Origin: Rhodoflexus caldus
Lineage (GTDB): Bacteria; Bacteroidota; Bacteroidia; Cytophagales; Thermoflexibacteraceae
Assembly (NCBI RefSeq): GCF_021206925.1
Contig: NZ_JAJPRF010000006.1
Span: 124,001 to 188,000, forward strand
Direction: 5' to 3'
Length of the DNA: 64,000 bases
Within the stretch, counting starts at the first letter, position 1. The number at the start of each line of letters is the position of its first letter. The notes beneath the pieces are model-generated. The model saw only the letters and a list, made by a program, of their open reading frames with translations, searched no databases and had not been told where the DNA came from. Of the stretch, positions 1 to 64,000 are shown piece after piece. The position numbers were made by a program, and so were the translations under genes.

Positions 1-1
1 T

Positions 2-934
2 CAGGTGAAAGGAGGCGATATTTCCAAATATACGCAAGCCTCCGCCGAGTTTAGCTGGTGGCAGTTTTTTATGGATAACTCTACGCTGCAAGTGCTGGTG
101 GTGGCCATTTTGTTCGGAACGTTTATGAGCAACTACTCCGGCAGGCAACAAATTATTGACTTTCTGAATCCAATTTCAAAAAAAGTATTTTGGGCGCTGC
201 ATAAAGTCATGCTGCTTGCTCCGATAGGTGCGTTTGGCGGCATGGCTTTTACCATCGGCAAATATGGCATCAAAACACTGCTGCCGCTTGCCAAACTGAT
301 GATTACGGTTTATACCACGATGGCGCTTTTCATTTTTGTTGTGCTGTGGTACATCATGCGCACATACCGCATCAGCTTGTGGAATTTTTTGAAATATATC
401 CGCGATGAGCTGCTGATTGTGCTGGGAACTTCTTCATCGGAGGCTGCGCTGCCTTCCCTGATGGAAAAGCTGGAACGCATGGGCTGTTCAAAACCGGTGG
501 TGGGGCTGGTTGTTCCCGCAGGTTACTCTTTCAACTTAGACGGAACGACTATTTATTTGTCAATGGCAGCTATTTTTCTTGCACAGGTATATAATGTACA
601 CTTAGATACCACACAAATACTGACCATCATCGGCATTCTGATGGTTACTTCCAAAGGTGCGGCAGGAGTTACGGGCAGCGGTTTCATTGTGCTTGCCTCT
701 ACGCTGACAGCCATCAAAGTCATTCCGATTGAAGGATTGGCACTGCTGCTCGGGGTGGACAGGTTTATGTCGGAGGCTCGCGCCATTACCAATTTTATTG
801 GCAACGGAGTAGCTACGGTGTGGCTTGCCAACAACGAAAAAGAGTTTGACCGCGGGCAGATGGAAATTGCATTTAACAACCCGATTGCCAACCCGTCGGC
901 TGAAAAACCCGCGCTTACGGAAAGCAAGGTATAA
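2..934 (+). CDS. Dicarboxylate/amino acid:cation symporter, 5'-truncated
   Basis: This is the C-terminal three quarters of an inner-membrane secondary transporter that couples uptake of C4-dicarboxylates or acidic amino acids to H+ or Na+. The frame is open to the window edge, so the beginning is missing: about 310 residues are seen, whereas family members usually have 400-450. Signatures of the DAACS family are plain: FNLDGTTIYLSMAAIF in the substrate-binding re-entrant region, SKGAAGVTGSGFIVLAST in the second hairpin, and DRFMSEARAITNFIGNGVAT near the last helix. The last motif closely resembles DctA. Several hydrophobic segments fit the multi-helix fold. Substrate preference (succinate/fumarate versus glutamate/aspartate) cannot be settled from this fragment. 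It converges on the short-chain dehydrogenase gene. Confidence 0.93.
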   Translation, partial: QVKGGDISKYTQASAEFSWWQFFMDNSTLQVLVVAILFGTFMSNYSGRQQIIDFLNPISKKVFWALHKVMLLAPIGAFGGMAFTIGKYGIKTLLPLAKLMITVYTTMALFIFVVLWYIMRTYRISLWNFLKYIRDELLIVLGTSSSEAALPSLMEKLERMGCSKPVVGLVVPAGYSFNLDGTTIYLSMAAIFLAQVYNVHLDTTQILTIIGILMVTSKGAAGVTGSGFIVLASTLTAIKVIPIEGLALLLGVDRFMSEARAITNFIGNGVATVWLANNEKEFDRGQMEIAFNNPIANPSAEKPALTESKV

Positions 935-965
935 AAAAATAACCGAAAAGCCAACAGCTTTCCGG
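933..965 (-). terminator. Candidate terminator of the kinase-dehydrogenase operon
   Basis: On the minus strand a 9-bp stem with one A-C mismatch (arms 957-965 and 943-951, 5-nt loop) is followed by TTATTTTTTT. It lies about 95 bp past the dehydrogenase stop codon. The mismatch and the distance make it a moderate candidate. Confidence 0.4.
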
Positions 966-1060
966 CTAAGTAACAGTTAATATATATTGAAGGTGATATG
1001 ATGCGGCAAATGTATACAATAGTTTGCAAATAACTAAAAGCTCGCAAAATTTATTACATG

Positions 1061-1786
1061 CTATAAATCTTTCAGCACGCCACTGATGCCGCCGTCTATC
1101 TGAATATCGGCACCGTTGATAAAGCCTGCCTTGTCGGATGCCAGAAAAACGGCAACCTCTGCCACTTCATCGGGCTGCCCGATACGCCCCACGGGGTGAA
1201 TCTCATTGAGTTTGCGGTAATCGTCAGGATTGGGGAAACCTGCCCGCAGCATGGGGGTTTCTATGGCTGCCGGGCTGATGGCATTTACACGGATGCGGCC
1301 TGCCAAATCAACCGCCAGCGCCTTTGTAAGCCCCACTAATGCCGATTTGCTCGTAGCATATGCCACAAAACGCGGCTTGGTCAGTTGCCTGTGGATACTT
1401 GCCACATTAATCACAGACCCTTTGGTTGCTTCCAAATGCGGCAAGCAATGCTGAATCAGCAAAAAAGGTGCGGTCAGGTTTACGTTCAGCGTGGTTTGCC
1501 ACTGCTCTAATGTCAGGTCATCGGTTTTGTTCAACAACTGTTCGGCCGCATTATTGACCAAGCATTTCAGCGGGTATCGGCTGATAAGTTCGTCTAACGA
1601 TTGCCCCAACTGTTGGCGATAGGCCTCATCGGTACAAAGGCGATTCAAGTCGGTTTGTATGTGTACATCGGCATTTTGCATGGGCTGCCGGTCTAAACCG
1701 ATGGTAAAAAATCCTTCCCGTTTAAATAATCGGCAAATTTCTGCGCCGATTCGCCCCGAAGAGCCTGTAACAATTACGCTGTTCAT
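1061..1786 (-). CDS. Short-chain dehydrogenase/reductase (SDR) family oxidoreductase
   Basis: This is a 241-residue cytosolic NAD(P)-dependent oxidoreductase of the classical SDR family. The Rossmann glycine motif TGSSGRIG is at residues 7-14, the structural NNAA motif at 78-81, the catalytic serine at 130 (NVASIH), and the YxxxK pair at Y143/K147. The C-terminal segment SPAAIETPML is also typical. The frame extends 39 codons upstream, but that part overlaps the kinase gene and lacks SDR features, so the start was placed at MNSVIVTG. Only two bases separate it from the stop codon of the upstream sensor kinase, which indicates cotranscription and probably translational coupling. The substrate is unknown; sugar, polyol or 3-oxoacyl substrates are all possible for this family. 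Confidence 0.9.
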   Translation of the reverse strand: MNSVIVTGSSGRIGAEICRLFKREGFFTIGLDRQPMQNADVHIQTDLNRLCTDEAYRQQLGQSLDELISRYPLKCLVNNAAEQLLNKTDDLTLEQWQTTLNVNLTAPFLLIQHCLPHLEATKGSVINVASIHRQLTKPRFVAYATSKSALVGLTKALAVDLAGRIRVNAISPAAIETPMLRAGFPNPDDYRKLNEIHPVGRIGQPDEVAEVAVFLASDKAGFINGADIQIDGGISGVLKDL

Positions 1787-1788
1787 GG

Positions 1789-4700
1789 TTACTGCTGTAA
1801 TTTCCAAGGCTTCAAATCTATGATAAAAGTAGTTCCTTCGCCAACGCAGCTGCTGACATCTATTTTGCCTCCCAAAGCCGTAACCTGCGTTTTTACTAAG
1901 CAAAGCCCCAAGCCTTTGCCTTCTACATGAAAATGAAATCGTGCATAGAGTGAAAACAGTTTCTCGCCGTATGCTTCCAAATCTATGCCCAAGCCGTTAT
2001 CTTTTACTTCTATGCGTGTGTATTTGCCATGCACACAACTTCTGACCTCAATAATGGGGCGACTTTGCGGTTGCCTGAATTTCAGTGAGTTACTAACAAG
2101 TTGATACAAAATACTAAACACATAAGGCTCGTAGGCAAACACGGCAGGCGCGCTCATAAAATCCGTTGTAACGATTGCCTGCAAGCGTTCTATCTCGCCT
2201 GCAAGCTGAATCTGCACCTTTTCCATTTCTTCGGCCAGCACCACTTTGGTTAGTATGTGGTTGCGGTTGTTGTTGATGTCAATAATTTGACTCATGTCGC
2301 GAATGACCGCATCTAACTCGTGGGTAGCATAAATCAGTTTGTAAATAATATCGGCTTCTTCTATGCTGATGGTTTGGAGCGGCATCAGTTCGAGCACTGC
2401 TCCCAAGCCCAAAACTCTTGCCGCCGGCCCGCGCAGGTTGTGCGCTATCATAAAAGCAAAGCGCTCTAACTGGTGCATGGAGTGAACCAATTCTTTGGTA
2501 CGCGCTTCTACTTCCGATTCAAGCGTTTCTCGCTGCTTGTCGATCATCTGTTTGGCTTGTATCAGTTCTTTGTTTTGCTGCAACAATCGCTCGTTCTGGC
2601 TGCGGATTTCATCGGTCTGCCTGTTGATTTCAATGGTGCGCAGCCTTACTTCTTCTGCCAATTCGTGCTGGCGTTGCTTCAACTCCTGCACGCGCCACCG
2701 ATAGAAGGCATAAGCAAGCCCTAATACAACCGCTGCCAGCCATCCGTAGGCCAAAGGGGTTTGCCAAAAAGGGGGCTTGATGCGAAAGGAAAACTCGGCT
2801 GCCTGCGGTGTCCAGTTTTTACCGTCTATGGATGCCCGCACCATGAAACGGTATTTATTGGGCGGCAGATTGGGGTAGTGCACCTCGTCTGTAACCGTAG
2901 CCGGCGACCAGTCTTTGTCTATTCCTTCCAGCATGTACTGATACGTTACCGCATCAGGATTGGTAAAGTAAATAGCGTGAAAACTGAAACTGAGGTGATT
3001 ATCCTGATGATTCAGTGTCAAATTCAGCGGCAAACCGGCCGCATTTACACTGTCTGTATAATTTTTCCAATCAACCGATTTGTAAAAAAGGCTGATACTA
3101 TTAATGTGTACTTGCGGCCAATAAGCCATCGGTTGGTCTTTTGCAGGTTGATAGGAAGTGATGCCCATTTGCGTGCTGAACCATATACGCCCGTAGTTGT
3201 CTTCCCAAATGCCGTTCAGGTTGGTTTCCATGCCAATAAAGCCCTCTTTGCGGCCATAGGAGCGTATTTCGGCAATCTCATTTTTGCTGTTGAAACTAAT
3301 CCGATTGATACCCTTTTCGGCACCTACCCACAACCTGCCCTTGCTGTCGAGTTTCATCTGGTAAATGTTGCCGGAATTGAGCCCGTCGGCTTGGTTGTAA
3401 TAATGCCGTTTGAATGAGCCGTCGGGTTGGAGCATTATTTTAACAAGACCCGCACCTGCCGTTCCTAACCAGATGGTTTTAGCATCGGTGTAGGCAATAG
3501 CCCTGACCATAATTTTTGCCAGCGAATCCCCGGGCAAAAAAAGACGGTAGGCCTTGTTGTCTGTAATAACACTTACGCCGCCGTCAATATTGCCCGTCCA
3601 TATGCCGCTGTCGGGAATTTCGGCAAGTGCGATAACGCTTCCTGGAAGTCCGGCGGTTGAGTCGTTCCAATAACGGATGCTTTTACCGTCCCACATGGCT
3701 GCTCCGTGTGTGCGGGTAGCAAACCACAAACGCCCGCGGCTGTCTTCCAATATGCTGAAAATGCGTTCGTTAGGCAGTATTTTATCGGGAACGAGTTGCT
3801 CAAACTTGCCGTTGTTCGTGTAAAAAACCCCGTTTCGTGCCGATGCAAGCCACATTTTGCCTTTGCGGTCGGGCGTGATGGTAAAGTGGCAATTGTCTTT
3901 CAGCCCTTTTTGAAAATTGTAGTTCTGAAATTTTTTGCCGTCAAATTTATAGACCCCGTGCCCGTAAGATGCCAGCCAGAAGGTTTTTGTTGCCGGGTCT
4001 TGGGTAATGCCAAAAATATCGTGCGTTAAACCCGAGCTTGCGGTATAATGCAGAAAAGGGTTTTTAGGATTAATCCGCAGGATGCCGCTGCGCGTACCTA
4101 CCCATATGTTATCCTCGCGGTCTTGCAGCAAACTAAGTAAAGAGGTATTCGCAATACCGTTTTCATCTCTGTAAGTCGTAAAATTCGTTCCGTCAAAAAA
4201 TGCCAACCCTTCTGTTTCCGAGCCAATCCAGATATTGCCCTTATTGTCAGGGAGCAGCGCCCTGATTTCTTTCACGGGAACTTCCGCTGAAAAATCAACC
4301 ACATTGCGCTGGGTTTTGCTGAATCGGTACAAATCATTGAGTGTTGCTACCCAGATTTGTCCTTCGGGGTCGCGTGCAATAGCCGAAATGCGCGTACCGT
4401 TCAGCCCTTTGAGCAAAACAGGACGTGCAATTGACTGATTGACAATTTGATAGATACCCTGCGCAGTACCGACCCAAAGCACCCCTTCTTCGTCTTCACA
4501 GATGCTGTAGATTCGGAACAACCGCTCTTCGTCCAAGGCAACAAATTGCAGATTGCCATTGACCAGTAGAAATAAGCCGCGCTCTGTACCTACCCACAGG
4601 TTGCCTTTTTGGTCTTCACAAAGCGCATCTACAGCAAAACCTCCTTGGGTGAGTGGTTGGAAGTTGTTGAACCGATTGCCGTTGAAATAGCTCAAACCGT

Positions 4701-5019
4701 TGCGTGTGCCAATCCACAAATGCCCCTTGCTGTCTATCAGCAATCGGGTGGCAAGGTCGCTGACTAAACCATCGCGTTGGGTGTATGTTTTGAAGCGTTT
4801 ACCGTCAAAACGGGTAATACCGCTTTGAGTCGCAATCCATAGGTAACCGTCCTTATCTTGCACCATGTGGTTGCCGTTGGCCTGTGGCATCCCTTCGGCT
4901 ATGCCATATTGGCGCACGTCCAGCAATTGTGCGGCTGTATGTGCGGCAAATAAATACACAACAGCCATTGATAGAATGGCTCTTTTTGCACTTTGAAGCC
5001 GTATTTGCCAATACATCAC
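1789..5019 (-). CDS. Propeller-type membrane sensor histidine kinase
   Basis: This 1076-residue sensor kinase begins with a signal/anchor segment (about residues 12-32). It is followed by many regulator-propeller repeats of the form WIGT..GL..FDG..F (about 35-660), which should form extracytoplasmic beta-propellers. Then come a Y_Y_Y-type Ig-like domain (about 670-755), one transmembrane helix (about 763-785), a long coiled coil (about 786-850) and the kinase core. The phospho-acceptor is probably H860 in AHNLRGP. The ATPase shows the N box (N977), DNGLG (1007-1011) and GKGLGL (1034-1039). Unlike the hybrid one-protein systems common in Bacteroidota, it has no receiver or AraC-type DNA-binding domain, and no response-regulator gene is adjacent. 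The signal is likely an extracellular compound such as a glycan, by analogy with related propeller sensors. Confidence 0.92.
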   Translation of the reverse strand: MMYWQIRLQSAKRAILSMAVVYLFAAHTAAQLLDVRQYGIAEGMPQANGNHMVQDKDGYLWIATQSGITRFDGKRFKTYTQRDGLVSDLATRLLIDSKGHLWIGTRNGLSYFNGNRFNNFQPLTQGGFAVDALCEDQKGNLWVGTERGLFLLVNGNLQFVALDEERLFRIYSICEDEEGVLWVGTAQGIYQIVNQSIARPVLLKGLNGTRISAIARDPEGQIWVATLNDLYRFSKTQRNVVDFSAEVPVKEIRALLPDNKGNIWIGSETEGLAFFDGTNFTTYRDENGIANTSLLSLLQDREDNIWVGTRSGILRINPKNPFLHYTASSGLTHDIFGITQDPATKTFWLASYGHGVYKFDGKKFQNYNFQKGLKDNCHFTITPDRKGKMWLASARNGVFYTNNGKFEQLVPDKILPNERIFSILEDSRGRLWFATRTHGAAMWDGKSIRYWNDSTAGLPGSVIALAEIPDSGIWTGNIDGGVSVITDNKAYRLFLPGDSLAKIMVRAIAYTDAKTIWLGTAGAGLVKIMLQPDGSFKRHYYNQADGLNSGNIYQMKLDSKGRLWVGAEKGINRISFNSKNEIAEIRSYGRKEGFIGMETNLNGIWEDNYGRIWFSTQMGITSYQPAKDQPMAYWPQVHINSISLFYKSVDWKNYTDSVNAAGLPLNLTLNHQDNHLSFSFHAIYFTNPDAVTYQYMLEGIDKDWSPATVTDEVHYPNLPPNKYRFMVRASIDGKNWTPQAAEFSFRIKPPFWQTPLAYGWLAAVVLGLAYAFYRWRVQELKQRQHELAEEVRLRTIEINRQTDEIRSQNERLLQQNKELIQAKQMIDKQRETLESEVEARTKELVHSMHQLERFAFMIAHNLRGPAARVLGLGAVLELMPLQTISIEEADIIYKLIYATHELDAVIRDMSQIIDINNNRNHILTKVVLAEEMEKVQIQLAGEIERLQAIVTTDFMSAPAVFAYEPYVFSILYQLVSNSLKFRQPQSRPIIEVRSCVHGKYTRIEVKDNGLGIDLEAYGEKLFSLYARFHFHVEGKGLGLCLVKTQVTALGGKIDVSSCVGEGTTFIIDLKPWKLQQ

Positions 5020-5160
5020 CGCATTTTTGCATTAAAAATGGAGCGCCACAGTTGTATCATTCAAAAAAATCATGGAAATATGCTATCTTACAACTGTATG
5101 GTTTCGTTAATCTATGCAGAATAATTGACAAATACAATTTTCTGAGCGTTTGCTCAAAAA

Positions 5161-6549
5161 CTATTTCAGCGCCTGTTCTATCTGCCGCAAAGCCTGTTCT
5201 ATGTTCCGATTGTCGGGGCGCTTGCGGTAAGCAGCTTGCAGATAGGGCTGTGCTTTGATAAACCATCCGCGCACTTGTTGCATAATAGATGCGCCCCGTT
5301 CCTGCCGTTGCTGCGGGGGCAGGCGACGGAGCGATTCGTTCACACTGACGGCACGGTTGTAGTACAACACGCCAAGTGCATAATTGGCGCGGTAGTAATC
5401 GTTTTGCAGTGCAATGGCCTGCAAATAGCTCGCTTCGGCCTCATCGGGGCGCTGCAACAGCTCCAAATTTTCGCCCCTTGCCGTATGCAACCATACATTA
5501 TCGCGGTGGCGGAGGGCATAGTCATCCAGCAGTGCCAACGCACCCGCATAGTCTTTTTGTTGTTGCAGTGCGATGTAGTCTTGCACAAATCCTGTGGGCA
5601 TTCCGGTCATGCTGTCCACGCGGACTCGGCTGTCGGGGCGAGTAACATATTTGGCACCTCCCTGATAATTAATGAAATAGGTCAGCATTTGGCGCAGTTC
5701 GCGGACAGTATCGGAGGCCGCAGCAAAAATATCCAGTCTGTACGATTGCCCCTGTTGCAAACTGTCAATCGAGATGCTTACATTGCCCCATCTGTTCTGA
5801 ATACCCTCACTTATTTCGCGCTGTCGGCCGTCGGCAGTGCCTACTACTGCCATAAAAACAGCCGTTGGCAGCGTTCGCAAACGAATTTGCAGACTGTCGC
5901 GCGAAGTTTCAATAATCAGTTCACGGGCGTTGTGGAGCAGTTGCGGCTGTAATTCGCTGAAAATAGGATACACAATCGGTTTGCGCTCAAATTCATGCAG
6001 TGTAATGGGGCGTTCTAACAGTTGCCAACGCTCCTCCTCGGGAAAATGCGTAAACGAAAGGTCTTCGGGGGAAATCATGAAATACGTATCGTTGGGCAAC
6101 TGGTTCTTACCGTCGCCTGCGCCCCATGTGACATCTACCAGTTCCCAGTGGCCGTCAATACGCACCGCATTCCACACGTGGTTGGGGCGAGCAATCTCAT
6201 CGCCGACTTCATATTGTATGCCCTTTACCACGCCTCGCACCTGCACGCACGCCAAGCCTGCCTCGCGGGCAAGCAAGTGATACAACGCGGCAAAACCTTC
6301 ACAAACGGCTTTTTTTCGCTGTAGCACCGCCGCCGGGCTTTGGTCAGGATTTACGGGGGCGCGGTATGCCTCCCAATCGTAGCTGATATTGCGGGTAATC
6401 CATTGGTAAATCGCATATGCCCTGTCCTGCTCGGCAGGGATGTCGCGGCGCAATTGCCTGCCCCACTCCTGCGGCGTGAGCGTTTGTGCATGAACCGTTC
6501 GGATGAGCAAACCTATTGCCAATACCGAAAAATACTTCCACGTTGCCAT
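5161..6549 (-). CDS. Exported transglutaminase-like protein with TPR region
   Basis: This 462-residue protein starts with a hydrophobic signal peptide (about residues 5-21, ending near HAQ). A transglutaminase/protease-like core follows, with the expected Cys-His-Asp triad: C83 in KKAVCEGFA, H124 in PNHVWNAV and D139 in WELVDVTWG. The C-terminal part (about 330-460) is helical and TPR-like. Bacterial proteins of this type are usually thought to act as periplasmic peptidases or cross-linking enzymes; the substrate is unknown. The gene lies 141 bp upstream of the propeller kinase on the same strand, so cotranscription is possible. It is divergent from the ParA-like gene. Confidence 0.85.
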   Translation of the reverse strand: MATWKYFSVLAIGLLIRTVHAQTLTPQEWGRQLRRDIPAEQDRAYAIYQWITRNISYDWEAYRAPVNPDQSPAAVLQRKKAVCEGFAALYHLLAREAGLACVQVRGVVKGIQYEVGDEIARPNHVWNAVRIDGHWELVDVTWGAGDGKNQLPNDTYFMISPEDLSFTHFPEEERWQLLERPITLHEFERKPIVYPIFSELQPQLLHNARELIIETSRDSLQIRLRTLPTAVFMAVVGTADGRQREISEGIQNRWGNVSISIDSLQQGQSYRLDIFAAASDTVRELRQMLTYFINYQGGAKYVTRPDSRVRVDSMTGMPTGFVQDYIALQQQKDYAGALALLDDYALRHRDNVWLHTARGENLELLQRPDEAEASYLQAIALQNDYYRANYALGVLYYNRAVSVNESLRRLPPQQRQERGASIMQQVRGWFIKAQPYLQAAYRKRPDNRNIEQALRQIEQALK

Positions 6550-6653
6550 ACAATGAAATGATACTGCCTAAACCGTGCTAAAATGATGTCTATACTAACA
6601 ACGTCAAATCTTTTTAGTAACCTTGCGCAAAAGAAAATTACTCGGACAGCTGC

Positions 6654-7316
6654 ATGAGTACCAAAGTTATCTCATTTGTAACCCTGAAAGGCGGTTCCGG
6701 CAAAACAACCCTGCTAATGCTGACTGCCGCTGCCATCCACAACCGAACAGATAAGAAGTTGCTCGTGATTGATTCTGACCCGCAACTTTCCGTCAAACAG
6801 ATTTTTCTTCAAGAAAACAACCCAAAATCGTTTGATGTTTTTGCCATCAATTGGGCGCAGCCTAATCCGCAGGAATATTTTGATAAAGTACTGACGCTTG
6901 CCAAGCGAAAATACGACCTGATTTTCATGGACTTACCGCCGGGCAGAATCACCGACCCGACCATTTATTACAGCATCATGGCATCCGATATCCTGATTGT
7001 GCCTGTAGTTGCCAGCCAATTGGATATCAACGCCACCACTGCCTTTCTGGAACAACTGCCCGAACTGAAAAAAGACCGCCCGTTGAAGCCCTTAGAAGTT
7101 TTCGGAATAATCAACAAGCAAGACCAAAGCATTGAGTACAAACATTTGTCTAAATTGGCAGGTATTGGCGGGCTGGAAATTTTCTACTCTACGCTTTCCA
7201 ACTTGGTGCGCTACAAGCGCGGTGTATCTACGTTCAAAGACATTGCCAATCCTGCCGACGCAAACGATGAATTCAATCGTTATTTTGACGAATTCCGACT
7301 GAAATGTTTCATTTAA
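6654..7316 (+). CDS. Orphan ParA-family ATPase
   Basis: This is a 220-residue P-loop ATPase of the ParA/MinD superfamily. The deviant Walker A motif KGGSGKTT lies at about residues 11-18 with the signature lysine, and the Walker A-prime/B region LVIDSDPQLS and FMDLPPG are both present. Family members use ATP-dependent dimerisation to position plasmids, chromosomes or protein complexes. No parB-like gene or parS-like repeat is adjacent, so this is not a standard chromosome-partition pair. It may belong to the orphan ParA proteins that position other cargo. The next gene, 52 bp downstream on the same strand, encodes a secreted TPR protein with no obvious link. Confidence 0.85.
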   Translation: MSTKVISFVTLKGGSGKTTLLMLTAAAIHNRTDKKLLVIDSDPQLSVKQIFLQENNPKSFDVFAINWAQPNPQEYFDKVLTLAKRKYDLIFMDLPPGRITDPTIYYSIMASDILIVPVVASQLDINATTAFLEQLPELKKDRPLKPLEVFGIINKQDQSIEYKHLSKLAGIGGLEIFYSTLSNLVRYKRGVSTFKDIANPADANDEFNRYFDEFRLKCFI

Positions 7317-7368
7317 ATTTGGAACAATATTTTCGGTAGCAAACCGGAATTAACTTGTTTTACCCCCG

Positions 7369-8859
7369 ATGAAAAAAAATAGTTTATCCGTTGCTTGGCT
7401 CATCGGCTGCCTGATGATGAGCCTTTTGGCATATGCACAGCCCAAAACACGCTTCTTTTTTGACGAAGGCGAGCGCCTGATGCGCGCCGGCAAATACGAA
7501 GCCGCCATTGCCAGCTATACACAGTCGTTAAAGTTGAAAGATAACTTCATCGTATTCAACAGCCGCGGCATGGCCTACGAACGGCTTGGCAAGTTTGAAG
7601 AAGCACTCGCCGATTACAACAAAGCGCTGGCAAACTTTGAACAGGAACGTGCCAAACGCAAAATGGAGTCTGACTATACGCCCACCTACCATTTCAATGC
7701 AGGAAACGCCAATTTCGGACTGAAGCGCTACAAAGAAGCTGTTAAGCACTACAATACCTTTATTTCCATAGCCACTGCCCAGCGCGATATAGAGGCTGCT
7801 CAAAAAGCATATATCAATCGCGGCCTTTGTATGGAAGCCGCCAAAGACTTTGAAGCTGCCAAACAGAACTACACTAAACTCATCAGCATATCGCCCAAAT
7901 ATGCACCTGCCTACGTTCGGCGCGGCATCATTTTTAACTCCGAAAATGATTTTGATGCTGCCATGCAGGATTTTGACAAAGCCATTGCCCTCAACCCACA
8001 GGAAAAAACAGCCTACCTCCATCGGGCAGAGTTAAAATTGAACACCAAAGGGCCGGCCGATGCACTGCCCGACTACAACTCCTACCTGAATCTAGCACCC
8101 AACGACCCTATCGCTCTCCAATCAAGAGCCACCATACTGATAGGTATGGAACAGTTCAAGGAGGCCATCAAAGACTACAACAAACTGTTGAGCCTGCAAC
8201 CCAAAGCGGTAAATATACTGACGGCACGCGCCAAAGCACATAAATTAGACCGCAACCCCGAAGCCGCCATTGCCGACTATACCGCTGCATTGGCACTGCA
8301 ACCCAATAATCTTCAAGTAATGTTAGACCGCGCTGCGCTTTACCGAAGCACCGGAAGGCTCAACGAAGCACTTGCAGACCTGAATAAGGTATTAGAAGTG
8401 CACACGGCCAATGCTTTTGCCTACGACCTGCGCGGGCGCACTCTCCGCGGACTTGGCAAGTTGGAAGAAGCGCTGAAAGATTACAACAAAGCCATCAGCT
8501 TAGACGATAAGCAAGCCGACTTTTTCAATAACCGCGGATATCTGTACAACCAAATGAAAAAATATGCAGAAGCTGTAAAAGATTTTGATAAAGCTATCAA
8601 CTTAGATGCCAACTTTGCCTATGCCTATAACAACCGCGCTATTGCCCATTATCACCTGAACCAACTGCCTCAGGCGCAAGCCGATACGCGAAAATCGCTG
8701 GCATTAGACCCCGAAAATGCTTTTGCCTACCACACCTTGGGGCTCATCCTTCTGAAAGAAGGCAAAAAACAGGAAGCCATCCAAGCGCTGGAAAATGCCC
8801 TGCGATTAAAACCTGATAATCAAGAATTTGCGGCCACACTGGCAGAAGCAAGAAAGTAA
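7369..8859 (+). CDS. Exported tetratricopeptide-repeat protein
   Basis: This 496-residue protein has a signal peptide (residues 1-23, ending YAQ) and then tandem TPR units for the rest of its length. The repeat pattern A..DYNKAL.L.P.....Y..RG......G....A is seen about a dozen times, for example around DFDKAIALNPQEKTAYLHRAELK. TPR solenoids bind proteins or peptides, so it is likely a periplasmic scaffold or adaptor. There is no catalytic domain. It is followed by a strong terminator hairpin and therefore ends its transcription unit. Confidence 0.88.
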   Translation: MKKNSLSVAWLIGCLMMSLLAYAQPKTRFFFDEGERLMRAGKYEAAIASYTQSLKLKDNFIVFNSRGMAYERLGKFEEALADYNKALANFEQERAKRKMESDYTPTYHFNAGNANFGLKRYKEAVKHYNTFISIATAQRDIEAAQKAYINRGLCMEAAKDFEAAKQNYTKLISISPKYAPAYVRRGIIFNSENDFDAAMQDFDKAIALNPQEKTAYLHRAELKLNTKGPADALPDYNSYLNLAPNDPIALQSRATILIGMEQFKEAIKDYNKLLSLQPKAVNILTARAKAHKLDRNPEAAIADYTAALALQPNNLQVMLDRAALYRSTGRLNEALADLNKVLEVHTANAFAYDLRGRTLRGLGKLEEALKDYNKAISLDDKQADFFNNRGYLYNQMKKYAEAVKDFDKAINLDANFAYAYNNRAIAHYHLNQLPQAQADTRKSLALDPENAFAYHTLGLILLKEGKKQEAIQALENALRLKPDNQEFAATLAEARK

Positions 8860-8882
8860 CCAAGCAATACGCACGTGAAAAT

Positions 8883-8919
8883 AAAAGTCCTGAAAGCACC
8901 TCTGCCTTTCGGGACTTTT
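8883..8919 (+). terminator. Strong rho-independent terminator
   Basis: A 14-bp stem with one G-T wobble (arms 8883-8896 and 8906-8919, loop 9 nt) ends in TTTT and begins with AAAA, so it could act in both directions. It lies 23 bp past the TPR-gene stop codon. Confidence 0.8.
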
Positions 8920-9184
8920 GCTTTATCATAGCACCACCTCTCCAACTTAAAGGAAGCAATTGCGATAAATACGGCCGTGTTTTATAAAAATTGCCTTATC
9001 CTGCTGCACACACACCCATACTCCAATCCAACATTAGCACTTTACAGGCATTACACACGGTTTTGGCAAGCATTTTCAGGTCATAAATTTTGCGTATAAC
9101 GAAAAATAGCAATACATTTATTATTGCAACTGCCGACTTACCATCGGTGAATTATTCTTTTGTCTCACTAAACTAAAACCTCCC
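8920..9184. other. Gene-free stretch upstream of the DUF2589 cassette
   Basis: No convincing reading frame or RNA gene was found between the terminator and the DUF2589 start. It probably carries the promoter of the cassette. TTTG-containing stretches occur near 9094 and 9162, but neither fits the Bacteroidota -7 consensus TAnnTTTG well, so no promoter is called. Confidence 0.5.
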
Positions 9185-9835
9185 ATGCCAAACTTAGTAG
9201 CCGAATTGAACAGTTTAGACTTTAGCGTCTACATAGGCGGGCCGCTGCAGGCAGCAGTACAAGCCCAAAATGCAGCATCAATGGCGCAAGCGAGCTTTAT
9301 ACAAGCCGTAGGCTTTGAAACCATCCAAACAGATTCCGGTACCGCTACTCGGTTGCGATACGTAGATTTTTCTTTCAAAAAATCTGTCGCCAACCCGGAC
9401 TACGGTAAAACCTTAGAACAACTCAAACAGGAAGGGAGGGTTCCAAGTTCAGCAACCGCTATACCCGGTAACATCAAGGTAAGCGAGCGTTTTCTTGAAA
9501 ACGATGTAACAATCAAGGTGCCGTTCCTAACCATGCTGACCCTGCCTGCCCTGCGAATCGAGGAACTTACCATCGATTTCAATGCGAAACTGACTTCTAC
9601 GGAAACTTCCAATGTTTCCAGCGAGTTTGCGGCCAATGCAGAATTAGGCATTAATTACAAGATAGTCAATTTTAAAGCATCCGCATCATACAAACGGACT
9701 TCTACGAATGGTACAAGTGTAGAAAAAACCTACAATATGGGCGTTCGTGTCAGAGCAATTAACGATGAAATTCCTGCCGGTTTAGACAGAATCCTTACCA
9801 TGCTCGAAGACAGTATTGCCAGCGTTAACGGCTGA
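9185..9835 (+). CDS. DUF2589-family protein
   Basis: This is a 216-residue protein without signal peptide or membrane segment. It has the features I associate with DUF2589: an N-terminal GGPLQAAVQAQNAASMAQASFIQ segment (about residues 19-41), a central VPFLTMLTLPALRIEELTIDFNAKL strand-rich stretch, and a C-terminal VRAINDEIPAGLDRILTMLEDSI. The middle part has alternating hydrophobic residues and looks mainly beta. The function of the family is unknown to me. It opens a cassette with two unrecognised genes, and its N terminus (MPNLVAEL) resembles that of the next protein (MPTLNEYL). Assignment to the family is from memory of its consensus. Confidence 0.8.
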   Translation: MPNLVAELNSLDFSVYIGGPLQAAVQAQNAASMAQASFIQAVGFETIQTDSGTATRLRYVDFSFKKSVANPDYGKTLEQLKQEGRVPSSATAIPGNIKVSERFLENDVTIKVPFLTMLTLPALRIEELTIDFNAKLTSTETSNVSSEFAANAELGINYKIVNFKASASYKRTSTNGTSVEKTYNMGVRVRAINDEIPAGLDRILTMLEDSIASVNG

Positions 9836-9870
9836 TGGTTTCATATTGTTTTTCCGATAAACAAAACTGT

Positions 9871-9939
9871 ACGGGCAGCACAACTTGGATCATGTGCGCA
9901 ATCGCCATTGAGCAGATGCCGGAGCAACAGTCTGCCCGT
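9871..9939. repeat. Inverted repeat within the DUF2589 cassette
   Basis: ACGGGCAG (9871-9878) and CTGCCCGT (9932-9939) form a perfect 8-bp inverted repeat separated by 53 bp, in the 128-bp gap between the first two genes of the cassette. It could close a small RNA structure or be a regulator site. There is no T tract, so a terminator is unlikely. Confidence 0.4.
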
Positions 9940-9963
9940 CAGTCTAACTAACAGATTATCAAC

Positions 9964-10656
9964 ATGCCAACCCTGAATGAATACCTTGGTAGTATTGTGT
10001 CAAGTATTACCAATGCCAGAATGATGTCCGACGTACAAACCGTAAAAGTGGCGGAAGAATATGCTAAACATAATCTTCTCAAACACTTTTCCATCCCCAG
10101 AATGAAAATTGCCGACGTTGAAATGACAATTCCCGTGGCGTTGGAAGAACTCCGCGAAAAAACAATCGCGGCATTTGAACCTATTGACAGCAAAAAAATC
10201 AGCAATATTGTTTACAATGAACTCATCAAAAACTTGTCACTTTCAAGACTGAAAAGCGACATCAGACATTCCGTGCAAGATAAAATTTACCGACTGACAT
10301 TAGATTTTGAACAAAGTCTTCAAACAACCAACGACCTGAGTTATTTGAAAAAATACTGCTACGAAGTGGTCAGCATAGAAAAAGAACTTTTTCAGAGTAG
10401 AGACGGCTTAAAAAGAAAGATTGAAATCAACGAGCTCCCGCTTCACCTTGAAAAAATAATTTTACCGGAAATTAAGGTTGTCAATCAAAAGAAAGTGATT
10501 GAAGATTTAAACGTGATAGTTGAATCGCACAGATTGAGGGAGCAAAAAGCAGAAAATATTATCTACATCAAACTCAAAATCAGGGAAGACGGCATGGAAT
10601 GGGACAGGGCAGAAAAAGCAGACGGAAGCGTAGAATCGAAGTTACTACCCGAATAA
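9964..10656 (+). CDS. Uncharacterised protein of the DUF2589 cassette
   Basis: I do not recognise this 230-residue protein. It has no signal peptide or transmembrane helix. Residues 1-60 contain a helix, then SIPRMKIADVEMTIPVALEE, a beta stretch reminiscent in rhythm of the preceding DUF2589 protein. The rest is mainly charged and helical with many Lys and Glu residues. The C-terminal INELPLHLEKIILPEIKVV and IIYIKLKIREDGMEWDRA segments look beta. It is more A+T-rich than the housekeeping genes around it. Position and strand suggest it works with the flanking DUF2589 and 187-residue proteins. Confidence 0.75.
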   Translation: MPTLNEYLGSIVSSITNARMMSDVQTVKVAEEYAKHNLLKHFSIPRMKIADVEMTIPVALEELREKTIAAFEPIDSKKISNIVYNELIKNLSLSRLKSDIRHSVQDKIYRLTLDFEQSLQTTNDLSYLKKYCYEVVSIEKELFQSRDGLKRKIEINELPLHLEKIILPEIKVVNQKKVIEDLNVIVESHRLREQKAENIIYIKLKIREDGMEWDRAEKADGSVESKLLPE

Positions 10657-10674
10657 ATACTCTCAGTCGGCTAT

Positions 10675-11238
10675 ATGATAAGAAAATCGGCAATACAGTT
10701 AGCAAGTGCTTTGAACGCAAAGCTCATTGAGTTCCCCAAAATTGTAACCGGACTTGAACAAAAAGACATAGATTTTCTGAACGTTTTTTTGTCATGGATA
10801 AAGTCATGTGAGGAAATACTTGCAGCACATAATATCAGTTCGGTTGCTGAATTGGCAGGACTCAGAGGGAAGATTATTGCTGCCAAATTTTCCGACAATA
10901 ATAGCACAACCTCAGCTAAAAAGATACAGCAAAAAGTTGCGGCAGAATGCCTTTTTGATGCTCAAAAAATCGTTTTAGAAACCTTGAAACCTCTCGAGTT
11001 CAAATTAAATGAGTGTCGGGAGTTACTAAGACAACTGCTGCTCATTATTGCACAGACAAATGCCGTCAAATATGAAGACCATTTGCCGTTTGCTGCTTTT
11101 TTAGACAACATTTGGCAATTTATCATATCCAACGAGCAGCTGAAACCCGGAGCGGTAAAACTAAAAACCTTATTAACAGCTTCGGATATTCAGTTGCTTA
11201 TGGCAGAAGAAATTAATATGGAAGATTTTACAAGCTAA
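10675..11238 (+). CDS. Uncharacterised helical protein of the DUF2589 cassette
   Basis: I do not recognise this 187-residue protein. It is predicted by eye to be almost entirely alpha-helical, soluble and without signal peptide, for example LKPLEFKLNECRELLRQLLLII in the middle. It starts 18 bp after the preceding stop codon, so the two are almost certainly cotranscribed. Codon use is A+T-rich like the gene before it. The cassette ends here and is followed by an intergenic repeat and the convergent biotin carboxylase gene. Confidence 0.72.
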   Translation: MIRKSAIQLASALNAKLIEFPKIVTGLEQKDIDFLNVFLSWIKSCEEILAAHNISSVAELAGLRGKIIAAKFSDNNSTTSAKKIQQKVAAECLFDAQKIVLETLKPLEFKLNECRELLRQLLLIIAQTNAVKYEDHLPFAAFLDNIWQFIISNEQLKPGAVKLKTLLTASDIQLLMAEEINMEDFTS

Positions 11239-11288
11239 CAAACAGGCATGATGCGTTGAAAATTGCTTACCTGTTTTCTGCGCAACCA

Positions 11289-11364
11289 CTTATACAAAGC
11301 ACAAGTGGTTTGCAAAAAAAGTTATGCAAATTATTAAAAAGCAAAATAAATAAACCTGACAGGT
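11289..11364. repeat. Dispersed intergenic repeat, copy C
   Basis: This is the most diverged of three similar stretches of about 75 bp (others at 39447-39520 and 41689-41764). Shared blocks are TTATACAAA, GCxCAAG, GGTTTGC, GCAAATTATT-AAAA and CCTGACAGGT. Here an additional imperfect hairpin is formed by 11282-11291 and 11303-11313. The copy lies between convergent genes, 47 bp beyond the accC stop codon. Confidence 0.5.
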
Positions 11365-11411
11365 ACGTATAAAAAACGCACATGTGCAATTAAGACCGTC
11401 TATAATAGCGT

Positions 11412-12917
11412 TTACATTCGCGCACGACGTTTCCATGCAGAAGTTGCTGCCGTAGTTGGCGGGGCAGTTGCGATAACGGCAGGCGTGCCGGTTCCTTGTG
11501 CTAACAGGAAAGCAGCCAATGCCGCTGCCACGCGCTCCTCTTCGGGGCGGTTAGTACTTTGCAGAACCTCAGGGGTGAAATATTTTTCTACAAACTTGGT
11601 GTCAAATTGTCCGCTGATGAATGCCTCGTGGTTCAGTACGTAGGTACAGAAACCGAGCGTCGTCTGAATACCCGTAATTTGGTATTCCTCAATTGCCCGC
11701 AGCATTTTAGCAATGGCTTTGTTGCGGTCTTCGGCGTGGACAATCAGTTTGGCAATCATCGGGTCGTAGTAAATCGGGATGTCCATGCCTTGCTCGAAGC
11801 CGTCATCTACGCGGATGCCCGGCCCTTGCGGGCGCACGTAGGTATGCAGCTTGCCGATATCGGGCAGGAAGTTGTTGGCAGGGTCTTCGGCACATACGCG
11901 CACCTCAATGGCATGACCTTTAATTTGCAGGTCTTCCTGACGAATTGCCAATGCGTGCCCTTCGGCAACCAAAATTTGCTGACGCACCAAATCTACACCC
12001 GTAATCATCTCCGTAACGGGGTGCTCCACTTGCAGGCGCGTATTCATTTCAAGGAAATAAAACTCCAGCTTGTCATTGACGATAAATTCTACCGTTCCCG
12101 CACCGTAGTAGTTGCAGGCTCGCGCCACATCTACGGCACATTTGCCCATTGCTGCGCGAATTTCGGGAGTCAGCACGGCGGAAGGCGCTTCTTCTATCAC
12201 CTTCTGATGGCGGCGCTGGATGGAGCACTCGCGCTCGAACAAGTGGATGATATTGCCGTGTTTATCGCCCAGCACCTGAATCTCGATATGTCGCGGTGCG
12301 GTAACAAATTTTTCAATGAAAACTGCCCCGTCGCCGAACGCTGCCTGTGCTTCGCTGATGGCGCGATGCATTTGCTCCTCAAATTCTTCTTCGTGGTGCA
12401 CAAGGCGCATCCCTTTGCCGCCGCCGCCTGCACTGGCTTTAATCAGCACGGGGTAGCCGATTTCCGCCGCGCGCTGTTTAGCTGCCGCAATGTCGCTAAT
12501 GGCTTCCTCTGTGCCGGGCACAAGCGGAATGTTATAGCGTTTGGCGGCCAACTTGGCTGAAAGTTTGCTGCCCATCATCTCGATAGACTCGGGCGAAGGG
12601 CCGATGAAAATCAGCCCTGCTTCGCTGACCTTGCGCGAAAAAACAGCATTCTCGGAAAGAAAACCGTAGCCCGGATGAATGGCATCTACGCCCATTTGCA
12701 GGCTGATTTCAATGAGTTTATCCATCAGCAAGTAAGATTGGGCAGAGGGCGGAGGGCCAATGCAAACAGCCTCATCGGCAAAACGCACGTGCGGCGCATT
12801 GCGGTCGGCTTCGCTGTACACAGCAACGGTTTGAATACCCATTTCGCGTGCGGTACGCATCACACGCAATGCAATTTCGCCACGGTTGGCAACCAGAATC
12901 TTATGTATCTTGCGCAT
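11412..12917 (-). CDS. accC: Biotin carboxylase subunit of an acyl-CoA carboxylase
   Basis: This enzyme carboxylates the biotin carrier protein with bicarbonate and ATP, the first half-reaction of acetyl-CoA (or propionyl-CoA) carboxylase in the cytosol. The N-terminal KILVANRGEIALRV (residues 6-19), the glycine-rich ATP-grasp loop GGGGKGM (164-170), and the EMNTRLQVEHPVTE catalytic segment are all present. The frame extends 11 codons upstream, but the start was placed at MRKIHKILVANRG, which matches the family. At 501 residues it is about 50 longer than the E. coli enzyme; the extra is an Ala/Thr-rich tail ending WKRRARM. No biotin carrier or carboxyltransferase gene is adjacent, so whether it serves fatty-acid synthesis or another acyl-CoA carboxylase cannot be decided here. 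Confidence 0.93.
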   Translation of the reverse strand: MRKIHKILVANRGEIALRVMRTAREMGIQTVAVYSEADRNAPHVRFADEAVCIGPPPSAQSYLLMDKLIEISLQMGVDAIHPGYGFLSENAVFSRKVSEAGLIFIGPSPESIEMMGSKLSAKLAAKRYNIPLVPGTEEAISDIAAAKQRAAEIGYPVLIKASAGGGGKGMRLVHHEEEFEEQMHRAISEAQAAFGDGAVFIEKFVTAPRHIEIQVLGDKHGNIIHLFERECSIQRRHQKVIEEAPSAVLTPEIRAAMGKCAVDVARACNYYGAGTVEFIVNDKLEFYFLEMNTRLQVEHPVTEMITGVDLVRQQILVAEGHALAIRQEDLQIKGHAIEVRVCAEDPANNFLPDIGKLHTYVRPQGPGIRVDDGFEQGMDIPIYYDPMIAKLIVHAEDRNKAIAKMLRAIEEYQITGIQTTLGFCTYVLNHEAFISGQFDTKFVEKYFTPEVLQSTNRPEEERVAAALAAFLLAQGTGTPAVIATAPPTTAATSAWKRRARM

Positions 12918-13023
12918 ATCGGTCAGGAATGTGAGCAAAGCTAAGCGCAAACGGTCGCAAAAAAAAATTTTTGCCTAAGGCTTGCACGAACCAAAATTTC
13001 CCTTTTGTTTTGTGCCACTGTTC

Positions 13024-13107
13024 GCCCAGGTGGCGGAATCGGTAGACGCGCTGGTCTCAAACACCAGTGGTAGCAATACCGTGCCGGTTCGACCCCGGCC
13101 CTGGGTA
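13024..13107 (+). tRNA. tRNA-Leu (anticodon CAA)
   Basis: A complete class II cloverleaf can be drawn: acceptor arms 13024-13030 and 13100-13106 (last pair G-T), anticodon stem 13051-13055/13063-13067, CAA anticodon at 13058-13060, a long variable arm (GGTA/TACC) and T arm 13083-13099 with TTCGACC loop. The discriminator base is A. The 3' CCA is not encoded. It reads UUG codons. A terminator follows at once, so this is a single-gene transcript divergent from accC. Confidence 0.96.
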
Positions 13108-13114
13108 CAGCAAC

Positions 13115-13146
13115 AAGCCATCATCTCAACGGTGATGGCTTTTTTA
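13115..13146 (+). terminator. Terminator of the tRNA-Leu gene
   Basis: A 10-bp stem with one T-G wobble (13115-13124 with 13132-13141) and a 7-nt loop is followed by a run of T residues. Confidence 0.85.
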
Positions 13147-13157
13147 TTTGCAACAAT

Positions 13158-13195
13158 AAAAAACGGGTACCGCCAAAACTTGGAGATACCCGTTT
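13158..13195 (-). terminator. Terminator of the DUF2807 gene
   Basis: A perfect 9-bp stem (13161-13169 with 13187-13195, 17-nt loop) is followed on the minus strand by TTTATTG. It lies 24 bp past the stop codon of the convergent lipoprotein gene. Confidence 0.7.
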
Positions 13196-13218
13196 CTACG
13201 TGCGCACACGAAATTCTC

Positions 13219-13953
13219 TTACATTTTCACTACTCTGCCTGAACCTGTTGCATTTACATCAACACGTGCAGGATTGCCGCGATAATAAACCGACCCGCTA
13301 CCCGAAAGCCTTGCAGTGAGGCTGCTGTTTACTGCTATATTAGCATTTCCGCTACCGGAGATTATCATACGTGCAACTTCGGTGTTTAGTGTTGCTGCGT
13401 GATAGCTGCCGGAGCCGGTGATGGTTGCATCTTGCTGCATGGCACGGTTAAAGAGTGTTACAGAACCAGAACCGCTTATTTCAGTACGCACAGATGCTGC
13501 ATTTAAGCCAAGACTGACACTGCCGGAGCCGGTATTTACTACCACTATCGAGCCGGTTTGCCAAATATCACTGCTCATAATATTTCCTGAACCGGACGTA
13601 GTTACTTCGTTCAGTTCGGGCATGGTAAGGTAAACAGCAACTTCCTGACGTGTTGTCAGACATCCAATCATATCTACCTCAAGGGTTGCGCCGTTGAGTC
13701 GGGTACGCACATTGGGCAAAATATTACTCTCTGCACGTACACTGACTGAATAAGAAGGGCCTCGGCTGATGTAGATATTTGCAGAAGAAGAGTTTCTGAC
13801 TTTTTGGAAGTTTGCATGGTTGCGCGTTTCGGTCATGGTAATACCGTTGCCGCTGATGCAACCATTGGAAATAAAATCACCAATGCTGATAAAACAACTT
13901 TGAAGGCCGACCGCTATAAAGGCAATCAGCAAAAGGGACAGTCCCCGTTTCAT
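13219..13953 (-). CDS. DUF2807 lipoprotein
   Basis: This 244-residue protein starts with a lipoprotein signal peptide whose lipobox is LQSC (C20). The rest is a DUF2807/auto-transporter-adhesin head GIN-like domain: repeated short strands ending in GSG, such as TSGSGNIMSS, NTGSGSVSLG and SGSGSVTLFN, which form a right-handed beta-helix in related proteins. Such proteins sit in the outer membrane or periplasm. Their role is not established. It is a single-gene unit with its own terminator. Confidence 0.88.
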   Translation of the reverse strand: MKRGLSLLLIAFIAVGLQSCFISIGDFISNGCISGNGITMTETRNHANFQKVRNSSSANIYISRGPSYSVSVRAESNILPNVRTRLNGATLEVDMIGCLTTRQEVAVYLTMPELNEVTTSGSGNIMSSDIWQTGSIVVVNTGSGSVSLGLNAASVRTEISGSGSVTLFNRAMQQDATITGSGSYHAATLNTEVARMIISGSGNANIAVNSSLTARLSGSGSVYYRGNPARVDVNATGSGRVVKM

Positions 13954-14053
13954 AATGAGTAAAGTTTAAGTTAAAAATTTAATTTTGACGATTCACGCGA
14001 TTATACGCACGTTTTAAAGACAGGGTTGCAAGGATAAAGGTTGCCGAGGCGTA

Positions 14054-15001
14054 CTAAAAATTCAATACCCGCAGTGCATCTGCTTTATCGCGGTACAATT
14101 GATGTTGCATACTCTCCAAGCTGTCAAATTTTTCTTCGCCGCGCAGGTATGCTATCAGCTCAACTTGTAAAAAAGAGTCGTATATTTCTTCGTTAAAATC
14201 AAAAATATTAACCTCAATGGTGCGTTCTAACTGGCTGCCCAAAGTAGAACGAACGCCGATGTAGAGCATTCCATTGTATGTTGCCTGATTCAGGCGTACG
14301 CGCACGGCGTAAATACCGTCTTTGGGGATGAGTTTGTAGCTTTCACTGATGTACAGATTGGCGGTCGGGAAGCCGATGGTGCGCCCCAACTGATTGCCTT
14401 TCACTACTTTGCCGCAAAGCGTATAAGGTGCTGCCAAATAGCGATTGGCGGTTGCAATTTCGCCTTGTAACAGTGCATGGCGTATTTTGGTACTGCTGAC
14501 ACCAACTTGCTCTATATCCTGACGGGGGATTTCTTCCACAGCAAAGCCAAAGTGCTCTTCATTGGCTTTCAAAAAGTTGAAGTCGCCTGCGCGGTTTTTC
14601 CCGAAGCGGTGGTCATAGCCAATAATCAAACGCCGCGTATTGAGTCCGTTTATCAGTATTTGCTGTACGTACTCCTCGGGTGTCAGCGTGGAAAAGGTTT
14701 TATCAAACGGCAATACGACCAATCGGTCAATGCCAATGGCTGCCAGTGCTTCGGTTTTTTCGGCCAGCGTAGAAAGCAGTTTCAGGTCTTGCTGCTCAGG
14801 GAAAAGTACCAAGCGCGGATGCGGCCAAAAAGTAATGACCACGCTCTCGGCATTGGGGTCAAACTGCTTGATTTGGCGTGCCTCGGCCACTAACGATGAC
14901 AGAATTTTGCGATGCCCGACATGCACCCCGTCAAAAGTACCTTCCGTAACAATGGCATATGAAGGAGGTCTGTGCCCCGCTATTCCGTGCTGGACTTTCA
15001 T
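14054..15001 (-). CDS. ribF: Bifunctional riboflavin kinase/FAD synthetase
   Basis: This enzyme phosphorylates riboflavin to FMN and adenylylates FMN to FAD in the cytosol. The N-terminal nucleotidyltransferase domain has GTFDGVHVGHRKIL (about residues 22-35) and the C-terminal riboflavin-kinase domain has GRTIGFPTANL. The 315-residue length is standard. Its ATG overlaps the truB stop codon by four bases (ATGA), so translation is coupled to truB. The truB-ribF order is common in bacteria. No FMN riboswitch is seen, as expected for a gene inside an operon. Confidence 0.95.
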   Translation of the reverse strand: MKVQHGIAGHRPPSYAIVTEGTFDGVHVGHRKILSSLVAEARQIKQFDPNAESVVITFWPHPRLVLFPEQQDLKLLSTLAEKTEALAAIGIDRLVVLPFDKTFSTLTPEEYVQQILINGLNTRRLIIGYDHRFGKNRAGDFNFLKANEEHFGFAVEEIPRQDIEQVGVSSTKIRHALLQGEIATANRYLAAPYTLCGKVVKGNQLGRTIGFPTANLYISESYKLIPKDGIYAVRVRLNQATYNGMLYIGVRSTLGSQLERTIEVNIFDFNEEIYDSFLQVELIAYLRGEEKFDSLESMQHQLYRDKADALRVLNF

Positions 15002-15684
15002 TCTGTGGTTCGTTGTGCTTTAATTGCTTCAATGAGTTCGGGTAACTGCCAAGCGCTTTCCACCGCAAAATCGCCGATGCGAGTGCGCCGCAGACTGCCT
15101 AAGTATGCCCCCACCCCCAGTGCCTGTCCGAAATCGTGTGCCAAGCTGCGGATGTATGTGCCTTTGGAGCATACCACGCGAAAATGAACTACGGGGAAGG
15201 TAATTTGTTCCAGTTCAAAGCTGAAAATTTCTACCGGGCGCGGCTTGAGCGCTACCTCTTCGCCTCGACGGGCTTTCTTGTAGAGTCGTTCGCCATCCAC
15301 TTTGATAGCTGAAAAAACAGGGGGCAATTGCTCAATGGCACCCTTGAAACGGTTGGCAGCCTCGCGGAGCATCGCCTCGGTCAGGTGGCTGATGTCCACA
15401 GCCTCGGTAGGTTCGGTTTCTGCATCGTAGGAAGGGGTTGTTTGCCCTAACACGATTGTGCCTGTGTATTCTTTTACCTGCGCCTGATAGCTTTCTATCA
15501 GTTTGGTTTTTTTTCCTGTACAAAGAATCAGCAAACCGGTTGCCAGCGGGTCTAACGTACCCGCATGACCAATTTTCTTTTGCCGGATGGCATAGCGAAT
15601 TTTATTGACAACGTCAAAGGAAGTCCACTCGGCGGGTTTATCTACCAGCAGTACTTCTCCTGTTTCAAAATCAAATGGCGGCAT
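14998..15684 (-). CDS. truB: tRNA pseudouridine-55 synthase
   Basis: TruB converts U55 in the T-loop of tRNAs to pseudouridine. The catalytic motif GHAGTLDPLATGLL places the nucleophile at D45, and the N-terminal VLLVDKPAEWTSFDVV segment and KGTYIRSLAHDFG are also diagnostic. At 228 residues it is a short form lacking the C-terminal PUA domain, as is usual in Bacteroidota. It is cotranscribed with ribF through a four-base overlap. Confidence 0.95.
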   Translation of the reverse strand: MPPFDFETGEVLLVDKPAEWTSFDVVNKIRYAIRQKKIGHAGTLDPLATGLLILCTGKKTKLIESYQAQVKEYTGTIVLGQTTPSYDAETEPTEAVDISHLTEAMLREAANRFKGAIEQLPPVFSAIKVDGERLYKKARRGEEVALKPRPVEIFSFELEQITFPVVHFRVVCSKGTYIRSLAHDFGQALGVGAYLGSLRRTRIGDFAVESAWQLPELIEAIKAQRTTE

Positions 15685-15730
15685 AACGCAAAGTTATACC
15701 ATAAATTAACATATCGGTTGGGGATATTGC

Positions 15731-16171
15731 TTATGCTTGTTGCCGGGTGCTATATTCAACAAACCATTGCAAAGCAGAAGCCATCGTATCGGTATAATGC
15801 AGTTCAAATTTGAAGCCCATGCTTTGCAAGCCTTTGACAACTAAGGGCGTAGTCATGCGCTGCACCAAATTTTGTGACTGCACAACTATGCATCGGTAAG
15901 TTTTGTCGGCCTGCCTCAAAATACGCGGCGCGTAAATACCTGTAAACCAAGCCCTTCCAAGTGCAGGGTCGTATTCCAAAGCGGAGTAGTCGTAGATAAT
16001 ATCAAAACAGCCGGTGCGCTTATTAACCGCAAATGCTTCTTCAAATCCTGCTTTGTACTCGTCTAATTCTATGCGCCCTTTCATGCGGTAAATAATCACC
16101 CGCGGCGACTCCTGCAACAAAATTTCAATATTACCGCTTGGGCTTTGATAAAGTAGCGTTTGATTGTTCAT
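15731..16171 (-). CDS. Small uncharacterised protein, possibly STAS/SpoIIAA-like
   Basis: This 146-residue soluble protein has no signal peptide. Its pattern, with strands VIIYRMKGRI and CFDIIYDYSAL alternating with amphipathic helices, resembles the STAS/SpoIIAA-like fold found in many short Bacteroidota proteins. That assignment is tentative. It lies 46 bp upstream of truB on the same strand and may share its transcript, but no functional link is evident. Confidence 0.65.
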   Translation of the reverse strand: MNNQTLLYQSPSGNIEILLQESPRVIIYRMKGRIELDEYKAGFEEAFAVNKRTGCFDIIYDYSALEYDPALGRAWFTGIYAPRILRQADKTYRCIVVQSQNLVQRMTTPLVVKGLQSMGFKFELHYTDTMASALQWFVEYSTRQQA

Positions 16172-16261
16172 TCAGCTTATTAAAAAAACGACGCAAAATT
16201 ACATATGTGGGATTGGCCAACCAAATAACTCATATTAAGCCTTGTTTAATTTTTTGCCCCC

Positions 16262-17806
16262 TTACAAGTTTTCTATGTTGGCTAAGTAATACTCTGCCTG
16301 TGCCAGAATTTTTTCCCGCTCAGCATTTGCCATTTTGTCCCATGTTACGTACATCATGCCTATGCGGGGGTTGCGTGCCAATTTTTCGCGGTGGCGCTCA
16401 TAAAAATGCCAGTAAAGACTGTTAAACGGGCAGGCGCGGTCGCCGTGTTTCAGGTCTTTGCTGTAATGGCAACTCGTGCAGTAATCACTCATTTTGTGCA
16501 TGTAGTTGGCACTGCTCACATAGGGCTTCGTACCGACCATGCCGCCGTCGGCAAACTGACTCATGCCGCGAGTATTGGTAATTTCTACCCATTCGATGGC
16601 ATCTATGTAAATGCCTAAGTACCAGCGGTCTACCTCGTCGGGGTGGATACCTGCCAGCAATGCAAAATTGCCTGTAACCATCAACCGTTGGATATGGTGT
16701 GCATAGGCCTTTTGCAAGGACTGCCCGATGGCATGTTTGAGGCAGTTCATGTTGGTTCGGGCGTTCCAATACCATTGGGGCAGTGGGCGTTCGTGCCCAA
16801 AAAAGTTGAGTTCGGCATAGCGGGGCATCTGCGCCCAATACACACCGCGCATATATTCGCGCCAGCCGATAATTTGCCGCACAAAGCCTTCTATTTGCGC
16901 CAAACTGATGCGCGATTGATGATTACGCCAATGACTGACCGCTGCCTCAACAACTTCCAGCGGATGCAACAACTTTACATTCATTGCAAATGAAAGCCGC
17001 GAATGGAACAAATACGGATAACGACTTGCCATTGCGTCCTGATAGCTGCCAAATTCGGGCAAGCCGTAACGACAGAAATGAGCTAAAAGTTGCAAATTTT
17101 CTTCACGGGTGGTAAACCATTCAAAAGCCTCTATTTTAACGCTGCCAATTGTAGTAGGAGCTGCCTGTAAAACATCATGGTAAACTTCATTGACAACTTG
17201 CAACGAAGTTTCGGAAGGTTTCAGCGCAGGAGGCACAGGTGTTTTTCCGTCGTATTTTTTGCGATTCTCTGCATCGTAATTCCACTTGCCGCCTTCGGGT
17301 TCGCCCGATTCGTCAAGTAAAATTTTGTATTTCTTCCGCATGGCGCGGTAAAATGTTTCCATCAGGTAAGTTTTCTTACCTTTAAAAATTTCGGCCAGTT
17401 CCTCGCGACGCGTGAGAAAATGTTCGCTGTCGGCCATGTATGAAGGAATCGGCAACTGTCGGCAAAATTCAGCCAAATACACATCTAACCTGTACTCATC
17501 GGGTTGCTGGTATTCAAAGCGCTCTGCCCCGATGGCCTGCATAATTGTTGTAAGATTATCGGCAAAATTTTGCTTGTTATTTTTATCATTGATTGTCAAA
17601 TAAATCACTCTATGACCTTTTTGCCTTAGCTCATCGGCAAACTGCCGCATGGCTGCAAAAAAGGCAGTGATTTTCTGTATGTGATGCAGCACATAATCCG
17701 TTTCTTGACGAATTTCCATGAGTACATACGTTACATCGGGCGCAACATTGGCAAACCAACTGTGTCGGGCATTGAGCTGGTCGCCAAGCAAGAGGCGTAA
17801 GGTCAT
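16262..17806 (-). CDS. FeS-type photolyase/cryptochrome (PhrB-like)
   Basis: This 514-residue protein belongs to the deoxyribodipyrimidine photolyase-related family, FAD enzymes that carry a 4Fe-4S cluster and repair (6-4) photoproducts using light. The four cluster cysteines are C355, C443, C446 and C459. Their spacing is identical to that of Agrobacterium PhrB as I remember it (350, 438, 441, 454). The C-terminal FAD-binding half includes IIGWREYMRG and NTRGMSQFADGG. The 5' end of the frame extends 25 codons further but overlaps the divergent gene's leader, so MTLRLLLGDQL was taken as the start. It is divergent from the serine-hydrolase lipoprotein gene with 104 bp between starts. Confidence 0.9.
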   Translation of the reverse strand: MTLRLLLGDQLNARHSWFANVAPDVTYVLMEIRQETDYVLHHIQKITAFFAAMRQFADELRQKGHRVIYLTINDKNNKQNFADNLTTIMQAIGAERFEYQQPDEYRLDVYLAEFCRQLPIPSYMADSEHFLTRREELAEIFKGKKTYLMETFYRAMRKKYKILLDESGEPEGGKWNYDAENRKKYDGKTPVPPALKPSETSLQVVNEVYHDVLQAAPTTIGSVKIEAFEWFTTREENLQLLAHFCRYGLPEFGSYQDAMASRYPYLFHSRLSFAMNVKLLHPLEVVEAAVSHWRNHQSRISLAQIEGFVRQIIGWREYMRGVYWAQMPRYAELNFFGHERPLPQWYWNARTNMNCLKHAIGQSLQKAYAHHIQRLMVTGNFALLAGIHPDEVDRWYLGIYIDAIEWVEITNTRGMSQFADGGMVGTKPYVSSANYMHKMSDYCTSCHYSKDLKHGDRACPFNSLYWHFYERHREKLARNPRIGMMYVTWDKMANAEREKILAQAEYYLANIENL

Positions 17807-17910
17807 GCTTTTATTTTGATTGATTACGTTATCAACACGCAAAAAACATTTATGTTTTGCAACCATTAAACCCGCAGACAAAGAGGCTGTCTTATTTGAA
17901 AAACATACCT

Positions 17911-18996
17911 ATGAAAACCTTTTTTATCGCTTCTGCGGCCTGCTGCCTGCTCGCCATTGCTTCCTGTCAAAAAAATACGCCTTCTCCTGCCCCCAGTCCT
18001 TCTTCATCGTTGTATTTTCCGCCTGTAAGCGGCAATACATGGGAAACCGTATCGCCTGCATCTCTGCGCTGGAACGAGGGAGAACTCAATAACCTCTTCA
18101 CGTTTTTGCAGCAAAAAAATACAAAAGCATTTATTGTTCTGAAAGACGGAAAGATTGTTGTGGAGCGTTATTTCGGCCGTTTTACAGCGGACAGCGTCTG
18201 GTATTGGGCATCGGCAGGCAAAACTCTGACCGCTATGTTGGTAGGTATCGCACAAAAAGAGGGGCTTTTGCGCATCAGCGACCGCACATCGCAATATTTG
18301 GGCAACGGTTGGACTTCGCTGCCTGCCGACAAGGAAAACCTCATCACCATTCGCCATCAACTCACGATGACTACCGGGCTGAATGATGCCGTGCCCGATG
18401 ATGACTGCACGCTCCGCCAATGCCTGCAATATACGGCAGATGCCGGTACGCGATGGGCGTATCACAACGCCCCCTACACCCTGTTGGAGCGAGTGGTGGA
18501 AACGGCAGCCCGCACCGACTACAACACCTACTTTCAGCGAACTATTCGCAACCGCATAGGAATGGGCGGATTATGGGTCAAAACGGGTTTCAATAACGTT
18601 TACTTCAGTAATGCACGCAGCATGGCGCGTTTCGGCCTGTTGCTGCTCAATCGCGGCAAATGGGGCAGCACTCCGATTTTAGATGATGACAATTATTTTA
18701 ACGACATGATTAACAGCTCCCAGCCACTCAATTTGTCCTATGGCTACTTGACTTGGCTCAATGGCAAAAGTTCGCATATGCTGCCAACCGTGCGCTTTGT
18801 ATTCAACGGCGCGATGGTGCCCAACGCACCTGCCGATATGTATGCTGCTTTGGGAAAAAATGACCAGAAAATTTACGTAGTTCCTTCGCAAAATCTCGTT
18901 GTTATCCGCATGGGCGAATCGGCAGGTAACGTACAGTTAGCCGTTTCAAGTTTTGACAACGAACTCTGGGGGCAACTGAATAAGGTAATCCGATAG
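17911..18996 (+). CDS. Serine-hydrolase lipoprotein of the beta-lactamase/PBP fold
   Basis: This 361-residue protein has a lipoprotein signal ending IASC (C19) and a class C beta-lactamase-like domain. The catalytic SxxK is S101-A-G-K104 and the YxN motif is Y184-H-N186. Members act as esterases, D-amino-acid peptidases or beta-lactamases; nothing here fixes the substrate. The frame is open 18 codons upstream, but the lipoprotein signal begins at MKTFFIASA, which was used as start. It probably faces the periplasm or the cell surface. Confidence 0.87.
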   Translation: MKTFFIASAACCLLAIASCQKNTPSPAPSPSSSLYFPPVSGNTWETVSPASLRWNEGELNNLFTFLQQKNTKAFIVLKDGKIVVERYFGRFTADSVWYWASAGKTLTAMLVGIAQKEGLLRISDRTSQYLGNGWTSLPADKENLITIRHQLTMTTGLNDAVPDDDCTLRQCLQYTADAGTRWAYHNAPYTLLERVVETAARTDYNTYFQRTIRNRIGMGGLWVKTGFNNVYFSNARSMARFGLLLLNRGKWGSTPILDDDNYFNDMINSSQPLNLSYGYLTWLNGKSSHMLPTVRFVFNGAMVPNAPADMYAALGKNDQKIYVVPSQNLVVIRMGESAGNVQLAVSSFDNELWGQLNKVIR

Positions 18997-19054
18997 TTTT
19001 TGCGTATTTTTATTCGCATCATTTTTTCTTCTTATTCAGTCAATTGATACAGGC

Positions 19055-19813
19055 ATGGCAAGTGATAATAACAACAGCGATGACAAAAAATTCTTGGAAG
19101 GCCCCCGCAGCAGGCAGGCTGAATTTATTTTTACGCTGAGAGTTTTGGCTGACTTTATTCGCGGCTTTCGCAAGTTGCACTTCATAGGCCCTTGCGTAAC
19201 CGTATTTGGCTCGGCGCGATTTGATGAGCATCACCCCTACTACTTACAAGCGCGGGAAGTAGGTCGCCAATTGGCCAAAATGGGCTTTACCGTAATGACA
19301 GGCGGTGGGCCGGGCATTATGGAAGCGGCCAATCGCGGAGCCAAAGAGGCAGGAGGTTACTCTGTCGGTTGCAATATACAACTGCCACATGAACAAGCGC
19401 ACAATCCCTATATGGATAGGTGGGTAACTATTGAGCATTTTTTTGTTCGGAAAGTACTGCTGCTGAAATATTCCTATGGCTTTGTCGTCATGCCGGGCGG
19501 TGCCGGCACAATGGATGAATTTTTTGAAACACTTACACTCATCCAAACCAAAAAAATCGCCAATTTTCCTATTGTACTCATTGGAGGGGCTTACTGGAAG
19601 CGATTGATTGACTTTATGCAGATGATGGTAGAACAGGGAACCATCAGCCCCGAAGATATGGACTTAATTTGTCTGACTGATTCCATAGAGGAAGCAATGG
19701 CGCACATTAAAAAATATGCCATTGACCGCTTCAACCTTACCTATCGCCGCATGAAACCCATGCCGTGGTTAGGAGAACAAATCGCCAAAGTGAGAATGAA
19801 GTTGGAGGTATAA
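19055..19813 (+). CDS. LOG-family Rossmann-fold protein (TIGR00730)
   Basis: This 252-residue protein has the two LOG-family signatures: GGGPGIMEA at residues 83-91 and PGGAGTMDE at 147-155. Characterised relatives hydrolyse the N-glycosidic bond of nucleoside 5'-monophosphates (cytokinin riboside monophosphate or AMP/pyrimidine nucleotides). The N-terminal extension of about 45 residues is typical of the longer bacterial type. The physiological substrate in this organism is not known. A bidirectional terminator separates it from the convergent etf operon. Confidence 0.9.
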   Translation: MASDNNNSDDKKFLEGPRSRQAEFIFTLRVLADFIRGFRKLHFIGPCVTVFGSARFDEHHPYYLQAREVGRQLAKMGFTVMTGGGPGIMEAANRGAKEAGGYSVGCNIQLPHEQAHNPYMDRWVTIEHFFVRKVLLLKYSYGFVVMPGGAGTMDEFFETLTLIQTKKIANFPIVLIGGAYWKRLIDFMQMMVEQGTISPEDMDLICLTDSIEEAMAHIKKYAIDRFNLTYRRMKPMPWLGEQIAKVRMKLEV

Positions 19814-19826
19814 TGTAAGCAATCAT

Positions 19827-19866
19827 AAAAAAATCCGCACCGATAGACCCCGATGCGGATTTTTTA
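19827..19866. terminator. Bidirectional terminator between convergent units
   Basis: A perfect 12-bp stem (19828-19839 with 19854-19865, loop 14 nt) carries A6 on the left and T6 on the right, so it can terminate both the LOG gene and the etfA gene. Confidence 0.9.
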
Positions 19867-19884
19867 TACCCTTATGTCGCTTGC

Positions 19885-20838
19885 TTACAAAGCAGCTTTC
19901 AGCGCTTCATTCAGTTTTGGCACTACCTCAAAAGCATCACCGACAATGCCGTAATCGGCAGATTTGAAGAAAGGTGCTTCGGGGTCTTTATTGACCACCA
20001 CAATCACTTTGGAAGAGTTTACCCCCGCCAAGTGCTGGATAGCCCCCGAAATACCGATAGCAAAATACAGGTTCGGGCTTACTTTGATGCCTGTTTGTCC
20101 TACGTGCTCGTGGTGCGGTCGCCAGTCCATGTCGCTCACAGGCTTAGAGCAGGCAGTTGCAGCGCCCAGCGTTTTGGCCAATTCTTCAATCATGCCCCAG
20201 TTTTCAGGCCCTTTCAAGCCGCGACCGGCAGAAACCACGATGTCAGCTTCGGGCAGCAAAATTTCACCGGTTTGCTTTTTCACTTCTTTCACCGTGATTT
20301 TGCTTGCGCTGATATTGGCGTTGAATGATTCTACTGCCAGCGTCTTGTTGTATTCTTTTGTGCCGGAAGCATTTTTCTTGATGCTCAACACTTTTACGTT
20401 GCTGTGCAGCGATACCTGCGTAATGGCTTTACCTGTGTAGGCAGCACGGGTTACAACAAAACCGTTGCTCAAATCGGGCAGCGCGGTAACGTTGGTTGCT
20501 ACCGATGCTTTGAGTTTTACGCCAATCATCGGCACGGCCAAATCGGCATTGATAGATTTTGCAGTAACTACCACAGCGGCATTTTCCTGTTGCGCAGCAG
20601 CGGCCACAAGTTCGGCAATTTCGCTGCTTTGATTAACAGTACCGCCAAAGTGCAGCACCTTGTCTGCACCAAACTTGGCTAATTCGCCTGCATGGTCGGC
20701 TGACAAATCAGCAGCGGCAACAGCCACGGCTTTACCGCCCAGCATTTCGGCAACGGCAGCACCATAGCTCACCGCTTCCAAAGAAGATTTTTTTGCAGCA
20801 CCGTTTTCGGCTTCTACATATATCAATACATTGCTCAT
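19885..20838 (-). CDS. etfA: Electron transfer flavoprotein alpha subunit
   Basis: This 317-residue subunit carries the FAD that passes electrons from acyl-CoA dehydrogenases towards the quinone pool. The C-terminal FAD-binding part has GRGLKGPENWGMIEELA, the WRPHHEHVGQTG segment and YFAIGISGAIQHLAG, all characteristic. The N-terminal domain is a Rossmann-like fold. It follows etfB by 27 bp in an operon. Context suggests fatty-acid or amino-acid oxidation. Confidence 0.95.
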   Translation of the reverse strand: MSNVLIYVEAENGAAKKSSLEAVSYGAAVAEMLGGKAVAVAAADLSADHAGELAKFGADKVLHFGGTVNQSSEIAELVAAAAQQENAAVVVTAKSINADLAVPMIGVKLKASVATNVTALPDLSNGFVVTRAAYTGKAITQVSLHSNVKVLSIKKNASGTKEYNKTLAVESFNANISASKITVKEVKKQTGEILLPEADIVVSAGRGLKGPENWGMIEELAKTLGAATACSKPVSDMDWRPHHEHVGQTGIKVSPNLYFAIGISGAIQHLAGVNSSKVIVVVNKDPEAPFFKSADYGIVGDAFEVVPKLNEALKAAL

Positions 20839-20865
20839 TTTCAGACAGTTATTTAGTGGTTGAAA

Positions 20866-21597
20866 TTACAGAACTTTTGCTTCTTCGCGCAGCAGGCGCA
20901 CCAGCTCACCGATGTTGTCTTTGTCAATCATCTTCACGCTGCTGCGTTGCGGCGGCATTTCGTATTTGGTGATGTGGGTGTAGTTTTCCACTGCCACAGG
21001 TTCTACCACTTTGAGCGGCTTGGTCTTAGCCGACATAATGCCGCGCATATTAGGGATTTTCCACTCGGCAATCGGCTCTTGGCAGCCTGCCACAAAAGGT
21101 GTCGCTACTTCCACTACCTCTTTGCCTCCTTCAATTTCACGCTGCATCACGGCTACATTGCCGTTCAAATCCAGCTTCATGCAAGGCACCACGCAAGGCA
21201 GCCCCAGCATTTCGGCAACCATGCCGTGCACCTGTCCGCCGTTGAAGTCGCTGCTTTCGCGACCCATCAGAATCAGGTCGTAGTTTTCCTGCTTGGCAAT
21301 GGCTGCAATTTGTGAAGCTACATAAAAGGCATCGTGTGGGTGCGCATTCACGCGGATAGCATCGTCTGCGCCGATAGCCAGTGCCTTGCGAATGGTAGGC
21401 TCTGTGTCTGCCAGACCTACGTTCAAAACAGTCAGCTTGCCTTTGGTTTCATCGCGCAACTCTACGGCACGCGCCAAAGCAAAATCATCGTAAGGTGCAA
21501 TCACAAAGCTGATACCGTTCAGGTCGGGCTGTCCGTCTTTAAACGGAATCTTAGCATTGGTGTCCGGTACGTGGCTGATACAAATTAAGATTTTCAT
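20866..21597 (-). CDS. etfB: Electron transfer flavoprotein beta subunit
   Basis: This 243-residue partner of EtfA holds AMP and contains the region that docks on dehydrogenases. It starts MKILICISHVPDTNAKIPF and shows the family pattern ALAIGADDAIRV and ILMGRESSDFNGGQVHGMVAEMLG. It is the first gene of the etfBA operon. The gap to the divergent TPR gene (137 bp) should hold the promoter, but no confident site was found. Confidence 0.95.
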   Translation of the reverse strand: MKILICISHVPDTNAKIPFKDGQPDLNGISFVIAPYDDFALARAVELRDETKGKLTVLNVGLADTEPTIRKALAIGADDAIRVNAHPHDAFYVASQIAAIAKQENYDLILMGRESSDFNGGQVHGMVAEMLGLPCVVPCMKLDLNGNVAVMQREIEGGKEVVEVATPFVAGCQEPIAEWKIPNMRGIMSAKTKPLKVVEPVAVENYTHITKYEMPPQRSSVKMIDKDNIGELVRLLREEAKVL

Positions 21598-21734
21598 ATC
21601 GTTAGGCTAAAGGGAAAGATGAATTTTCGGTGTACTTTATTTGTTTTGCGAATTAAGCCAACCTTTGGGTGAAATCAAAGGATTTGCCCAAAAATATTAT
21701 GCTTGCATAACATTTTTCTAAACCACATTGTTTG

Positions 21735-22064
21735 ATGAAACCCGAAGAAAGATTGCAGGAATTGCTGCAAATGCTTGAAAATGAGCCTGATGATGCTTTT
21801 CTGATTTATGCCGTTGCTACGGAATACCGCAAAAGCAACCCTGCCAAAGCCCTGCAAATGCTGGAACAACTTGCCGCCAACCAACCCGATTATACGGCTA
21901 CTTATTACCATTTGGCAGCCATGTACCGCGAAGCCGGGCGCAACGATGAGGCAAGAGCTACTTATGAGAAAGGCATTGCCGTTTGCCAAAAAATGCAAGA
22001 CCGCCACGCCCTCAACGAACTGCAACGTGCCTACAGGCAGTGGCTGGATGACTTAGAAGATTAG
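21735..22064 (+). CDS. Small TPR protein
   Basis: This is a 109-residue soluble protein with about two and a half TPR units, including AYVYA-like EYRKSNPAKALQMLEQLAAN and YYHLAAMYREAGRNDEARATYEKGI. An in-frame TTG lies directly before the ATG; the ATG was taken as the start. Small TPR proteins of this kind are common in Bacteroidota, with no established role. Confidence 0.8.
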   Translation: MKPEERLQELLQMLENEPDDAFLIYAVATEYRKSNPAKALQMLEQLAANQPDYTATYYHLAAMYREAGRNDEARATYEKGIAVCQKMQDRHALNELQRAYRQWLDDLED

Positions 22065-22145
22065 CCCCTGCTGCTTTTTTCGTACATTTGCTTAACTTCA
22101 AAAGCGTTGATGCAGGCTTTACTCACATAGGCTACAACCGAAACC

Positions 22146-23708
22146 ATGAAAAAACGATTTAACATCACAGGTACTTGTCGGGCAGAAGAACATTACATGA
22201 TGGACGACAGCCGCCGTTTCCAAAGTATTTTGGAAATGGTAGAATATGGCGATTATTTCGTCATCAACCGTCCGCGACAGTTCGGCAAAACGACGATGCT
22301 TTCCGCCCTGCGCAGGGAATTGGAAAAGCGCGAAGATTACCTGCCTATTTTCATGAATTTTCAGGGTCTGGGTTCATCGGTCTATGTGAGCGATATAGCT
22401 TTCGGGCAGTTTTTTTATAAGCAACTTGCCACAGCCTTGCAGCGTTCCAAAGCCTTTGAAAACAAGGAAACGCTGGCAAAGTTGCCCCCGCCCCAGTCCA
22501 TGAGCGACCTTTCCGAACGCATTACCGACATTGTACATCTGACCGATAAAAAGTTGGTGCTGCTCATTGACGAAGTGGACGCAAGCAGCAATTATGAGCC
22601 TTTTCTAGTCTTATTAGGCATGTTGCGCACCAAATTTTTGAACCGCGATTTTCCCGAACACTATACCTTTTACAGCATCGTGTTGGCAGGCGTACATGAC
22701 ATTAAGTCGCTCAAATTCAAGCTGCGCCGCCCCGAAGAGGCACAAACTAATAGCCCTTGGAACATTGCCACGGACTTCAAGGTGGTGATGGAATTTTACC
22801 CCAACGAAATTGCCTACATGTTGCGGCAATACAGCGAAGCGGAAGGCGTGGAAATGGACTTTGAGGCAATATCGGAAAGGCTGTATTACTACACCTCGGG
22901 GTATCCGTTTTTGGTTTCCAAATTGTGCAAGACCATTGCCGAAGATATTTTGCCCAAAAAAGCCGACAAAAGCCGCTGGACGTTAGACGATTTGGAGCAA
23001 AGCGTGCAACTGCTTCTGCGGGAACGCAATACCAACTTTGACAGCCTGATTAAAAATCTGGAAAATAACGAAGCCCTCTACCGACTTGTTTATGCCATTA
23101 TCTTAGAAGGGTACAAAATGCCTTATGCCCCCAACGAAAGCACCATACGTTTAGGAGAAATGTACGGTATTTTTAAGGGGAATGGCATCATCAAAATACA
23201 CAACCGCATCTATGAACAGGTCATCTACAACTACATCCGCCTGCAAAAGTTCATAGAAGACAGGCAATATAATTTCAGGGATACTTACGTAGCGGCAGAC
23301 GGCAGTTTGGACTTGGCAAGCGTCTTGCGCAGATTTCAATCATTCATGAAAGAGCAATACAGCAAGCGCAACCGCGACCTGATAGAGCGCGAATGGCGGC
23401 TGATTTTCTTAGCCTTTCTCAAACCGATTATCAACGGGCAGGGGCATGACTTCAAAGAAGTGGAAACTTCGGAAGAAAAGCGCTTGGATATTGTCGTTAC
23501 CTACCTGCAATGGAAGTAAATTATTGAACTCAAACTCTGGCGGGGCGAAAAATCGCATGAGCGGGGCTTGAATCAATTGGTCAATTATTTAAACATTCAC
23601 GGCGTTTCGCAGGGCTGGCTGCTGATTTTTGATGACCGCGAAAAACCCGATTGGCGCGAAGAATTGATACAACGCGACGGCAAAGAGATTTTCGCGGTCT
23701 GGGTGTAG
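22146..23708 (+). pseudogene. AAA-ATPase/PD-(D/E)XK protein interrupted by a nonsense codon
   Basis: The first 457 codons encode an AAA-like ATPase: TGTCRAEEHYMMD at the N terminus, P-loop RPRQFGKTT at about residues 43-51, and VLLIDEVDA as Walker B. A TAA at 23517-23519 then stops the frame. Reading past it in the same frame gives 62 more codons (IIELKLWRGEKSHERG to EIFAVWV), ending at a TAG at 23706-23708. These complete a PD-(D/E)XK nuclease domain: D448 lies before the stop, E461 and K463 after it. The full 520-codon length is normal for this family, so one base change at codon 458 (probably a Tyr codon) explains the break. Sequencing error or a still-functional ATPase part cannot be excluded. 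Confidence 0.8.
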
Positions 23709-26700
23709 CTATTTTATGATGATTTTTTTGCTTACTCTCTCCCCATTCTTATCAGCCACTACAATAAAAGCACCTCTGCCTAACTGTGATGTCGGAACAG
23801 AAAGCATCAAAGCGCCTTTGGGTAATATCCCGCGATACATTATTTGCCCCAATAAATTAATTACCGCAACTTCCGTATCCTCTTCATAAGGGCTTTCCAT
23901 CAGAATATTGACCTGTTCAACTGCCGGATTCGGGTAAACCTTAAAATCCAATTTGGGTGAAGCATACAGGTTTTCTACACGTGAACCACTGCCCACGGCA
24001 GCAGGCAATTGAAAAGCTAAGGGAGGCACAGGGACACGCGCCATAGTTGAAGTACGCCAATCTAAACGGGCAACAGCATTCCCGCTATTCTCATAATATT
24101 CCATGCGGAAATCATACCATACACCGGCGGTCATTGTAAAATTAGCCGACACATCGCTGGCGCTTTTATTAACCCATCGGTCAATAATCAGCACATTATT
24201 AATCCAAAGGCGTACCCCATCGTCCGTATTGGCAATAAACGTGTAAACCCCGCTTGCTGTCGCACTAATTCTGCCTGTCCAACGCACAGAGAACTGATTG
24301 ACCGGAATACCGGACATGGGGCTGCCGGAACCCCAATTGAAATTAATGTTTGCATCTGTTCGGGTCAAAGGAGTACCGGAAAGTGTCATGTTAGAGAAAT
24401 ATTCTCCCCGTAAACCGTTCGCAATGGTTGCAGCCTGCGTGGTTGCCTGTGCCTGATTGGAGGCAGCAGATTCGCCGTTGGCATTGACGGCTGTTACCAT
24501 ATAGAAATACGTCGTTGAAGCCTGTAAGCCCGTGTCGTTGAAGGCGTTAGCCGCTACGTTGCTTGACACACGATTGGCCGATGAGGGCGTAAAACCTCCC
24601 GTAGTACTGCGATACACATGGTAGCCCGTAGCTCCGCTCACGGCGTTCCAACTCAAAACAACCGTCGTTTGACCTGTGGCTGATGCCGTCAGGTTGGCAG
24701 GGGCAGCGGGTGGTTGAGGGGCTGCCTGCGTGGTTGCCTGTGCCTGATTGGAAGTCACAGATTCGCCATTGGCATTGACGGCCGTTACCACATAGAAATA
24801 CGTCGTTGAAGCCTGTAAGCCCGTGTCGTTGAAGGCGTTGGCCGCTACGTTGCTTGCCACACGATTGGCCGATGAGGGCGTAAAGCCTCCCGTAGTGCTA
24901 CGGTACACGTGGTAGCCCGTAGCTCCGCTCACGGCGTTCCAACTCAAAGCAACCGTCGTTTGACCTGTGGCTGATGCCGTCAGGTTGGCAGGGGCAGCGG
25001 GTGGTTGAGGGGCTGCCTGCGTGGTTGCCTGCGCCTGATTGGAGGCAGCAGATTCGCCGTTGGCATTGACAGCCGTTACCACATAAAAATACGTCGTTGA
25101 AGCCTGTAAGCCCGTGTCGTTGAAGGCGTTGGCCGCTACGTTGCTTGACACACGATTGGCCGATGAGGGCGTAAAGCCTCCCGTAGTGCTGCGGTACACG
25201 TGGTAGCCCGTAGCTCCGCTCACGGCGTTCCAACTCAAAACAACCGTCGTTTGACCTGTGGCTGATGCCGTCAGGTTGGCAGGGGCAGCGGGTGGTTGAG
25301 GGGCTGCCTGCGTGGTTGCCTGTGCCTGATTGGAAGCCACAGATTCGCCATTGGCATTGACGGCCGTTACCATATAAAAATACGTCGTTGAAGCCTGTAA
25401 GCCCGTGTCGTTGAAGGAATTGGCCGCTACGTTGCTTGCCACACGATTGGCCGATGAGGGCGTAAAGCCTCCCGTAGTGCTGCGGTACACGTGGTAGCCC
25501 GTAGCTCCGCTCACGGCGTTCCAACTCAAAGCAACCGTCGTTTGGCCTGTGGCAGATGCCGTCAGGTTCGCAGGGGCAGCAGGTGGCGGATTCGTACCCG
25601 TAATACCCAAGTACTCATTGATTATCAATCCGTTGATGTAACCCCAACGGTCTGCATTATTCCCCCAGTAGCTGAAATCTATCTCGCCGTTGGCCGTAGG
25701 CTGAACATATTCTACAGAAACCGTATTCTTGGAATTGTTCAAACACTCCAAACTCGCCTGACGACCATTGAAATCGTAAACCGTCAGCAACGGACGGTCG
25801 GTAAAACCTGTGCCCGCAAGGGTTCTGCCTCCGTGCATCGTGAACGAATACCGAAGGCTCGGATTCAATCCCGTAATCTTAAACCGCATCGTGTTTTGCG
25901 TGGCAAGCGTAATCCGCATCACCGCATCGGGCACGGGGCCGTTGGTCAGCGTGCTGTTGTTATCGCGAGTGCCCCAGTGAGACGAATTATTCGTGTTGTG
26001 ATAACCAATCAGGTTGATGTTGGCCGCCGCACCGTTGGCATCACGCAAAGCAAATGTGGTTGTTCCGTTGATGGCATCCCCGTTGATAGTCGTCCAATCG
26101 GGAAGATTGGGTACCGTGGTATTGGAAAAGTTTACCTTCACCGTCCGCTGCAATTGCCAAGTAATGCCTTCGGTAGAGGTTGTGGCCGATAAAGCAACAA
26201 TAGCGCTCACGTTGGGTACAGGTGCGTTATCTTGCGCCGCAATAAAAATTCTGTAAGCCGTACCAAATGTTAAACCGCTGATGGTCAAAGACTCTGTAAC
26301 ATTACCTGCGGTTTCCAATGAACCGCTTTGCAGCGCGCCTGTACCGCTTTGGAGCTGCGAATAGGTTGGTGTAGCAACCGTTGGAGAATAAACACCCCAA
26401 ACAATGCGCCCCGGTTCATTAATCCTCATTCTCAGGCTTACGGTTGAAGTAGTAATCCCCGTGATTTCAGGGCTCAGCGTAAACTGTGGCGGCACGCCGT
26501 CGCGCTTGGAAAACTGCAACAACCAGTCATAAATATTGTCAGCACCGGTAATGTTCGGATAAACAACCGGGCGGATGTTGTCGTGTACCACACCCGTGAT
26601 AGTCGTTAGTCGCACCAACGGATTGGGAGTAGGTATGCAGGCATTCATCAGCGACTGCATCTGTGTAGATTCGCTGTAAGGTACCACGTTATCGGGGTTG

Positions 26701-28253
26701 CCATGAAAAATCCATGTAGGGATGTGCTTTATGGTGCATGGATTATTGCCGCCGCGCGCATTAAACCCGGCGAAGTTTGTCCATCCCGAAACAGGCACAA
26801 TGGCAGCCGGAAAATCAGGGTATTTGATGGCATATTCCCAAACACCGTGGCCACCAGTGGAGTAGCCGGTGAAATACATACGGTCTCTGTCGGCTTTGTA
26901 GGCGGTCAGGCTGTGCTGTACCAACAGATGCAACTGTTCAACATGCCACGATGTAACCGACTGTGTACCAACCGTATTTTTTTGTTTGGGCGAAATGACA
27001 ATCATCGGGAAATCTGTGCCTTGGCTTGCCATGCGGGCAATAGAGCCTGCGCCCGTGGTTGGTGCAATCAACTGTTCCAAACCGTTGGCCTTGCCCTCGT
27101 TGCCATGTAAGGCAAAAAGTATGGGTTTAGGCGTATTGTCGTCGTCGTAGTTGCGGGGAAAATAGATATAGAACTCATAAGTATCTCCGCCGTTGAGGTT
27201 GTGCGTGATGCTGCCTGCCACCTGCGAAGCTGCCCATTTACCGTTAAAACCGGGCGGGCGGTCTGTTACGGATATGTTGAATGAACGCGTGGCTACTCCT
27301 CCTTCCGTATCGGTGGCACGGATGGTAACGTTGTAGTTGCCCGCATCGTTAAACTTCGGGCGCACTTCCAAACGTGCCGTGCGCCTGTCTGTTTGCACAA
27401 TGTTCAAAAAACGAAGCGGTGTTTGCAAAGTAAAACTCACGGGTTGCGGCGCAAGGTAAGGGTCTATGACTTGCAATACCCTTTCATATATCAGCCGCTG
27501 CCCTGTTTCATTAACATGCACATTATCGCCGAAATCTACCTCAGGTTTAATGGTCAAATCGGCTGCCGCCAAATCATCAAAAATAGGGATGGCAAATGCA
27601 CCATATGTACTGATAATTTGCGTTGCCTGATTTTTTAACTCTTGTCGGAGTGCAAAACCCAGATTGCGCGGCTGTGTGGTCGTTATAAAAAACAATGCAC
27701 CTGCTTCCTCTGCCTGTTGTTTCAACAAGGCAAAATTCGCCATCGTTTCGGCAGTGGTGTAACCGTTTGCCAAATCGTTGGAAGGCAAGTGCACAATAAT
27801 GATGTTAGGGTTCAGCGCTAATGCCGCCGTGATGTTTTTTTGAGGGTCAGGCTCAGGACGATCCTCCGGCGGAACACTGCCTGTGGGCAACACGTGATAG
27901 GTGGTGTAATTATTTACTGCAAGATTATGAAGGCTGTAAGGTTTACCCAAAGAAATGAGATATTTTCGCAGTCTTCTTACCCAAGAACTATCAGGAGGTA
28001 CGCCAAATCCGGCAGCGGTGGAAGAGCCTAAAACAACAATGCGCGGATTAGCCAACACTCGCGCATCTTCGGCATCCGTGGCCGATAAACTTACATCGAC
28101 AATTCCTGACTCATCAACCGTTAGATTGTTCAACGGAAGAATTTGCGGAGGCTGATTCTGCGCAATGGCAATATGGCCAAAAAACAACGCTGCCAATAGA
28201 ATCAGAAATACATTTGAAAGCGCGCCCGAAGCACGCAGTAGAAAAATTTTCAC
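23709..28253 (-). CDS. Secreted multidomain double esterase with FN3, PA14 and T9SS sorting domains
   Basis: This 1514-residue protein starts at a GTG and has a signal peptide (about residues 1-31). An SGNH/GDSL-like hydrolase follows (about 70-290), with LGSSTAAG, PSNDLANG and DNVHVN as blocks I, III and V. Next is an alpha/beta-hydrolase resembling PHB-depolymerase-type esterases, with the nucleophile S465 in GYSTGG. Then come one FN3-like domain, a carbohydrate-binding-like region (about 690-880), four FN3 repeats of 97 residues (about 887-1274), a PA14 domain and a type IX secretion C-terminal sorting domain with FKVYPNPA. It is probably a surface or extracellular enzyme removing ester groups from plant or algal polysaccharide. 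It ends directly against the convergent pseudogene. Confidence 0.9.
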   Translation of the reverse strand: MKIFLLRASGALSNVFLILLAALFFGHIAIAQNQPPQILPLNNLTVDESGIVDVSLSATDAEDARVLANPRIVVLGSSTAAGFGVPPDSSWVRRLRKYLISLGKPYSLHNLAVNNYTTYHVLPTGSVPPEDRPEPDPQKNITAALALNPNIIIVHLPSNDLANGYTTAETMANFALLKQQAEEAGALFFITTTQPRNLGFALRQELKNQATQIISTYGAFAIPIFDDLAAADLTIKPEVDFGDNVHVNETGQRLIYERVLQVIDPYLAPQPVSFTLQTPLRFLNIVQTDRRTARLEVRPKFNDAGNYNVTIRATDTEGGVATRSFNISVTDRPPGFNGKWAASQVAGSITHNLNGGDTYEFYIYFPRNYDDDNTPKPILFALHGNEGKANGLEQLIAPTTGAGSIARMASQGTDFPMIVISPKQKNTVGTQSVTSWHVEQLHLLVQHSLTAYKADRDRMYFTGYSTGGHGVWEYAIKYPDFPAAIVPVSGWTNFAGFNARGGNNPCTIKHIPTWIFHGNPDNVVPYSESTQMQSLMNACIPTPNPLVRLTTITGVVHDNIRPVVYPNITGADNIYDWLLQFSKRDGVPPQFTLSPEITGITTSTVSLRMRINEPGRIVWGVYSPTVATPTYSQLQSGTGALQSGSLETAGNVTESLTISGLTFGTAYRIFIAAQDNAPVPNVSAIVALSATTSTEGITWQLQRTVKVNFSNTTVPNLPDWTTINGDAINGTTTFALRDANGAAANINLIGYHNTNNSSHWGTRDNNSTLTNGPVPDAVMRITLATQNTMRFKITGLNPSLRYSFTMHGGRTLAGTGFTDRPLLTVYDFNGRQASLECLNNSKNTVSVEYVQPTANGEIDFSYWGNNADRWGYINGLIINEYLGITGTNPPPAAPANLTASATGQTTVALSWNAVSGATGYHVYRSTTGGFTPSSANRVASNVAANSFNDTGLQASTTYFYMVTAVNANGESVASNQAQATTQAAPQPPAAPANLTASATGQTTVVLSWNAVSGATGYHVYRSTTGGFTPSSANRVSSNVAANAFNDTGLQASTTYFYVVTAVNANGESAASNQAQATTQAAPQPPAAPANLTASATGQTTVALSWNAVSGATGYHVYRSTTGGFTPSSANRVASNVAANAFNDTGLQASTTYFYVVTAVNANGESVTSNQAQATTQAAPQPPAAPANLTASATGQTTVVLSWNAVSGATGYHVYRSTTGGFTPSSANRVSSNVAANAFNDTGLQASTTYFYMVTAVNANGESAASNQAQATTQAATIANGLRGEYFSNMTLSGTPLTRTDANINFNWGSGSPMSGIPVNQFSVRWTGRISATASGVYTFIANTDDGVRLWINNVLIIDRWVNKSASDVSANFTMTAGVWYDFRMEYYENSGNAVARLDWRTSTMARVPVPPLAFQLPAAVGSGSRVENLYASPKLDFKVYPNPAVEQVNILMESPYEEDTEVAVINLLGQIMYRGILPKGALMLSVPTSQLGRGAFIVVADKNGERVSKKIIIK
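24433..25596 (-). repeat. Four tandem 291-bp FN3 repeats
   Basis: The interval contains four consecutive in-frame units of exactly 291 bp (97 codons), with boundaries at 24433, 24724, 25015 and 25306. They are almost identical at nucleotide level, with only scattered changes such as VAS/VSS and ESVAS/ESAAS. Each encodes one FN3 domain. Such identity points to recent duplication or ongoing gene conversion. Confidence 0.95.
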
Positions 28254-28444
28254 CGGTCAGGCTTATCATATAAAACAAAACATCTAATTCAAAACACACA
28301 TAGGGAAATTGATGTAATATATAGTTGCAATTTAGCAAAAATTTTAAAATAAACAAGCCTACGCGGGTATTTCCAATATTAACATTTTAGGCAAAACACA
28401 TTCCGAATATCTCATTCTTAATCGCGCCGCCTGACCGTATTTCA

Positions 28445-28481
28445 AAGAAAAAACCCTCCTTTTGCCGACAAAAGAAGGGTT
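28445..28481 (-). terminator. Terminator of the GCS2-CBS gene
   Basis: On the minus strand a 13-bp stem with one mismatch (28469-28481 with 28452-28464, loop of 4) is followed by TTTTTTC. It lies about 22 bp past the stop codon. Confidence 0.8.
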
Positions 28482-28503
28482 CTTGCACTTGACGAATAAA
28501 AAC

Positions 28504-30462
28504 TTACACAAGTCCGCCTTTATCTTTATCCTTTTTCTTGTTGTTGCGTTTTTGGGCAAGGCGTTTGAGCAAACTTGCGGTAATATCTAAAAAGTTAGAT
28601 TCGGTGATAATACCCACCAGACTGTCCTTATTAACAACAGGCAAGCAGCCCAACTGGTTGTTCCGCATCAAATCCATTGCCTCGTAAATCGTAGCCTGCG
28701 GGGTAATGGTAATCGGATTTTTTACCATCAAATCTTCCACGCGGGTATCTTTATCATCGGGATAGCGGCTTTTGCGCAAAAAATGCCGCAACAATGCCCG
28801 TGAAGAAATTAACCCGATGAGTCGCCCTTCGTCGTCTTCTACCGGCATGTAGCGAATGCGTTTCCAATCAATAATATCGGCGCTGAGCTCTACCAAATCA
28901 TCTTTTTTAACTGTAAATAGGTCTGTGGTCATAAACTCCTCCACAATCATATTGGTAGGTTCATACTCCACAATATCACTTGTGCTGGCATCTTTCCACT
29001 GATGAACAGGTTCGTTATGCTCCTGATTTTTGGCCATTGCGGCAGTAATGGCTGCCGTAGCTTCTTCTTTGGTGGTTTCTTTAATCAGTTTTGCATAAGA
29101 GTTCAAAATCCAACGCGAACCGGTAATGCCTGTTTCGTTGCGTGCCTCTATAATGCCGATGTATTTCTCTATATCTTCCGAATTGATATTTGCCTTTTTG
29201 AGCCCTTCCTTGGCAAGCGGAATTAATTCTTTGCGAATCAAATCCATATCAATGATTTTTTTGCCATTGAACCAAGTAAATTTAGAGCCTAATCCTACGC
29301 GGGCAGCAGCCAGAAAGTTAGATTTGGCATCGTCAAAATCCATCAGTTTGGTAACATCGCCGTAAGCATCTTCAAAGCCGTTCATCAGGCCAATCCAGAA
29401 GGCGGCATTGGCTACCTCATCTACCACCGTAGGGCCGGAAGGGAATACGCGGTTTTCAATGCGCAGATGTGGTTTGCCGTTGGCACTGATACCGTAACAG
29501 GCTCTGTTCCAGCGGTAAACGGTAGAATTGTGAATGTTTAAAGCCCGCAAGCGCGGTGTTTGTCCGTTGCGCACACACTCCATCACATCTTCCTCTATAT
29601 CGGACATGAAAATGACGCGGAAGCGCATGATATCCTCTTTGTACATATCCAGCAGAGAACCCTGCAACCACTGGCTGCCAAAAGTTACGCGCGGGCTGCG
29701 TTCGCGCAGGTGTTCGGAAGCAATGCGTGTATCAATGGATTGCCGGAACAAGGCAATGCGGGTTTCCGCCCACAAACGTTTGCCAAACAGCATCGGGGAG
29801 TTGGTGGCTATGGCCAGCACCGGCGCTGCAATGGCTTGTGCTATGTTGTATTTTCTGACAAACTCGTCGGGCTTAATCTGCAAATGCACCTGAAAACTCG
29901 TGTTACAAGCCTCTATCAGGGCAGAGTCCACCAATACATTCAATTCGTCCAGCCCTTCAATGCGCACCTCGTAGCGATTGCCGCGCATCATATTGATGGC
30001 CTCCATCAGCGAATAGTACCTGTCTACGGGCGTAAGATTGTCTAAATTAATGTCAAATTTTCGTATGGTTGGTAAAATACCTGTCAGGATAGCCTGTGTA
30101 TCTTGCTCAAACGTAACTTCGCGCAGCGTGTGCAACATATCGTTGAGGTTGCTTTCCAACTCCGAAAAGCAGTTGCCTTCAAACGTGAGCGGCGGCACAT
30201 TTGCCTCTATGTTAAACTTGGCCAGTTCTGTTACAAAGTTGGGATGTTTCAATCGTTCCAGCAGTTGCATATTCACCGGTGCGGGTTTTCCGTGCCTGTC
30301 CACCAAGCACATCTCCTGCTCGGCGCCAATGCGTATGATATCGGTTTCAAACCATCCCTCGCGAAGCATGATGTCCAATGCTTCCACATCTTTCAGTAAA
30401 TAGCGCGTAAACCGATTCAGGTCGGTATGTGTTTTAGCTAATCGCACCCTCAGGTCGCCCAT
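28504..30462 (-). CDS. Glutamate-cysteine ligase (GCS2)-family enzyme fused to two CBS domains
   Basis: This 652-residue protein has an N-terminal carboxylate-amine ligase domain of the GCS2 type (about residues 1-470), with GAEQEMCLVD at about 46-55, FNIEANVPPLTFEG and RIENRVFPSGPTVVDEV. Two CBS domains follow (about 505-562 and 574-632), for example IRYMPVEDDEGRLIGLIS and LGCLPVVNKDSLVGIITES. CBS pairs usually bind adenine nucleotides and regulate the attached enzyme, so nucleotide-responsive ligation is inferred. The substrate could be glutamate plus cysteine or another amine. The protein ends in a Lys-rich tail. It is a single-gene unit with its own terminator. Confidence 0.88.
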   Translation of the reverse strand: MGDLRVRLAKTHTDLNRFTRYLLKDVEALDIMLREGWFETDIIRIGAEQEMCLVDRHGKPAPVNMQLLERLKHPNFVTELAKFNIEANVPPLTFEGNCFSELESNLNDMLHTLREVTFEQDTQAILTGILPTIRKFDINLDNLTPVDRYYSLMEAINMMRGNRYEVRIEGLDELNVLVDSALIEACNTSFQVHLQIKPDEFVRKYNIAQAIAAPVLAIATNSPMLFGKRLWAETRIALFRQSIDTRIASEHLRERSPRVTFGSQWLQGSLLDMYKEDIMRFRVIFMSDIEEDVMECVRNGQTPRLRALNIHNSTVYRWNRACYGISANGKPHLRIENRVFPSGPTVVDEVANAAFWIGLMNGFEDAYGDVTKLMDFDDAKSNFLAAARVGLGSKFTWFNGKKIIDMDLIRKELIPLAKEGLKKANINSEDIEKYIGIIEARNETGITGSRWILNSYAKLIKETTKEEATAAITAAMAKNQEHNEPVHQWKDASTSDIVEYEPTNMIVEEFMTTDLFTVKKDDLVELSADIIDWKRIRYMPVEDDEGRLIGLISSRALLRHFLRKSRYPDDKDTRVEDLMVKNPITITPQATIYEAMDLMRNNQLGCLPVVNKDSLVGIITESNFLDITASLLKRLAQKRNNKKKDKDKGGLV

Positions 30463-30529
30463 AAATTGTCGGTATTATGTTGAATTGTGTGTTACTAAAA
30501 TAATTGAATTCGGAATAAAAACAAGCCTT

Positions 30530-31456
30530 TCATTTTTTTGGCAACAATAAGCCAAGCGATTGCAGCCATGCTTCACACAGTTGCGGCCATGCTGCTACGG
30601 GCGAATCCATACGGGTAGCCATGCCATACCCGTGCCCGCCTTTGGCAAACAGGTGTATTTCTGCACTCACGTTTTTAGCTTTCAAAGCCGTGTAGAAAGC
30701 CACGCTGTTTCGCACATCTACGGGGTCGTCGGTCGTGTGTACGATAAAAGCAGGCGGTGTTTGCTCGCTGACTAACAGTTCGTTGGAAAAACTATCAACC
30801 ATTTGGCTGTCAGGATTTTTTCCAAGCAGAGCCTCGCGCGAACCGGTGTGCCCGAATTCATCGCGCATACTGATAACCGGATAAATCAGTATCGCAAAAT
30901 CGGGACGGAGGCTGCCATTCGCATCGCCGGTCTGAAATTTCACGGCGGCAGAAGAGGCCAGATGCCCGCCGGCAGAGAACCCCATCACCCCTACCTTTTC
31001 AGGATTAATTCGCCATTCGGCTGCGCGCTGCCTTACCAATCGGATGGCTTGCTGCAAGTCGGTGAGCGGAACAATAGCGGGTTGCTCCATTGCCCGTGCA
31101 TTGGGCAGGCGGTAGTGCAGCACCGCCGCAGCAATACCCAAATTGTTGAGCCACAGCGCAATATCGGTTCCTTCGTGTTTATTGGCCAAAATGTAGTAGC
31201 CCCCGCCCGGGCAAATAATCACCATTGTGCCATTGCGTTTTTCGGGTGGTGGTAAAAACAACTTTATGTAGGGAACGGTTACACCGCTGAGGATGTCTAT
31301 GCCGCCCGGACGATGTTCAACCTTTTCAACAATGCCGTGCCCCGATTTGGCGTAAGGTACGGCACCCACATACAAAGGGATTGAATCGGTTTGCCGTGCA
31401 TGTGCGTGTTTCATTCCTATGCATATAAAGATGACAAGCAGCCAACAATTTCTCAT
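30530..31456 (-). CDS. Exported alpha/beta-hydrolase (acetylesterase-like)
   Basis: This 308-residue protein has a signal peptide (about residues 4-21) and an alpha/beta-hydrolase domain of the carbohydrate-acetylesterase type. The oxyanion segment CPGGGYYILANKHEG and the probable triad S161 (GFSAGG), D244 (TTDDPV) and H275 (KGGHGYG) are visible. Relatives act on acetylated xylan or small esters. The frame extends upstream, but the signal peptide begins at MRNCWLLVIF, so that start was chosen. It is divergent from the outer-membrane protein gene with 57 bp between starts, and lies just upstream (on its strand) of the GCS2 gene. Confidence 0.88.
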   Translation of the reverse strand: MRNCWLLVIFICIGMKHAHARQTDSIPLYVGAVPYAKSGHGIVEKVEHRPGGIDILSGVTVPYIKLFLPPPEKRNGTMVIICPGGGYYILANKHEGTDIALWLNNLGIAAAVLHYRLPNARAMEQPAIVPLTDLQQAIRLVRQRAAEWRINPEKVGVMGFSAGGHLASSAAVKFQTGDANGSLRPDFAILIYPVISMRDEFGHTGSREALLGKNPDSQMVDSFSNELLVSEQTPPAFIVHTTDDPVDVRNSVAFYTALKAKNVSAEIHLFAKGGHGYGMATRMDSPVAAWPQLCEAWLQSLGLLLPKK

Positions 31457-31513
31457 GATTATACGAATAAAGTATCGGGTGAATATCCGTAATTTTCCTA
31501 ACAATTTACCAAT

Positions 31514-32281
31514 ATGCCAACCAGACACATGCGCCTGTTTGTAGTAGTCGTATTATTGATTCTGTGCAAAAACGCATGGGCGCAATCGTCCTATCAGGAT
31601 GTTATTTATCTGAAAAACGGCGGCACGGTCAGAGGGGAGTTAATTCGCATTGACAACGGTATTTTGCTCATCAGAACCCACGGAGAAAGCCGTGTGGAAT
31701 TACCCATGAGCGATGTGGAGCGCATCGCCAAAGAACCTCGCAATACTTTGGAAACCGATTCCATTAAACCAAGGTTTTTTAAATCGGAAGGCATCACTGT
31801 TTTTCAGGAAATCGGCTATGGTTACAGCACGGGGATGCTGCGCACCTCGCGTGGCTCTTTCAACTATCGCTCGCAAAGCTATACTTTTATGGGCGGCGTA
31901 GGCGTGTATATTGCTGATTATGTGATACTTGCTGCCGGAACAGGCTACGGACAGCTATCCCCCGACCGAAAAATAGTGCCGCTTTTCGGCGAAATTCGCA
32001 CCCATCTGATGCGCAGGCAGTTTTCGCCCTATCTGCTGCTACGCGGCGGCTACTCCATCGGTTGGCGCGACAACCTGCCCGGCAATGACTGGGGAGGCGC
32101 ATTGTTTGAAGCTGCCGCAGGTATCAAAACCTATCTTACCCCGCAATATGCCATCTATGCGCATGGCGGCTATCATCAACAACAACAGCGAATTGAGCTC
32201 ATCAATCTGGCCACAAGAAACGTATTCTCCGAAAAAGCCAATTATCAGTTTTGGGGGATTCGGATAGGCGTACTATTTTAG
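31514..32281 (+). CDS. Exported beta-barrel-like envelope protein
   Basis: This 255-residue protein has a signal peptide ending NAWAQ. The mature N terminus has DVIYLKNGGTVRGELIRIDNG, a segment frequently seen at the start of Bacteroidota envelope proteins. The C-terminal two thirds show alternating aromatic and glycine strands (YSIGWRDNL, GIKTYLTPQYAIYAHGGYH) ending in FWGIRIGVLF, as in small outer-membrane beta-barrels. Function is unknown. A second ATG at 31529 is an equally good start. It begins a run of three genes for envelope proteins. Confidence 0.75.
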   Translation: MPTRHMRLFVVVVLLILCKNAWAQSSYQDVIYLKNGGTVRGELIRIDNGILLIRTHGESRVELPMSDVERIAKEPRNTLETDSIKPRFFKSEGITVFQEIGYGYSTGMLRTSRGSFNYRSQSYTFMGGVGVYIADYVILAAGTGYGQLSPDRKIVPLFGEIRTHLMRRQFSPYLLLRGGYSIGWRDNLPGNDWGGALFEAAAGIKTYLTPQYAIYAHGGYHQQQQRIELINLATRNVFSEKANYQFWGIRIGVLF

Positions 32282-32346
32282 AAATGGTTTAAATCCAATA
32301 ATTTGCACCTTGAATTAAAAATTCCGTAACCAAATTGCAAAGTCTT

Positions 32347-32814
32347 ATGAAAAAATGGAGAAACTTAACATTGATGGTGATAGCAACCATCTGCTGTTAC
32401 GTATTTGCCGGTGCATATGCCAATGACAAACACGCCGACTCGGTAATTGGCGTTTGGAAAACCGGCTCGGGCAAAGGCATGGTACGCATCTACAAAGAAG
32501 GCGACAAGTACTACGGCAAAATTGTGTGGCTGAAAGAACCCAACGATGAGAACGGCAAACCCAAAGTAGATAAAAACAACGGCGATGAGTCGTTGAGAAA
32601 CCGCCCGTTGTTGGGGCTGGTAAACCTGCGCGATTTTGTTTACAAAGGCAACAAAGTGTGGGAGGACGGCCGAATCTACGACCCCGAAAACGGCAATGAT
32701 TACAGTTGTGAAATGAAACTCACCGATGAAAACACCCTTGAAGTACGTGGTTTTATCGGGGTGTCGCTGTTCGGCAGAACAGATGTATGGAAACGTCAGG
32801 TGAAGAAAAACTAA
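32347..32814 (+). CDS. DUF2147 protein
   Basis: This 155-residue exported protein has a signal peptide (about residues 8-26) and a DUF2147 domain: SVIGVWKTGSGKGMVRIYKE, GKIVWLKEPND and DGRIYDPENGNDYSCEMKL are the family pattern, ending GVSLFGRTDVWKR. The domain forms a small beta-barrel and its function is not established. The frame opens at a TTG four codons earlier, but the ATG gives a normal signal peptide. Only four bases separate it from the next gene, so the two are cotranscribed. Confidence 0.9.
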   Translation: MKKWRNLTLMVIATICCYVFAGAYANDKHADSVIGVWKTGSGKGMVRIYKEGDKYYGKIVWLKEPNDENGKPKVDKNNGDESLRNRPLLGLVNLRDFVYKGNKVWEDGRIYDPENGNDYSCEMKLTDENTLEVRGFIGVSLFGRTDVWKRQVKKN

Positions 32815-32818
32815 TTGT

Positions 32819-33931
32819 ATGCAATTCAGAATCAGCTTGTTGGCAACACAGGCAGCACGTGCTGTTATGCTGCTTGTGTGCTTTTTATTTACCGTCCGCC
32901 TGTCAATGGCACAAACCGACACAACCAAAGTTGAGGACAATTTTGACGAATACGGCGAATATGGCGACGATGAAAGCGTAAAGCGCTATTGTACACAAAA
33001 AGTACAATTCCTCAGCCCGACCAAACTCATCAGCATAGGCTATGAGTTGCAGTTGCCGCAAACCATTGAAACTACTTTCAAACCTTTTCTGGCAGGTATC
33101 CCCGGCACGGTACCTTCGGAGGGCAACCGCAGTGCTTCGTTTCTTTCGCACGGCTTGCGCTTGGGCGCAAACTTTCCCGTAATTTCACGCAGCAGCATTA
33201 TTGTCAATCTGGGTGTAAACTACTACGAAAGCCGTATGCAGTTTGAAAATGAAGCGACCGTAAACAATGCCATGCACCGTGCTTTGCAGGAAAAAGGTTT
33301 GCGCACAACCGGACTGATGGCAACGGTTTTCAAGCCGCTCAACGAAAAAAACTTTGTCATAGTAGCAGCCAATGCCGACCTGAACGGCAACTATAACTTC
33401 TCTGACCTGCAACCACTGAATACTACCCGCTACAGCGTATTGGGTATTTACGGTTGGAAAAAGTCTGATAAACTCATGTGGGGCTTAGGCTGGGCGCGCA
33501 CCTATCGCTTGGGCGAAGTAAACAACACCGTTCCCCTGCTGATGTACAACCGCACTTTCAACGACCGCTGGGGCATAGAAGCATTGCTGCCTGCCCGACT
33601 GAACGTGCGCAGAAACTTTTCACCAACCTCGCTGTTGCTGTTGGGCTATGAGTTGGAAGGTAACTCCTACCATATCCGCAGCCGTGCGAGCGACCCCTTC
33701 AGCCAGCGCATCAACGGTGCAGAAATACGCCGCTCCGAGTTGAAGGTTCGCCTGACTTACGAGCAGCAAATCTCCGGATTCATCTGGCTCTCGGCACAAG
33801 CAGGCTTGCGCATGAATGCAAATTTCAACGTATCGGCAACGGAAAATGCTCCGCGCCGCGAGTATATTGTAGAAAATACACTCACCAATCCGTTGTTTTT
33901 TGCGTTCAGTATCAATCTGGTAAGCCCATGA
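32819..33931 (+). CDS. DUF6268-type outer-membrane beta-barrel protein
   Basis: This 370-residue exported protein has a long signal peptide (to about residue 32, SMAQ). The mature part shows amphipathic strands throughout, such as SISRSSIIVNLGVNYYE-like and WGLGWARTYRLGEVNNTVPLL, ending ALTNPLFFAFSINLVSP-like. The arrangement fits the DUF6268 family of Bacteroidota outer-membrane barrels, an assignment made from memory. It starts four bases after the DUF2147 gene. A strong terminator lies 126 bp downstream. Confidence 0.72.
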   Translation: MQFRISLLATQAARAVMLLVCFLFTVRLSMAQTDTTKVEDNFDEYGEYGDDESVKRYCTQKVQFLSPTKLISIGYELQLPQTIETTFKPFLAGIPGTVPSEGNRSASFLSHGLRLGANFPVISRSSIIVNLGVNYYESRMQFENEATVNNAMHRALQEKGLRTTGLMATVFKPLNEKNFVIVAANADLNGNYNFSDLQPLNTTRYSVLGIYGWKKSDKLMWGLGWARTYRLGEVNNTVPLLMYNRTFNDRWGIEALLPARLNVRRNFSPTSLLLLGYELEGNSYHIRSRASDPFSQRINGAEIRRSELKVRLTYEQQISGFIWLSAQAGLRMNANFNVSATENAPRREYIVENTLTNPLFFAFSINLVSP

Positions 33932-34056
33932 TGACAAGCATACCGGCTACTGTTTTTCAAGCCCGATTTTCAGGATAACGGGGCAGCCGCTCAAAGCATT
34001 GCGCACCCCACGTGGTTGAGATGCTTGACAAAGGAATTGAAACGCTATCCGCAAAT

Positions 34057-34090
34057 AAAAAATCCACTTTCACAAAAAGTGGATTTTTTT
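34057..34090 (+). terminator. Strong terminator upstream of glmS
   Basis: A perfect 14-bp stem (34057-34070 with 34076-34089, loop of 5) begins with A6 and ends with T6 or more. It separates the envelope-gene run from glmS, whose start lies 57 bp further on, so the glmS promoter must be short and close or lie within this region. Confidence 0.9.
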
Positions 34091-34146
34091 TATCGGCTCA
34101 GAAAATCATGTTATTTTCGGCTACTCAAACTATCAAAAACTCACAT

Positions 34147-35988
34147 ATGTGCGGAATCGTTGCATACATCGGGCCACGTCAGGCCTACCCTGTTTTACTG
34201 AAAGGTTTAAAGCGTTTAGAATATCGCGGTTATGACAGCGCAGGCATTGCACTCATAAATGATGATAATCAACTCAAAGTTTACAAGCGCAAAGGCAAAG
34301 TGGCGGAGTTGGAAGAAAGCCTGACCGGCATACCATTAGCCGCCAACATCGGTATCGGACATACACGCTGGGCTACTCACGGCGAGCCGAGCGACCGTAA
34401 CGCTCACCCGCATATTTCGCAAAGCGGCAAAATTGCCATGATTCACAACGGCATTATTGAAAATTACGCCCAAATCAAGCAGGAGTTGCTCAACAAAGGC
34501 TATCGCTTCCACAGCGACACCGACACCGAAGTTCTGCTCAACTTTATTGATGATATCCGCGAACAAAATCACTGCCCGCTGGAAGAAGCCGTGCGCATTG
34601 CGCTCAAACGCGTTGTAGGGGCTTATGTAATCGTGCTGCTGGATATAGAAAACCCCGATACGCTGATTGCCGCACGTAAAGGCAGCCCGTTGGTTATCGG
34701 CATTGGCAAAGGCGAACACTTTTTGGCCTCCGATGCTTCCCCTATTCTGGAATACAGCAAAGAGGTGGTCTATGTAAACGACTATCAAGTAGCCATCATC
34801 AAATCCGATGAGTTGATTCTCAAAAACTTAGGTAATGAACGTCAGACACCTTTCATCACCAAGTTGGACATGGATTTGGCAGCCATTGAAAAAGGCGGCT
34901 ACGACCATTTCATGATTAAGGAAATTTTTGAGCAACCCACCACCGTTTTTGACTGTCTGCGCGGTCGCTTAGATGCCGGTCTGGGGCTCATTACCCTAAG
35001 CGGGATTGAGCAAAACCTCGAAACACTCACACAGGCACGTCGGATTATCATTGTTGCTTGCGGCACCAGTTGGCACGCCGGTTTAGTGGGTGAATACCTG
35101 ATTGAAGAGCTCTGCCGAATCCCCGTAGAAGTAGAATACGCCTCTGAGTTTCGCTACCGCAATCCGGTAGTGGGTGAAGGTGATGTGATTCTGGCAGTCA
35201 GCCAAAGCGGAGAAACCGCCGACACACTGGTTGCAATAGAAAAAGCCAAAGAAAACGGCGCTTTTATCTACGGCATCGTAAACGTTGTGGGTAGCTCCAT
35301 TGCAAGGGTCTCACATACAGGCACTTACACCCATGCAGGCCCCGAAATAGGCGTAGCTTCCACCAAAGCATTCACCGCCCAACTGACCGTCATTACCCTT
35401 TTTGCACTGCGGTTGGCACTTGCCAAAGGCACTATCAGCCGTGAGCGCTTTCTTTCGCTTTGCAACGAACTTTCGGTCATTCCCGACAAAATTGCACAGA
35501 TTCTGGACAATGCGGCTGCCGTTGAAGCAATTGCGCAGCGCTACAAAGACGCGCGCGACTTTCTGTATCTGGGGCGCGGCAATAACTTCCCCATCGCGCT
35601 CGAAGGTGCACTTAAACTCAAAGAAATCAGCTACATACACGCCGAAGGCTATCCGGCGGGAGAAATGAAACATGGCCCCATTGCCTTGGTGGACGATGCC
35701 CTGCCCGTTGTTTTTGTGGCCACCAAAGATGCGGTACATGAAAAAGTAGTCAGCAATATGCAGGAAATCAAAGCCCGCAGAGGCAGAGTAATCGCCATAT
35801 TGACCGAAGGCGACGACTTTACGGCTCAACTTTGCGAAGCACACATTGCCATACCTGAAACAGACGAACTGCTCACTCCGCTACTCTCCGTTATTCCGAT
35901 GCAACTGCTGGCCTATTACATCGGCGTAGCCAAAGATTTGGACGTAGACAAGCCCCGCAACCTCGCCAAATCGGTAACGGTGGAATAA
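34147..35988 (+). CDS. glmS: Glutamine-fructose-6-phosphate aminotransferase (isomerising)
   Basis: This enzyme makes glucosamine-6-phosphate from fructose-6-phosphate and glutamine, the entry step to peptidoglycan and lipid A precursors. The start was set at MCGIVAYIGPRQA because Cys2 must become the N-terminal nucleophile of the glutaminase domain; the frame itself extends 45 codons upstream. The isomerase half has two SIS domains (VACGTSWHAG, AVSQSGETADT, ASTKAFTAQL) and the conserved C terminus DKPRNLAKSVTVE. The 613-residue length is standard. No glmS ribozyme is apparent. It converges on prmC with three bases between. Confidence 0.97.
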   Translation: MCGIVAYIGPRQAYPVLLKGLKRLEYRGYDSAGIALINDDNQLKVYKRKGKVAELEESLTGIPLAANIGIGHTRWATHGEPSDRNAHPHISQSGKIAMIHNGIIENYAQIKQELLNKGYRFHSDTDTEVLLNFIDDIREQNHCPLEEAVRIALKRVVGAYVIVLLDIENPDTLIAARKGSPLVIGIGKGEHFLASDASPILEYSKEVVYVNDYQVAIIKSDELILKNLGNERQTPFITKLDMDLAAIEKGGYDHFMIKEIFEQPTTVFDCLRGRLDAGLGLITLSGIEQNLETLTQARRIIIVACGTSWHAGLVGEYLIEELCRIPVEVEYASEFRYRNPVVGEGDVILAVSQSGETADTLVAIEKAKENGAFIYGIVNVVGSSIARVSHTGTYTHAGPEIGVASTKAFTAQLTVITLFALRLALAKGTISRERFLSLCNELSVIPDKIAQILDNAAAVEAIAQRYKDARDFLYLGRGNNFPIALEGALKLKEISYIHAEGYPAGEMKHGPIALVDDALPVVFVATKDAVHEKVVSNMQEIKARRGRVIAILTEGDDFTAQLCEAHIAIPETDELLTPLLSVIPMQLLAYYIGVAKDLDVDKPRNLAKSVTVE

Positions 35989-35991
35989 GTT

Positions 35992-36849
35992 TTATGGTTT
36001 CCTTGCTACCACAAAGCGGTCTTTGCCGTGCAAATCCTGTTGCACGGCAACGTCTGCAAACCCCTTGGCGCGAAAAACTGCCGCCGTTGTTTCACCCAGT
36101 GCTTCATTAATTTCTACACCCAGCCACCCGCTGCTTTTCAGGCATTGCCAAGCGGTTCGGGCAATGGCCTCATAGAATATAAGCGGTTCATCGTCCGCCA
36201 CAAAAAGTGCATACGGCGGTTCAAAATCCAACACGCGGGCGTGCATCTGCGCCTGCTCGCTTTGCCGCACATACGGCGGATTGCTCACTAACACATCGCA
36301 AAGAGGCAACAACTCCGCAAGGGTATCGGATAGCACATCCGCCTCTCGGATAACCGTTTTCACGCCTAATCGGCGTGCGTTCAAATGCGCATAATACAAG
36401 GCCTGCGGGCTGTTGTCAATCGCATAAACCTCTGCCTGCGGATAGCGCAAGGCAAGGCTGTGCGCAATGCAACCCGTTCCGGTGCATAAATCTGCAATGA
36501 CAGGTTGCCGGACGGCAAGACTGCCTAAAAAATCATCGGCCATTTGTACCAATTGCTCTGTTTCCGAGCGGGGAATTAGTACGCCCTCCCCTACGGCAAA
36601 CCGCTGCCCTGCAAACCAACCATAACCCAACACATACTGCACGGGCATGTGTTGCCGTAATAAAGGAAGCGCCTCACTCCATTTGTCAAAACCCTGTAAA
36701 TCAGGCGCTTTGCCTGCAATCACATCAACAGGTCGCAGCCCGAAAAAATCTTCCATGAGCCAATTGGCGATGCTGTCAGCTTCTTGCGGTTCGTAGATGT
36801 CGCGCAGTTCCTGCCTAAGATGCTGTAAAATACTCTTCGCGTTTGTCAA
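35992..36849 (-). CDS. prmC: Release-factor glutamine methyltransferase
   Basis: PrmC methylates the glutamine of the GGQ motif in release factors RF1 and RF2, using S-adenosylmethionine. The NPPY catalytic motif is at residues 190-193, the SAM-binding loop at 120-127 reads DLCTGTGC (the more usual form is DLGTGSGC), and the N-terminal helical domain includes QYVLGYGWFAG. The length of 285 residues is normal. Its start overlaps the open frame of the divergent barrel gene but not that gene's chosen start. Confidence 0.94.
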   Translation of the reverse strand: MTNAKSILQHLRQELRDIYEPQEADSIANWLMEDFFGLRPVDVIAGKAPDLQGFDKWSEALPLLRQHMPVQYVLGYGWFAGQRFAVGEGVLIPRSETEQLVQMADDFLGSLAVRQPVIADLCTGTGCIAHSLALRYPQAEVYAIDNSPQALYYAHLNARRLGVKTVIREADVLSDTLAELLPLCDVLVSNPPYVRQSEQAQMHARVLDFEPPYALFVADDEPLIFYEAIARTAWQCLKSSGWLGVEINEALGETTAAVFRAKGFADVAVQQDLHGKDRFVVARKP

Positions 36850-36938
36850 ACTTTTATACTGTTAAAACCGTTTTTATTGTAATTTCACACGCCTGTATCA
36901 ACCTTAAACTACCTTCGGTATGCGTCAAAAACATTTAC

Positions 36939-38048
36939 ATGAATCATCTGGCTTCAAAAATACTCTTTCTGTTTTTCTTCTTGTGGTATGCAGGCAGCGC
37001 GCTGGCCTCTGATACCCTGAAAATTACCAAACTTTTTCAGCCCAAAGAAAAAGACGGGTTGCTAATTCTGCCACTGCTTTACTCCACCCCCGACACGCGG
37101 TTGGCCTATGGCGCTGTGGGCTTCTATTATTTCCGCATTGGCGATGACGAAGACAAAAACCGCCTGTCCTACGTGAAACTGCTTACCGACTACACCCAAA
37201 ACAGGCAGTTAGACATCTGGTCGTCATGGAATATTTTTTTAAAAGATGAGGCATGGCTGCTGCGTGGCGAAGCCCGTTACCGCAACTTCCCTGACCGATT
37301 CTACGGCATTGGCAATCAGAGCCCTGCCGGCAATCCCGAATTGTACAGCTACGATATTCTCAATGCCCGCCTGACTGCCATGCGCCAATTTTGGGATAAA
37401 ATATATGCAGGCATTGACTATCAAATCGCCAACTTGCACAATTTCAGAGTAGAAGCAGCAGGAATTTTGCGCAGTCAAAATATTACAGGCAGCAGCGGAG
37501 GCGTTAACGGAGGTGCAGGACTGATTTTTCTGATAGATTCACGCGATAACGTTGTGAATGCCTCGCGAGGTACTTTTTTGGATGTGGGTATCTATGCCTA
37601 CGGCAAAGCACTTGCCGGAGATTTCTCTTACCGCAATTTGACGGTTAATTTTTCCCGCTACCACCGTATCGGTAAAAAAGATGTGATTGCCTATCAGATA
37701 TTGGCTAATTTCAATTTCGGGAATCCGCCTTTCCTGATGCTGGCCGCGGCAGGCAATGACGACATCCTGCGCGGATATGCTCGCAACCGCTTTCGCGACC
37801 TGAATTTTGCAGGCACACAGGTAGAGTATCGTCGCCATTTGTTTTGGCGCATAGGGGCTGTGGCTTTTGCAGGCATCGGCGATGTTTTCAAAACACCCTC
37901 CGATGTGAATTTGCAAACACTCAAATACAGCTACGGCGGCGGGCTGCGCTTAGCCCTCAACCGAAAAGAGCAACTCAACCTGCGCTTGGATTACGGATTC
38001 GGCCGACACAATCAAGGCTTGTATTTTTCCATTGCCGAAGCGTTTTAG
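36939..38048 (+). CDS. BamA/TamA-like outer-membrane barrel protein
   Basis: This 369-residue exported protein has a signal peptide (about residues 5-23, ending ALAS) and a bacterial surface antigen (D15-like) barrel. Strand-rich motifs such as LIFLIDSRDNVVNASRGTFLD, DVIAYQILANFNFGNPPFLM and GYARNRFRDLNF match that domain, as does the terminal LRLDYGFGRHNQGLYFSI. It lacks POTRA repeats, so it is a short barrel-only member, more likely involved in export or lipase-like function than in general barrel assembly. The start was chosen at the signal peptide; the frame extends 32 codons upstream over prmC. Confidence 0.85.
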   Translation: MNHLASKILFLFFFLWYAGSALASDTLKITKLFQPKEKDGLLILPLLYSTPDTRLAYGAVGFYYFRIGDDEDKNRLSYVKLLTDYTQNRQLDIWSSWNIFLKDEAWLLRGEARYRNFPDRFYGIGNQSPAGNPELYSYDILNARLTAMRQFWDKIYAGIDYQIANLHNFRVEAAGILRSQNITGSSGGVNGGAGLIFLIDSRDNVVNASRGTFLDVGIYAYGKALAGDFSYRNLTVNFSRYHRIGKKDVIAYQILANFNFGNPPFLMLAAAGNDDILRGYARNRFRDLNFAGTQVEYRRHLFWRIGAVAFAGIGDVFKTPSDVNLQTLKYSYGGGLRLALNRKEQLNLRLDYGFGRHNQGLYFSIAEAF

Positions 38049-38168
38049 GGCTTGTAAAACTGCAATCATACTAAAAATAATACTATTTTAGCCCCAACTG
38101 CAATCCGACGATGTTTAGGTTGTATAAACATTCAAGCAATAGTTTAAATGTTTAAAACCGCAAAAAAA

Positions 38169-38200
38169 TTCGCAATTCAGGCCTATTTATTGCATCTTTG
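38169..38200 (+). promoter_or_regulatory. Weak candidate promoter of nrdB
   Basis: CATCTTTG (38193-38200) differs by one base from the Bacteroidota -7 consensus TAnnTTTG, and TTCG lies 20 bp upstream where TTTG would be expected. A start near 38207 would give a leader of about 128 nt that includes the hairpin at 38255-38293. Confidence 0.3.
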
Positions 38201-38254
38201 CAGGCAATAACAGGCCGCCCCTACCCCGCGCCTTTACCGAAAAATCTTGTAAAA

Positions 38255-38293
38255 ATCCTAAAACAAATCCGCTTAGACAATTTGTTTCAGGAT
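38255..38293 (+). promoter_or_regulatory. Long inverted repeat in the nrdB leader
   Basis: A 14-bp stem with one mismatch (38255-38268 with 38280-38293, loop 11 nt) lies 41 bp before the nrdB start codon. There is no T tract, so it is not a standard terminator. It could be an RNA control element or a dimeric operator. Confidence 0.45.
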
Positions 38294-38334
38294 GTAAGAT
38301 TGATGTTTGATTTATCTTATCTATTGCACATACA

Positions 38335-39324
38335 ATGACAAACACTGATTCCGCAACTTTTACAGAACCATTGCTGGTTGAAAACCCCAATCGTTTTGTA
38401 TTGCTGCCCATCGAGTACGACGATATCTGGCAGATGTACAAAAAACATGAGGCAAGTTTTTGGACTGCCGAAGAAATAGACCTCTCACAAGACCTGAAAG
38501 ATTGGGAAAACCTCAACGATGGCGAGCGTCATTTCATCTCGCACGTATTGGCGTTTTTTGCTGCCAGCGACGGCATTGTGAATGAAAACTTGGCTGCCAA
38601 TTTTCTGCACGAAGTACAGTACTCCGAGGCAAAATGTTTCTACGGCTTCCAGATTATGATGGAAAACATCCACTCGGAAACTTACTCGCTGCTGATTGAC
38701 ACCTACATTAAAGACCCTGCGGAAAAGCACCGCCTGTTCAACGCCATTGAAACCGTCCCCTGCGTGCAGAAAAAAGCCGAATGGGCGCTGCGCTGGATTA
38801 AAAGCCCCAACTTTGCCGAGCGCTTAGTGGCCTTTGCAGCCGTTGAGGGTATTTTCTTCTCGGGCAGTTTCTGCTCTATTTTCTGGCTGAAAAAGCGCGG
38901 CCTCATGCCGGGGCTCAGTTTCTCTAATGAGCTGATTTCCAGAGACGAAGGCTTGCACTGCGACTTTGCTTGCCTGCTCTACACCCGCCATTTGAAAAAT
39001 CGCCTGCCGGAGGAACGAGTGCTCGAAATTATTACTGATGCCGTAGAAATTGAACAAGAGTTTATCACAGATGCTCTGCCCGTGGACTTAATAGGCATGA
39101 ATTCGCGGCTGATGAGCCAATACATTGAGTTTGTGGCCGACCGCCTGCTGGTGGAGTTGGGCTACAAAAAGTACTACGGCTCGTCTAATCCATTTGATTT
39201 TATGGAAATGATTTCGCTGCAAGGAAAAACCAACTTCTTCGAAAAACGCGTAGGCGAATATCAAAAAGCCGGCGTGATGAGCGAAAAATCAGCACAGAAA
39301 TTCAGCTTAGACGAAGATTTTTAA
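38335..39324 (+). CDS. nrdB: Class Ia ribonucleotide reductase small subunit (R2)
   Basis: R2 houses the di-iron centre and tyrosyl radical that starts reduction of ribonucleoside diphosphates to deoxyribonucleotides. The family residues can be placed: D79, E110, H113, E171, E205 and H208 as iron ligands and Y117 as the radical tyrosine in HSETYSLL. The sequence is strikingly close to the eukaryotic type ([27 protein letters not shown]). At 329 residues it is a standard R2. The large subunit gene nrdA is not adjacent. A clear terminator follows, so nrdB is transcribed alone. Confidence 0.95.
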
Positions 39325-39350
39325 TAGCGTAACGTTTAAATAACCTCACA

Positions 39351-39379
39351 GGCCACCCGATGGGTGGCCTCGTTTTTTT
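39351..39379 (+). terminator. Terminator of nrdB
   Basis: An 8-bp perfect G+C-rich stem (39351-39358 with 39362-39369) is followed by CG and seven T residues. Confidence 0.88.
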
Positions 39380-39446
39380 AGAACCAATCAAGCCAAATTA
39401 AAGCATCTTCCATAATACAAGCCGATAGTTGCCACTAACCTACGGC

Positions 39447-39520
39447 TTTATACAAAAACGCAAGCAGTTTGCGAAAAGTTTTTTGGGTAAGCTACTGAAA
39501 AACAGGCGTTTAAATCTAAT
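39447..39520. repeat. Dispersed intergenic repeat, copy B
   Basis: This is the second of three related stretches. It shares with copy A the blocks TTTA-ACAAAA, CGCAAG, TTTGCGAAAA, GGTAA or CGTAA and TGAAAAACA. CGCAA and TTGCG form a 5-bp hairpin with a 5-nt loop. It lies 46 bp beyond the stop codon of the OstA-like gene. Just after it comes a 13-bp near-direct repeat, AAATCCGATATCC then AAATCCGAATTCC. Confidence 0.55.
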
Positions 39521-39566
39521 TGTAAATCCGATATCCCAAATCCGAATTCCCCAACGCCTGCTTGGC

Positions 39567-41558
39567 TTATCTGAAATTGTAGCTTTTTTGCCAAAGTATC
39601 TTTTTCTTAGCCCCGTATTGCCCGATGACTACTCGCGCCGCCTTAAATTCTGGTAATACCAAGTCGTGTTTGGCTGTTCGGTTTTGCAACTGCTCGGCAG
39701 GGAATCGGAAATTCAAATTTTCATAGCCTGTCTTTCGCTTATCTATGGGCAAGTCATTTTTGTTTTTGGGATACACATGGACAAAAAATTCGGGCTTAAT
39801 GTCTGCCTCATCTGCATCGGTGCGGTAAAAAATCAACCTGTCATCTTTTAAGAAGACCTTAAAAAAGTCATCCACAATCATCAGTGCGCCTTTCAAATCG
39901 CCGCTGCGGTACTGATTGGCTGCATGGATGCCCAACACAACGCCCTTTGCCGGTTTTTCGCTGCTTCGCCAGTTAAAATCGTCCAAATATTTGTTTTCCT
40001 GCTTAATCTCGTGCGGCGGGATAAACTTTCCTTCGGGCTGTTTAATAAACAAAATATCCTGTAACTGCGCCGAATCGTTGAAAGTGATAATCATGTCGCT
40101 GCATTTGACGTAGTTCAGCCCCATAAACAAGGTATCCTGTTCCAGCACGTGGAAAATACTTTCACCGTTGCCGCTCACAAAAACCTTGCGCAGTTCACCT
40201 TTGTAAAATTTTGCGTCAATATTTTTGCCTTTGGTCTGATTGAAATTGAGCAGCGTGTCCTGCGAAATCACAAAAGCCTTTTCCTGCAAACTCATGGAGT
40301 CTATCTGACTATTCTTCATGCGGACGCTGATATCTTTGGCTACTAACTGCGAACCTTTCGCCCAAATGACGGGGTCGTAGTAGAAAAAAATGGTAGAATC
40401 GTTCAGATGATAACCCAGCGAGTCGCATTTTGACTGAAAATCGGAACGATAGATGCGCACATTGCGGTAAGCAGTCAGTTTTTTAATGGCAGGCAATGAG
40501 TCGGCCAATGGTGCTTCCTTGTAAGAAATCAGCGTATCGGCGGCCAGAAAGAGTGTATCCTTGCTGTTTTTTTGCGGGCTTATCAGAACGGCATTGCCAT
40601 ATACTTGACTTGTTTCCAGCACGCCATCGTAGCGCGTAAAGTCGCCAAGGATAATAAAGTTGTCTTTTTTGTTGTAAAACTCTACATTGCCTTTGGCAAA
40701 TCCCCGTTCCATTACGCGGTCATAATCCAACACATCCCCGCTGATGGTATATTCGTCCGTATCAATTTTGGTGCGCCCTTTAAAGTTGGATTTGCCAAGC
40801 ACGGTATTGTATTCGCCTTTATCGGTGATAATATCGCCGTTGCGGGTTTTAATGCGCGTCCGTGAATTGAAATAGACTATTTTCGAGCGGGCATTGTAGG
40901 TGAGAGTATCGCCTGAAAGCTCGGTTTCGGGGCTTTGGTAGTGTACGTTTCCGCGAAAATTGGCAACCTTGGTAATGGTGTTGTAGTAACCGACGCGGCT
41001 GGTCAAGCGCGAGCTGTCGTCCTGAACCGTGCCGCCACCGCTGTAATTAGCTATTTTGGTGGCGAGGTTGTAGTCCAAGCGATTCGTCGTAACGGTTTTG
41101 TCCTTATCGCGCAGCACAACATTACCGCGCAGACGTGCTATGCGGGTATTGCCATCGTAAAAAAGCGAATCGCCGACAGCCGTGGTACTGTCCGCATCAA
41201 TCAGGTAGATGCGCCCAAAGGCATGTACCACATTCCGACCTATGTATTGGATGGCGCTGTCGCAAAACATCATAGCACCCCCTTGCCGGAACCCGATTTG
41301 TGCTTTTGTAAGCGAATCCATCAGTACTTTTCGCACATTTTCGCCTTTTACAACGTCTCCTATGAGCACTCCTGCACCGGGCAACAATTCTATTGGGGGC
41401 TCTTTTTTGGCAGGTTGTTGTTGTTTGGCACCTGCGCTGCTGACGCCTGATGCGGGATTTTGTGCGTGCAAGCCGCCTGTATATGCCAAAAAGAATAACA
41501 GCAAACCCCAAATAATTGCCCTGCGGCCTCCGATTGCCGATTTTTGTAATGGTATCAT
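39567..41558 (-). CDS. OstA-like exported protein
   Basis: This 663-residue protein has a signal peptide (about residues 13-33, ending HAQ). It then contains a series of short repeated segments typical of the OstA/LptA beta-jellyroll: GDSLFYDGNTRIARLRGNVVL, DGDLTYNARSKIVYFNSR-like and SGDVLDYDRVMERGFAKGNV. The LptA-type fold carries lipopolysaccharide across the periplasm in proteobacteria. In Bacteroidota this protein is a likely part of the outer-membrane assembly or LPS-transport apparatus, which is an inference. The C-terminal part (about 540-663) is unlike the repeats and of unknown role. Confidence 0.85.
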   Translation of the reverse strand: MIPLQKSAIGGRRAIIWGLLLFFLAYTGGLHAQNPASGVSSAGAKQQQPAKKEPPIELLPGAGVLIGDVVKGENVRKVLMDSLTKAQIGFRQGGAMMFCDSAIQYIGRNVVHAFGRIYLIDADSTTAVGDSLFYDGNTRIARLRGNVVLRDKDKTVTTNRLDYNLATKIANYSGGGTVQDDSSRLTSRVGYYNTITKVANFRGNVHYQSPETELSGDTLTYNARSKIVYFNSRTRIKTRNGDIITDKGEYNTVLGKSNFKGRTKIDTDEYTISGDVLDYDRVMERGFAKGNVEFYNKKDNFIILGDFTRYDGVLETSQVYGNAVLISPQKNSKDTLFLAADTLISYKEAPLADSLPAIKKLTAYRNVRIYRSDFQSKCDSLGYHLNDSTIFFYYDPVIWAKGSQLVAKDISVRMKNSQIDSMSLQEKAFVISQDTLLNFNQTKGKNIDAKFYKGELRKVFVSGNGESIFHVLEQDTLFMGLNYVKCSDMIITFNDSAQLQDILFIKQPEGKFIPPHEIKQENKYLDDFNWRSSEKPAKGVVLGIHAANQYRSGDLKGALMIVDDFFKVFLKDDRLIFYRTDADEADIKPEFFVHVYPKNKNDLPIDKRKTGYENLNFRFPAEQLQNRTAKHDLVLPEFKAARVVIGQYGAKKKILWQKSYNFR

Positions 41559-41688
41559 AGCTGCAAAACTATGGAAAAAGCCCTGCCATGCGTTTGCAAG
41601 CGGGCTTAAATAGTGTTAAGAGATGTGGAGTTCTCGCTTTTAACCCATCCATCGGCGTTCATTTGTGCTACTTGCCAAAATCTGCTTA

Positions 41689-41786
41689 TTTACACAAAAG
41701 CGCAAGAGATTTGCGAAAACACTTGCGTAAATTATTGAAAAACAAGGACTTAAGCCTAACAGGTCTTTCAAGACCCATCAGGTTTA
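41689..41786. repeat. Dispersed intergenic repeat, copy A, with terminal palindrome
   Basis: This is the fullest of the three copies. After the shared 76 bp (to 41764) it continues into an imperfect palindrome centred near 41769 (GGTCTT/AAGACC, flanked by CCTaaC and CAGG). The internal CGCAA/TTGCG hairpin is also present. It lies between the OstA-like start and the recA terminator. No reading frame of note overlaps it. Confidence 0.55.
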
Positions 41787-41821
41787 TCCATATTATAGGG
41801 CTTTTATTCACTTGGTTGATA

Positions 41822-41863
41822 AAATAAACCCGACCGATTGTTGCATACGGTCGGGTTTGTTTT
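41822..41863. terminator. Bidirectional-type terminator of recA
   Basis: A perfect 11-bp G+C-rich stem (41826-41836 with 41848-41858, loop 11 nt) is followed on the minus strand by ATTTTAT and on the plus strand by GTTTTATT. It lies 10 bp past the recA stop codon. Confidence 0.85.
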
Positions 41864-41868
41864 ATTGA

Positions 41869-42921
41869 TTATTCATCATCTGCTTCTCCGTTGGCACTGA
41901 CCGTATCGGGTACGGGCATTCCTTTTGCCATAGCCCTTATTTTAGCTTCAATCTCATCGGATAATTCGGGATTATCGGCCAACAGGTTTTTCACTGCATC
42001 GCGCCCTTGACCGAGCTTGTTGCCGTTGTAGGAGAACCACGAGCCCGATTTTTTGATAATTTCCATTTCAGAGGCTAAATCAATGATTTCCCCTACTTTT
42101 GAGATGCCCTCGCCATACATAATATCAAACTCGGCCTGACGGAAAGGCGGAGAAACCTTATTTTTCACCACTTTTACACGGGTGCGGTTGCCCACCACGT
42201 TATCTGCACCTTCTTTGATGGCACCAATGCGGCGAATATCTAAACGAACGGATGCGTAGTATTTCAGCGCATTGCCGCCGGTGGTGGTTTCGGGGCTGCC
42301 AAACATCACCCCGATTTTATCGCGAAGCTGGTTGATGAAGATACAACAGCAGTTGGTTTTGCTGATGGTGCCGGTTAGTTTTCTGAGCGCTTGGCTCATC
42401 AAGCGAGCCTGCAAGCCCATTTTGCTGTCGCCCATGTCGCCTTCTAATTCTGCTTTGGGGACGAGTGCAGCTACGGAGTCAATAACTATGATGTCTATTG
42501 CGCCGGAGCGGATGAGTTGTTCGGCAATTTCAAGAGCCTGCTCACCGTTATCGGGCTGTGAAACTAACAGGTTATCTAAATCAACACCAAGTTTTTCGGC
42601 ATATACCTTGTCAAACGCGTGCTCTGCATCTATGAACGCCGCCAAACCGCCTGCTTTTTGTGCTTCGGCAATGCAGTGGAGGGTCAGTGTTGTTTTACCT
42701 GATGATTCGGGGCCATAAATTTCTACTACACGGCCGCGAGGCAGGCCGCCAATGCCTAATGCAATATCTAAGCCCAACGAACCGGTTGAAATGGCAGGAA
42801 TGTCTTCTACCTTATCGCCATTCAAACGCATGACCGTGCCTTTGCCATACGCCTTGTCTAACTTGGCGATGGTGAGTTCCAGCATTTTAAGCTTTTCCTG
42901 TTTTTCTTTGTCTTCTGCCAT
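41869..42921 (-). CDS. recA: Recombinase RecA
   Basis: RecA forms ATP-dependent filaments on single-stranded DNA for homologous recombination and, where present, SOS induction. The Walker A motif GPESSGKT is at residues 70-77, the L1 loop [17 protein letters not shown] and the L2 region [21 protein letters not shown] are complete, and the acidic C terminus ends NGEADDE. The 350-residue length is normal. No LexA-type operator was recognised upstream. Confidence 0.98.
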
Positions 42922-43008
42922 GACTGATTGTTATTTCAAAGCGTGAATTTAGCACTTCTGCAAGCAATTTGCAAGCAAAAATCAATAAATAATTACAAGC
43001 GCACAATA

Positions 43009-45357
43009 TTAATTGATTTCCGATTCTAATCTTGCGATGCGGAATCGGGCTTTGGCATAATAACTGCCAAACGGATATTTATTAATGTACGCTTTGTAGG
43101 CTTCCAGAGTATCCTCGGCGCTCGCTTTTTCCCATTCCAAAGTTTCCTGCACTTTTTCTTTTTCCTGCAATTCGCTGATGCGCTCTTTTGCCTGACTTTC
43201 GTATTTAAGCAGCGTTGAGCGGTTCAGATAGTCCTGATATGCCTGAGAAGTATTGGCCGACAGGGCTTGTTGCCAAAAGTCTTCCTCGAACATCTCGGCA
43301 GTGTTTGGGTAGGTTTCTGTTACAGACGCTGCAACTGCGGGTGCAACTGCGGGTGCTTCATAGGCACTCGTATTGGCGGCAGATGTTTCTTCGTGAACGC
43401 CGTTATTGTAAACAGATGCAGGCGTTTCTTCGGCAGGCGGGGTGTAGGTCGCCGTCGTTTCCTCTTCCACGGGAGCGGCGGCATTCCTGATGCGGCTGAT
43501 GCGGTAATAAGCATCTGCAATATGTTCAGAGTCGGAGGTTCGGGAAATGTATTCCATGTAACCCTCTATCGTGTCTTTGCTGAGTGCCTCATTCCAGAGA
43601 GTTTCTTCATCTTTGGGGAGTTCGGCTGAAGGTTGCGGCGCGATTTCCTGCATTTGAGGCTGCGCAACCTCTATTATCGGCTCAAACAAAGACTGTTCTG
43701 CCGGCTGCTCCTCTTGCTGAATGGCAGGGCTTATCTCGGTTGCCGCAGGTGCTTGCCATTGCACGGAAGGCGATGTTTCAACGGGCTTTGCGGGGGTGTA
43801 AATAGGTTCTTGGTGCAGGCTCAACCAATAGTCGGCTTGGTCAATGTATGCCCCGTTGGGAAACAGGCTGCGGTAAAGTTCAACCGCTGCGCGTTGATTG
43901 CTTTGCAGGGCAGCATCCCAAACGAGTGTATCGTAGTGCTGTTGCATTTTCGCGGTCGTCTCCTGCTCTATTCGCGCCGTAAGTTCTTTTTGCAACTGGG
44001 CAACACGTTCGGCAACGGCTGCATCCGCCTTTTGCTGCATTTCTTCCGCTATGCGGGCGCGGACATCGGTTTCAGCTTTTTGTTGCAGATATACCAACAC
44101 ATCTACGTAGCGCTGGCACTCTTGTGCACGGCGTTCGGTTTTTGTGTCGGTATGAATGGTCATGGCTTCGCGATAGGCTTCCAGTGCTTCTACAAATTCA
44201 TAGCGGAAATAATGACTGTCTGCCTTATCAATCAACTCGTGATAGCGCTGCTCGGAGGAGCTGATTTGCAGCCGTTCGGCGTAGAAAGCATCGCCGGGGT
44301 GGTCGCTTACCAAGCGCGCATAGGCGGCTTTTGCTTGGTCGTATTGTTGCAGTTCAAAATAATGATTGGCTAAATCTGCCGTGCAGCGTTCTATTTTTTC
44401 CAGCAAAAACGGCACGGGAATCAACTCAAAAGCGGCCTCATAGGCACGGCGCGCGGCGATATACTGCTTTTGGGCATAAAACTGTTCTGCCTCCTGAAAG
44501 CGGTTGATAAATCGGATATGGGTGGCCGTGTCGTCGTCGTTGGCATAAAGCCCTTGTGCCTGTGAGAAATAGGTGAGAGCAAGGCCAAAATCATGTGCAT
44601 CAAAAGCCTGCCGAGCTTCGGCAAACAGGCGCTGAAACTCTTTGTAGCGCTGGTTAGGGGCTATGGCTATGCCAAGCGTTTGCTTTTTGGCGGCCATCAG
44701 CGGCTCGGGCTGGCGGTTGCGTTGTGCAATTTCGCTGAGTTCCTGACAAATATCTTCCAAGGTAAGCCACTCTTGCGGTTTCATTATGCCTTCCCGCAAA
44801 ATGCGGCTGATTTGCTGCCCCAGTGTTTCGCGTCCTTCTTGCCACGGTTGAGCAATGAGGAACGATTTTTTCAGTTTGGCCGCGTGCCGGTGCAGTTCCT
44901 CGCGTACCGCCTGCATCATATCGGGAGCATCGCCCGAGAAATGGCAATCCAGCACAAAAACCTTGTGTGCGCCCTCCGGCTCGCGGACGATATCGGCCAA
45001 TTCCTGTATGGAAATACCATTTACGTGGATTTGCGCCTGCGTAGAATACGGCAAGGTGATATAAATTTGACCGCGGCGCAAAATGGCTGTGCCTGCAATA
45101 TAAATCAACAGCAAGTCGCCGGCCTGTTCGGCAGCCAAAGCGATTTGCTCTTTAATTCTGATAACATCCGGCTCATTGTTCAGCCAAACGATATCTTCGG
45201 CATGTAAACTGCTAATTAAGTGCTGCCCAATCGCCTGCTGCATCAAGCCTGCCGCAGGCTCGGCCATTGTGTGTACCGTAATATCGCTGTCTTTTGTATA
45301 ACGATTAGTGCTGAGAAGTACTGCTTTGCCGTTTTGTAAGGTTCCGGATTCCATCAT
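43009..45357 (-). CDS. TPR protein with a degenerate caspase-like N-terminal domain
   Basis: This 782-residue cytosolic protein starts with a domain shaped like caspase-family peptidases: GDLLLIYIAGTA (about residues 80-91) and VFVLDCHFSG (133-142) match the usual YFSGHG and LDxCxSG strands. However, the catalytic His is replaced by Thr (T90), and a His stands where the Cys should be (DCHFSG, Cys one place earlier). A TPR region follows (about 255-430), then a Glu/Gln-rich coiled coil, a Pro/Ala/Glu-rich linker and about four 35-residue W..A...T..Y..Y repeats to the end (for example from 695 and 742). The start was placed at the ATG at 45357 to leave 72 bp to the divergent gene; the frame itself extends 21 codons further. 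It is probably a non-catalytic scaffold. Confidence 0.75.
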   Translation of the reverse strand: MMESGTLQNGKAVLLSTNRYTKDSDITVHTMAEPAAGLMQQAIGQHLISSLHAEDIVWLNNEPDVIRIKEQIALAAEQAGDLLLIYIAGTAILRRGQIYITLPYSTQAQIHVNGISIQELADIVREPEGAHKVFVLDCHFSGDAPDMMQAVREELHRHAAKLKKSFLIAQPWQEGRETLGQQISRILREGIMKPQEWLTLEDICQELSEIAQRNRQPEPLMAAKKQTLGIAIAPNQRYKEFQRLFAEARQAFDAHDFGLALTYFSQAQGLYANDDDTATHIRFINRFQEAEQFYAQKQYIAARRAYEAAFELIPVPFLLEKIERCTADLANHYFELQQYDQAKAAYARLVSDHPGDAFYAERLQISSSEQRYHELIDKADSHYFRYEFVEALEAYREAMTIHTDTKTERRAQECQRYVDVLVYLQQKAETDVRARIAEEMQQKADAAVAERVAQLQKELTARIEQETTAKMQQHYDTLVWDAALQSNQRAAVELYRSLFPNGAYIDQADYWLSLHQEPIYTPAKPVETSPSVQWQAPAATEISPAIQQEEQPAEQSLFEPIIEVAQPQMQEIAPQPSAELPKDEETLWNEALSKDTIEGYMEYISRTSDSEHIADAYYRISRIRNAAAPVEEETTATYTPPAEETPASVYNNGVHEETSAANTSAYEAPAVAPAVAASVTETYPNTAEMFEEDFWQQALSANTSQAYQDYLNRSTLLKYESQAKERISELQEKEKVQETLEWEKASAEDTLEAYKAYINKYPFGSYYAKARFRIARLESEIN

Positions 45358-45429
45358 ATTGCAACTGATTAAAGCAATGGTTTTCGCAAAAATTTTGCCT
45401 TGCCGACCAAAATTAAGCATTTTAGCAGC

Positions 45430-46329
45430 ATGAATGGCAAATATTTACTGACAAAAATCGGGCGAAGCATACGTGTTCTGGCGAGAAACTTCATTCGGGA
45501 TGACTGTTTTACACATAGTGCGGCGCTTGCTTACTATACTACTTTTTCATTAGCCCCCATTCTGTTCATTATCGTATCGGTCAGCGGATTCTTTTTTGGG
45601 CAGGAAGCCGCGCAGGGCGAGATTTACCGCAAAACTGCCGACCTGATTGGCGAAGAAGCCGCGCGACTGATTGAATCCATTATTCGCTTTGCCTATTTGG
45701 AAGGAAATAACCCTTGGGCGCTTACCGCCGGTATAGCTACGGTCATCATTGGTGCCACATCGGTATTTTCGGCCATCCACAATTCGCTCAACAGAATATG
45801 GGGTATCAAAACACGCGAACAACTCACCTTCTGGCAACTGCTGCACAAGCGATTTATGGGACTGCTCATTACGTTTGTGATAGGGCTGCTCATTATTGTA
45901 CTGATAATTGCAGAACAAACGCTTACGATTATTTACAGTCATATAGAAAAAATACTGCCCGAACAATTGCAGTTTATCGGCATTTTAACCGACCGAGGTT
46001 TAATATTCAGCATTTTGCTGCTACTGTTTTGGCTTATTTATCAATGGTTGTCCGATGTAAAAATGCGTTGGTCGCATACTTTCTACGGCGCTGTGTTTAC
46101 CACAATTTTTTTTGGTGTCGGGCGTTGGTTAATTGGCATGTACATTGGTTACAGCAGCATTAATCTGATTTACGGAGCTACGGCTTCTTTGGCAGTATTG
46201 TTGGTATGGATTTACTACTCTGCCATTATTTTTCTGATGGGGGCGGAATTTATCAAATCGGTCAGCGATTTTTCAACACGTAACCGACATAAGGCATCTA
46301 TTTCTAATCCAACTCATTCAATCACATGA
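45430..46329 (+). CDS. YihY/BrkB-family inner-membrane protein
   Basis: This 299-residue protein has about six transmembrane helices and the family pattern ALAYYTTFSLAPILFIIVSV near residue 30-50, GATSVFSAIHNSLNRIWGI and YGATASLAVLLVWIYYSAIIFLMGAEF near the end. Members were once named ribonuclease BN, a label now known to be wrong, and are probably transport or envelope proteins of unknown substrate. The start was taken at MNGKYLLTK. The stop overlaps the next ATG by four bases (ATGA). Confidence 0.9.
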   Translation: MNGKYLLTKIGRSIRVLARNFIRDDCFTHSAALAYYTTFSLAPILFIIVSVSGFFFGQEAAQGEIYRKTADLIGEEAARLIESIIRFAYLEGNNPWALTAGIATVIIGATSVFSAIHNSLNRIWGIKTREQLTFWQLLHKRFMGLLITFVIGLLIIVLIIAEQTLTIIYSHIEKILPEQLQFIGILTDRGLIFSILLLLFWLIYQWLSDVKMRWSHTFYGAVFTTIFFGVGRWLIGMYIGYSSINLIYGATASLAVLLVWIYYSAIIFLMGAEFIKSVSDFSTRNRHKASISNPTHSIT

Positions 46330-46931
46330 AAACCATTTTGCACACCGCAGCAACTGCTTTTATTCTGATGTTCAGCAGTTTTACTCCTTCCGGCAACGAG
46401 CCGTGCGATTGCGTGGCGGCTGCTCCGCAACAAAACAACAAACCGCTTTTTATTTGTGAGAACCGCGCCAATCCCGGACAGCCCATCAAGTGCCGTGTGG
46501 AACGGGGCAAAACGACTTACCTGTTCACCAACAAAAAGACCCGCGCCGACCGCTATGAATTTGAAGTTACAGCCACACAGGGCACCAACGCCAACAAGGT
46601 ATTTTTCACCGACTTAGTGATTAAAGACGAGCGCAGCAGCAGCGGCGTTTACAGCGTACTGTTCTACTATGCAACCAACGCAGGTTACATGTGGAAAATC
46701 TCTAAGCCGGACTACCTGCGCGTGTCGTACGATACCAAAAGCAATGAACTTTCTTTTGAAGCCGTAGGTAAAATGAGCAGTTTTTTGGACACTAAGAACG
46801 GTTACGGGCCGGGCGAAGTAGAAAAAACCATGAAAGAACGCTTCAAACAAAAAGGGTTCAGCGAAGAAAACATGATTCGCGCGGCTTCTGCCTATTTCAT
46901 CTTGAACTACACCAAAGCATTCCAGAGTTAA
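46326..46931 (+). CDS. Uncharacterised exported protein
   Basis: I do not recognise this 201-residue protein. It starts with a signal peptide (about residues 4-22). The mature protein has three Cys residues in its first part (CDCVAAA and FICENRA) and a beta-rich body with TYLFTNKKTRADRYEFEV. The C-terminal helix ends FILNYTKAFQS. Its start overlaps the BrkB-family gene by four bases, so the two are translationally coupled and may work together at the envelope. Confidence 0.7.
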   Translation: MKTILHTAATAFILMFSSFTPSGNEPCDCVAAAPQQNNKPLFICENRANPGQPIKCRVERGKTTYLFTNKKTRADRYEFEVTATQGTNANKVFFTDLVIKDERSSSGVYSVLFYYATNAGYMWKISKPDYLRVSYDTKSNELSFEAVGKMSSFLDTKNGYGPGEVEKTMKERFKQKGFSEENMIRAASAYFILNYTKAFQS

Positions 46932-46973
46932 AAAAAACAGGCAAAAAAGTTGGTTTTTTTGGATAAAAAAGTC

Positions 46974-47019
46974 AGCACAGGCCATTTTCGCAAGCATCTG
47001 CGTGCTTGCATGATGTGCT
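46974..47019. repeat. Two-tier inverted repeat between envelope and P450 genes
   Basis: An inner perfect 7-bp stem (46990-46996 with 47003-47009, loop of 6) sits inside an outer 6-bp stem (46974-46979 with 47014-47019). It could end the upstream transcript or control the P450 gene, whose start is 72 bp on. A TGTTTTGCTTG stretch follows but no clean T run. Confidence 0.4.
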
Positions 47020-47090
47020 CTGTTTTGCTTGACTGCTTAGTAACTTTTTTGGCAAACAATCATTAAACTTACGGTAAACTTACTTCCCGT

Positions 47091-48449
47091 ATGATGGAGA
47101 CAATGGTTGCGCCGCCTCGTGTCAAAGGCTTGCCGCTGATTGGCAATGCGATTGACTTTATGAATGACCCGCTGCAATTTCTCGTGTATCACAGCCGCCA
47201 TACCGGGCGCGTTTTTGAGATGCAAATCGGCAGCCGCACCATGACGGTCGTATGGCATCCGTCGGATGTGAAACAGGTGCTGTTGGAAAATGCCAAAAAC
47301 TACGGCAAAAGTGAGGGATACAAGGCGGTGCAACGCATGTTGGGCAACGGCCTGCTCAACAGCGAAGGCGATTTTTGGTTGCGCCAGCGCAAACTAATTC
47401 AGCCGGCTTTCCACCTCTCCAAAATAGCCGGCATGACCAACCTGATGGTCGCCACCTGCGGCAACATCCTGCAACGCTGGGAACAAAAACCGCAAGGCGA
47501 GATAATAGACCTTTCGGCCGAACTGATGCGCATTACGCTGGAAATTGTAACCAATGCACTTTTCAGTACCGATGTCAGCCAAAATGTGCAACAGGTGTAC
47601 GACCACATGGGCGTATTGCTCGAGTATGCCTACTATCGCATCGTTTCGCCTGTCAAACTCCCCGAATACGTGCCTACCCCCGGCGAACTGCGCTTCCGCA
47701 AAGCCCGCCGCGAGTTTGATGACCTCATCTACGGTATCATTGCCAAACGCAAACAGCAACCCTGTCACTACAACGACTTGCTGGACATGCTGCTGGCAAG
47801 CATTGACGAAGACACGAACACAGGCATGACCGAAGAGCAACTGCGCGATGAAATCATAACCTTGTTTATGGCAGGCCATGAAACAAGCGCCAATGCACTG
47901 GCGTGGTGCTTCTACTTGCTGACACAAAGCCCCGAAACAACGGCACGCATACGTGAGGAGATTGCCCGCGTTACGGGCGGACAACCTGTCCATTTTGAAC
48001 ACCTTGGCGAGTTAAAGTTTGTTAATCAGGTCATCCAAGAAACCCTGCGGCTTTACCCGCCCGCATGGGTCATTGGCAGAAAGAGCCTTCACGGCGACAC
48101 CATTGCCGGCTACCACGTTCCGGCCAACCGCACCGTTGTAGTAAGCCCCTATGCAACCCATAGGCATCCCGATTTGTGGGAGAATCCCGACCAATTTAAT
48201 CCCGACCGCTTCGCTTCGGAAGAAGTGAAGAAGATGACGCAGCCGGGCAAATTTCAGTACATTCCGTTTGGCGGAGGCGCGCGTATGTGTATCGGATATA
48301 ATTTTGCGCTGCTGGAAATGCAACTCGTTTTGGCAATGATTTTGCCTCATTATTCCTTAGAGCTGCCTCAAGGCACCAAAGTGCAAACAGAACCGCTGAT
48401 TACACTGCGTCCTAAAAATGGTCTGAAAATGAACATCCGCCGATTGTAA
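47091..48449 (+). CDS. Cytochrome P450
   Basis: This 452-residue soluble haem monooxygenase has all P450 signatures: the I-helix AGHETSANAL, the K-helix ETLRLYPPAW, and the haem loop FGGGARMCIG, which gives C400 as the thiolate ligand. The N terminus lacks a membrane anchor, as in bacterial P450s. Overall it resembles the fatty-acid-hydroxylase type (CYP102-like haem domain), but the substrate cannot be read from sequence. No ferredoxin or reductase gene is adjacent, so electrons must come from elsewhere. Two adjacent ATG codons could serve as start; the first was used. Confidence 0.93.
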   Translation: MMETMVAPPRVKGLPLIGNAIDFMNDPLQFLVYHSRHTGRVFEMQIGSRTMTVVWHPSDVKQVLLENAKNYGKSEGYKAVQRMLGNGLLNSEGDFWLRQRKLIQPAFHLSKIAGMTNLMVATCGNILQRWEQKPQGEIIDLSAELMRITLEIVTNALFSTDVSQNVQQVYDHMGVLLEYAYYRIVSPVKLPEYVPTPGELRFRKARREFDDLIYGIIAKRKQQPCHYNDLLDMLLASIDEDTNTGMTEEQLRDEIITLFMAGHETSANALAWCFYLLTQSPETTARIREEIARVTGGQPVHFEHLGELKFVNQVIQETLRLYPPAWVIGRKSLHGDTIAGYHVPANRTVVVSPYATHRHPDLWENPDQFNPDRFASEEVKKMTQPGKFQYIPFGGGARMCIGYNFALLEMQLVLAMILPHYSLELPQGTKVQTEPLITLRPKNGLKMNIRRL

Positions 48450-48517
48450 CACTACGGTCGTTCATGCGTGCAGGCGAGGCAGCACTAAACGAATGTATTT
48501 TTCAACTCGTCTGACAC

Positions 48518-49588
48518 ATGAAAAAAAACTTTTACACTTTCGCTAAACAATTTGTAGCCCTGCTGCTTGCCGTTTTCCTGCTACAAGGTGCTTCTTTGGC
48601 ACAAGAACCTATTGATGCTGCCATTGCAGGCGAATCGTGGGCTTCCGTAAAAGCCAATAAGGAAGGGCGACTTATTTTACTTTACTACAAAAGCCGTCCG
48701 TTTAACTACTTGGATGACTATGCTCGCCAAACAGGGATTGACTACGAAATGGTCAATTTGTTCATCAACTTTGCCAAGAAAAAGTACGATGTAACCCTCG
48801 AGCCTGTGTGGATAGAACTGGCCGATTATGAGGAGTTAGCATCGTCATTTCCCAATGTGCGAAACGGTGCCATCGGTCTGCCTGCTATTTCCGCCACTCC
48901 CGAAATGGGGCAAATGGCACTGCTCACACGCCCCTACATGCACAACAAATTAGTCGTAGTAACGCATCCAAGCATTCAAAAAGCCGCATCGGAGGCTGCG
49001 TTGAAAGCAGCACTAAAAGAAGCTACTGCGTTTTTCATAGAAAACACACCTGCCGCCGATGAGTTGCAAAAACTGAACAGCGCTCGGCAAACTATTTCGG
49101 TAGCCAACAGCGAAATCCTTGCCGATAAACTTGCTTCTATGGAAAACAGCTACGCCATTATGCCGCTCTACGACTACTTCGTAGCCGTTAAGCGCGGACT
49201 GGAACTGAACCGCCAAGCATTTTTTGAAGTACCGCAGGCCGATGTGGCATGGTGGTTGCCCAAAAAAAGCGATTGGGCAGAACCCATGGCAGAGTTTTTC
49301 ACACATGCCAACTTTGAAGCCAACGCAGCCTTTTTGGTAAAACGCCACTGCACCATAGACGCAGAAGAACTTACCTTGCAGGGCGCTTCCCCCTCGGGCG
49401 AAGAACAAGCCTCAGGCGAAGAAAAACCCATGAGCATGTTTGAGTTCAAAGGCACAAACTCCCACTTTTGGTTTGGGCTGATAGCCGTTGCCATAGTGGT
49501 TGTACTGATTGTAGCCAACCGCAGCATTGCCGCAAGCCGCAAAAAAGCCGCACAGGAATTGGCCATGCGCAAAAAAGCGATGAAGTAA
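48518..49588 (+). CDS. Membrane-anchored solute-binding-like protein
   Basis: This 356-residue protein has a signal peptide (about residues 10-29, SLAQ) and a domain resembling family 3 extracellular solute-binding proteins: LILLYYKSRPFNYLDDYARQ, DYEMVNLFINFAKKKYDVTL and VRNGAIGLPAISATPEMGQ. The C terminus has a transmembrane helix (about 318-337) and a basic cytoplasmic tail. Such anchoring is unusual for a transporter receptor and suggests a signalling or enzyme role. No permease or ATPase genes adjoin. The family assignment is by pattern only. Confidence 0.65.
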   Translation: MKKNFYTFAKQFVALLLAVFLLQGASLAQEPIDAAIAGESWASVKANKEGRLILLYYKSRPFNYLDDYARQTGIDYEMVNLFINFAKKKYDVTLEPVWIELADYEELASSFPNVRNGAIGLPAISATPEMGQMALLTRPYMHNKLVVVTHPSIQKAASEAALKAALKEATAFFIENTPAADELQKLNSARQTISVANSEILADKLASMENSYAIMPLYDYFVAVKRGLELNRQAFFEVPQADVAWWLPKKSDWAEPMAEFFTHANFEANAAFLVKRHCTIDAEELTLQGASPSGEEQASGEEKPMSMFEFKGTNSHFWFGLIAVAIVVVLIVANRSIAASRKKAAQELAMRKKAMK

Positions 49589-49627
49589 CTATTTGCTACC
49601 TTAGCTGCCAACAATTGCTGATGACAA

Positions 49628-50935
49628 ATGATGAAAATTGCACATGTTGGCATTGGTCTGCTGCTGATTGCCGCAGCCTGTACCCCACGCCTGACCACCA
49701 AAAGCATGGAACGGCAAGCCGCGAAAAACAAAAACTACGAGCAAAGTTTTCACGGGCTTGCCGTTTATGACATTGCAGCGGAAAAGTACCTGATTGAGTA
49801 CAACAGCCGCAAGTACTTTACGCCCGCTTCCAACACCAAACTTTTTACGTTCTATGCAGGTTTACAATTGCTGGGCGATAAAATACCTGCCTTGCGCTAC
49901 GTACAACGCGGCGACTCGCTCATTATCTGGGGCACCGGAGACCCTTCACAACTCCACCCACTGCTGAAAAGCCGCGCTGCCATAGATTTCCTGCAACAAG
50001 CCCAAGGCAATATATACTTCTCCCCTGCCAATTTCACTGATGAGCGTTTGGGGCTTGGATGGGCATGGAACGATTATTTGTACGGCTATCAACCCGAAAA
50101 ATCCCCCATGCCGCTGTACGGCAACTACGTACAGTTCATCAAAAAAGACAAACAAGTACAAATAATCCCTGCGTTTTTCGCATCCCTTGCCTCCCCCGAC
50201 AAAGAACTGCTCATTCCCGTTACACGCGGCATGGAAGACAACCTATTCCGCTACAATCCCACAACACTCAAAGAAGAAGAAACGCCTTTCTACACATCGG
50301 CCGAGTTCACCGCAAGGCTTTTAACCGATACCTTGAAAAAGCCTGTGCGGGTAGCCAACATTACACTGCCCGATAGCGGACAGTGGCAAACCGTATGGGG
50401 CATTGCCACCGATGAGTTGTACCGCCCCATGTTGCAGGAAAGTGATAATTTTTTCGCAGAACACATCCTGTTGCTTTGTGCGGGCAACTTGCGCGCCGGC
50501 AGCTTTACGCTCCGCAGCGATAAAGTAATCAATCACCTGCTCAAAAATCAATTAGCCGACCTGAGCGATAAGCCCCGCTGGGTGGACGGCTCCGGGCTTT
50601 CGCGCTACAATCTGTTCACACCGCGCAACTGTGTGGAACTGCTGCAAAAAATTTACAAACAAGTAGCCAAGGATTCCCTCGGAGAACAGCGTTTGTTCAG
50701 TTTACTGCCGCAGGCAGGCAAAAGCGGCACATTGCGCAATGTAAAAGTCTATCCCCCTTCGGTGTATGCCAAAACAGGTTCTTTGAGCAATAACCACAAC
50801 CTGAGCGGATTTTTAATCACACGCAGCGGCAGGCGACTGATTTTTTCTTTCCAGAACAACCATTTTATGATACCGACAGCCACCATCCGCGAGGAAATGG
50901 GAAAAATACTGTGGCAACTCTATGAGCAATACTGA
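49628..50935 (+). CDS. D-alanyl-D-alanine carboxypeptidase/endopeptidase (DacB-type, S13)
   Basis: This 435-residue penicillin-binding protein trims or cleaves peptidoglycan crosslinks. It is a lipoprotein (IAAAC, C18). The catalytic SxxK is S68-N-T-K71 (TPASNTKLF), the DGSGLSRYN segment carries the second motif, and the KTG motif starts at K382 (YAKTGSLSNNHN). It is slightly shorter than E. coli PBP4. The gene starts 39 bp after the solute-binding-like gene on the same strand, so cotranscription is likely. Downstream begins a 645-bp gene-free stretch. Confidence 0.92.
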   Translation: MMKIAHVGIGLLLIAAACTPRLTTKSMERQAAKNKNYEQSFHGLAVYDIAAEKYLIEYNSRKYFTPASNTKLFTFYAGLQLLGDKIPALRYVQRGDSLIIWGTGDPSQLHPLLKSRAAIDFLQQAQGNIYFSPANFTDERLGLGWAWNDYLYGYQPEKSPMPLYGNYVQFIKKDKQVQIIPAFFASLASPDKELLIPVTRGMEDNLFRYNPTTLKEEETPFYTSAEFTARLLTDTLKKPVRVANITLPDSGQWQTVWGIATDELYRPMLQESDNFFAEHILLLCAGNLRAGSFTLRSDKVINHLLKNQLADLSDKPRWVDGSGLSRYNLFTPRNCVELLQKIYKQVAKDSLGEQRLFSLLPQAGKSGTLRNVKVYPPSVYAKTGSLSNNHNLSGFLITRSGRRLIFSFQNNHFMIPTATIREEMGKILWQLYEQY

Positions 50936-50942
50936 AAATTAG

Positions 50943-51026
50943 TTGTTGCAACATGCAATTATGTCCGAAAACGGACAAAAATTGGACAGAATCGGACACT
51001 TATTTTTCGCTTTCATGTTGCAACAA
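50943..51026. promoter_or_regulatory. Paired palindromes with phased GGACA repeats
   Basis: TTGTTGCAACATG (50943-50955) and its exact reverse complement (51014-51026) form a perfect 13-bp inverted repeat; each contains the palindrome TGTTGCAACA. Between them lies a palindrome TGTCCG-AAAA-CGGACA (50962-50977) and two further GGACA boxes, so GGACA occurs at 50973, 50984 and 50994, spaced 11 and 10 bp. This is what a DNA-binding protein array on one face of the helix would look like. The region is not coding and lies 8 bp past the dacB-type gene. Confidence 0.5.
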
Positions 51027-51089
51027 ATATATATTAAATCTGATTATCAGTTAGTTACAGATGTTGGCATCAGATTTGGCACTCAATAA

Positions 51090-51122
51090 TTGAACTTATT
51101 AAGTTTCATCTTAATAGCTTTG
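51090..51122 (+). promoter_or_regulatory. Candidate Bacteroidota promoter for a short transcript
   Basis: TAGCTTTG (51115-51122) fits the -7 consensus TAnnTTTG exactly, and TTG (51090-51092) lies 22 bp upstream, within the reported 17-23 bp range. The predicted start near 51129 and the terminator at 51162-51189 would give an RNA of about 60 nt with no open frame of note. Confidence 0.4.
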
Positions 51123-51161
51123 AATTTATAGGTTGATATGTTTTAATTGTTGTAGCGAAAG

Positions 51162-51189
51162 GCTGCCCTGTTTCAGGGCAGCTTTTTTA
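51162..51189 (+). terminator. Strong terminator in the gene-free stretch
   Basis: A perfect 9-bp G+C-rich stem (51162-51170 with 51174-51182, loop TTT) is followed by six T residues. It is 226 bp past the dacB-type gene, which is far for that gene's own terminator. Confidence 0.88.
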
Positions 51190-51338
51190 TTTTGTTTCCA
51201 GTCCTAACGGAATACCCCCCAATAAGGTTGCAGTCATACCGAAGGAATTTTTAGCCCATGCACACACAAACTTTCACCGATGACCAAATGAACGAACCAC
51301 CCCTACCCAAAAAATCCGCCTGTTAAGGAGGCGTTGCT

Positions 51339-51378
51339 GTTGCACGTCGCCGTTGCACGTCGCTGTTGCATGTTTTGC
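51339..51378. repeat. 13-bp tandem repeat
   Basis: Two units GTTGCACGTCGC[C/T] (51339-51351, 51352-51364) are followed by a degenerate third beginning GTTGCATG (51365). Period 13 bp means the repeats are off the helical turn. No function is evident. Confidence 0.6.
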
Positions 51379-51481
51379 ATTACCACCCATAAGCAACTAC
51401 TTTATTTTCAAATCGGCAAAAATTTTATCAATCCACTCTTGATTATTCACCTGCCAATGAGTAGTATTGCTTGTGAAGGAA

Positions 51482-51491
51482 GGGGGGGGGG
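51482..51491 (+). repeat. Homopolymeric G10 tract
   Basis: Ten G residues in a row lie 89 bp upstream of the methyltransferase start. G tracts of this length are prone to slippage in replication. Confidence 0.85.
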
Positions 51492-51580
51492 AAATACAGA
51501 TGTGGTGAAAACCATATTAGACTTCGCACATTAAGGACATTCCTCATTTGTGCTATTATAAAACCGATAAATAAACTGAA

Positions 51581-52930
51581 ATGCTTAAGTTTATAGACTT
51601 ATTCGCAGGTATAGGTGGATTTCATTTAGCCTTACAGAAATTAGGACATCAATGCGTTTTTGCTTGTGAAATCAATCAAACATTGGCAGACCTTTATGAA
51701 CAAAATTACGGTATAAAGCCCGAAGGCGATATAAAAAAAGTGGATATAAAAAGTATTCCTCCCCATGATATTTTATGTGCGGGTTTTCCTTGCCAACCTT
51801 TCTCAAAAGCAGGAAAAATGTTGGGAAGAAAAGATAATACACTTGGTAATCTTATTGATGAGATATTAAAAATTTTACATCATCACAAGCCTACTTTTTT
51901 TATTTTAGAAAATGTACCTTTCATAGCCAAGCAAGACAACGAAGATATGTGGCGTTACATGAAAAGTGAATTTAAAAGAGCAGGTTACAAATCTGATGAA
52001 AAAATTTATTCACCGCATCAATTCGGAATACCACAACATCGACAAAGAATTTATATTGTTGGTAGTCGTAGAGGACTTGAACACTTCTCTTGGATCGAGC
52101 CACAAGAAAAAATTCAAACAGATATTAAAAGTATTTTAGATAATAATCCTTCGGAAGCGAAAGCTATTGGAAAAGAAGAGCAGTATTGCTTAGACTTGTG
52201 GCAGGAGTTTATAGATTGTATTCCTAAAGACATACCCATACCTAAATTCCCTATTTGGGGAATGGAGTTTGGGGCAACATATCCAATCGAGGATGGAAAA
52301 ACACCTTTGCAACTTTCTGAAAAAGAGTTAGGTAATTACAAAGGTATATTTGGCAAATCTTTAAAAGGATTAAGTAAAGAAGAACAAGAAAAATACTTAC
52401 CAAGTCACGCATTTAATACGGATAAAAATGGGAATTATCCGCGTTGGAAAAAAAGATACATTCAGCAAAATAGAAATTTTTATAAAACCTATGAGAAAGA
52501 ACTCAAAAATGTAGTAGCTAAAATTGCTCAATTACCTATTGCAAGTTGGCAAAAACTTGAGTGGAATGTTGGAGATGGTGATAGAAAATTACGTAATTAT
52601 ATTATTCAGTTTAGAGCTTCAGGAATTAGGCTTAAAAAAACTGATTTTTCACCTTCGTTAGTGTGTACTAATACCCAAATTCCAATCATTGGTTGGGAAA
52701 ATCGATATATCACTAAAAAAGAAGGAGCAAGATTGCAAAGTATCGATAATATACAACTTCCTGAAAATTATGGCACTTGTTTTAAGGCTTTAGGAAATGC
52801 TGTTAATGTTGAAATCGTCTATAAAATTGCTGAAAGACTCATCAAAGAAGAGATAGTAAGCAATATAACAAAAATGAAGATTATCAAAAATGAGAAAAAC
52901 TTGAAATTGACTAGGAATGGAACAAATTAA
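51581..52930 (+). CDS. DNA (cytosine-5)-methyltransferase
   Basis: This 449-residue enzyme transfers a methyl group from SAM to C5 of cytosine in a specific DNA site. The family motifs are in order: DLFAGIGGF (residues 6-14), PCQPFS with the catalytic Cys (70-75), ENV (110-112), QHRQRIYIVG (152-161), then a long target-recognition region and GNAVNVEIVYKIAERL near the end. The recognition site cannot be read. The coding sequence is noticeably A+T-rich compared with the flanking genes. It overlaps the GHKL ATPase gene by 14 bp, so the two are translated together. In this setting the methyltransferase probably marks self DNA. Confidence 0.95.
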   Translation: MLKFIDLFAGIGGFHLALQKLGHQCVFACEINQTLADLYEQNYGIKPEGDIKKVDIKSIPPHDILCAGFPCQPFSKAGKMLGRKDNTLGNLIDEILKILHHHKPTFFILENVPFIAKQDNEDMWRYMKSEFKRAGYKSDEKIYSPHQFGIPQHRQRIYIVGSRRGLEHFSWIEPQEKIQTDIKSILDNNPSEAKAIGKEEQYCLDLWQEFIDCIPKDIPIPKFPIWGMEFGATYPIEDGKTPLQLSEKELGNYKGIFGKSLKGLSKEEQEKYLPSHAFNTDKNGNYPRWKKRYIQQNRNFYKTYEKELKNVVAKIAQLPIASWQKLEWNVGDGDRKLRNYIIQFRASGIRLKKTDFSPSLVCTNTQIPIIGWENRYITKKEGARLQSIDNIQLPENYGTCFKALGNAVNVEIVYKIAERLIKEEIVSNITKMKIIKNEKNLKLTRNGTN

Positions 52931-54485
52931 CCAAATCAATATACGTCCGAGTGTAAGTATCCTATCGGCTTTGCGGCATCTAAACTATAAAACTTGGTTT
53001 GCCCTTGCCGAGTTTGTAGATAACGCTATTGATAGTTACTTGAAAAATGAAAAAGAACTTAAAGTAGTTGAAGGAAATGATTTTAAGTTAATTGTAAAAG
53101 TCAATATCAATCCAACCGATAACAAAATAATAATAACAGATAATGCAGCAGGTATTCATCAAAAAGACTTTGAAAGGGCTTTAAAGACTGCAGAAATACC
53201 GCCAATCAATACAGGTTTATCCGAGTTCGGTATGGGTATGAAATCTGCAGCCTGTTGGTTTTCTGATTTTTGGATTGTTAAAAGTACGGCATTAGGCGAA
53301 ACAGTTAAGCGTACTGTAACATTTGACGTAAAAAAAATTGTTTTCCAAAAAATTGAAAATCTTGATGTCAGTAATGATACGGCAAAAGAGACCGAACATG
53401 GTACAATAATAGAATTACAAAATGTTCACAACTTACCAAAAAGAAGAGCAATCGGAAAAATTAAAGAGCATTTAACAAGTATTTATCGTGATTTTATTCG
53501 TCAAGGAGTACTTCAACTCTATTTCAATGATGAGATTTTAATTTTTGATGAACCAAAAATTTTGAAAGCACCTTTTTACAAAACACCTGATGCCGAACCA
53601 ATTTATTGGCGAAGAGAAATTCCTGAAAATTTTGAAATACGAGAAGGTTTAAAAGTAACCAAAGGCTTTGTTGCTATTTTGGAAACTATTGAAGCAGGAA
53701 AATCAGGATTAGCCATTTTCAGACGTGGTAGGGTTATCTTAGGTAGTGCTGATGAAGGCTTTAAACCCTATGAAATTTTTGGACAAGCAGGCTCATTTAA
53801 GGATAAACGTATTTTTGGAGAGCTACACATTGAAGGATTTCAAGTAAGCCATACGAAAGATGGTTTTAAAAACGATGATGATATGCAAACTTTTGTTGAA
53901 TTAGTTGCAGACTTCTTAGATGAAAGTCCGTCATTACTGAAACAAGCAGAAGGCTATCGTGTACGTCCGAATAATAACGATTATAAAAAATCAGCAACTG
54001 AAACCGTTAGAGAAACAGTTGAAACTGCAAAGAAAACTTTACCAAATCCTGTAAAGCAAATTATTGCTGAGGAAAAAGAACCTGAAAAGCCTGAACAGGA
54101 ACTAAGTCCAATTAACCAAGAAAATTCAAGCTATGAAACCTTTGAAATTAAATTTAATAATGCCGATTGGCTTATTGATGTTGAACTTTCTTGGGATACT
54201 AACTTGACTAATTGGATTGAGATTGGCGATAAATTCACGAAAAAGTATATTGAAGAAAATCCTAAGTTATACAGAAATGTCAGGCGTATCGGAATTAGAT
54301 TGGCTCTACGACATCCGTTTTGTGAGAAATTTGCAAGTACAGATAAAACAAGAATTGCCCCGTTATTAAGATTAGCAGTTGCTATTGGATTATCGGAAGT
54401 AATAGCAAGAGAGAGCGGAGTAAACAACTCTTCATTTTTCAGAAATATCATCAACAAATTACTAACTGAAGCATTATCAGAGTAA
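52917..54485 (+). CDS. MORC/Hsp90-type GHKL ATPase of a restriction-like system
   Basis: This 522-residue protein has a GHKL ATPase fold: N box AEFVDNAID (residues 31-39, E32/N36), G1 box DNAAGI (75-80) and G2 box SEFGMGMKSA (102-111). The following 120-350 part should be the S5-like transducer domain. The C-terminal part (about 350-520) contains ETVRETVETAKKTL and a distinct domain of unknown role. Relatives occur beside Z1 helicases and methyltransferases, and were described by Iyer, Abhiman and Aravind as prokaryotic MORC-like proteins (recalled, not checked). It lacks a visible nuclease motif. It ends four bases before the Z1 gene. Confidence 0.88.
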   Translation: MEQINQINIRPSVSILSALRHLNYKTWFALAEFVDNAIDSYLKNEKELKVVEGNDFKLIVKVNINPTDNKIIITDNAAGIHQKDFERALKTAEIPPINTGLSEFGMGMKSAACWFSDFWIVKSTALGETVKRTVTFDVKKIVFQKIENLDVSNDTAKETEHGTIIELQNVHNLPKRRAIGKIKEHLTSIYRDFIRQGVLQLYFNDEILIFDEPKILKAPFYKTPDAEPIYWRREIPENFEIREGLKVTKGFVAILETIEAGKSGLAIFRRGRVILGSADEGFKPYEIFGQAGSFKDKRIFGELHIEGFQVSHTKDGFKNDDDMQTFVELVADFLDESPSLLKQAEGYRVRPNNNDYKKSATETVRETVETAKKTLPNPVKQIIAEEKEPEKPEQELSPINQENSSYETFEIKFNNADWLIDVELSWDTNLTNWIEIGDKFTKKYIEENPKLYRNVRRIGIRLALRHPFCEKFASTDKTRIAPLLRLAVAIGLSEVIARESGVNNSSFFRNIINKLLTEALSE

Positions 54486-54489
54486 CGAT

Positions 54490-56706
54490 ATGGAAAATTG
54501 GACACCTATTGTTGGAGAAGAAACCGAGCAACTTTTAGAATACTTGAAACTTGATGAAGTTTCAACAAAAATACTGTTAAAAGAAACAAAGTCTATTTTA
54601 GCTCTATGTGGTAGCCCAAAACAACAGACTAATTCTGAAACAGGTCTTGTTTTTGGTTACGTGCAAAGTGGTAAAACGATGTCTTTTACTACACTTACAG
54701 CCTTAGCAAAAGACAATGATTATCAGATAATAATTGTAATCGCAGGCATATCAACTAACTTGCTTGACCAATCCACCAAAAGACTTGAAAAGGATTTAAG
54801 GCTGAATGAAAGGTTTGACAGAAAGTGGTTAGGTGTAAAGAAAAACCCGACTAATACATCAACAGACCGAGACGACATAAGCACCGTTCTGAAAGAATGG
54901 AAAAACCCTACTTTTCCCGAAGATGAAAGACGAACCGTTTTAATTACGGTTATGAAGAATCCACGACATTTACAAAATTTAATTGATGTACTACAACGTT
55001 TAGATTTACGAGAAGTGCCTACTCTGATTATTGACGATGAGGGCGACCAAGCAAGTTTAAATACTAAAGCGATGAGAAATGCTATGCGTGGGCTTACCGA
55101 GGAAGAACTATCCGAGCAAGATTTAAGTACGATTTACAGAAGAATAATTGAGTTGAAAGAAATATTACCACATCACACATTTATACAATACACAGCTACA
55201 CCGCAAGCTAATTTATTCATAAACATTTTAGATAGACTTTCACCAAACTTTATAAAGTTGCTTACGCCCGGTGATGCTTACACTGGCGGCTCAACTTTTT
55301 TTATTGATAACCATACACTTGTAAGACCAATTCCTATTGAAGATATAGCAACAGACGAAGAACCCTTAGAAACACCACCCCAAAGTCTGATTTATGCAAT
55401 GCAATTATTTTTCTTGGGAGTTGCCGCAGGAAAAATAAAAAAGGACACCAATAATCGCTCAATGATGATACACCCGTCAAGGTTACAACTTGACCAGAGG
55501 TTATATTTTGATTGGGCAAATAGTATCAAAGAAAGATTTGTTACCACACTTCAAATGGAAGATGATGAGTTTGATAAATTAGAACTTATCAAAGAATTTG
55601 AAAAAGCCTATCAAGATTTGAAAAGAACAGTACAAGACTTGCCGAGTTTTGAAAATTTGTTAGGAAATAAACTCAAAACAGATAGATTAGAACACGCCAT
55701 AAGTTCAACAAAAATAGAAGAAGTTAATAGCCGACAAGGAAAAACCCCTTTAATCAATTGGAAAGACCATTACGCATACATTTTGGTAGGAGGACAATCA
55801 TTAGACAGAGGATTTACAGTTGAAGGATTAACAGTTACCTATATGCCACGTCCTATTGGTGTTGGGACAGTAGATACCATTCAGCAAAGAGCAAGATTTT
55901 TTGGTTACAAGCGTAAATACTTGGGATATTGTCGTATTTATCTTGATGAACCAACTATAAACGCATACAGACATTATGTTGAACACGAGGAGGACTTGCG
56001 AAAGAGTTTAACCGAAAACAATCTTGCTAACCGACATTTAAATGATTGGGAAAGAGAGGCAGTTTTAGAAAGAGCGTATCAGTTAGCACGTAAAAATGTG
56101 TTTTCAAACGAGTTTGAACGATTTGATTTATCAAACGAGTGGTTTAGAATTTCAGCACCACACGATTTAGATAATATCATAGACAATAACAGAAAAGTTA
56201 CACAGTCTTTTATTACTTCAATCCAACATTTGCTACAAGAAGATAATGGACACGCAAAGCGAACAGATGAGCAGAAACATAGTGTTTGTAAGATTTCGGT
56301 TCGTCGGGCTTTTGACGACTATTTAATGAAATTGAAATTTACAAGAGATAGCGATAGTGAAGGTTTTACAGCCTTAAAAAGTGTGATTTTGAGGTATTTA
56401 GAGGCGTATCCAAATAGTGAAGCGACTATCTTCTTAATGAAAAAGGGACAAATCAGAGAACGTCAACTTACCAAAAAAGACGAGATACAACAACTTTTTC
56501 AAGGTAAAAACCCAAGAACAGGCGAAATTATCTATCCCGGTGATAGTGAAATAAAAGAATTTGCAAATTTGACAATTCAAATTCACAACCTAAACCTAAT
56601 TAACAGAGACACAGGTGAAGTTTTTGAGAATGTCTATACAATAGCTGTTTGGATACCTGAGTCAATGAATAAGAGCATCATCAGGCTTGGTAAACAAATT
56701 AACTAA
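54490..56706 (+). CDS. Z1-domain helicase-like protein
   Basis: This 738-residue protein has a superfamily 2-type motor with a Z1 domain: Walker A GYVQSGKT (residues 56-63), Walker B-like LIIDDEGDQAS (179-189) and the Z1 signature VGGQSLDRGFTVEGL with TIQQRARFFGY (motif VI-like). Z1 proteins are often labelled endonucleases, but no classic nuclease residues stand out; ATP-driven DNA translocation or remodelling is the safer reading. It follows the GHKL ATPase by four bases. The C-terminal 130 residues are of unknown fold. The gene ends the island. Confidence 0.9.
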   Translation: MENWTPIVGEETEQLLEYLKLDEVSTKILLKETKSILALCGSPKQQTNSETGLVFGYVQSGKTMSFTTLTALAKDNDYQIIIVIAGISTNLLDQSTKRLEKDLRLNERFDRKWLGVKKNPTNTSTDRDDISTVLKEWKNPTFPEDERRTVLITVMKNPRHLQNLIDVLQRLDLREVPTLIIDDEGDQASLNTKAMRNAMRGLTEEELSEQDLSTIYRRIIELKEILPHHTFIQYTATPQANLFINILDRLSPNFIKLLTPGDAYTGGSTFFIDNHTLVRPIPIEDIATDEEPLETPPQSLIYAMQLFFLGVAAGKIKKDTNNRSMMIHPSRLQLDQRLYFDWANSIKERFVTTLQMEDDEFDKLELIKEFEKAYQDLKRTVQDLPSFENLLGNKLKTDRLEHAISSTKIEEVNSRQGKTPLINWKDHYAYILVGGQSLDRGFTVEGLTVTYMPRPIGVGTVDTIQQRARFFGYKRKYLGYCRIYLDEPTINAYRHYVEHEEDLRKSLTENNLANRHLNDWEREAVLERAYQLARKNVFSNEFERFDLSNEWFRISAPHDLDNIIDNNRKVTQSFITSIQHLLQEDNGHAKRTDEQKHSVCKISVRRAFDDYLMKLKFTRDSDSEGFTALKSVILRYLEAYPNSEATIFLMKKGQIRERQLTKKDEIQQLFQGKNPRTGEIIYPGDSEIKEFANLTIQIHNLNLINRDTGEVFENVYTIAVWIPESMNKSIIRLGKQIN

Positions 56707-56830
56707 CAAAAAATTAAAACCTCTCCCAACACTACATTTGCAACAAAAACGGCATACTTGCTAAAATAAACTTTTTTCCTTTTTCGTGCAATGTAAAAGC
56801 AGCAGTCCCCCCTAACACACGCAGCGGCGG

Positions 56831-58045
56831 TTATTTTCGTACATCGGTAATTAGTTTGCCGTTGTCGTCCCACTCGCGGCTGATGTAGGGCGGGGTGTCG
56901 TCGTGGGCGCGACGGGGATAGGTGGTTTCGCGTCGGCGGGGGTTTTTGTCGCGGTCGTAGTACTCTGTCCATCTGCCTACTTTACAGCCCTCTATGTACT
57001 GCCCGCGTTCGGCTACTCTGCCGCTGGGGTAATAGGCAATGTAGGTGCCGTGCCGCAAGCCGTGTTGCAGTGGTACGATTTCTTTGAGTTGGGGCTTGCC
57101 TTTGGCATCGTTTTCATAGATAAGTTCGGCATCTTTGGCCATGCCTTTGTTGTAGTAAAACTTCTCTTGTAATACGAAATTATTGTCAAATTTTTCCCAT
57201 CGGCCGTGCTTGGCACCTAAGTAGAAACTCCCCTGTTCGTAGATTTGGTCGCCTTTGGTTTTGATGTAAGGTCCGTGCAGCAACAGGAAATTTTCCTTGT
57301 CAAACGTTGTCATGCCTACATCTATCGGGTTGCGCATGGTGATTTTTCCGGTGAGTTTGTTGTAATAATACAACTCGTTGATGTTGGGGGGCGGCGACTG
57401 AAAGTCTTTTACATAGTGAAATTTTTCTACAAAGCCGCTGGCATGGCGGATGAACATGCGTGATACTTTTATCCCTTCAAAAGTTCCCTTTTCTACCTTT
57501 GCTTTTTGAGCCTCGGGCATAACCTGACTTTTGCTTTTTTTGCTGCCGCCTATGTCGTTGAAAAGTGCCATCAGGTTGCCTATGGTGCTGCCGTCGCTTT
57601 TGGTTTTTAGGTCAATGGTTGGCACCAAGTCGGTTTCCACAACCTTGTCGAGCACTTCCTCTTTTTTGTCGGGTTGAGCGGTTGGTTGTTGCTCCGTAAC
57701 GGCTACGGTAGTTTTTTCTTCTATCAGCTCTACTTTCACCGGCTGCTTTTTAGTAGCTTTTTTTTCCTGTTCGGCTGCTGCCTGTGCTTCTTTGCGGGTT
57801 TTGGCTTCTTCGGCTTTGCGGCGGGCATCGGCTATTTTGGCGGCTTCTCTTGCTTTTTTATCGGCTTCTTTGGCTGCTGCTTTTGCGGCTTCCTGCTTTG
57901 CCTGTTCTTTGCGTTTGGCTTGCTCGGCACGGTACTCGGCAGCACGTTTGGCGCTGCTTTTATCCCGCTGCGCAAAAACAAATGTGGGAACAGTGCCGAT
58001 AAACAGCACTATTCCCACTATTTTCAATACGTTGGACAAACTCAT
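56831..58045 (-). CDS. Exported MORN-repeat protein with Lys/Ala-rich coiled coil
   Basis: This 404-residue protein has a signal peptide (about residues 7-25, VFAQ). Residues 30-105 are rich in Ala, Lys and Glu (AKRKEQAKQEAAKAAAKEAD), a probable coiled coil or rigid helix like that of TolA. The C-terminal half carries MORN-like repeats such as GPYIKTKGDQIYEQGSFYLGA, KHGRWEKFDN, LRHGTYIAYYPSGRVAERGQY and CKVGRWTEYYDR. MORN-type repeats of this kind occur in many Bacteroidota envelope proteins. Its role is unknown. It precedes no gene on its strand within the island gap, so it ends its transcription unit. Confidence 0.82.
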   Translation of the reverse strand: MSLSNVLKIVGIVLFIGTVPTFVFAQRDKSSAKRAAEYRAEQAKRKEQAKQEAAKAAAKEADKKAREAAKIADARRKAEEAKTRKEAQAAAEQEKKATKKQPVKVELIEEKTTVAVTEQQPTAQPDKKEEVLDKVVETDLVPTIDLKTKSDGSTIGNLMALFNDIGGSKKSKSQVMPEAQKAKVEKGTFEGIKVSRMFIRHASGFVEKFHYVKDFQSPPPNINELYYYNKLTGKITMRNPIDVGMTTFDKENFLLLHGPYIKTKGDQIYEQGSFYLGAKHGRWEKFDNNFVLQEKFYYNKGMAKDAELIYENDAKGKPQLKEIVPLQHGLRHGTYIAYYPSGRVAERGQYIEGCKVGRWTEYYDRDKNPRRRETTYPRRAHDDTPPYISREWDDNGKLITDVRK

Positions 58046-58102
58046 CAGACAACTAAGGTAATTACCGATAACAAATGTTCAAAAATTATTCCAGAACTTA
58101 CA

Positions 58103-61100
58103 TCATTTATCGCCGTCTTTTTCAATGGTTTCTTCGTCATCGGAGGCGGCATCTTCCATCGGGCCCTGATTGAGGTAAATTTGACGGAATGTATTAACAA
58201 AGTTCAGGCGTTCGGATTTCTCTGCCAATTTGAACTTGTCTTTTGATTTGGGGTCGGCAATTTTTTTGTTCAGTTCCTCATCGGACGTAATCATTTTGAT
58301 ATCGTTACCCTGATAGCTTAGGTAGTACCAGCGGCCTTTGCTGACTTGCAGGTAGATATTGCAAACCTGTTTGCCTGCCATCGGAATTTCAATATAGCCG
58401 TCTATTATCAGATTGATGTTTTCTTTGAAGATATTGGACAGGTGAATTTTGCCCTTGCTGTAAAAGGCGCGCTGGTCTGCCGACCAATTTAGATTGACGT
58501 TGTGTAGAACCAAGGGCATGGGCAACACGTCCGAAATTTCGGCTCGGCCGCGTGTGATGCGGCGCTGAAAATCTTCAAAGTCGGAGCGCGATATCAAATT
58601 GGCAAGTTTATAAAGCAAGTCATCATCGTTTTTGATGGCGGTTTCGTCCAAATCTACCTGCTTTTTGATGTGTTTGGCGATATCTTTGAAAATATCTCCT
58701 TTGCCCTCTTCCAGTTTGATGGCCATAAGGGCTTGCATGGAGTAATTGTCTTCGTCGTATTTGGCGCGACCTTTGACTGCGGCAAGAATATTGAAACGGG
58801 CATCAGGCTTAGTCAACTCCATTTTGCCGTCAAACTCTGCCACGCCTTTGGATTTACCATAGGCAAATCGGTTGCCGACGTAATTTTCTTTCCGACCTTT
58901 GGTTTCCGTTACGCGCATGTCGCCTTCCTGTTTTTCAATGCCGTTTTGTGTACCGAAAATGGGGCGGTCGTTCTTGTTTTGCAGCGGCGAACGATAAATG
59001 GCGTAAATATTTTTACTCTTGTCGTTCAAGAAAATGCCCGAACCAACTTGCTGATTTTGAACTTCTTCCACGGTAGCCACCGTAATTTCCGATACGCCTT
59101 TGGCAGGGAACCAAATGTCGTTGTCTAGGTCTATGTAGCGATATTCGCCGTTGAATATCAGGCTGACACTATCGCCGCGCATGGTAACATCGCCGCGGAA
59201 AATGGTACCTGCTTTCCAAATTAATTGCTGGTCTTCAAAAATTTTGGTTTTAGTAATGGTCAGGATGGCATCGCGGTTGCTGTTGCGCCCGTACTGCGAG
59301 GGTACAAACTGCATCGGAATCTCAAATTCTTTGCCCTCATCGTTCTTGTAGTGATAAGTAGCGCTGCCGCTGTACTCATGTTTGGAAAAGACGTTGATTG
59401 TGCCTTTGTCTAATTGGTGGTATTGGTTTTCTGCCTGTACCGTTATCTTACAATTTTCCAGTTCCGCTATGGCACCTTCGGGCAATACGGTTACGTCGCC
59501 GTTGTTCGGAATGATATGTGCATCTACGGAGAATATGTAAGGCACACCCTTCACGTTTAACTGATAAGTTGTCAGATTATAATTAGCCAACTGACCGTTG
59601 AACGATAGCCCTTTTCGTTTGGCATCGGTGGAGGTGAAAACGGAATTCTCTAAAACTCCATCGTCGGGCATAGTCATGGTTATCTGCTTTTGGTCTAAAT
59701 CCCATACTGCCCTTGCCAGCGATGTTTTATATTTGGTGTAGGGGAAACGGAAACTTTGCTCGCCTGCTACTTCGGTTTCTATAACGGCTCTTCTTTCGGC
59801 AAGGTCGTAGTCTATCCGCACGTTGGTTGCCAGCATGGCAGGGTTGTCTGCATTGTCATTGACTTTGATTTTGAAATACTCTGCATGACGTGCGGTGTAG
59901 CGCGACATCATAAAGGCAAACTCGGCAGACTTGGCAATAGCGCCCTTATTGTCTATAATGCCATCGCCGGCTAGTACTTTGGGCGTAAGCGTGAGCGTGC
60001 CTTTAAAAGTAGATTGCTGCTCTTTGGCGATGGTAGATTGGCCATACATTTTGAAAGGCTGTTTTACCGTATCGGTAGTGGTGAGCATCATGCTGTCCTG
60101 ACGTGCCAGCCATTTGAGTTGGAAATTGTTCATTTCCACATCGGGATAGCTGGTGCCCAAGTGCTCGCCTGCGATAATTCGCCCGGAATTGTGTTCTTTC
60201 GGCCTTCCTTTGGCTGCCTCGCCCATGGTAGTTACCGAGTCGGGGTAGTACATAAAATCGGCGGAATTGAGTTGTGTCGACAGGTAATTGATATTGCCTC
60301 TGCCGCGGATACCGCCATTGTTGAGTACAATTTCGCCTTCAAAATAGCCGGTGGTCTCTTTGGCCGTGCCCAATGAATCGGTGTAGAGGGGATATCCTTT
60401 GGGGAATTTGTCGGAGCCTTTGGAGGTTTTGTGCACAAAACCAAAGGAGCCGTCTTTCTGCTGACTTATTGTTTCTTCAAAATCAGGAAAAATGCCGCCT
60501 GTTTTGAAGGTGCCGCCAAAACGCTCTGCACCTGCGGCACGGTCGCTGCCGCGCAGGTTAAAGGCTGTCATATCAAATTTCACACGGTCTTTGTAGGACT
60601 GGCTGCCCTCGATTTGTGCGCCTTCAAAGGCAATGTACGCCCCTGCGCCTGCCCGAAATTCGGGATAACGGTTCGCTGTAGTGTCGTTGGCATAGCGCCG
60701 CAACTGCCCCGAACGGTTTTTAGGGTTGGCCACATACAACACACCGCTGGCCGCCTGAATTTTGTTTTGCATCATCAGCGGTTCATTTTTACCTGACGCA
60801 GGATTCCGAGCCATTATCACCCTGCCGAGCGAGTCGCGCTGTGCCATCACGATGGAGTCCACTTTGGGCATATCTACCAGAAATCCATCGTAGTTAAAGC
60901 GGAAGTCGGAGCCGTAGTAGCGGTCTTTGATGCGGTTGCGCTTTAATATTTCCACCATACCGTTGATAATGATTTCACGGTTTTTCTGGACTTTTACAAT
61001 GCCGCCCGTAGGTTCCACCCATACCCCTTCTTTTACAAACTCATTTTCTTTACCAACCGATTTAGGTCGCTTGGAAGGGGCAGTTTCGTACTGGTCAGGT

Positions 61101-63067
61101 TCACTGGGGCGCCACAGAGGGAAAATACTTACTCCACTGATAATCAAATCATTGGTTGTAAGGTTAATGATGATATTTTTGCCAAATTCCGTGATGGATA
61201 GCAGTTCCAAGTTGTCATAGTCTACCAACCCCATACTTGCGTTAGCATACAAAACGGCTTTGCGTTTGAGTTCTATCCAGCCGGTACTGTCGTCATAGCT
61301 CAAAAAGCCCATTTTGTCCATATTGCGCATGGTCTGCTGTAAATTGCGGGCATTGATTTTTGAGTAGTTGGCAAGTTCTTGCACAGTAAAACCATTGCTT
61401 TTGATTTGCTTGGCATATGCAACCGCCACGCCTACGGGATTATAGCTGCTACCCATCCGCACCTCTTTGCTGTAAGAGATGTCCGAAAAATAATCCATGG
61501 AACGGATGGGCAAAATAACGCGGTTGGAGTCTGCCACGTTCTGGTTAGAAACTGTCAAGTCTAATATCATACTGTCCTGCGACACGTCCCAACGCAATCG
61601 GTCGGCGTACATTTCCAATCTATGATACGTATCGGTAAATGGTGCCATATCGTACTCTCGGCGTTCTTTCACGGCGGATAGTTTTCCCGAACCGTGGTTG
61701 TAGTAAAGTCTTACGCCCGGGTGCGAAATGGAATCCTGACCATTATTGAGGTAAATCACCATTTCAGCGGCAGGATTGGTAACAGTCGTATCCGTAAAAT
61801 TAAAATTGCGGCGCGATGCAGTGCGGAATTTCAACTCTCCGTTCTTTTTGATAAATACCTGCGAGGGGCGGTTGCTGAAATTAGCACTTGAAAAATTGCG
61901 ACCTATCAGGCTGAACCCGCCAATATATTCAAGGTCTTTGGCAATGTCTTTGACGGGGATATTGGCATAATACGACTTGAAGCGCGGATAGGTGGCTTTT
62001 TCGCGTTTTGCCACGCGCTGGCTGTTGTATTCAAAAACGCCTAAAACAACCGAGTCGGTTTTGGCCGGATAGCTGAGGCGCGCATATTCTGCCGTCAGTG
62101 TAGGCCGACGCACGTCAAAGTGGTATTCGCTCAATGTACAAGTGATTGCATCGGCAGGCAAACCTGTACGCGTCCAATCGGTTTTGCCGTCTTTGCCGAT
62201 GAAACGGGTTTGCATAATAAACAGGTTGCCCGATGTACCTCTGATGGTCAGCGTATCGGCAGAAGTGCGAATGGTAAGGTCGGTAGGTTCAATTTTGATG
62301 AAAGCCCCTCCCAATACGGGCATTTGCGGTTTTTCAAAAACCAACTCTTGTAGCCCGGGGCGCGTTCTTTTGGGCACTTCCTTCGGAGCTGTTTCAAACT
62401 CGGAGTTGCTCCAACCGCTGTCGTTACTGTCCCAGTTGCTGTCGTCCCATGGGTCTTCCGATTTCTGTTCGGTTGCGGGTTGCTCCTGCGGTAAATCCTG
62501 CGGTGTCCATTCTTCTGTTTGCGGTGCAGATTCGGTTTTATCGCCCGATTTGGCATAATCAAAGCTGAATTTGGCTGTCATCGGTATGCTCACTGTGGAG
62601 GCAACCGATTTGTAAAGTACGCCTTCGGCCAGAAACTGCTTGATGGTAGTCAGCAGGCGCATAAGTGCTTCGGAGGTATATTTTTTATCCTCTGCCGTGG
62701 CTTCTATCATTGCAAGCATGGCGGCCTGCTGGTCTGCCGGCAATTTGCGGTCGCGCACGGCGTAGGTTACGCAAATCAGCAGGTTTTCTATATGCGTGAG
62801 AAAATTGGGATTTTTCAGTTGGATATTGCGGGCGATGTTAAAAATTTTGGTTTTCTCCGCAGCCCCCAATTGCCCCTCCCAGATGGGCTGAAAATTGGCC
62901 AGAGTGGCCTTGGCAGTAGGGCTCACCGAGCGCTGATAGAGCACTTCCAAGTTGCCCATAAAACTGCCTTCTTCTTTGAGGGCAATGGACTGCGCATGGG
63001 CTGCCACCGCCGACACAACGGAAAGCAAAAAAAGCATTGCCCAACGATAAAACACAACTTTTCCCAT
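58103..63067 (-). CDS. Giant uncharacterised exported protein (1654 residues)
   Basis: I do not recognise this protein. It has a signal peptide (about residues 8-25, AHAQ). Residues 25-180 are helical; a Glu/Ser/Trp-rich linker (about 185-225) follows. Most of the remainder is a long series of beta strands with recurrent DGFLVDMPKVDS, FKGTLTLTPKVLAGDG and GEIVLNNGGIRGRGNINY-type segments, reminiscent of OstA or AsmA-type beta solenoids. Residues about 560-610 (VQELANYSKINARNLQQTM, then GFLSYDDSTGWIEL) look like a winged helix, odd for an exported protein. The acidic C terminus ends DDEETIEKDGDK. It lies 32 bp downstream of prmA and probably is cotranscribed with it. Confidence 0.75.
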   Translation of the reverse strand: MGKVVFYRWAMLFLLSVVSAVAAHAQSIALKEEGSFMGNLEVLYQRSVSPTAKATLANFQPIWEGQLGAAEKTKIFNIARNIQLKNPNFLTHIENLLICVTYAVRDRKLPADQQAAMLAMIEATAEDKKYTSEALMRLLTTIKQFLAEGVLYKSVASTVSIPMTAKFSFDYAKSGDKTESAPQTEEWTPQDLPQEQPATEQKSEDPWDDSNWDSNDSGWSNSEFETAPKEVPKRTRPGLQELVFEKPQMPVLGGAFIKIEPTDLTIRTSADTLTIRGTSGNLFIMQTRFIGKDGKTDWTRTGLPADAITCTLSEYHFDVRRPTLTAEYARLSYPAKTDSVVLGVFEYNSQRVAKREKATYPRFKSYYANIPVKDIAKDLEYIGGFSLIGRNFSSANFSNRPSQVFIKKNGELKFRTASRRNFNFTDTTVTNPAAEMVIYLNNGQDSISHPGVRLYYNHGSGKLSAVKERREYDMAPFTDTYHRLEMYADRLRWDVSQDSMILDLTVSNQNVADSNRVILPIRSMDYFSDISYSKEVRMGSSYNPVGVAVAYAKQIKSNGFTVQELANYSKINARNLQQTMRNMDKMGFLSYDDSTGWIELKRKAVLYANASMGLVDYDNLELLSITEFGKNIIINLTTNDLIISGVSIFPLWRPSEPDQYETAPSKRPKSVGKENEFVKEGVWVEPTGGIVKVQKNREIIINGMVEILKRNRIKDRYYGSDFRFNYDGFLVDMPKVDSIVMAQRDSLGRVIMARNPASGKNEPLMMQNKIQAASGVLYVANPKNRSGQLRRYANDTTANRYPEFRAGAGAYIAFEGAQIEGSQSYKDRVKFDMTAFNLRGSDRAAGAERFGGTFKTGGIFPDFEETISQQKDGSFGFVHKTSKGSDKFPKGYPLYTDSLGTAKETTGYFEGEIVLNNGGIRGRGNINYLSTQLNSADFMYYPDSVTTMGEAAKGRPKEHNSGRIIAGEHLGTSYPDVEMNNFQLKWLARQDSMMLTTTDTVKQPFKMYGQSTIAKEQQSTFKGTLTLTPKVLAGDGIIDNKGAIAKSAEFAFMMSRYTARHAEYFKIKVNDNADNPAMLATNVRIDYDLAERRAVIETEVAGEQSFRFPYTKYKTSLARAVWDLDQKQITMTMPDDGVLENSVFTSTDAKRKGLSFNGQLANYNLTTYQLNVKGVPYIFSVDAHIIPNNGDVTVLPEGAIAELENCKITVQAENQYHQLDKGTINVFSKHEYSGSATYHYKNDEGKEFEIPMQFVPSQYGRNSNRDAILTITKTKIFEDQQLIWKAGTIFRGDVTMRGDSVSLIFNGEYRYIDLDNDIWFPAKGVSEITVATVEEVQNQQVGSGIFLNDKSKNIYAIYRSPLQNKNDRPIFGTQNGIEKQEGDMRVTETKGRKENYVGNRFAYGKSKGVAEFDGKMELTKPDARFNILAAVKGRAKYDEDNYSMQALMAIKLEEGKGDIFKDIAKHIKKQVDLDETAIKNDDDLLYKLANLISRSDFEDFQRRITRGRAEISDVLPMPLVLHNVNLNWSADQRAFYSKGKIHLSNIFKENINLIIDGYIEIPMAGKQVCNIYLQVSKGRWYYLSYQGNDIKMITSDEELNKKIADPKSKDKFKLAEKSERLNFVNTFRQIYLNQGPMEDAASDDEETIEKDGDK

Positions 63068-63099
63068 AAATAAGCCAAATTCGTTTTACAGATAACGTT

Positions 63100-63948
63100 C
63101 TATTCTTTTTTGAATTGCAGCGCTGCCCAATTGTTTTTGTCGCTTTGACGCTCCAAAACAAGCCCTTGTTGCTCACAGTCGGCCTGTATGGCAGGGATAT
63201 CGCTGACGTAAAAACCGCTGAGCAACAGCCGCCCGCCTTTTGCCAGCAGTCGGGCATAAATCGGCATCTCGGCCAGCAACACACTCAGGTTGATATTGGC
63301 AAAAATCAGGTCGTAGTAGCTTTCGGGGCGGCCACATTCGGCAGCCGTGCCTACGTAAGTACGCATCTGTACACCGTTGAGTTGAGCATTTTCGGCGCTA
63401 CTCTCCACCGACCAGTCTTCCACGTCGCAAGCATCTGCCTCAATGGCTCCTCGTTTCAGCGCCAAAATCGCCAAAATACCTGTACCACAACCAAAATCAG
63501 CTACTTTTTTGTTCCGGCAATCCAAATCCAGAATAAAGGCAAGCATTTGGGCTGTGGTTTCATGATGTCCCGTACCAAATGACATTTTGGGCGTAATCAG
63601 CAAATCATAAGGGTATGGCTCGCCCCTGCTGTTCATGATAGGAGCATGAAATTCGGCACGTACAATGCAGCGGTCGTCCACCACCACCGGCGGATAACTT
63701 TCTTCCCATACCTGATTCCAATTCTGACGCTCCTCTTCGCGTATTTCCATGCGGATATCTGCTCCGCCGCTGTATCGGCTGATAATTTCCTCCGTACTTT
63801 GGCGGTCAAACAAGTGCGATTCTATGGAAGTTTCAAAAGCGCCGTTTTCCAAATCAAGAAAAATGGAAAAACCCGTCATGGACAACTCTGCTTTGAGGAT
63901 ATCGGCAAAATCTTCGGGGGCATAAATGGTGAGAATGGTATAGGACAT
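63100..63948 (-). CDS. prmA: Ribosomal protein L11 methyltransferase
   Basis: PrmA trimethylates several amino groups of ribosomal protein L11 using SAM. The signature MSFGTGHHETT (residues 122-132) and the SAM-binding DFGCGTGILA (151-160) are present, with NINLSVL as the later catalytic-region motif. The N-terminal ferredoxin-like L11-binding domain is complete. The 282 residues are normal for Bacteroidota. Its start is 52 bp from the window edge. Confidence 0.94.
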   Translation of the reverse strand: MSYTILTIYAPEDFADILKAELSMTGFSIFLDLENGAFETSIESHLFDRQSTEEIISRYSGGADIRMEIREEERQNWNQVWEESYPPVVVDDRCIVRAEFHAPIMNSRGEPYPYDLLITPKMSFGTGHHETTAQMLAFILDLDCRNKKVADFGCGTGILAILALKRGAIEADACDVEDWSVESSAENAQLNGVQMRTYVGTAAECGRPESYYDLIFANINLSVLLAEMPIYARLLAKGGRLLLSGFYVSDIPAIQADCEQQGLVLERQSDKNNWAALQFKKE

Positions 63949-64000
63949 GTTCGTAATGAGTTAAATATCATTACAAACCTAATCCATTTTCCGACAAAGC

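What the first reader, a model, noticed from the sequence alone, without database searches (positions are those of the whole stretch)
51581..56706. MORC-type ATPase, Z1 helicase and 5mC methyltransferase cassette without a visible nuclease
Three A+T-rich genes overlap or are four bases apart: a C5-methyltransferase, a GHKL (MORC/MutL-like) ATPase and a Z1-domain helicase-like protein. I recall published MORC-type restriction-modification clusters (Iyer, Abhiman and Aravind) that also encode a PD-(D/E)XK nuclease and often a Vsr or AIPR-type protein. None is seen here: the next gene is an unrelated minus-strand MORN protein. Either the island is a degraded remnant, or the effector is hidden in the GHKL or Z1 C-terminal domain, or this is a minimal, nuclease-independent variant. 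The last option would be new.
Basis: partly seen in the sequence, partly recalled or inferred. Interest (0 to 1): 0.75.

Follow-up and report, generated by a model that had tools for sequence, protein, structure and literature searches.

The report
Restriction cassette lacking its usual nuclease
This is a three-gene bacterial DNA-defence cassette (a DNA-marking enzyme plus two ATP-driven machines) whose relatives almost always carry a DNA-cutting enzyme as a fourth gene; here and in its closest relative that gene is missing, yet the other three look well maintained by selection, so the cassette may act without its own cutter.

Summary
A C5-methyltransferase, a MORC ATPase and a Z1 helicase lie in one A+T-rich block (14-bp overlap, then 4-bp gap). 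All active-site motifs are intact and no nuclease is present.

It belongs to a recognisable four-gene family: methyltransferase–MORC–Z1–DUF4420, where DUF4420 (PF14390) is a PD-(D/E)XK nuclease. This is Iyer's third MORC operon type, related to MZA. In 17 relatives (about 33–57% Z1 identity) the nuclease follows Z1 directly. The window and its closest complete relative (L002, 80% Z1 identity) lack it and form a 100/100 clade nested among nuclease-bearing loci. A third, truncated copy (L003) also has no nuclease after Z1.

No nuclease remnant, unlinked homologue or fused replacement was found: both C-termini align along their length with nuclease-bearing relatives. Amino-acid change between window and L002 is as constrained as between nuclease-bearing relatives. 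The block ends 20 bp after the Z1 stop, where a sister genome's sequence resumes.

So it looks like a derived, nuclease-less three-gene variant, probably functional, not fresh debris. How it acts (DNA blockade, or a borrowed nuclease) is inferred. Independent losses in each lineage are not excluded. New variant of a known kind.

The parts
51284..56725 (.). A+T-rich inserted or replaced block; homology with a sister genome (93% DNA identity) stops at 51283 and resumes at 56726
   Evidence: blastn of the window against L081 (G733, same genus); in L081 the same interval holds about 433 bp of unrelated A+T-rich DNA
51581..52930 (+). DNA cytosine-5 methyltransferase, 449 aa; motifs GFPCQPFS, ENV, QHRQR and GNAVN intact
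   Evidence: PF00145 E 8e-67, TIGR00675; motifs invariant in alignment A6; M.HhaI is the best PDB match
52917..54485 (+). MORC-type GHKL ATPase, 522 aa; N-box EFVDNAIDS, DNAAGI, GMGMKS, and the MORC signature GhXhhpXXRhl as GLAIFRRGRVI (residues 264-274)
   Evidence: PF13589; alignment A1; predicted fold matches Hsp90/TRAP1 and SMCHD1 ATPase modules
54490..56706 (+). Z1-domain superfamily-II helicase-like ATPase, 738 aa; Walker A GYVQSGKT, Walker B IIDDEGDQ, ATPQA, DTIQQRARFFG (= DThhQXuRhFG)
   Evidence: PF10593 E 7e-38; MzaC model, weak; alignment A2; predicted fold matches SF2 helicases
56707..56725 (.). Last 19 bp of the block after the Z1 stop, the place where relatives have the DUF4420 nuclease gene; no nuclease remnant
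   Evidence: sequence, junction, tblastn of 12 DUF4420 proteins at chance level

Best explanation
The cassette is a derived three-gene form of the methyltransferase-MORC-Z1-DUF4420 restriction-type system. Shown: the DUF4420 PD-(D/E)XK nuclease gene is absent from the window block, from L002 and from the 3' side of the L003 remnant, and the window/L002 clade is nested among nuclease-bearing loci; the other three genes are intact and constrained. Inferred: the nuclease was lost once in the ancestor of this clade, and the rest still works. The methyltransferase marks host DNA; the MORC dimer and the Z1 motor recognise and load onto unmarked incoming DNA with ATP; the outcome is a stalled or compacted invader (a DNA clamp or roadblock), or cutting by a nuclease encoded elsewhere. 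The retained methyltransferase argues that unmodified host DNA would still be harmed.
For: 17 collinear relatives carry DUF4420 directly after Z1. Window and L002 lack it and form a 100/100 clade nested within them in trees of all three proteins. NG86 dN/dS for window/L002 is 0.09, 0.06 and 0.07 (methyltransferase, MORC, Z1), against 0.05, 0.06 and 0.06 for the nuclease-bearing pair L049/L067 of similar divergence. No catalytic column conserved in nuclease-bearing relatives is lost in window and L002. C-termini are collinear with relatives. No DUF4420-type homologue in the window's genome (100% complete) or in L002's MAG, while the same query finds it in all 7 nuclease-bearing genomes searched. 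In L002 the three genes, and nothing else, lie between two copies of a ~100-bp repeat.
Against: Only two complete three-gene loci (window, L002) plus one truncated copy are known. dS is 1.9-3.0, near saturation, so dN/dS is rough. The nuclease is the edge gene, so separate losses in each lineage could mimic one old loss, and then most of the measured constraint would predate the loss. L002 ends 280 bp after Z1 and its MAG's completeness is unknown. The branch leading to the clade is longer than its sister's for MORC (0.58 against 0.28) and methyltransferase (0.44 against 0.26), and the last 138 residues of Z1 are somewhat less conserved than in L049/L067 (66% against 75%), which could mean a partly lost partner contact. 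No activity was tested.
Confidence: 0.5

Rival explanations
1. Borrowed nuclease: MORC-Z1 recognises unmodified DNA and a nuclease encoded elsewhere in the genome, of another family, does the cutting.
For: Iyer 2008 notes that relatives may use Vsr, HNH or other nucleases and that unlinked partners are possible (PMC2292703). Nuclease swapping is seen here: L057 has Vsr and an HNH gene in place of DUF4420; L035 has Vsr and AIPR and no DUF4420 between Z1 and AIPR.
Against: No DUF4420, no AIPR and no second close Z1 protein in the genome. Other nuclease families were not surveyed genome-wide.
Confidence: 0.25
2. Remnant: the nuclease gene was left behind or deleted at the edge of the cassette, and the three genes persist only for a while, or only the methyltransferase matters.
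For: Nuclease is the 3'-most gene; the block ends 20 bp after the Z1 stop; the site is variable, and a sister genome has 433 bp of other A+T-rich DNA there; in L003 the cassette has been overwritten by an Argonaute + REase pair, leaving only the 3' third of Z1.
Against: Intact frames and motifs in window and L002; constraint on MORC and Z1 no weaker than on the methyltransferase and equal to nuclease-bearing pairs; L002 at a different site lacks it as well.
Confidence: 0.17
3. Hidden nuclease: the C-terminal domain of Z1 or of the MORC protein is itself an unrecognised nuclease in the whole family.
For: Z1 C-terminus has family-wide invariant H597, D685 and Q697, and its predicted fold is alpha/beta.
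Against: No invariant D/E-x-K pattern; no Pfam domain beyond Z1 and the ATPase; no profile match to DUF4420; the listed Foldseek matches cover helicases and GHKL ATPases only, although the C-terminal domains could not be searched on their own; relatives with the same C-termini keep a separate nuclease.
Confidence: 0.08

Closest known systems
MORC / Z1-type SFII helicase / restriction-endonuclease-fold operons (third type of Iyer, Abhiman and Aravind 2008, PMC2292703)
   Same: MORC with its signature motif, Z1 helicase with DThhQXuRhFG, and a C5-methyltransferase, in one operon
   Different: The additional restriction-endonuclease-fold gene (E-D-ExK), described as consistently present, is missing
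Methyltransferase-MORC-Z1-DUF4420 four-gene loci of Bacteroidota and Rathayibacter (L027, L049, L050, L051, L067, L068, L088-L091, L052-L056, L028, L058)
   Same: Same gene order, overlapping genes, and proteins of the same length; Z1 33-57% identical
   Different: They have DUF4420 directly after Z1; window and L002 do not
MzaABCDE anti-phage system (Gao 2020, as cited in PMC9523054; NCBIfam MzaB/MzaC)
   Same: MORC ATPase and Z1 protein
   Different: Scores far below the equivalog cut-offs (MzaB 21.8 against 850 bits, MzaC 136.7 against 1500 bits); no AIPR or DUF4420 gene; methyltransferase first in the operon
Putative Z1 + PD-(D/E)XK + C5-methyltransferase system of PMC9523054 (2022), types I and II
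   Same: Shares Z1 and C5-methyltransferase core genes
   Different: There the PD-(D/E)XK protein is a core gene of all variants; here it is absent
L057, Hymenobacter plasmid NZ_CP095048
   Same: Methyltransferase-MORC-Z1 without DUF4420
   Different: Carries Vsr and an HNH gene instead, and its MORC and Z1 reading frames are split; about 41% Z1 identity

Membership tests
MORC (prokaryotic) | GHKL ATPase motifs plus S5-domain signature GhXhhpXXRhl | tested here: met
   EFVDN, DNAAGI, GMGMKS and GLAIFRRGRVI in the window protein (alignment A1); signature from PMC2292703
Iyer type-3 MORC operon | SFII helicase with C-terminal domain bearing DThhQXuRhFG (Z1) | tested here: met
   DTIQQRARFFG, PF10593 E 7e-38
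Iyer type-3 MORC operon | Additional gene of restriction-endonuclease fold with E-D-ExK | tested here: not met
   Absent in window and L002; present in 17 relatives with invariant E150, D176, E185, K187 (numbering of L068)
MzaABCDE | MzaB and MzaC above the curated cut-offs | tested here: not met
MzaABCDE | AIPR and DUF4420 components | tested here: not met
   No PF10592 in the genome (control rang in 1 of 14 genomes); no DUF4420 homologue (the protein search is the one with positive controls)
C5 DNA methyltransferase | Catalytic PCQ, ENV, QxRxR and GN motifs | tested here: met
   Alignment A6
Restriction-modification system | Methylation-dependent restriction of foreign DNA | not testable with these tools
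   Needs methylome and plating assays

The most novel reading that the evidence does not exclude
A MORC-Z1 machine that, with a marking methyltransferase, restricts unmodified DNA without any nuclease, by ATP-driven clamping or compaction of the invader, as eukaryotic MORC proteins silence DNA without cutting it.
Probability: 0.25. Interest if true: 0.8.

Novelty: new variant of a known kind. Interest (0 to 1): 0.5.

Why it matters
Prokaryotic MORC ATPases are thought to help nucleases in restriction systems, whereas eukaryotic MORCs compact and silence DNA without cutting. A natural MORC system that kept its methyltransferase, MORC and helicase but dropped its nuclease would let one ask directly whether the MORC-helicase part can block foreign DNA by itself, which bears on how eukaryotic MORC silencing arose. 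If it borrows a nuclease, it shows that the effector is exchangeable.

Tried and rejected
Hidden fused nuclease: lengths and C-termini match nuclease-bearing relatives; hhalign of the Z1 and MORC profiles against the DUF4420 profile gives probability below 1%; Foldseek of AlphaFold models returns GHKL ATPases and SF2 helicases only among the listed hits (models of moderate confidence, mean pLDDT 77 and 73). Nuclease remnant in the flanks: tblastn of 12 DUF4420 proteins against window, L002, L003 and sister flanks gave only chance-level matches (best E 0.03 of many). Unlinked DUF4420: none; the family-model search of the window genome had no positive control among its 14 control genomes, but the protein search did, in 7 relatives. 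Relatives in viral contigs: none by close-relative patterns; plasmids and phage records hold only distant relatives, 41% identity or less. YN00 dN/dS failed and the ML method gave unstable values for some pairs, so only NG86 is used. One literature search failed on a short term. A first submit attempt lacked fields.

Full report
What is there. Three + strand genes, 51581-52930, 52917-54485 and 54490-56706, encode a C5-methyltransferase, a GHKL ATPase and a Z1-domain protein. The block is strongly A+T-rich. The GHKL protein carries the MORC signature GhXhhpXXRhl (GLAIFRRGRVI), and the Z1 protein the DThhQXuRhFG motif (DTIQQRARFFG) of the third MORC operon type of Iyer et al. 2008 (PMC2292703). 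All ATPase and methyltransferase motifs are present.

Borders. A sister genome of the same genus (G733, 93% DNA identity) matches the window up to 51283 and again from 56726, 20 bp after the Z1 stop codon. In the sister the interval holds about 433 bp of different A+T-rich DNA, so the site is variable and is not a clean empty site. Nothing is left of a nuclease gene in the window's flanks.

Relatives. About 1,700 genomes were searched with the genome search, together with pattern scans of genome and viral contigs and of plasmid and phage records. Seventeen collinear relatives were read: L027, L028, L049-L056, L058, L067, L068 and L088-L091. In all of them a gene of about 320-340 aa follows Z1 directly. 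Those scanned are DUF4420/PF14390, a putative PD-(D/E)XK nuclease; the others match them by phmmer. Their alignment has invariant E150, D176, E185 and K187, the E-D-ExK pattern. Caveats: L052 starts inside MORC, L055 has a broken methyltransferase and MORC, L067 has two extra genes between MORC and Z1, and in L090 the contig ends inside the nuclease gene.

Loci without DUF4420. L002 (Bacteroidetes MAG; Z1 80%, MORC 76%, methyltransferase 72% identical) has the same three genes followed by 280 bp without a nuclease gene, then the contig ends. A repeat of about 100 bp lies on both sides of its three genes, with nothing else between. L003, from a Cytophagales MAG of the same family as the window's genome (G825), keeps only the last third of Z1 (83% identical), again with no nuclease after it; the rest was replaced by an Argonaute-type PIWI gene and a REase gene. 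A more distant plasmid locus, L057, has Vsr and HNH genes instead, and the MZA-like locus L035 has Vsr and AIPR with no DUF4420 between Z1 and AIPR.

History. In maximum-likelihood trees of all three proteins, window and L002 form a 100/100 clade nested among nuclease-bearing loci. The simplest reading is one loss in their ancestor. Because the nuclease is the last gene, separate losses at the edge are not excluded.

Selection. NG86 dN/dS between window and L002 is 0.094 (methyltransferase), 0.057 (MORC) and 0.067 (Z1); for the nuclease-bearing pair L049/L067 it is 0.054, 0.063 and 0.062. dS is near saturation, so these are rough, but the comparison between pairs is fair. No catalytic column conserved in nuclease-bearing relatives is lost in both window and L002. 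The last 138 residues of Z1 are slightly less conserved in window/L002 (66%) than in L049/L067 (75%), though another nuclease-bearing pair, L053/L054, shows 65%; no firm conclusion follows.

Hidden or distant effector. The MORC (522 aa) and Z1 (738 aa) proteins match the length and C-termini of those in nuclease-bearing loci. AlphaFold models match GHKL ATPases (Hsp90/TRAP1, SMCHD1) and SF2 helicases. Profile comparison with DUF4420 is negative. No DUF4420-type protein is found in the window's genome or in L002's MAG, while the same query finds it in 7 of 7 nuclease-bearing genomes. AIPR is also absent from the window's genome.

Mechanism. Shown: gene content, intact motifs, constraint, absence of the nuclease. 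Inferred: methylation marks self; MORC and Z1 load on unmarked DNA using ATP; the effect is a physical block or cutting by an unlinked nuclease. Keeping the methyltransferase suggests that the ATPase part is still dangerous to unmarked DNA. These steps need experiments.

Known or new. The four-gene family is described (Iyer 2008; a Z1 + PD-(D/E)XK + methyltransferase set in PMC9523054; MZA of Gao 2020, cited there). The window is not MZA: both Mza models score far below cut-off. I found no description of a three-gene, nuclease-less form in the papers searched, but the library holds only open-licence papers, so prior description cannot be excluded.

Noticed in passing
L002 29-127 and 5607-5708: A repeat of about 100 bp (73% identity, E 1e-9) with hairpin-like cores flanks the three-gene block on both sides; the arms change together (GCCTGCT..AGCAGGC against GCCTTTT..AAAAGGC). 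It could be an attC-like cassette border or another repeat element.
   Followed up: partly
L003 1830-4837: An Argonaute PIWI gene and an Aga-type helical REase gene abut a truncated Z1 remnant: one defence cassette apparently overwritten by another.
   Followed up: partly
L067 4914-6904 and L050 3515-5522: A pair of genes (about 398 + 263 aa and 395 + 275 aa; the first resembles ParB-like PD-Lambda-5_A / PDC-M38A models) sits between MORC and Z1 in L067 and next to the nuclease gene, convergent, in L050.
   Followed up: partly
L053 569-1297, L054 9713-10438, L055 8600-9328, L056 9656-10399, L052 4900-5718: A conserved gene of about 240 aa follows the nuclease; in L054 it matches MTaX1 (PF20296, Methylase-associated X1).
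   Followed up: partly
L081 6838-7270 (sister genome G733): At the site of the cassette the sister carries about 433 bp of A+T-rich DNA with no clear gene, so the site appears to exchange cargo.
   Followed up: partly
window 51331-51370: Tandem-like GTTGCACGTCGC repeats just upstream of the methyltransferase; similar sequence in L082 12411-12467 of another genome of the genus.
   Followed up: no
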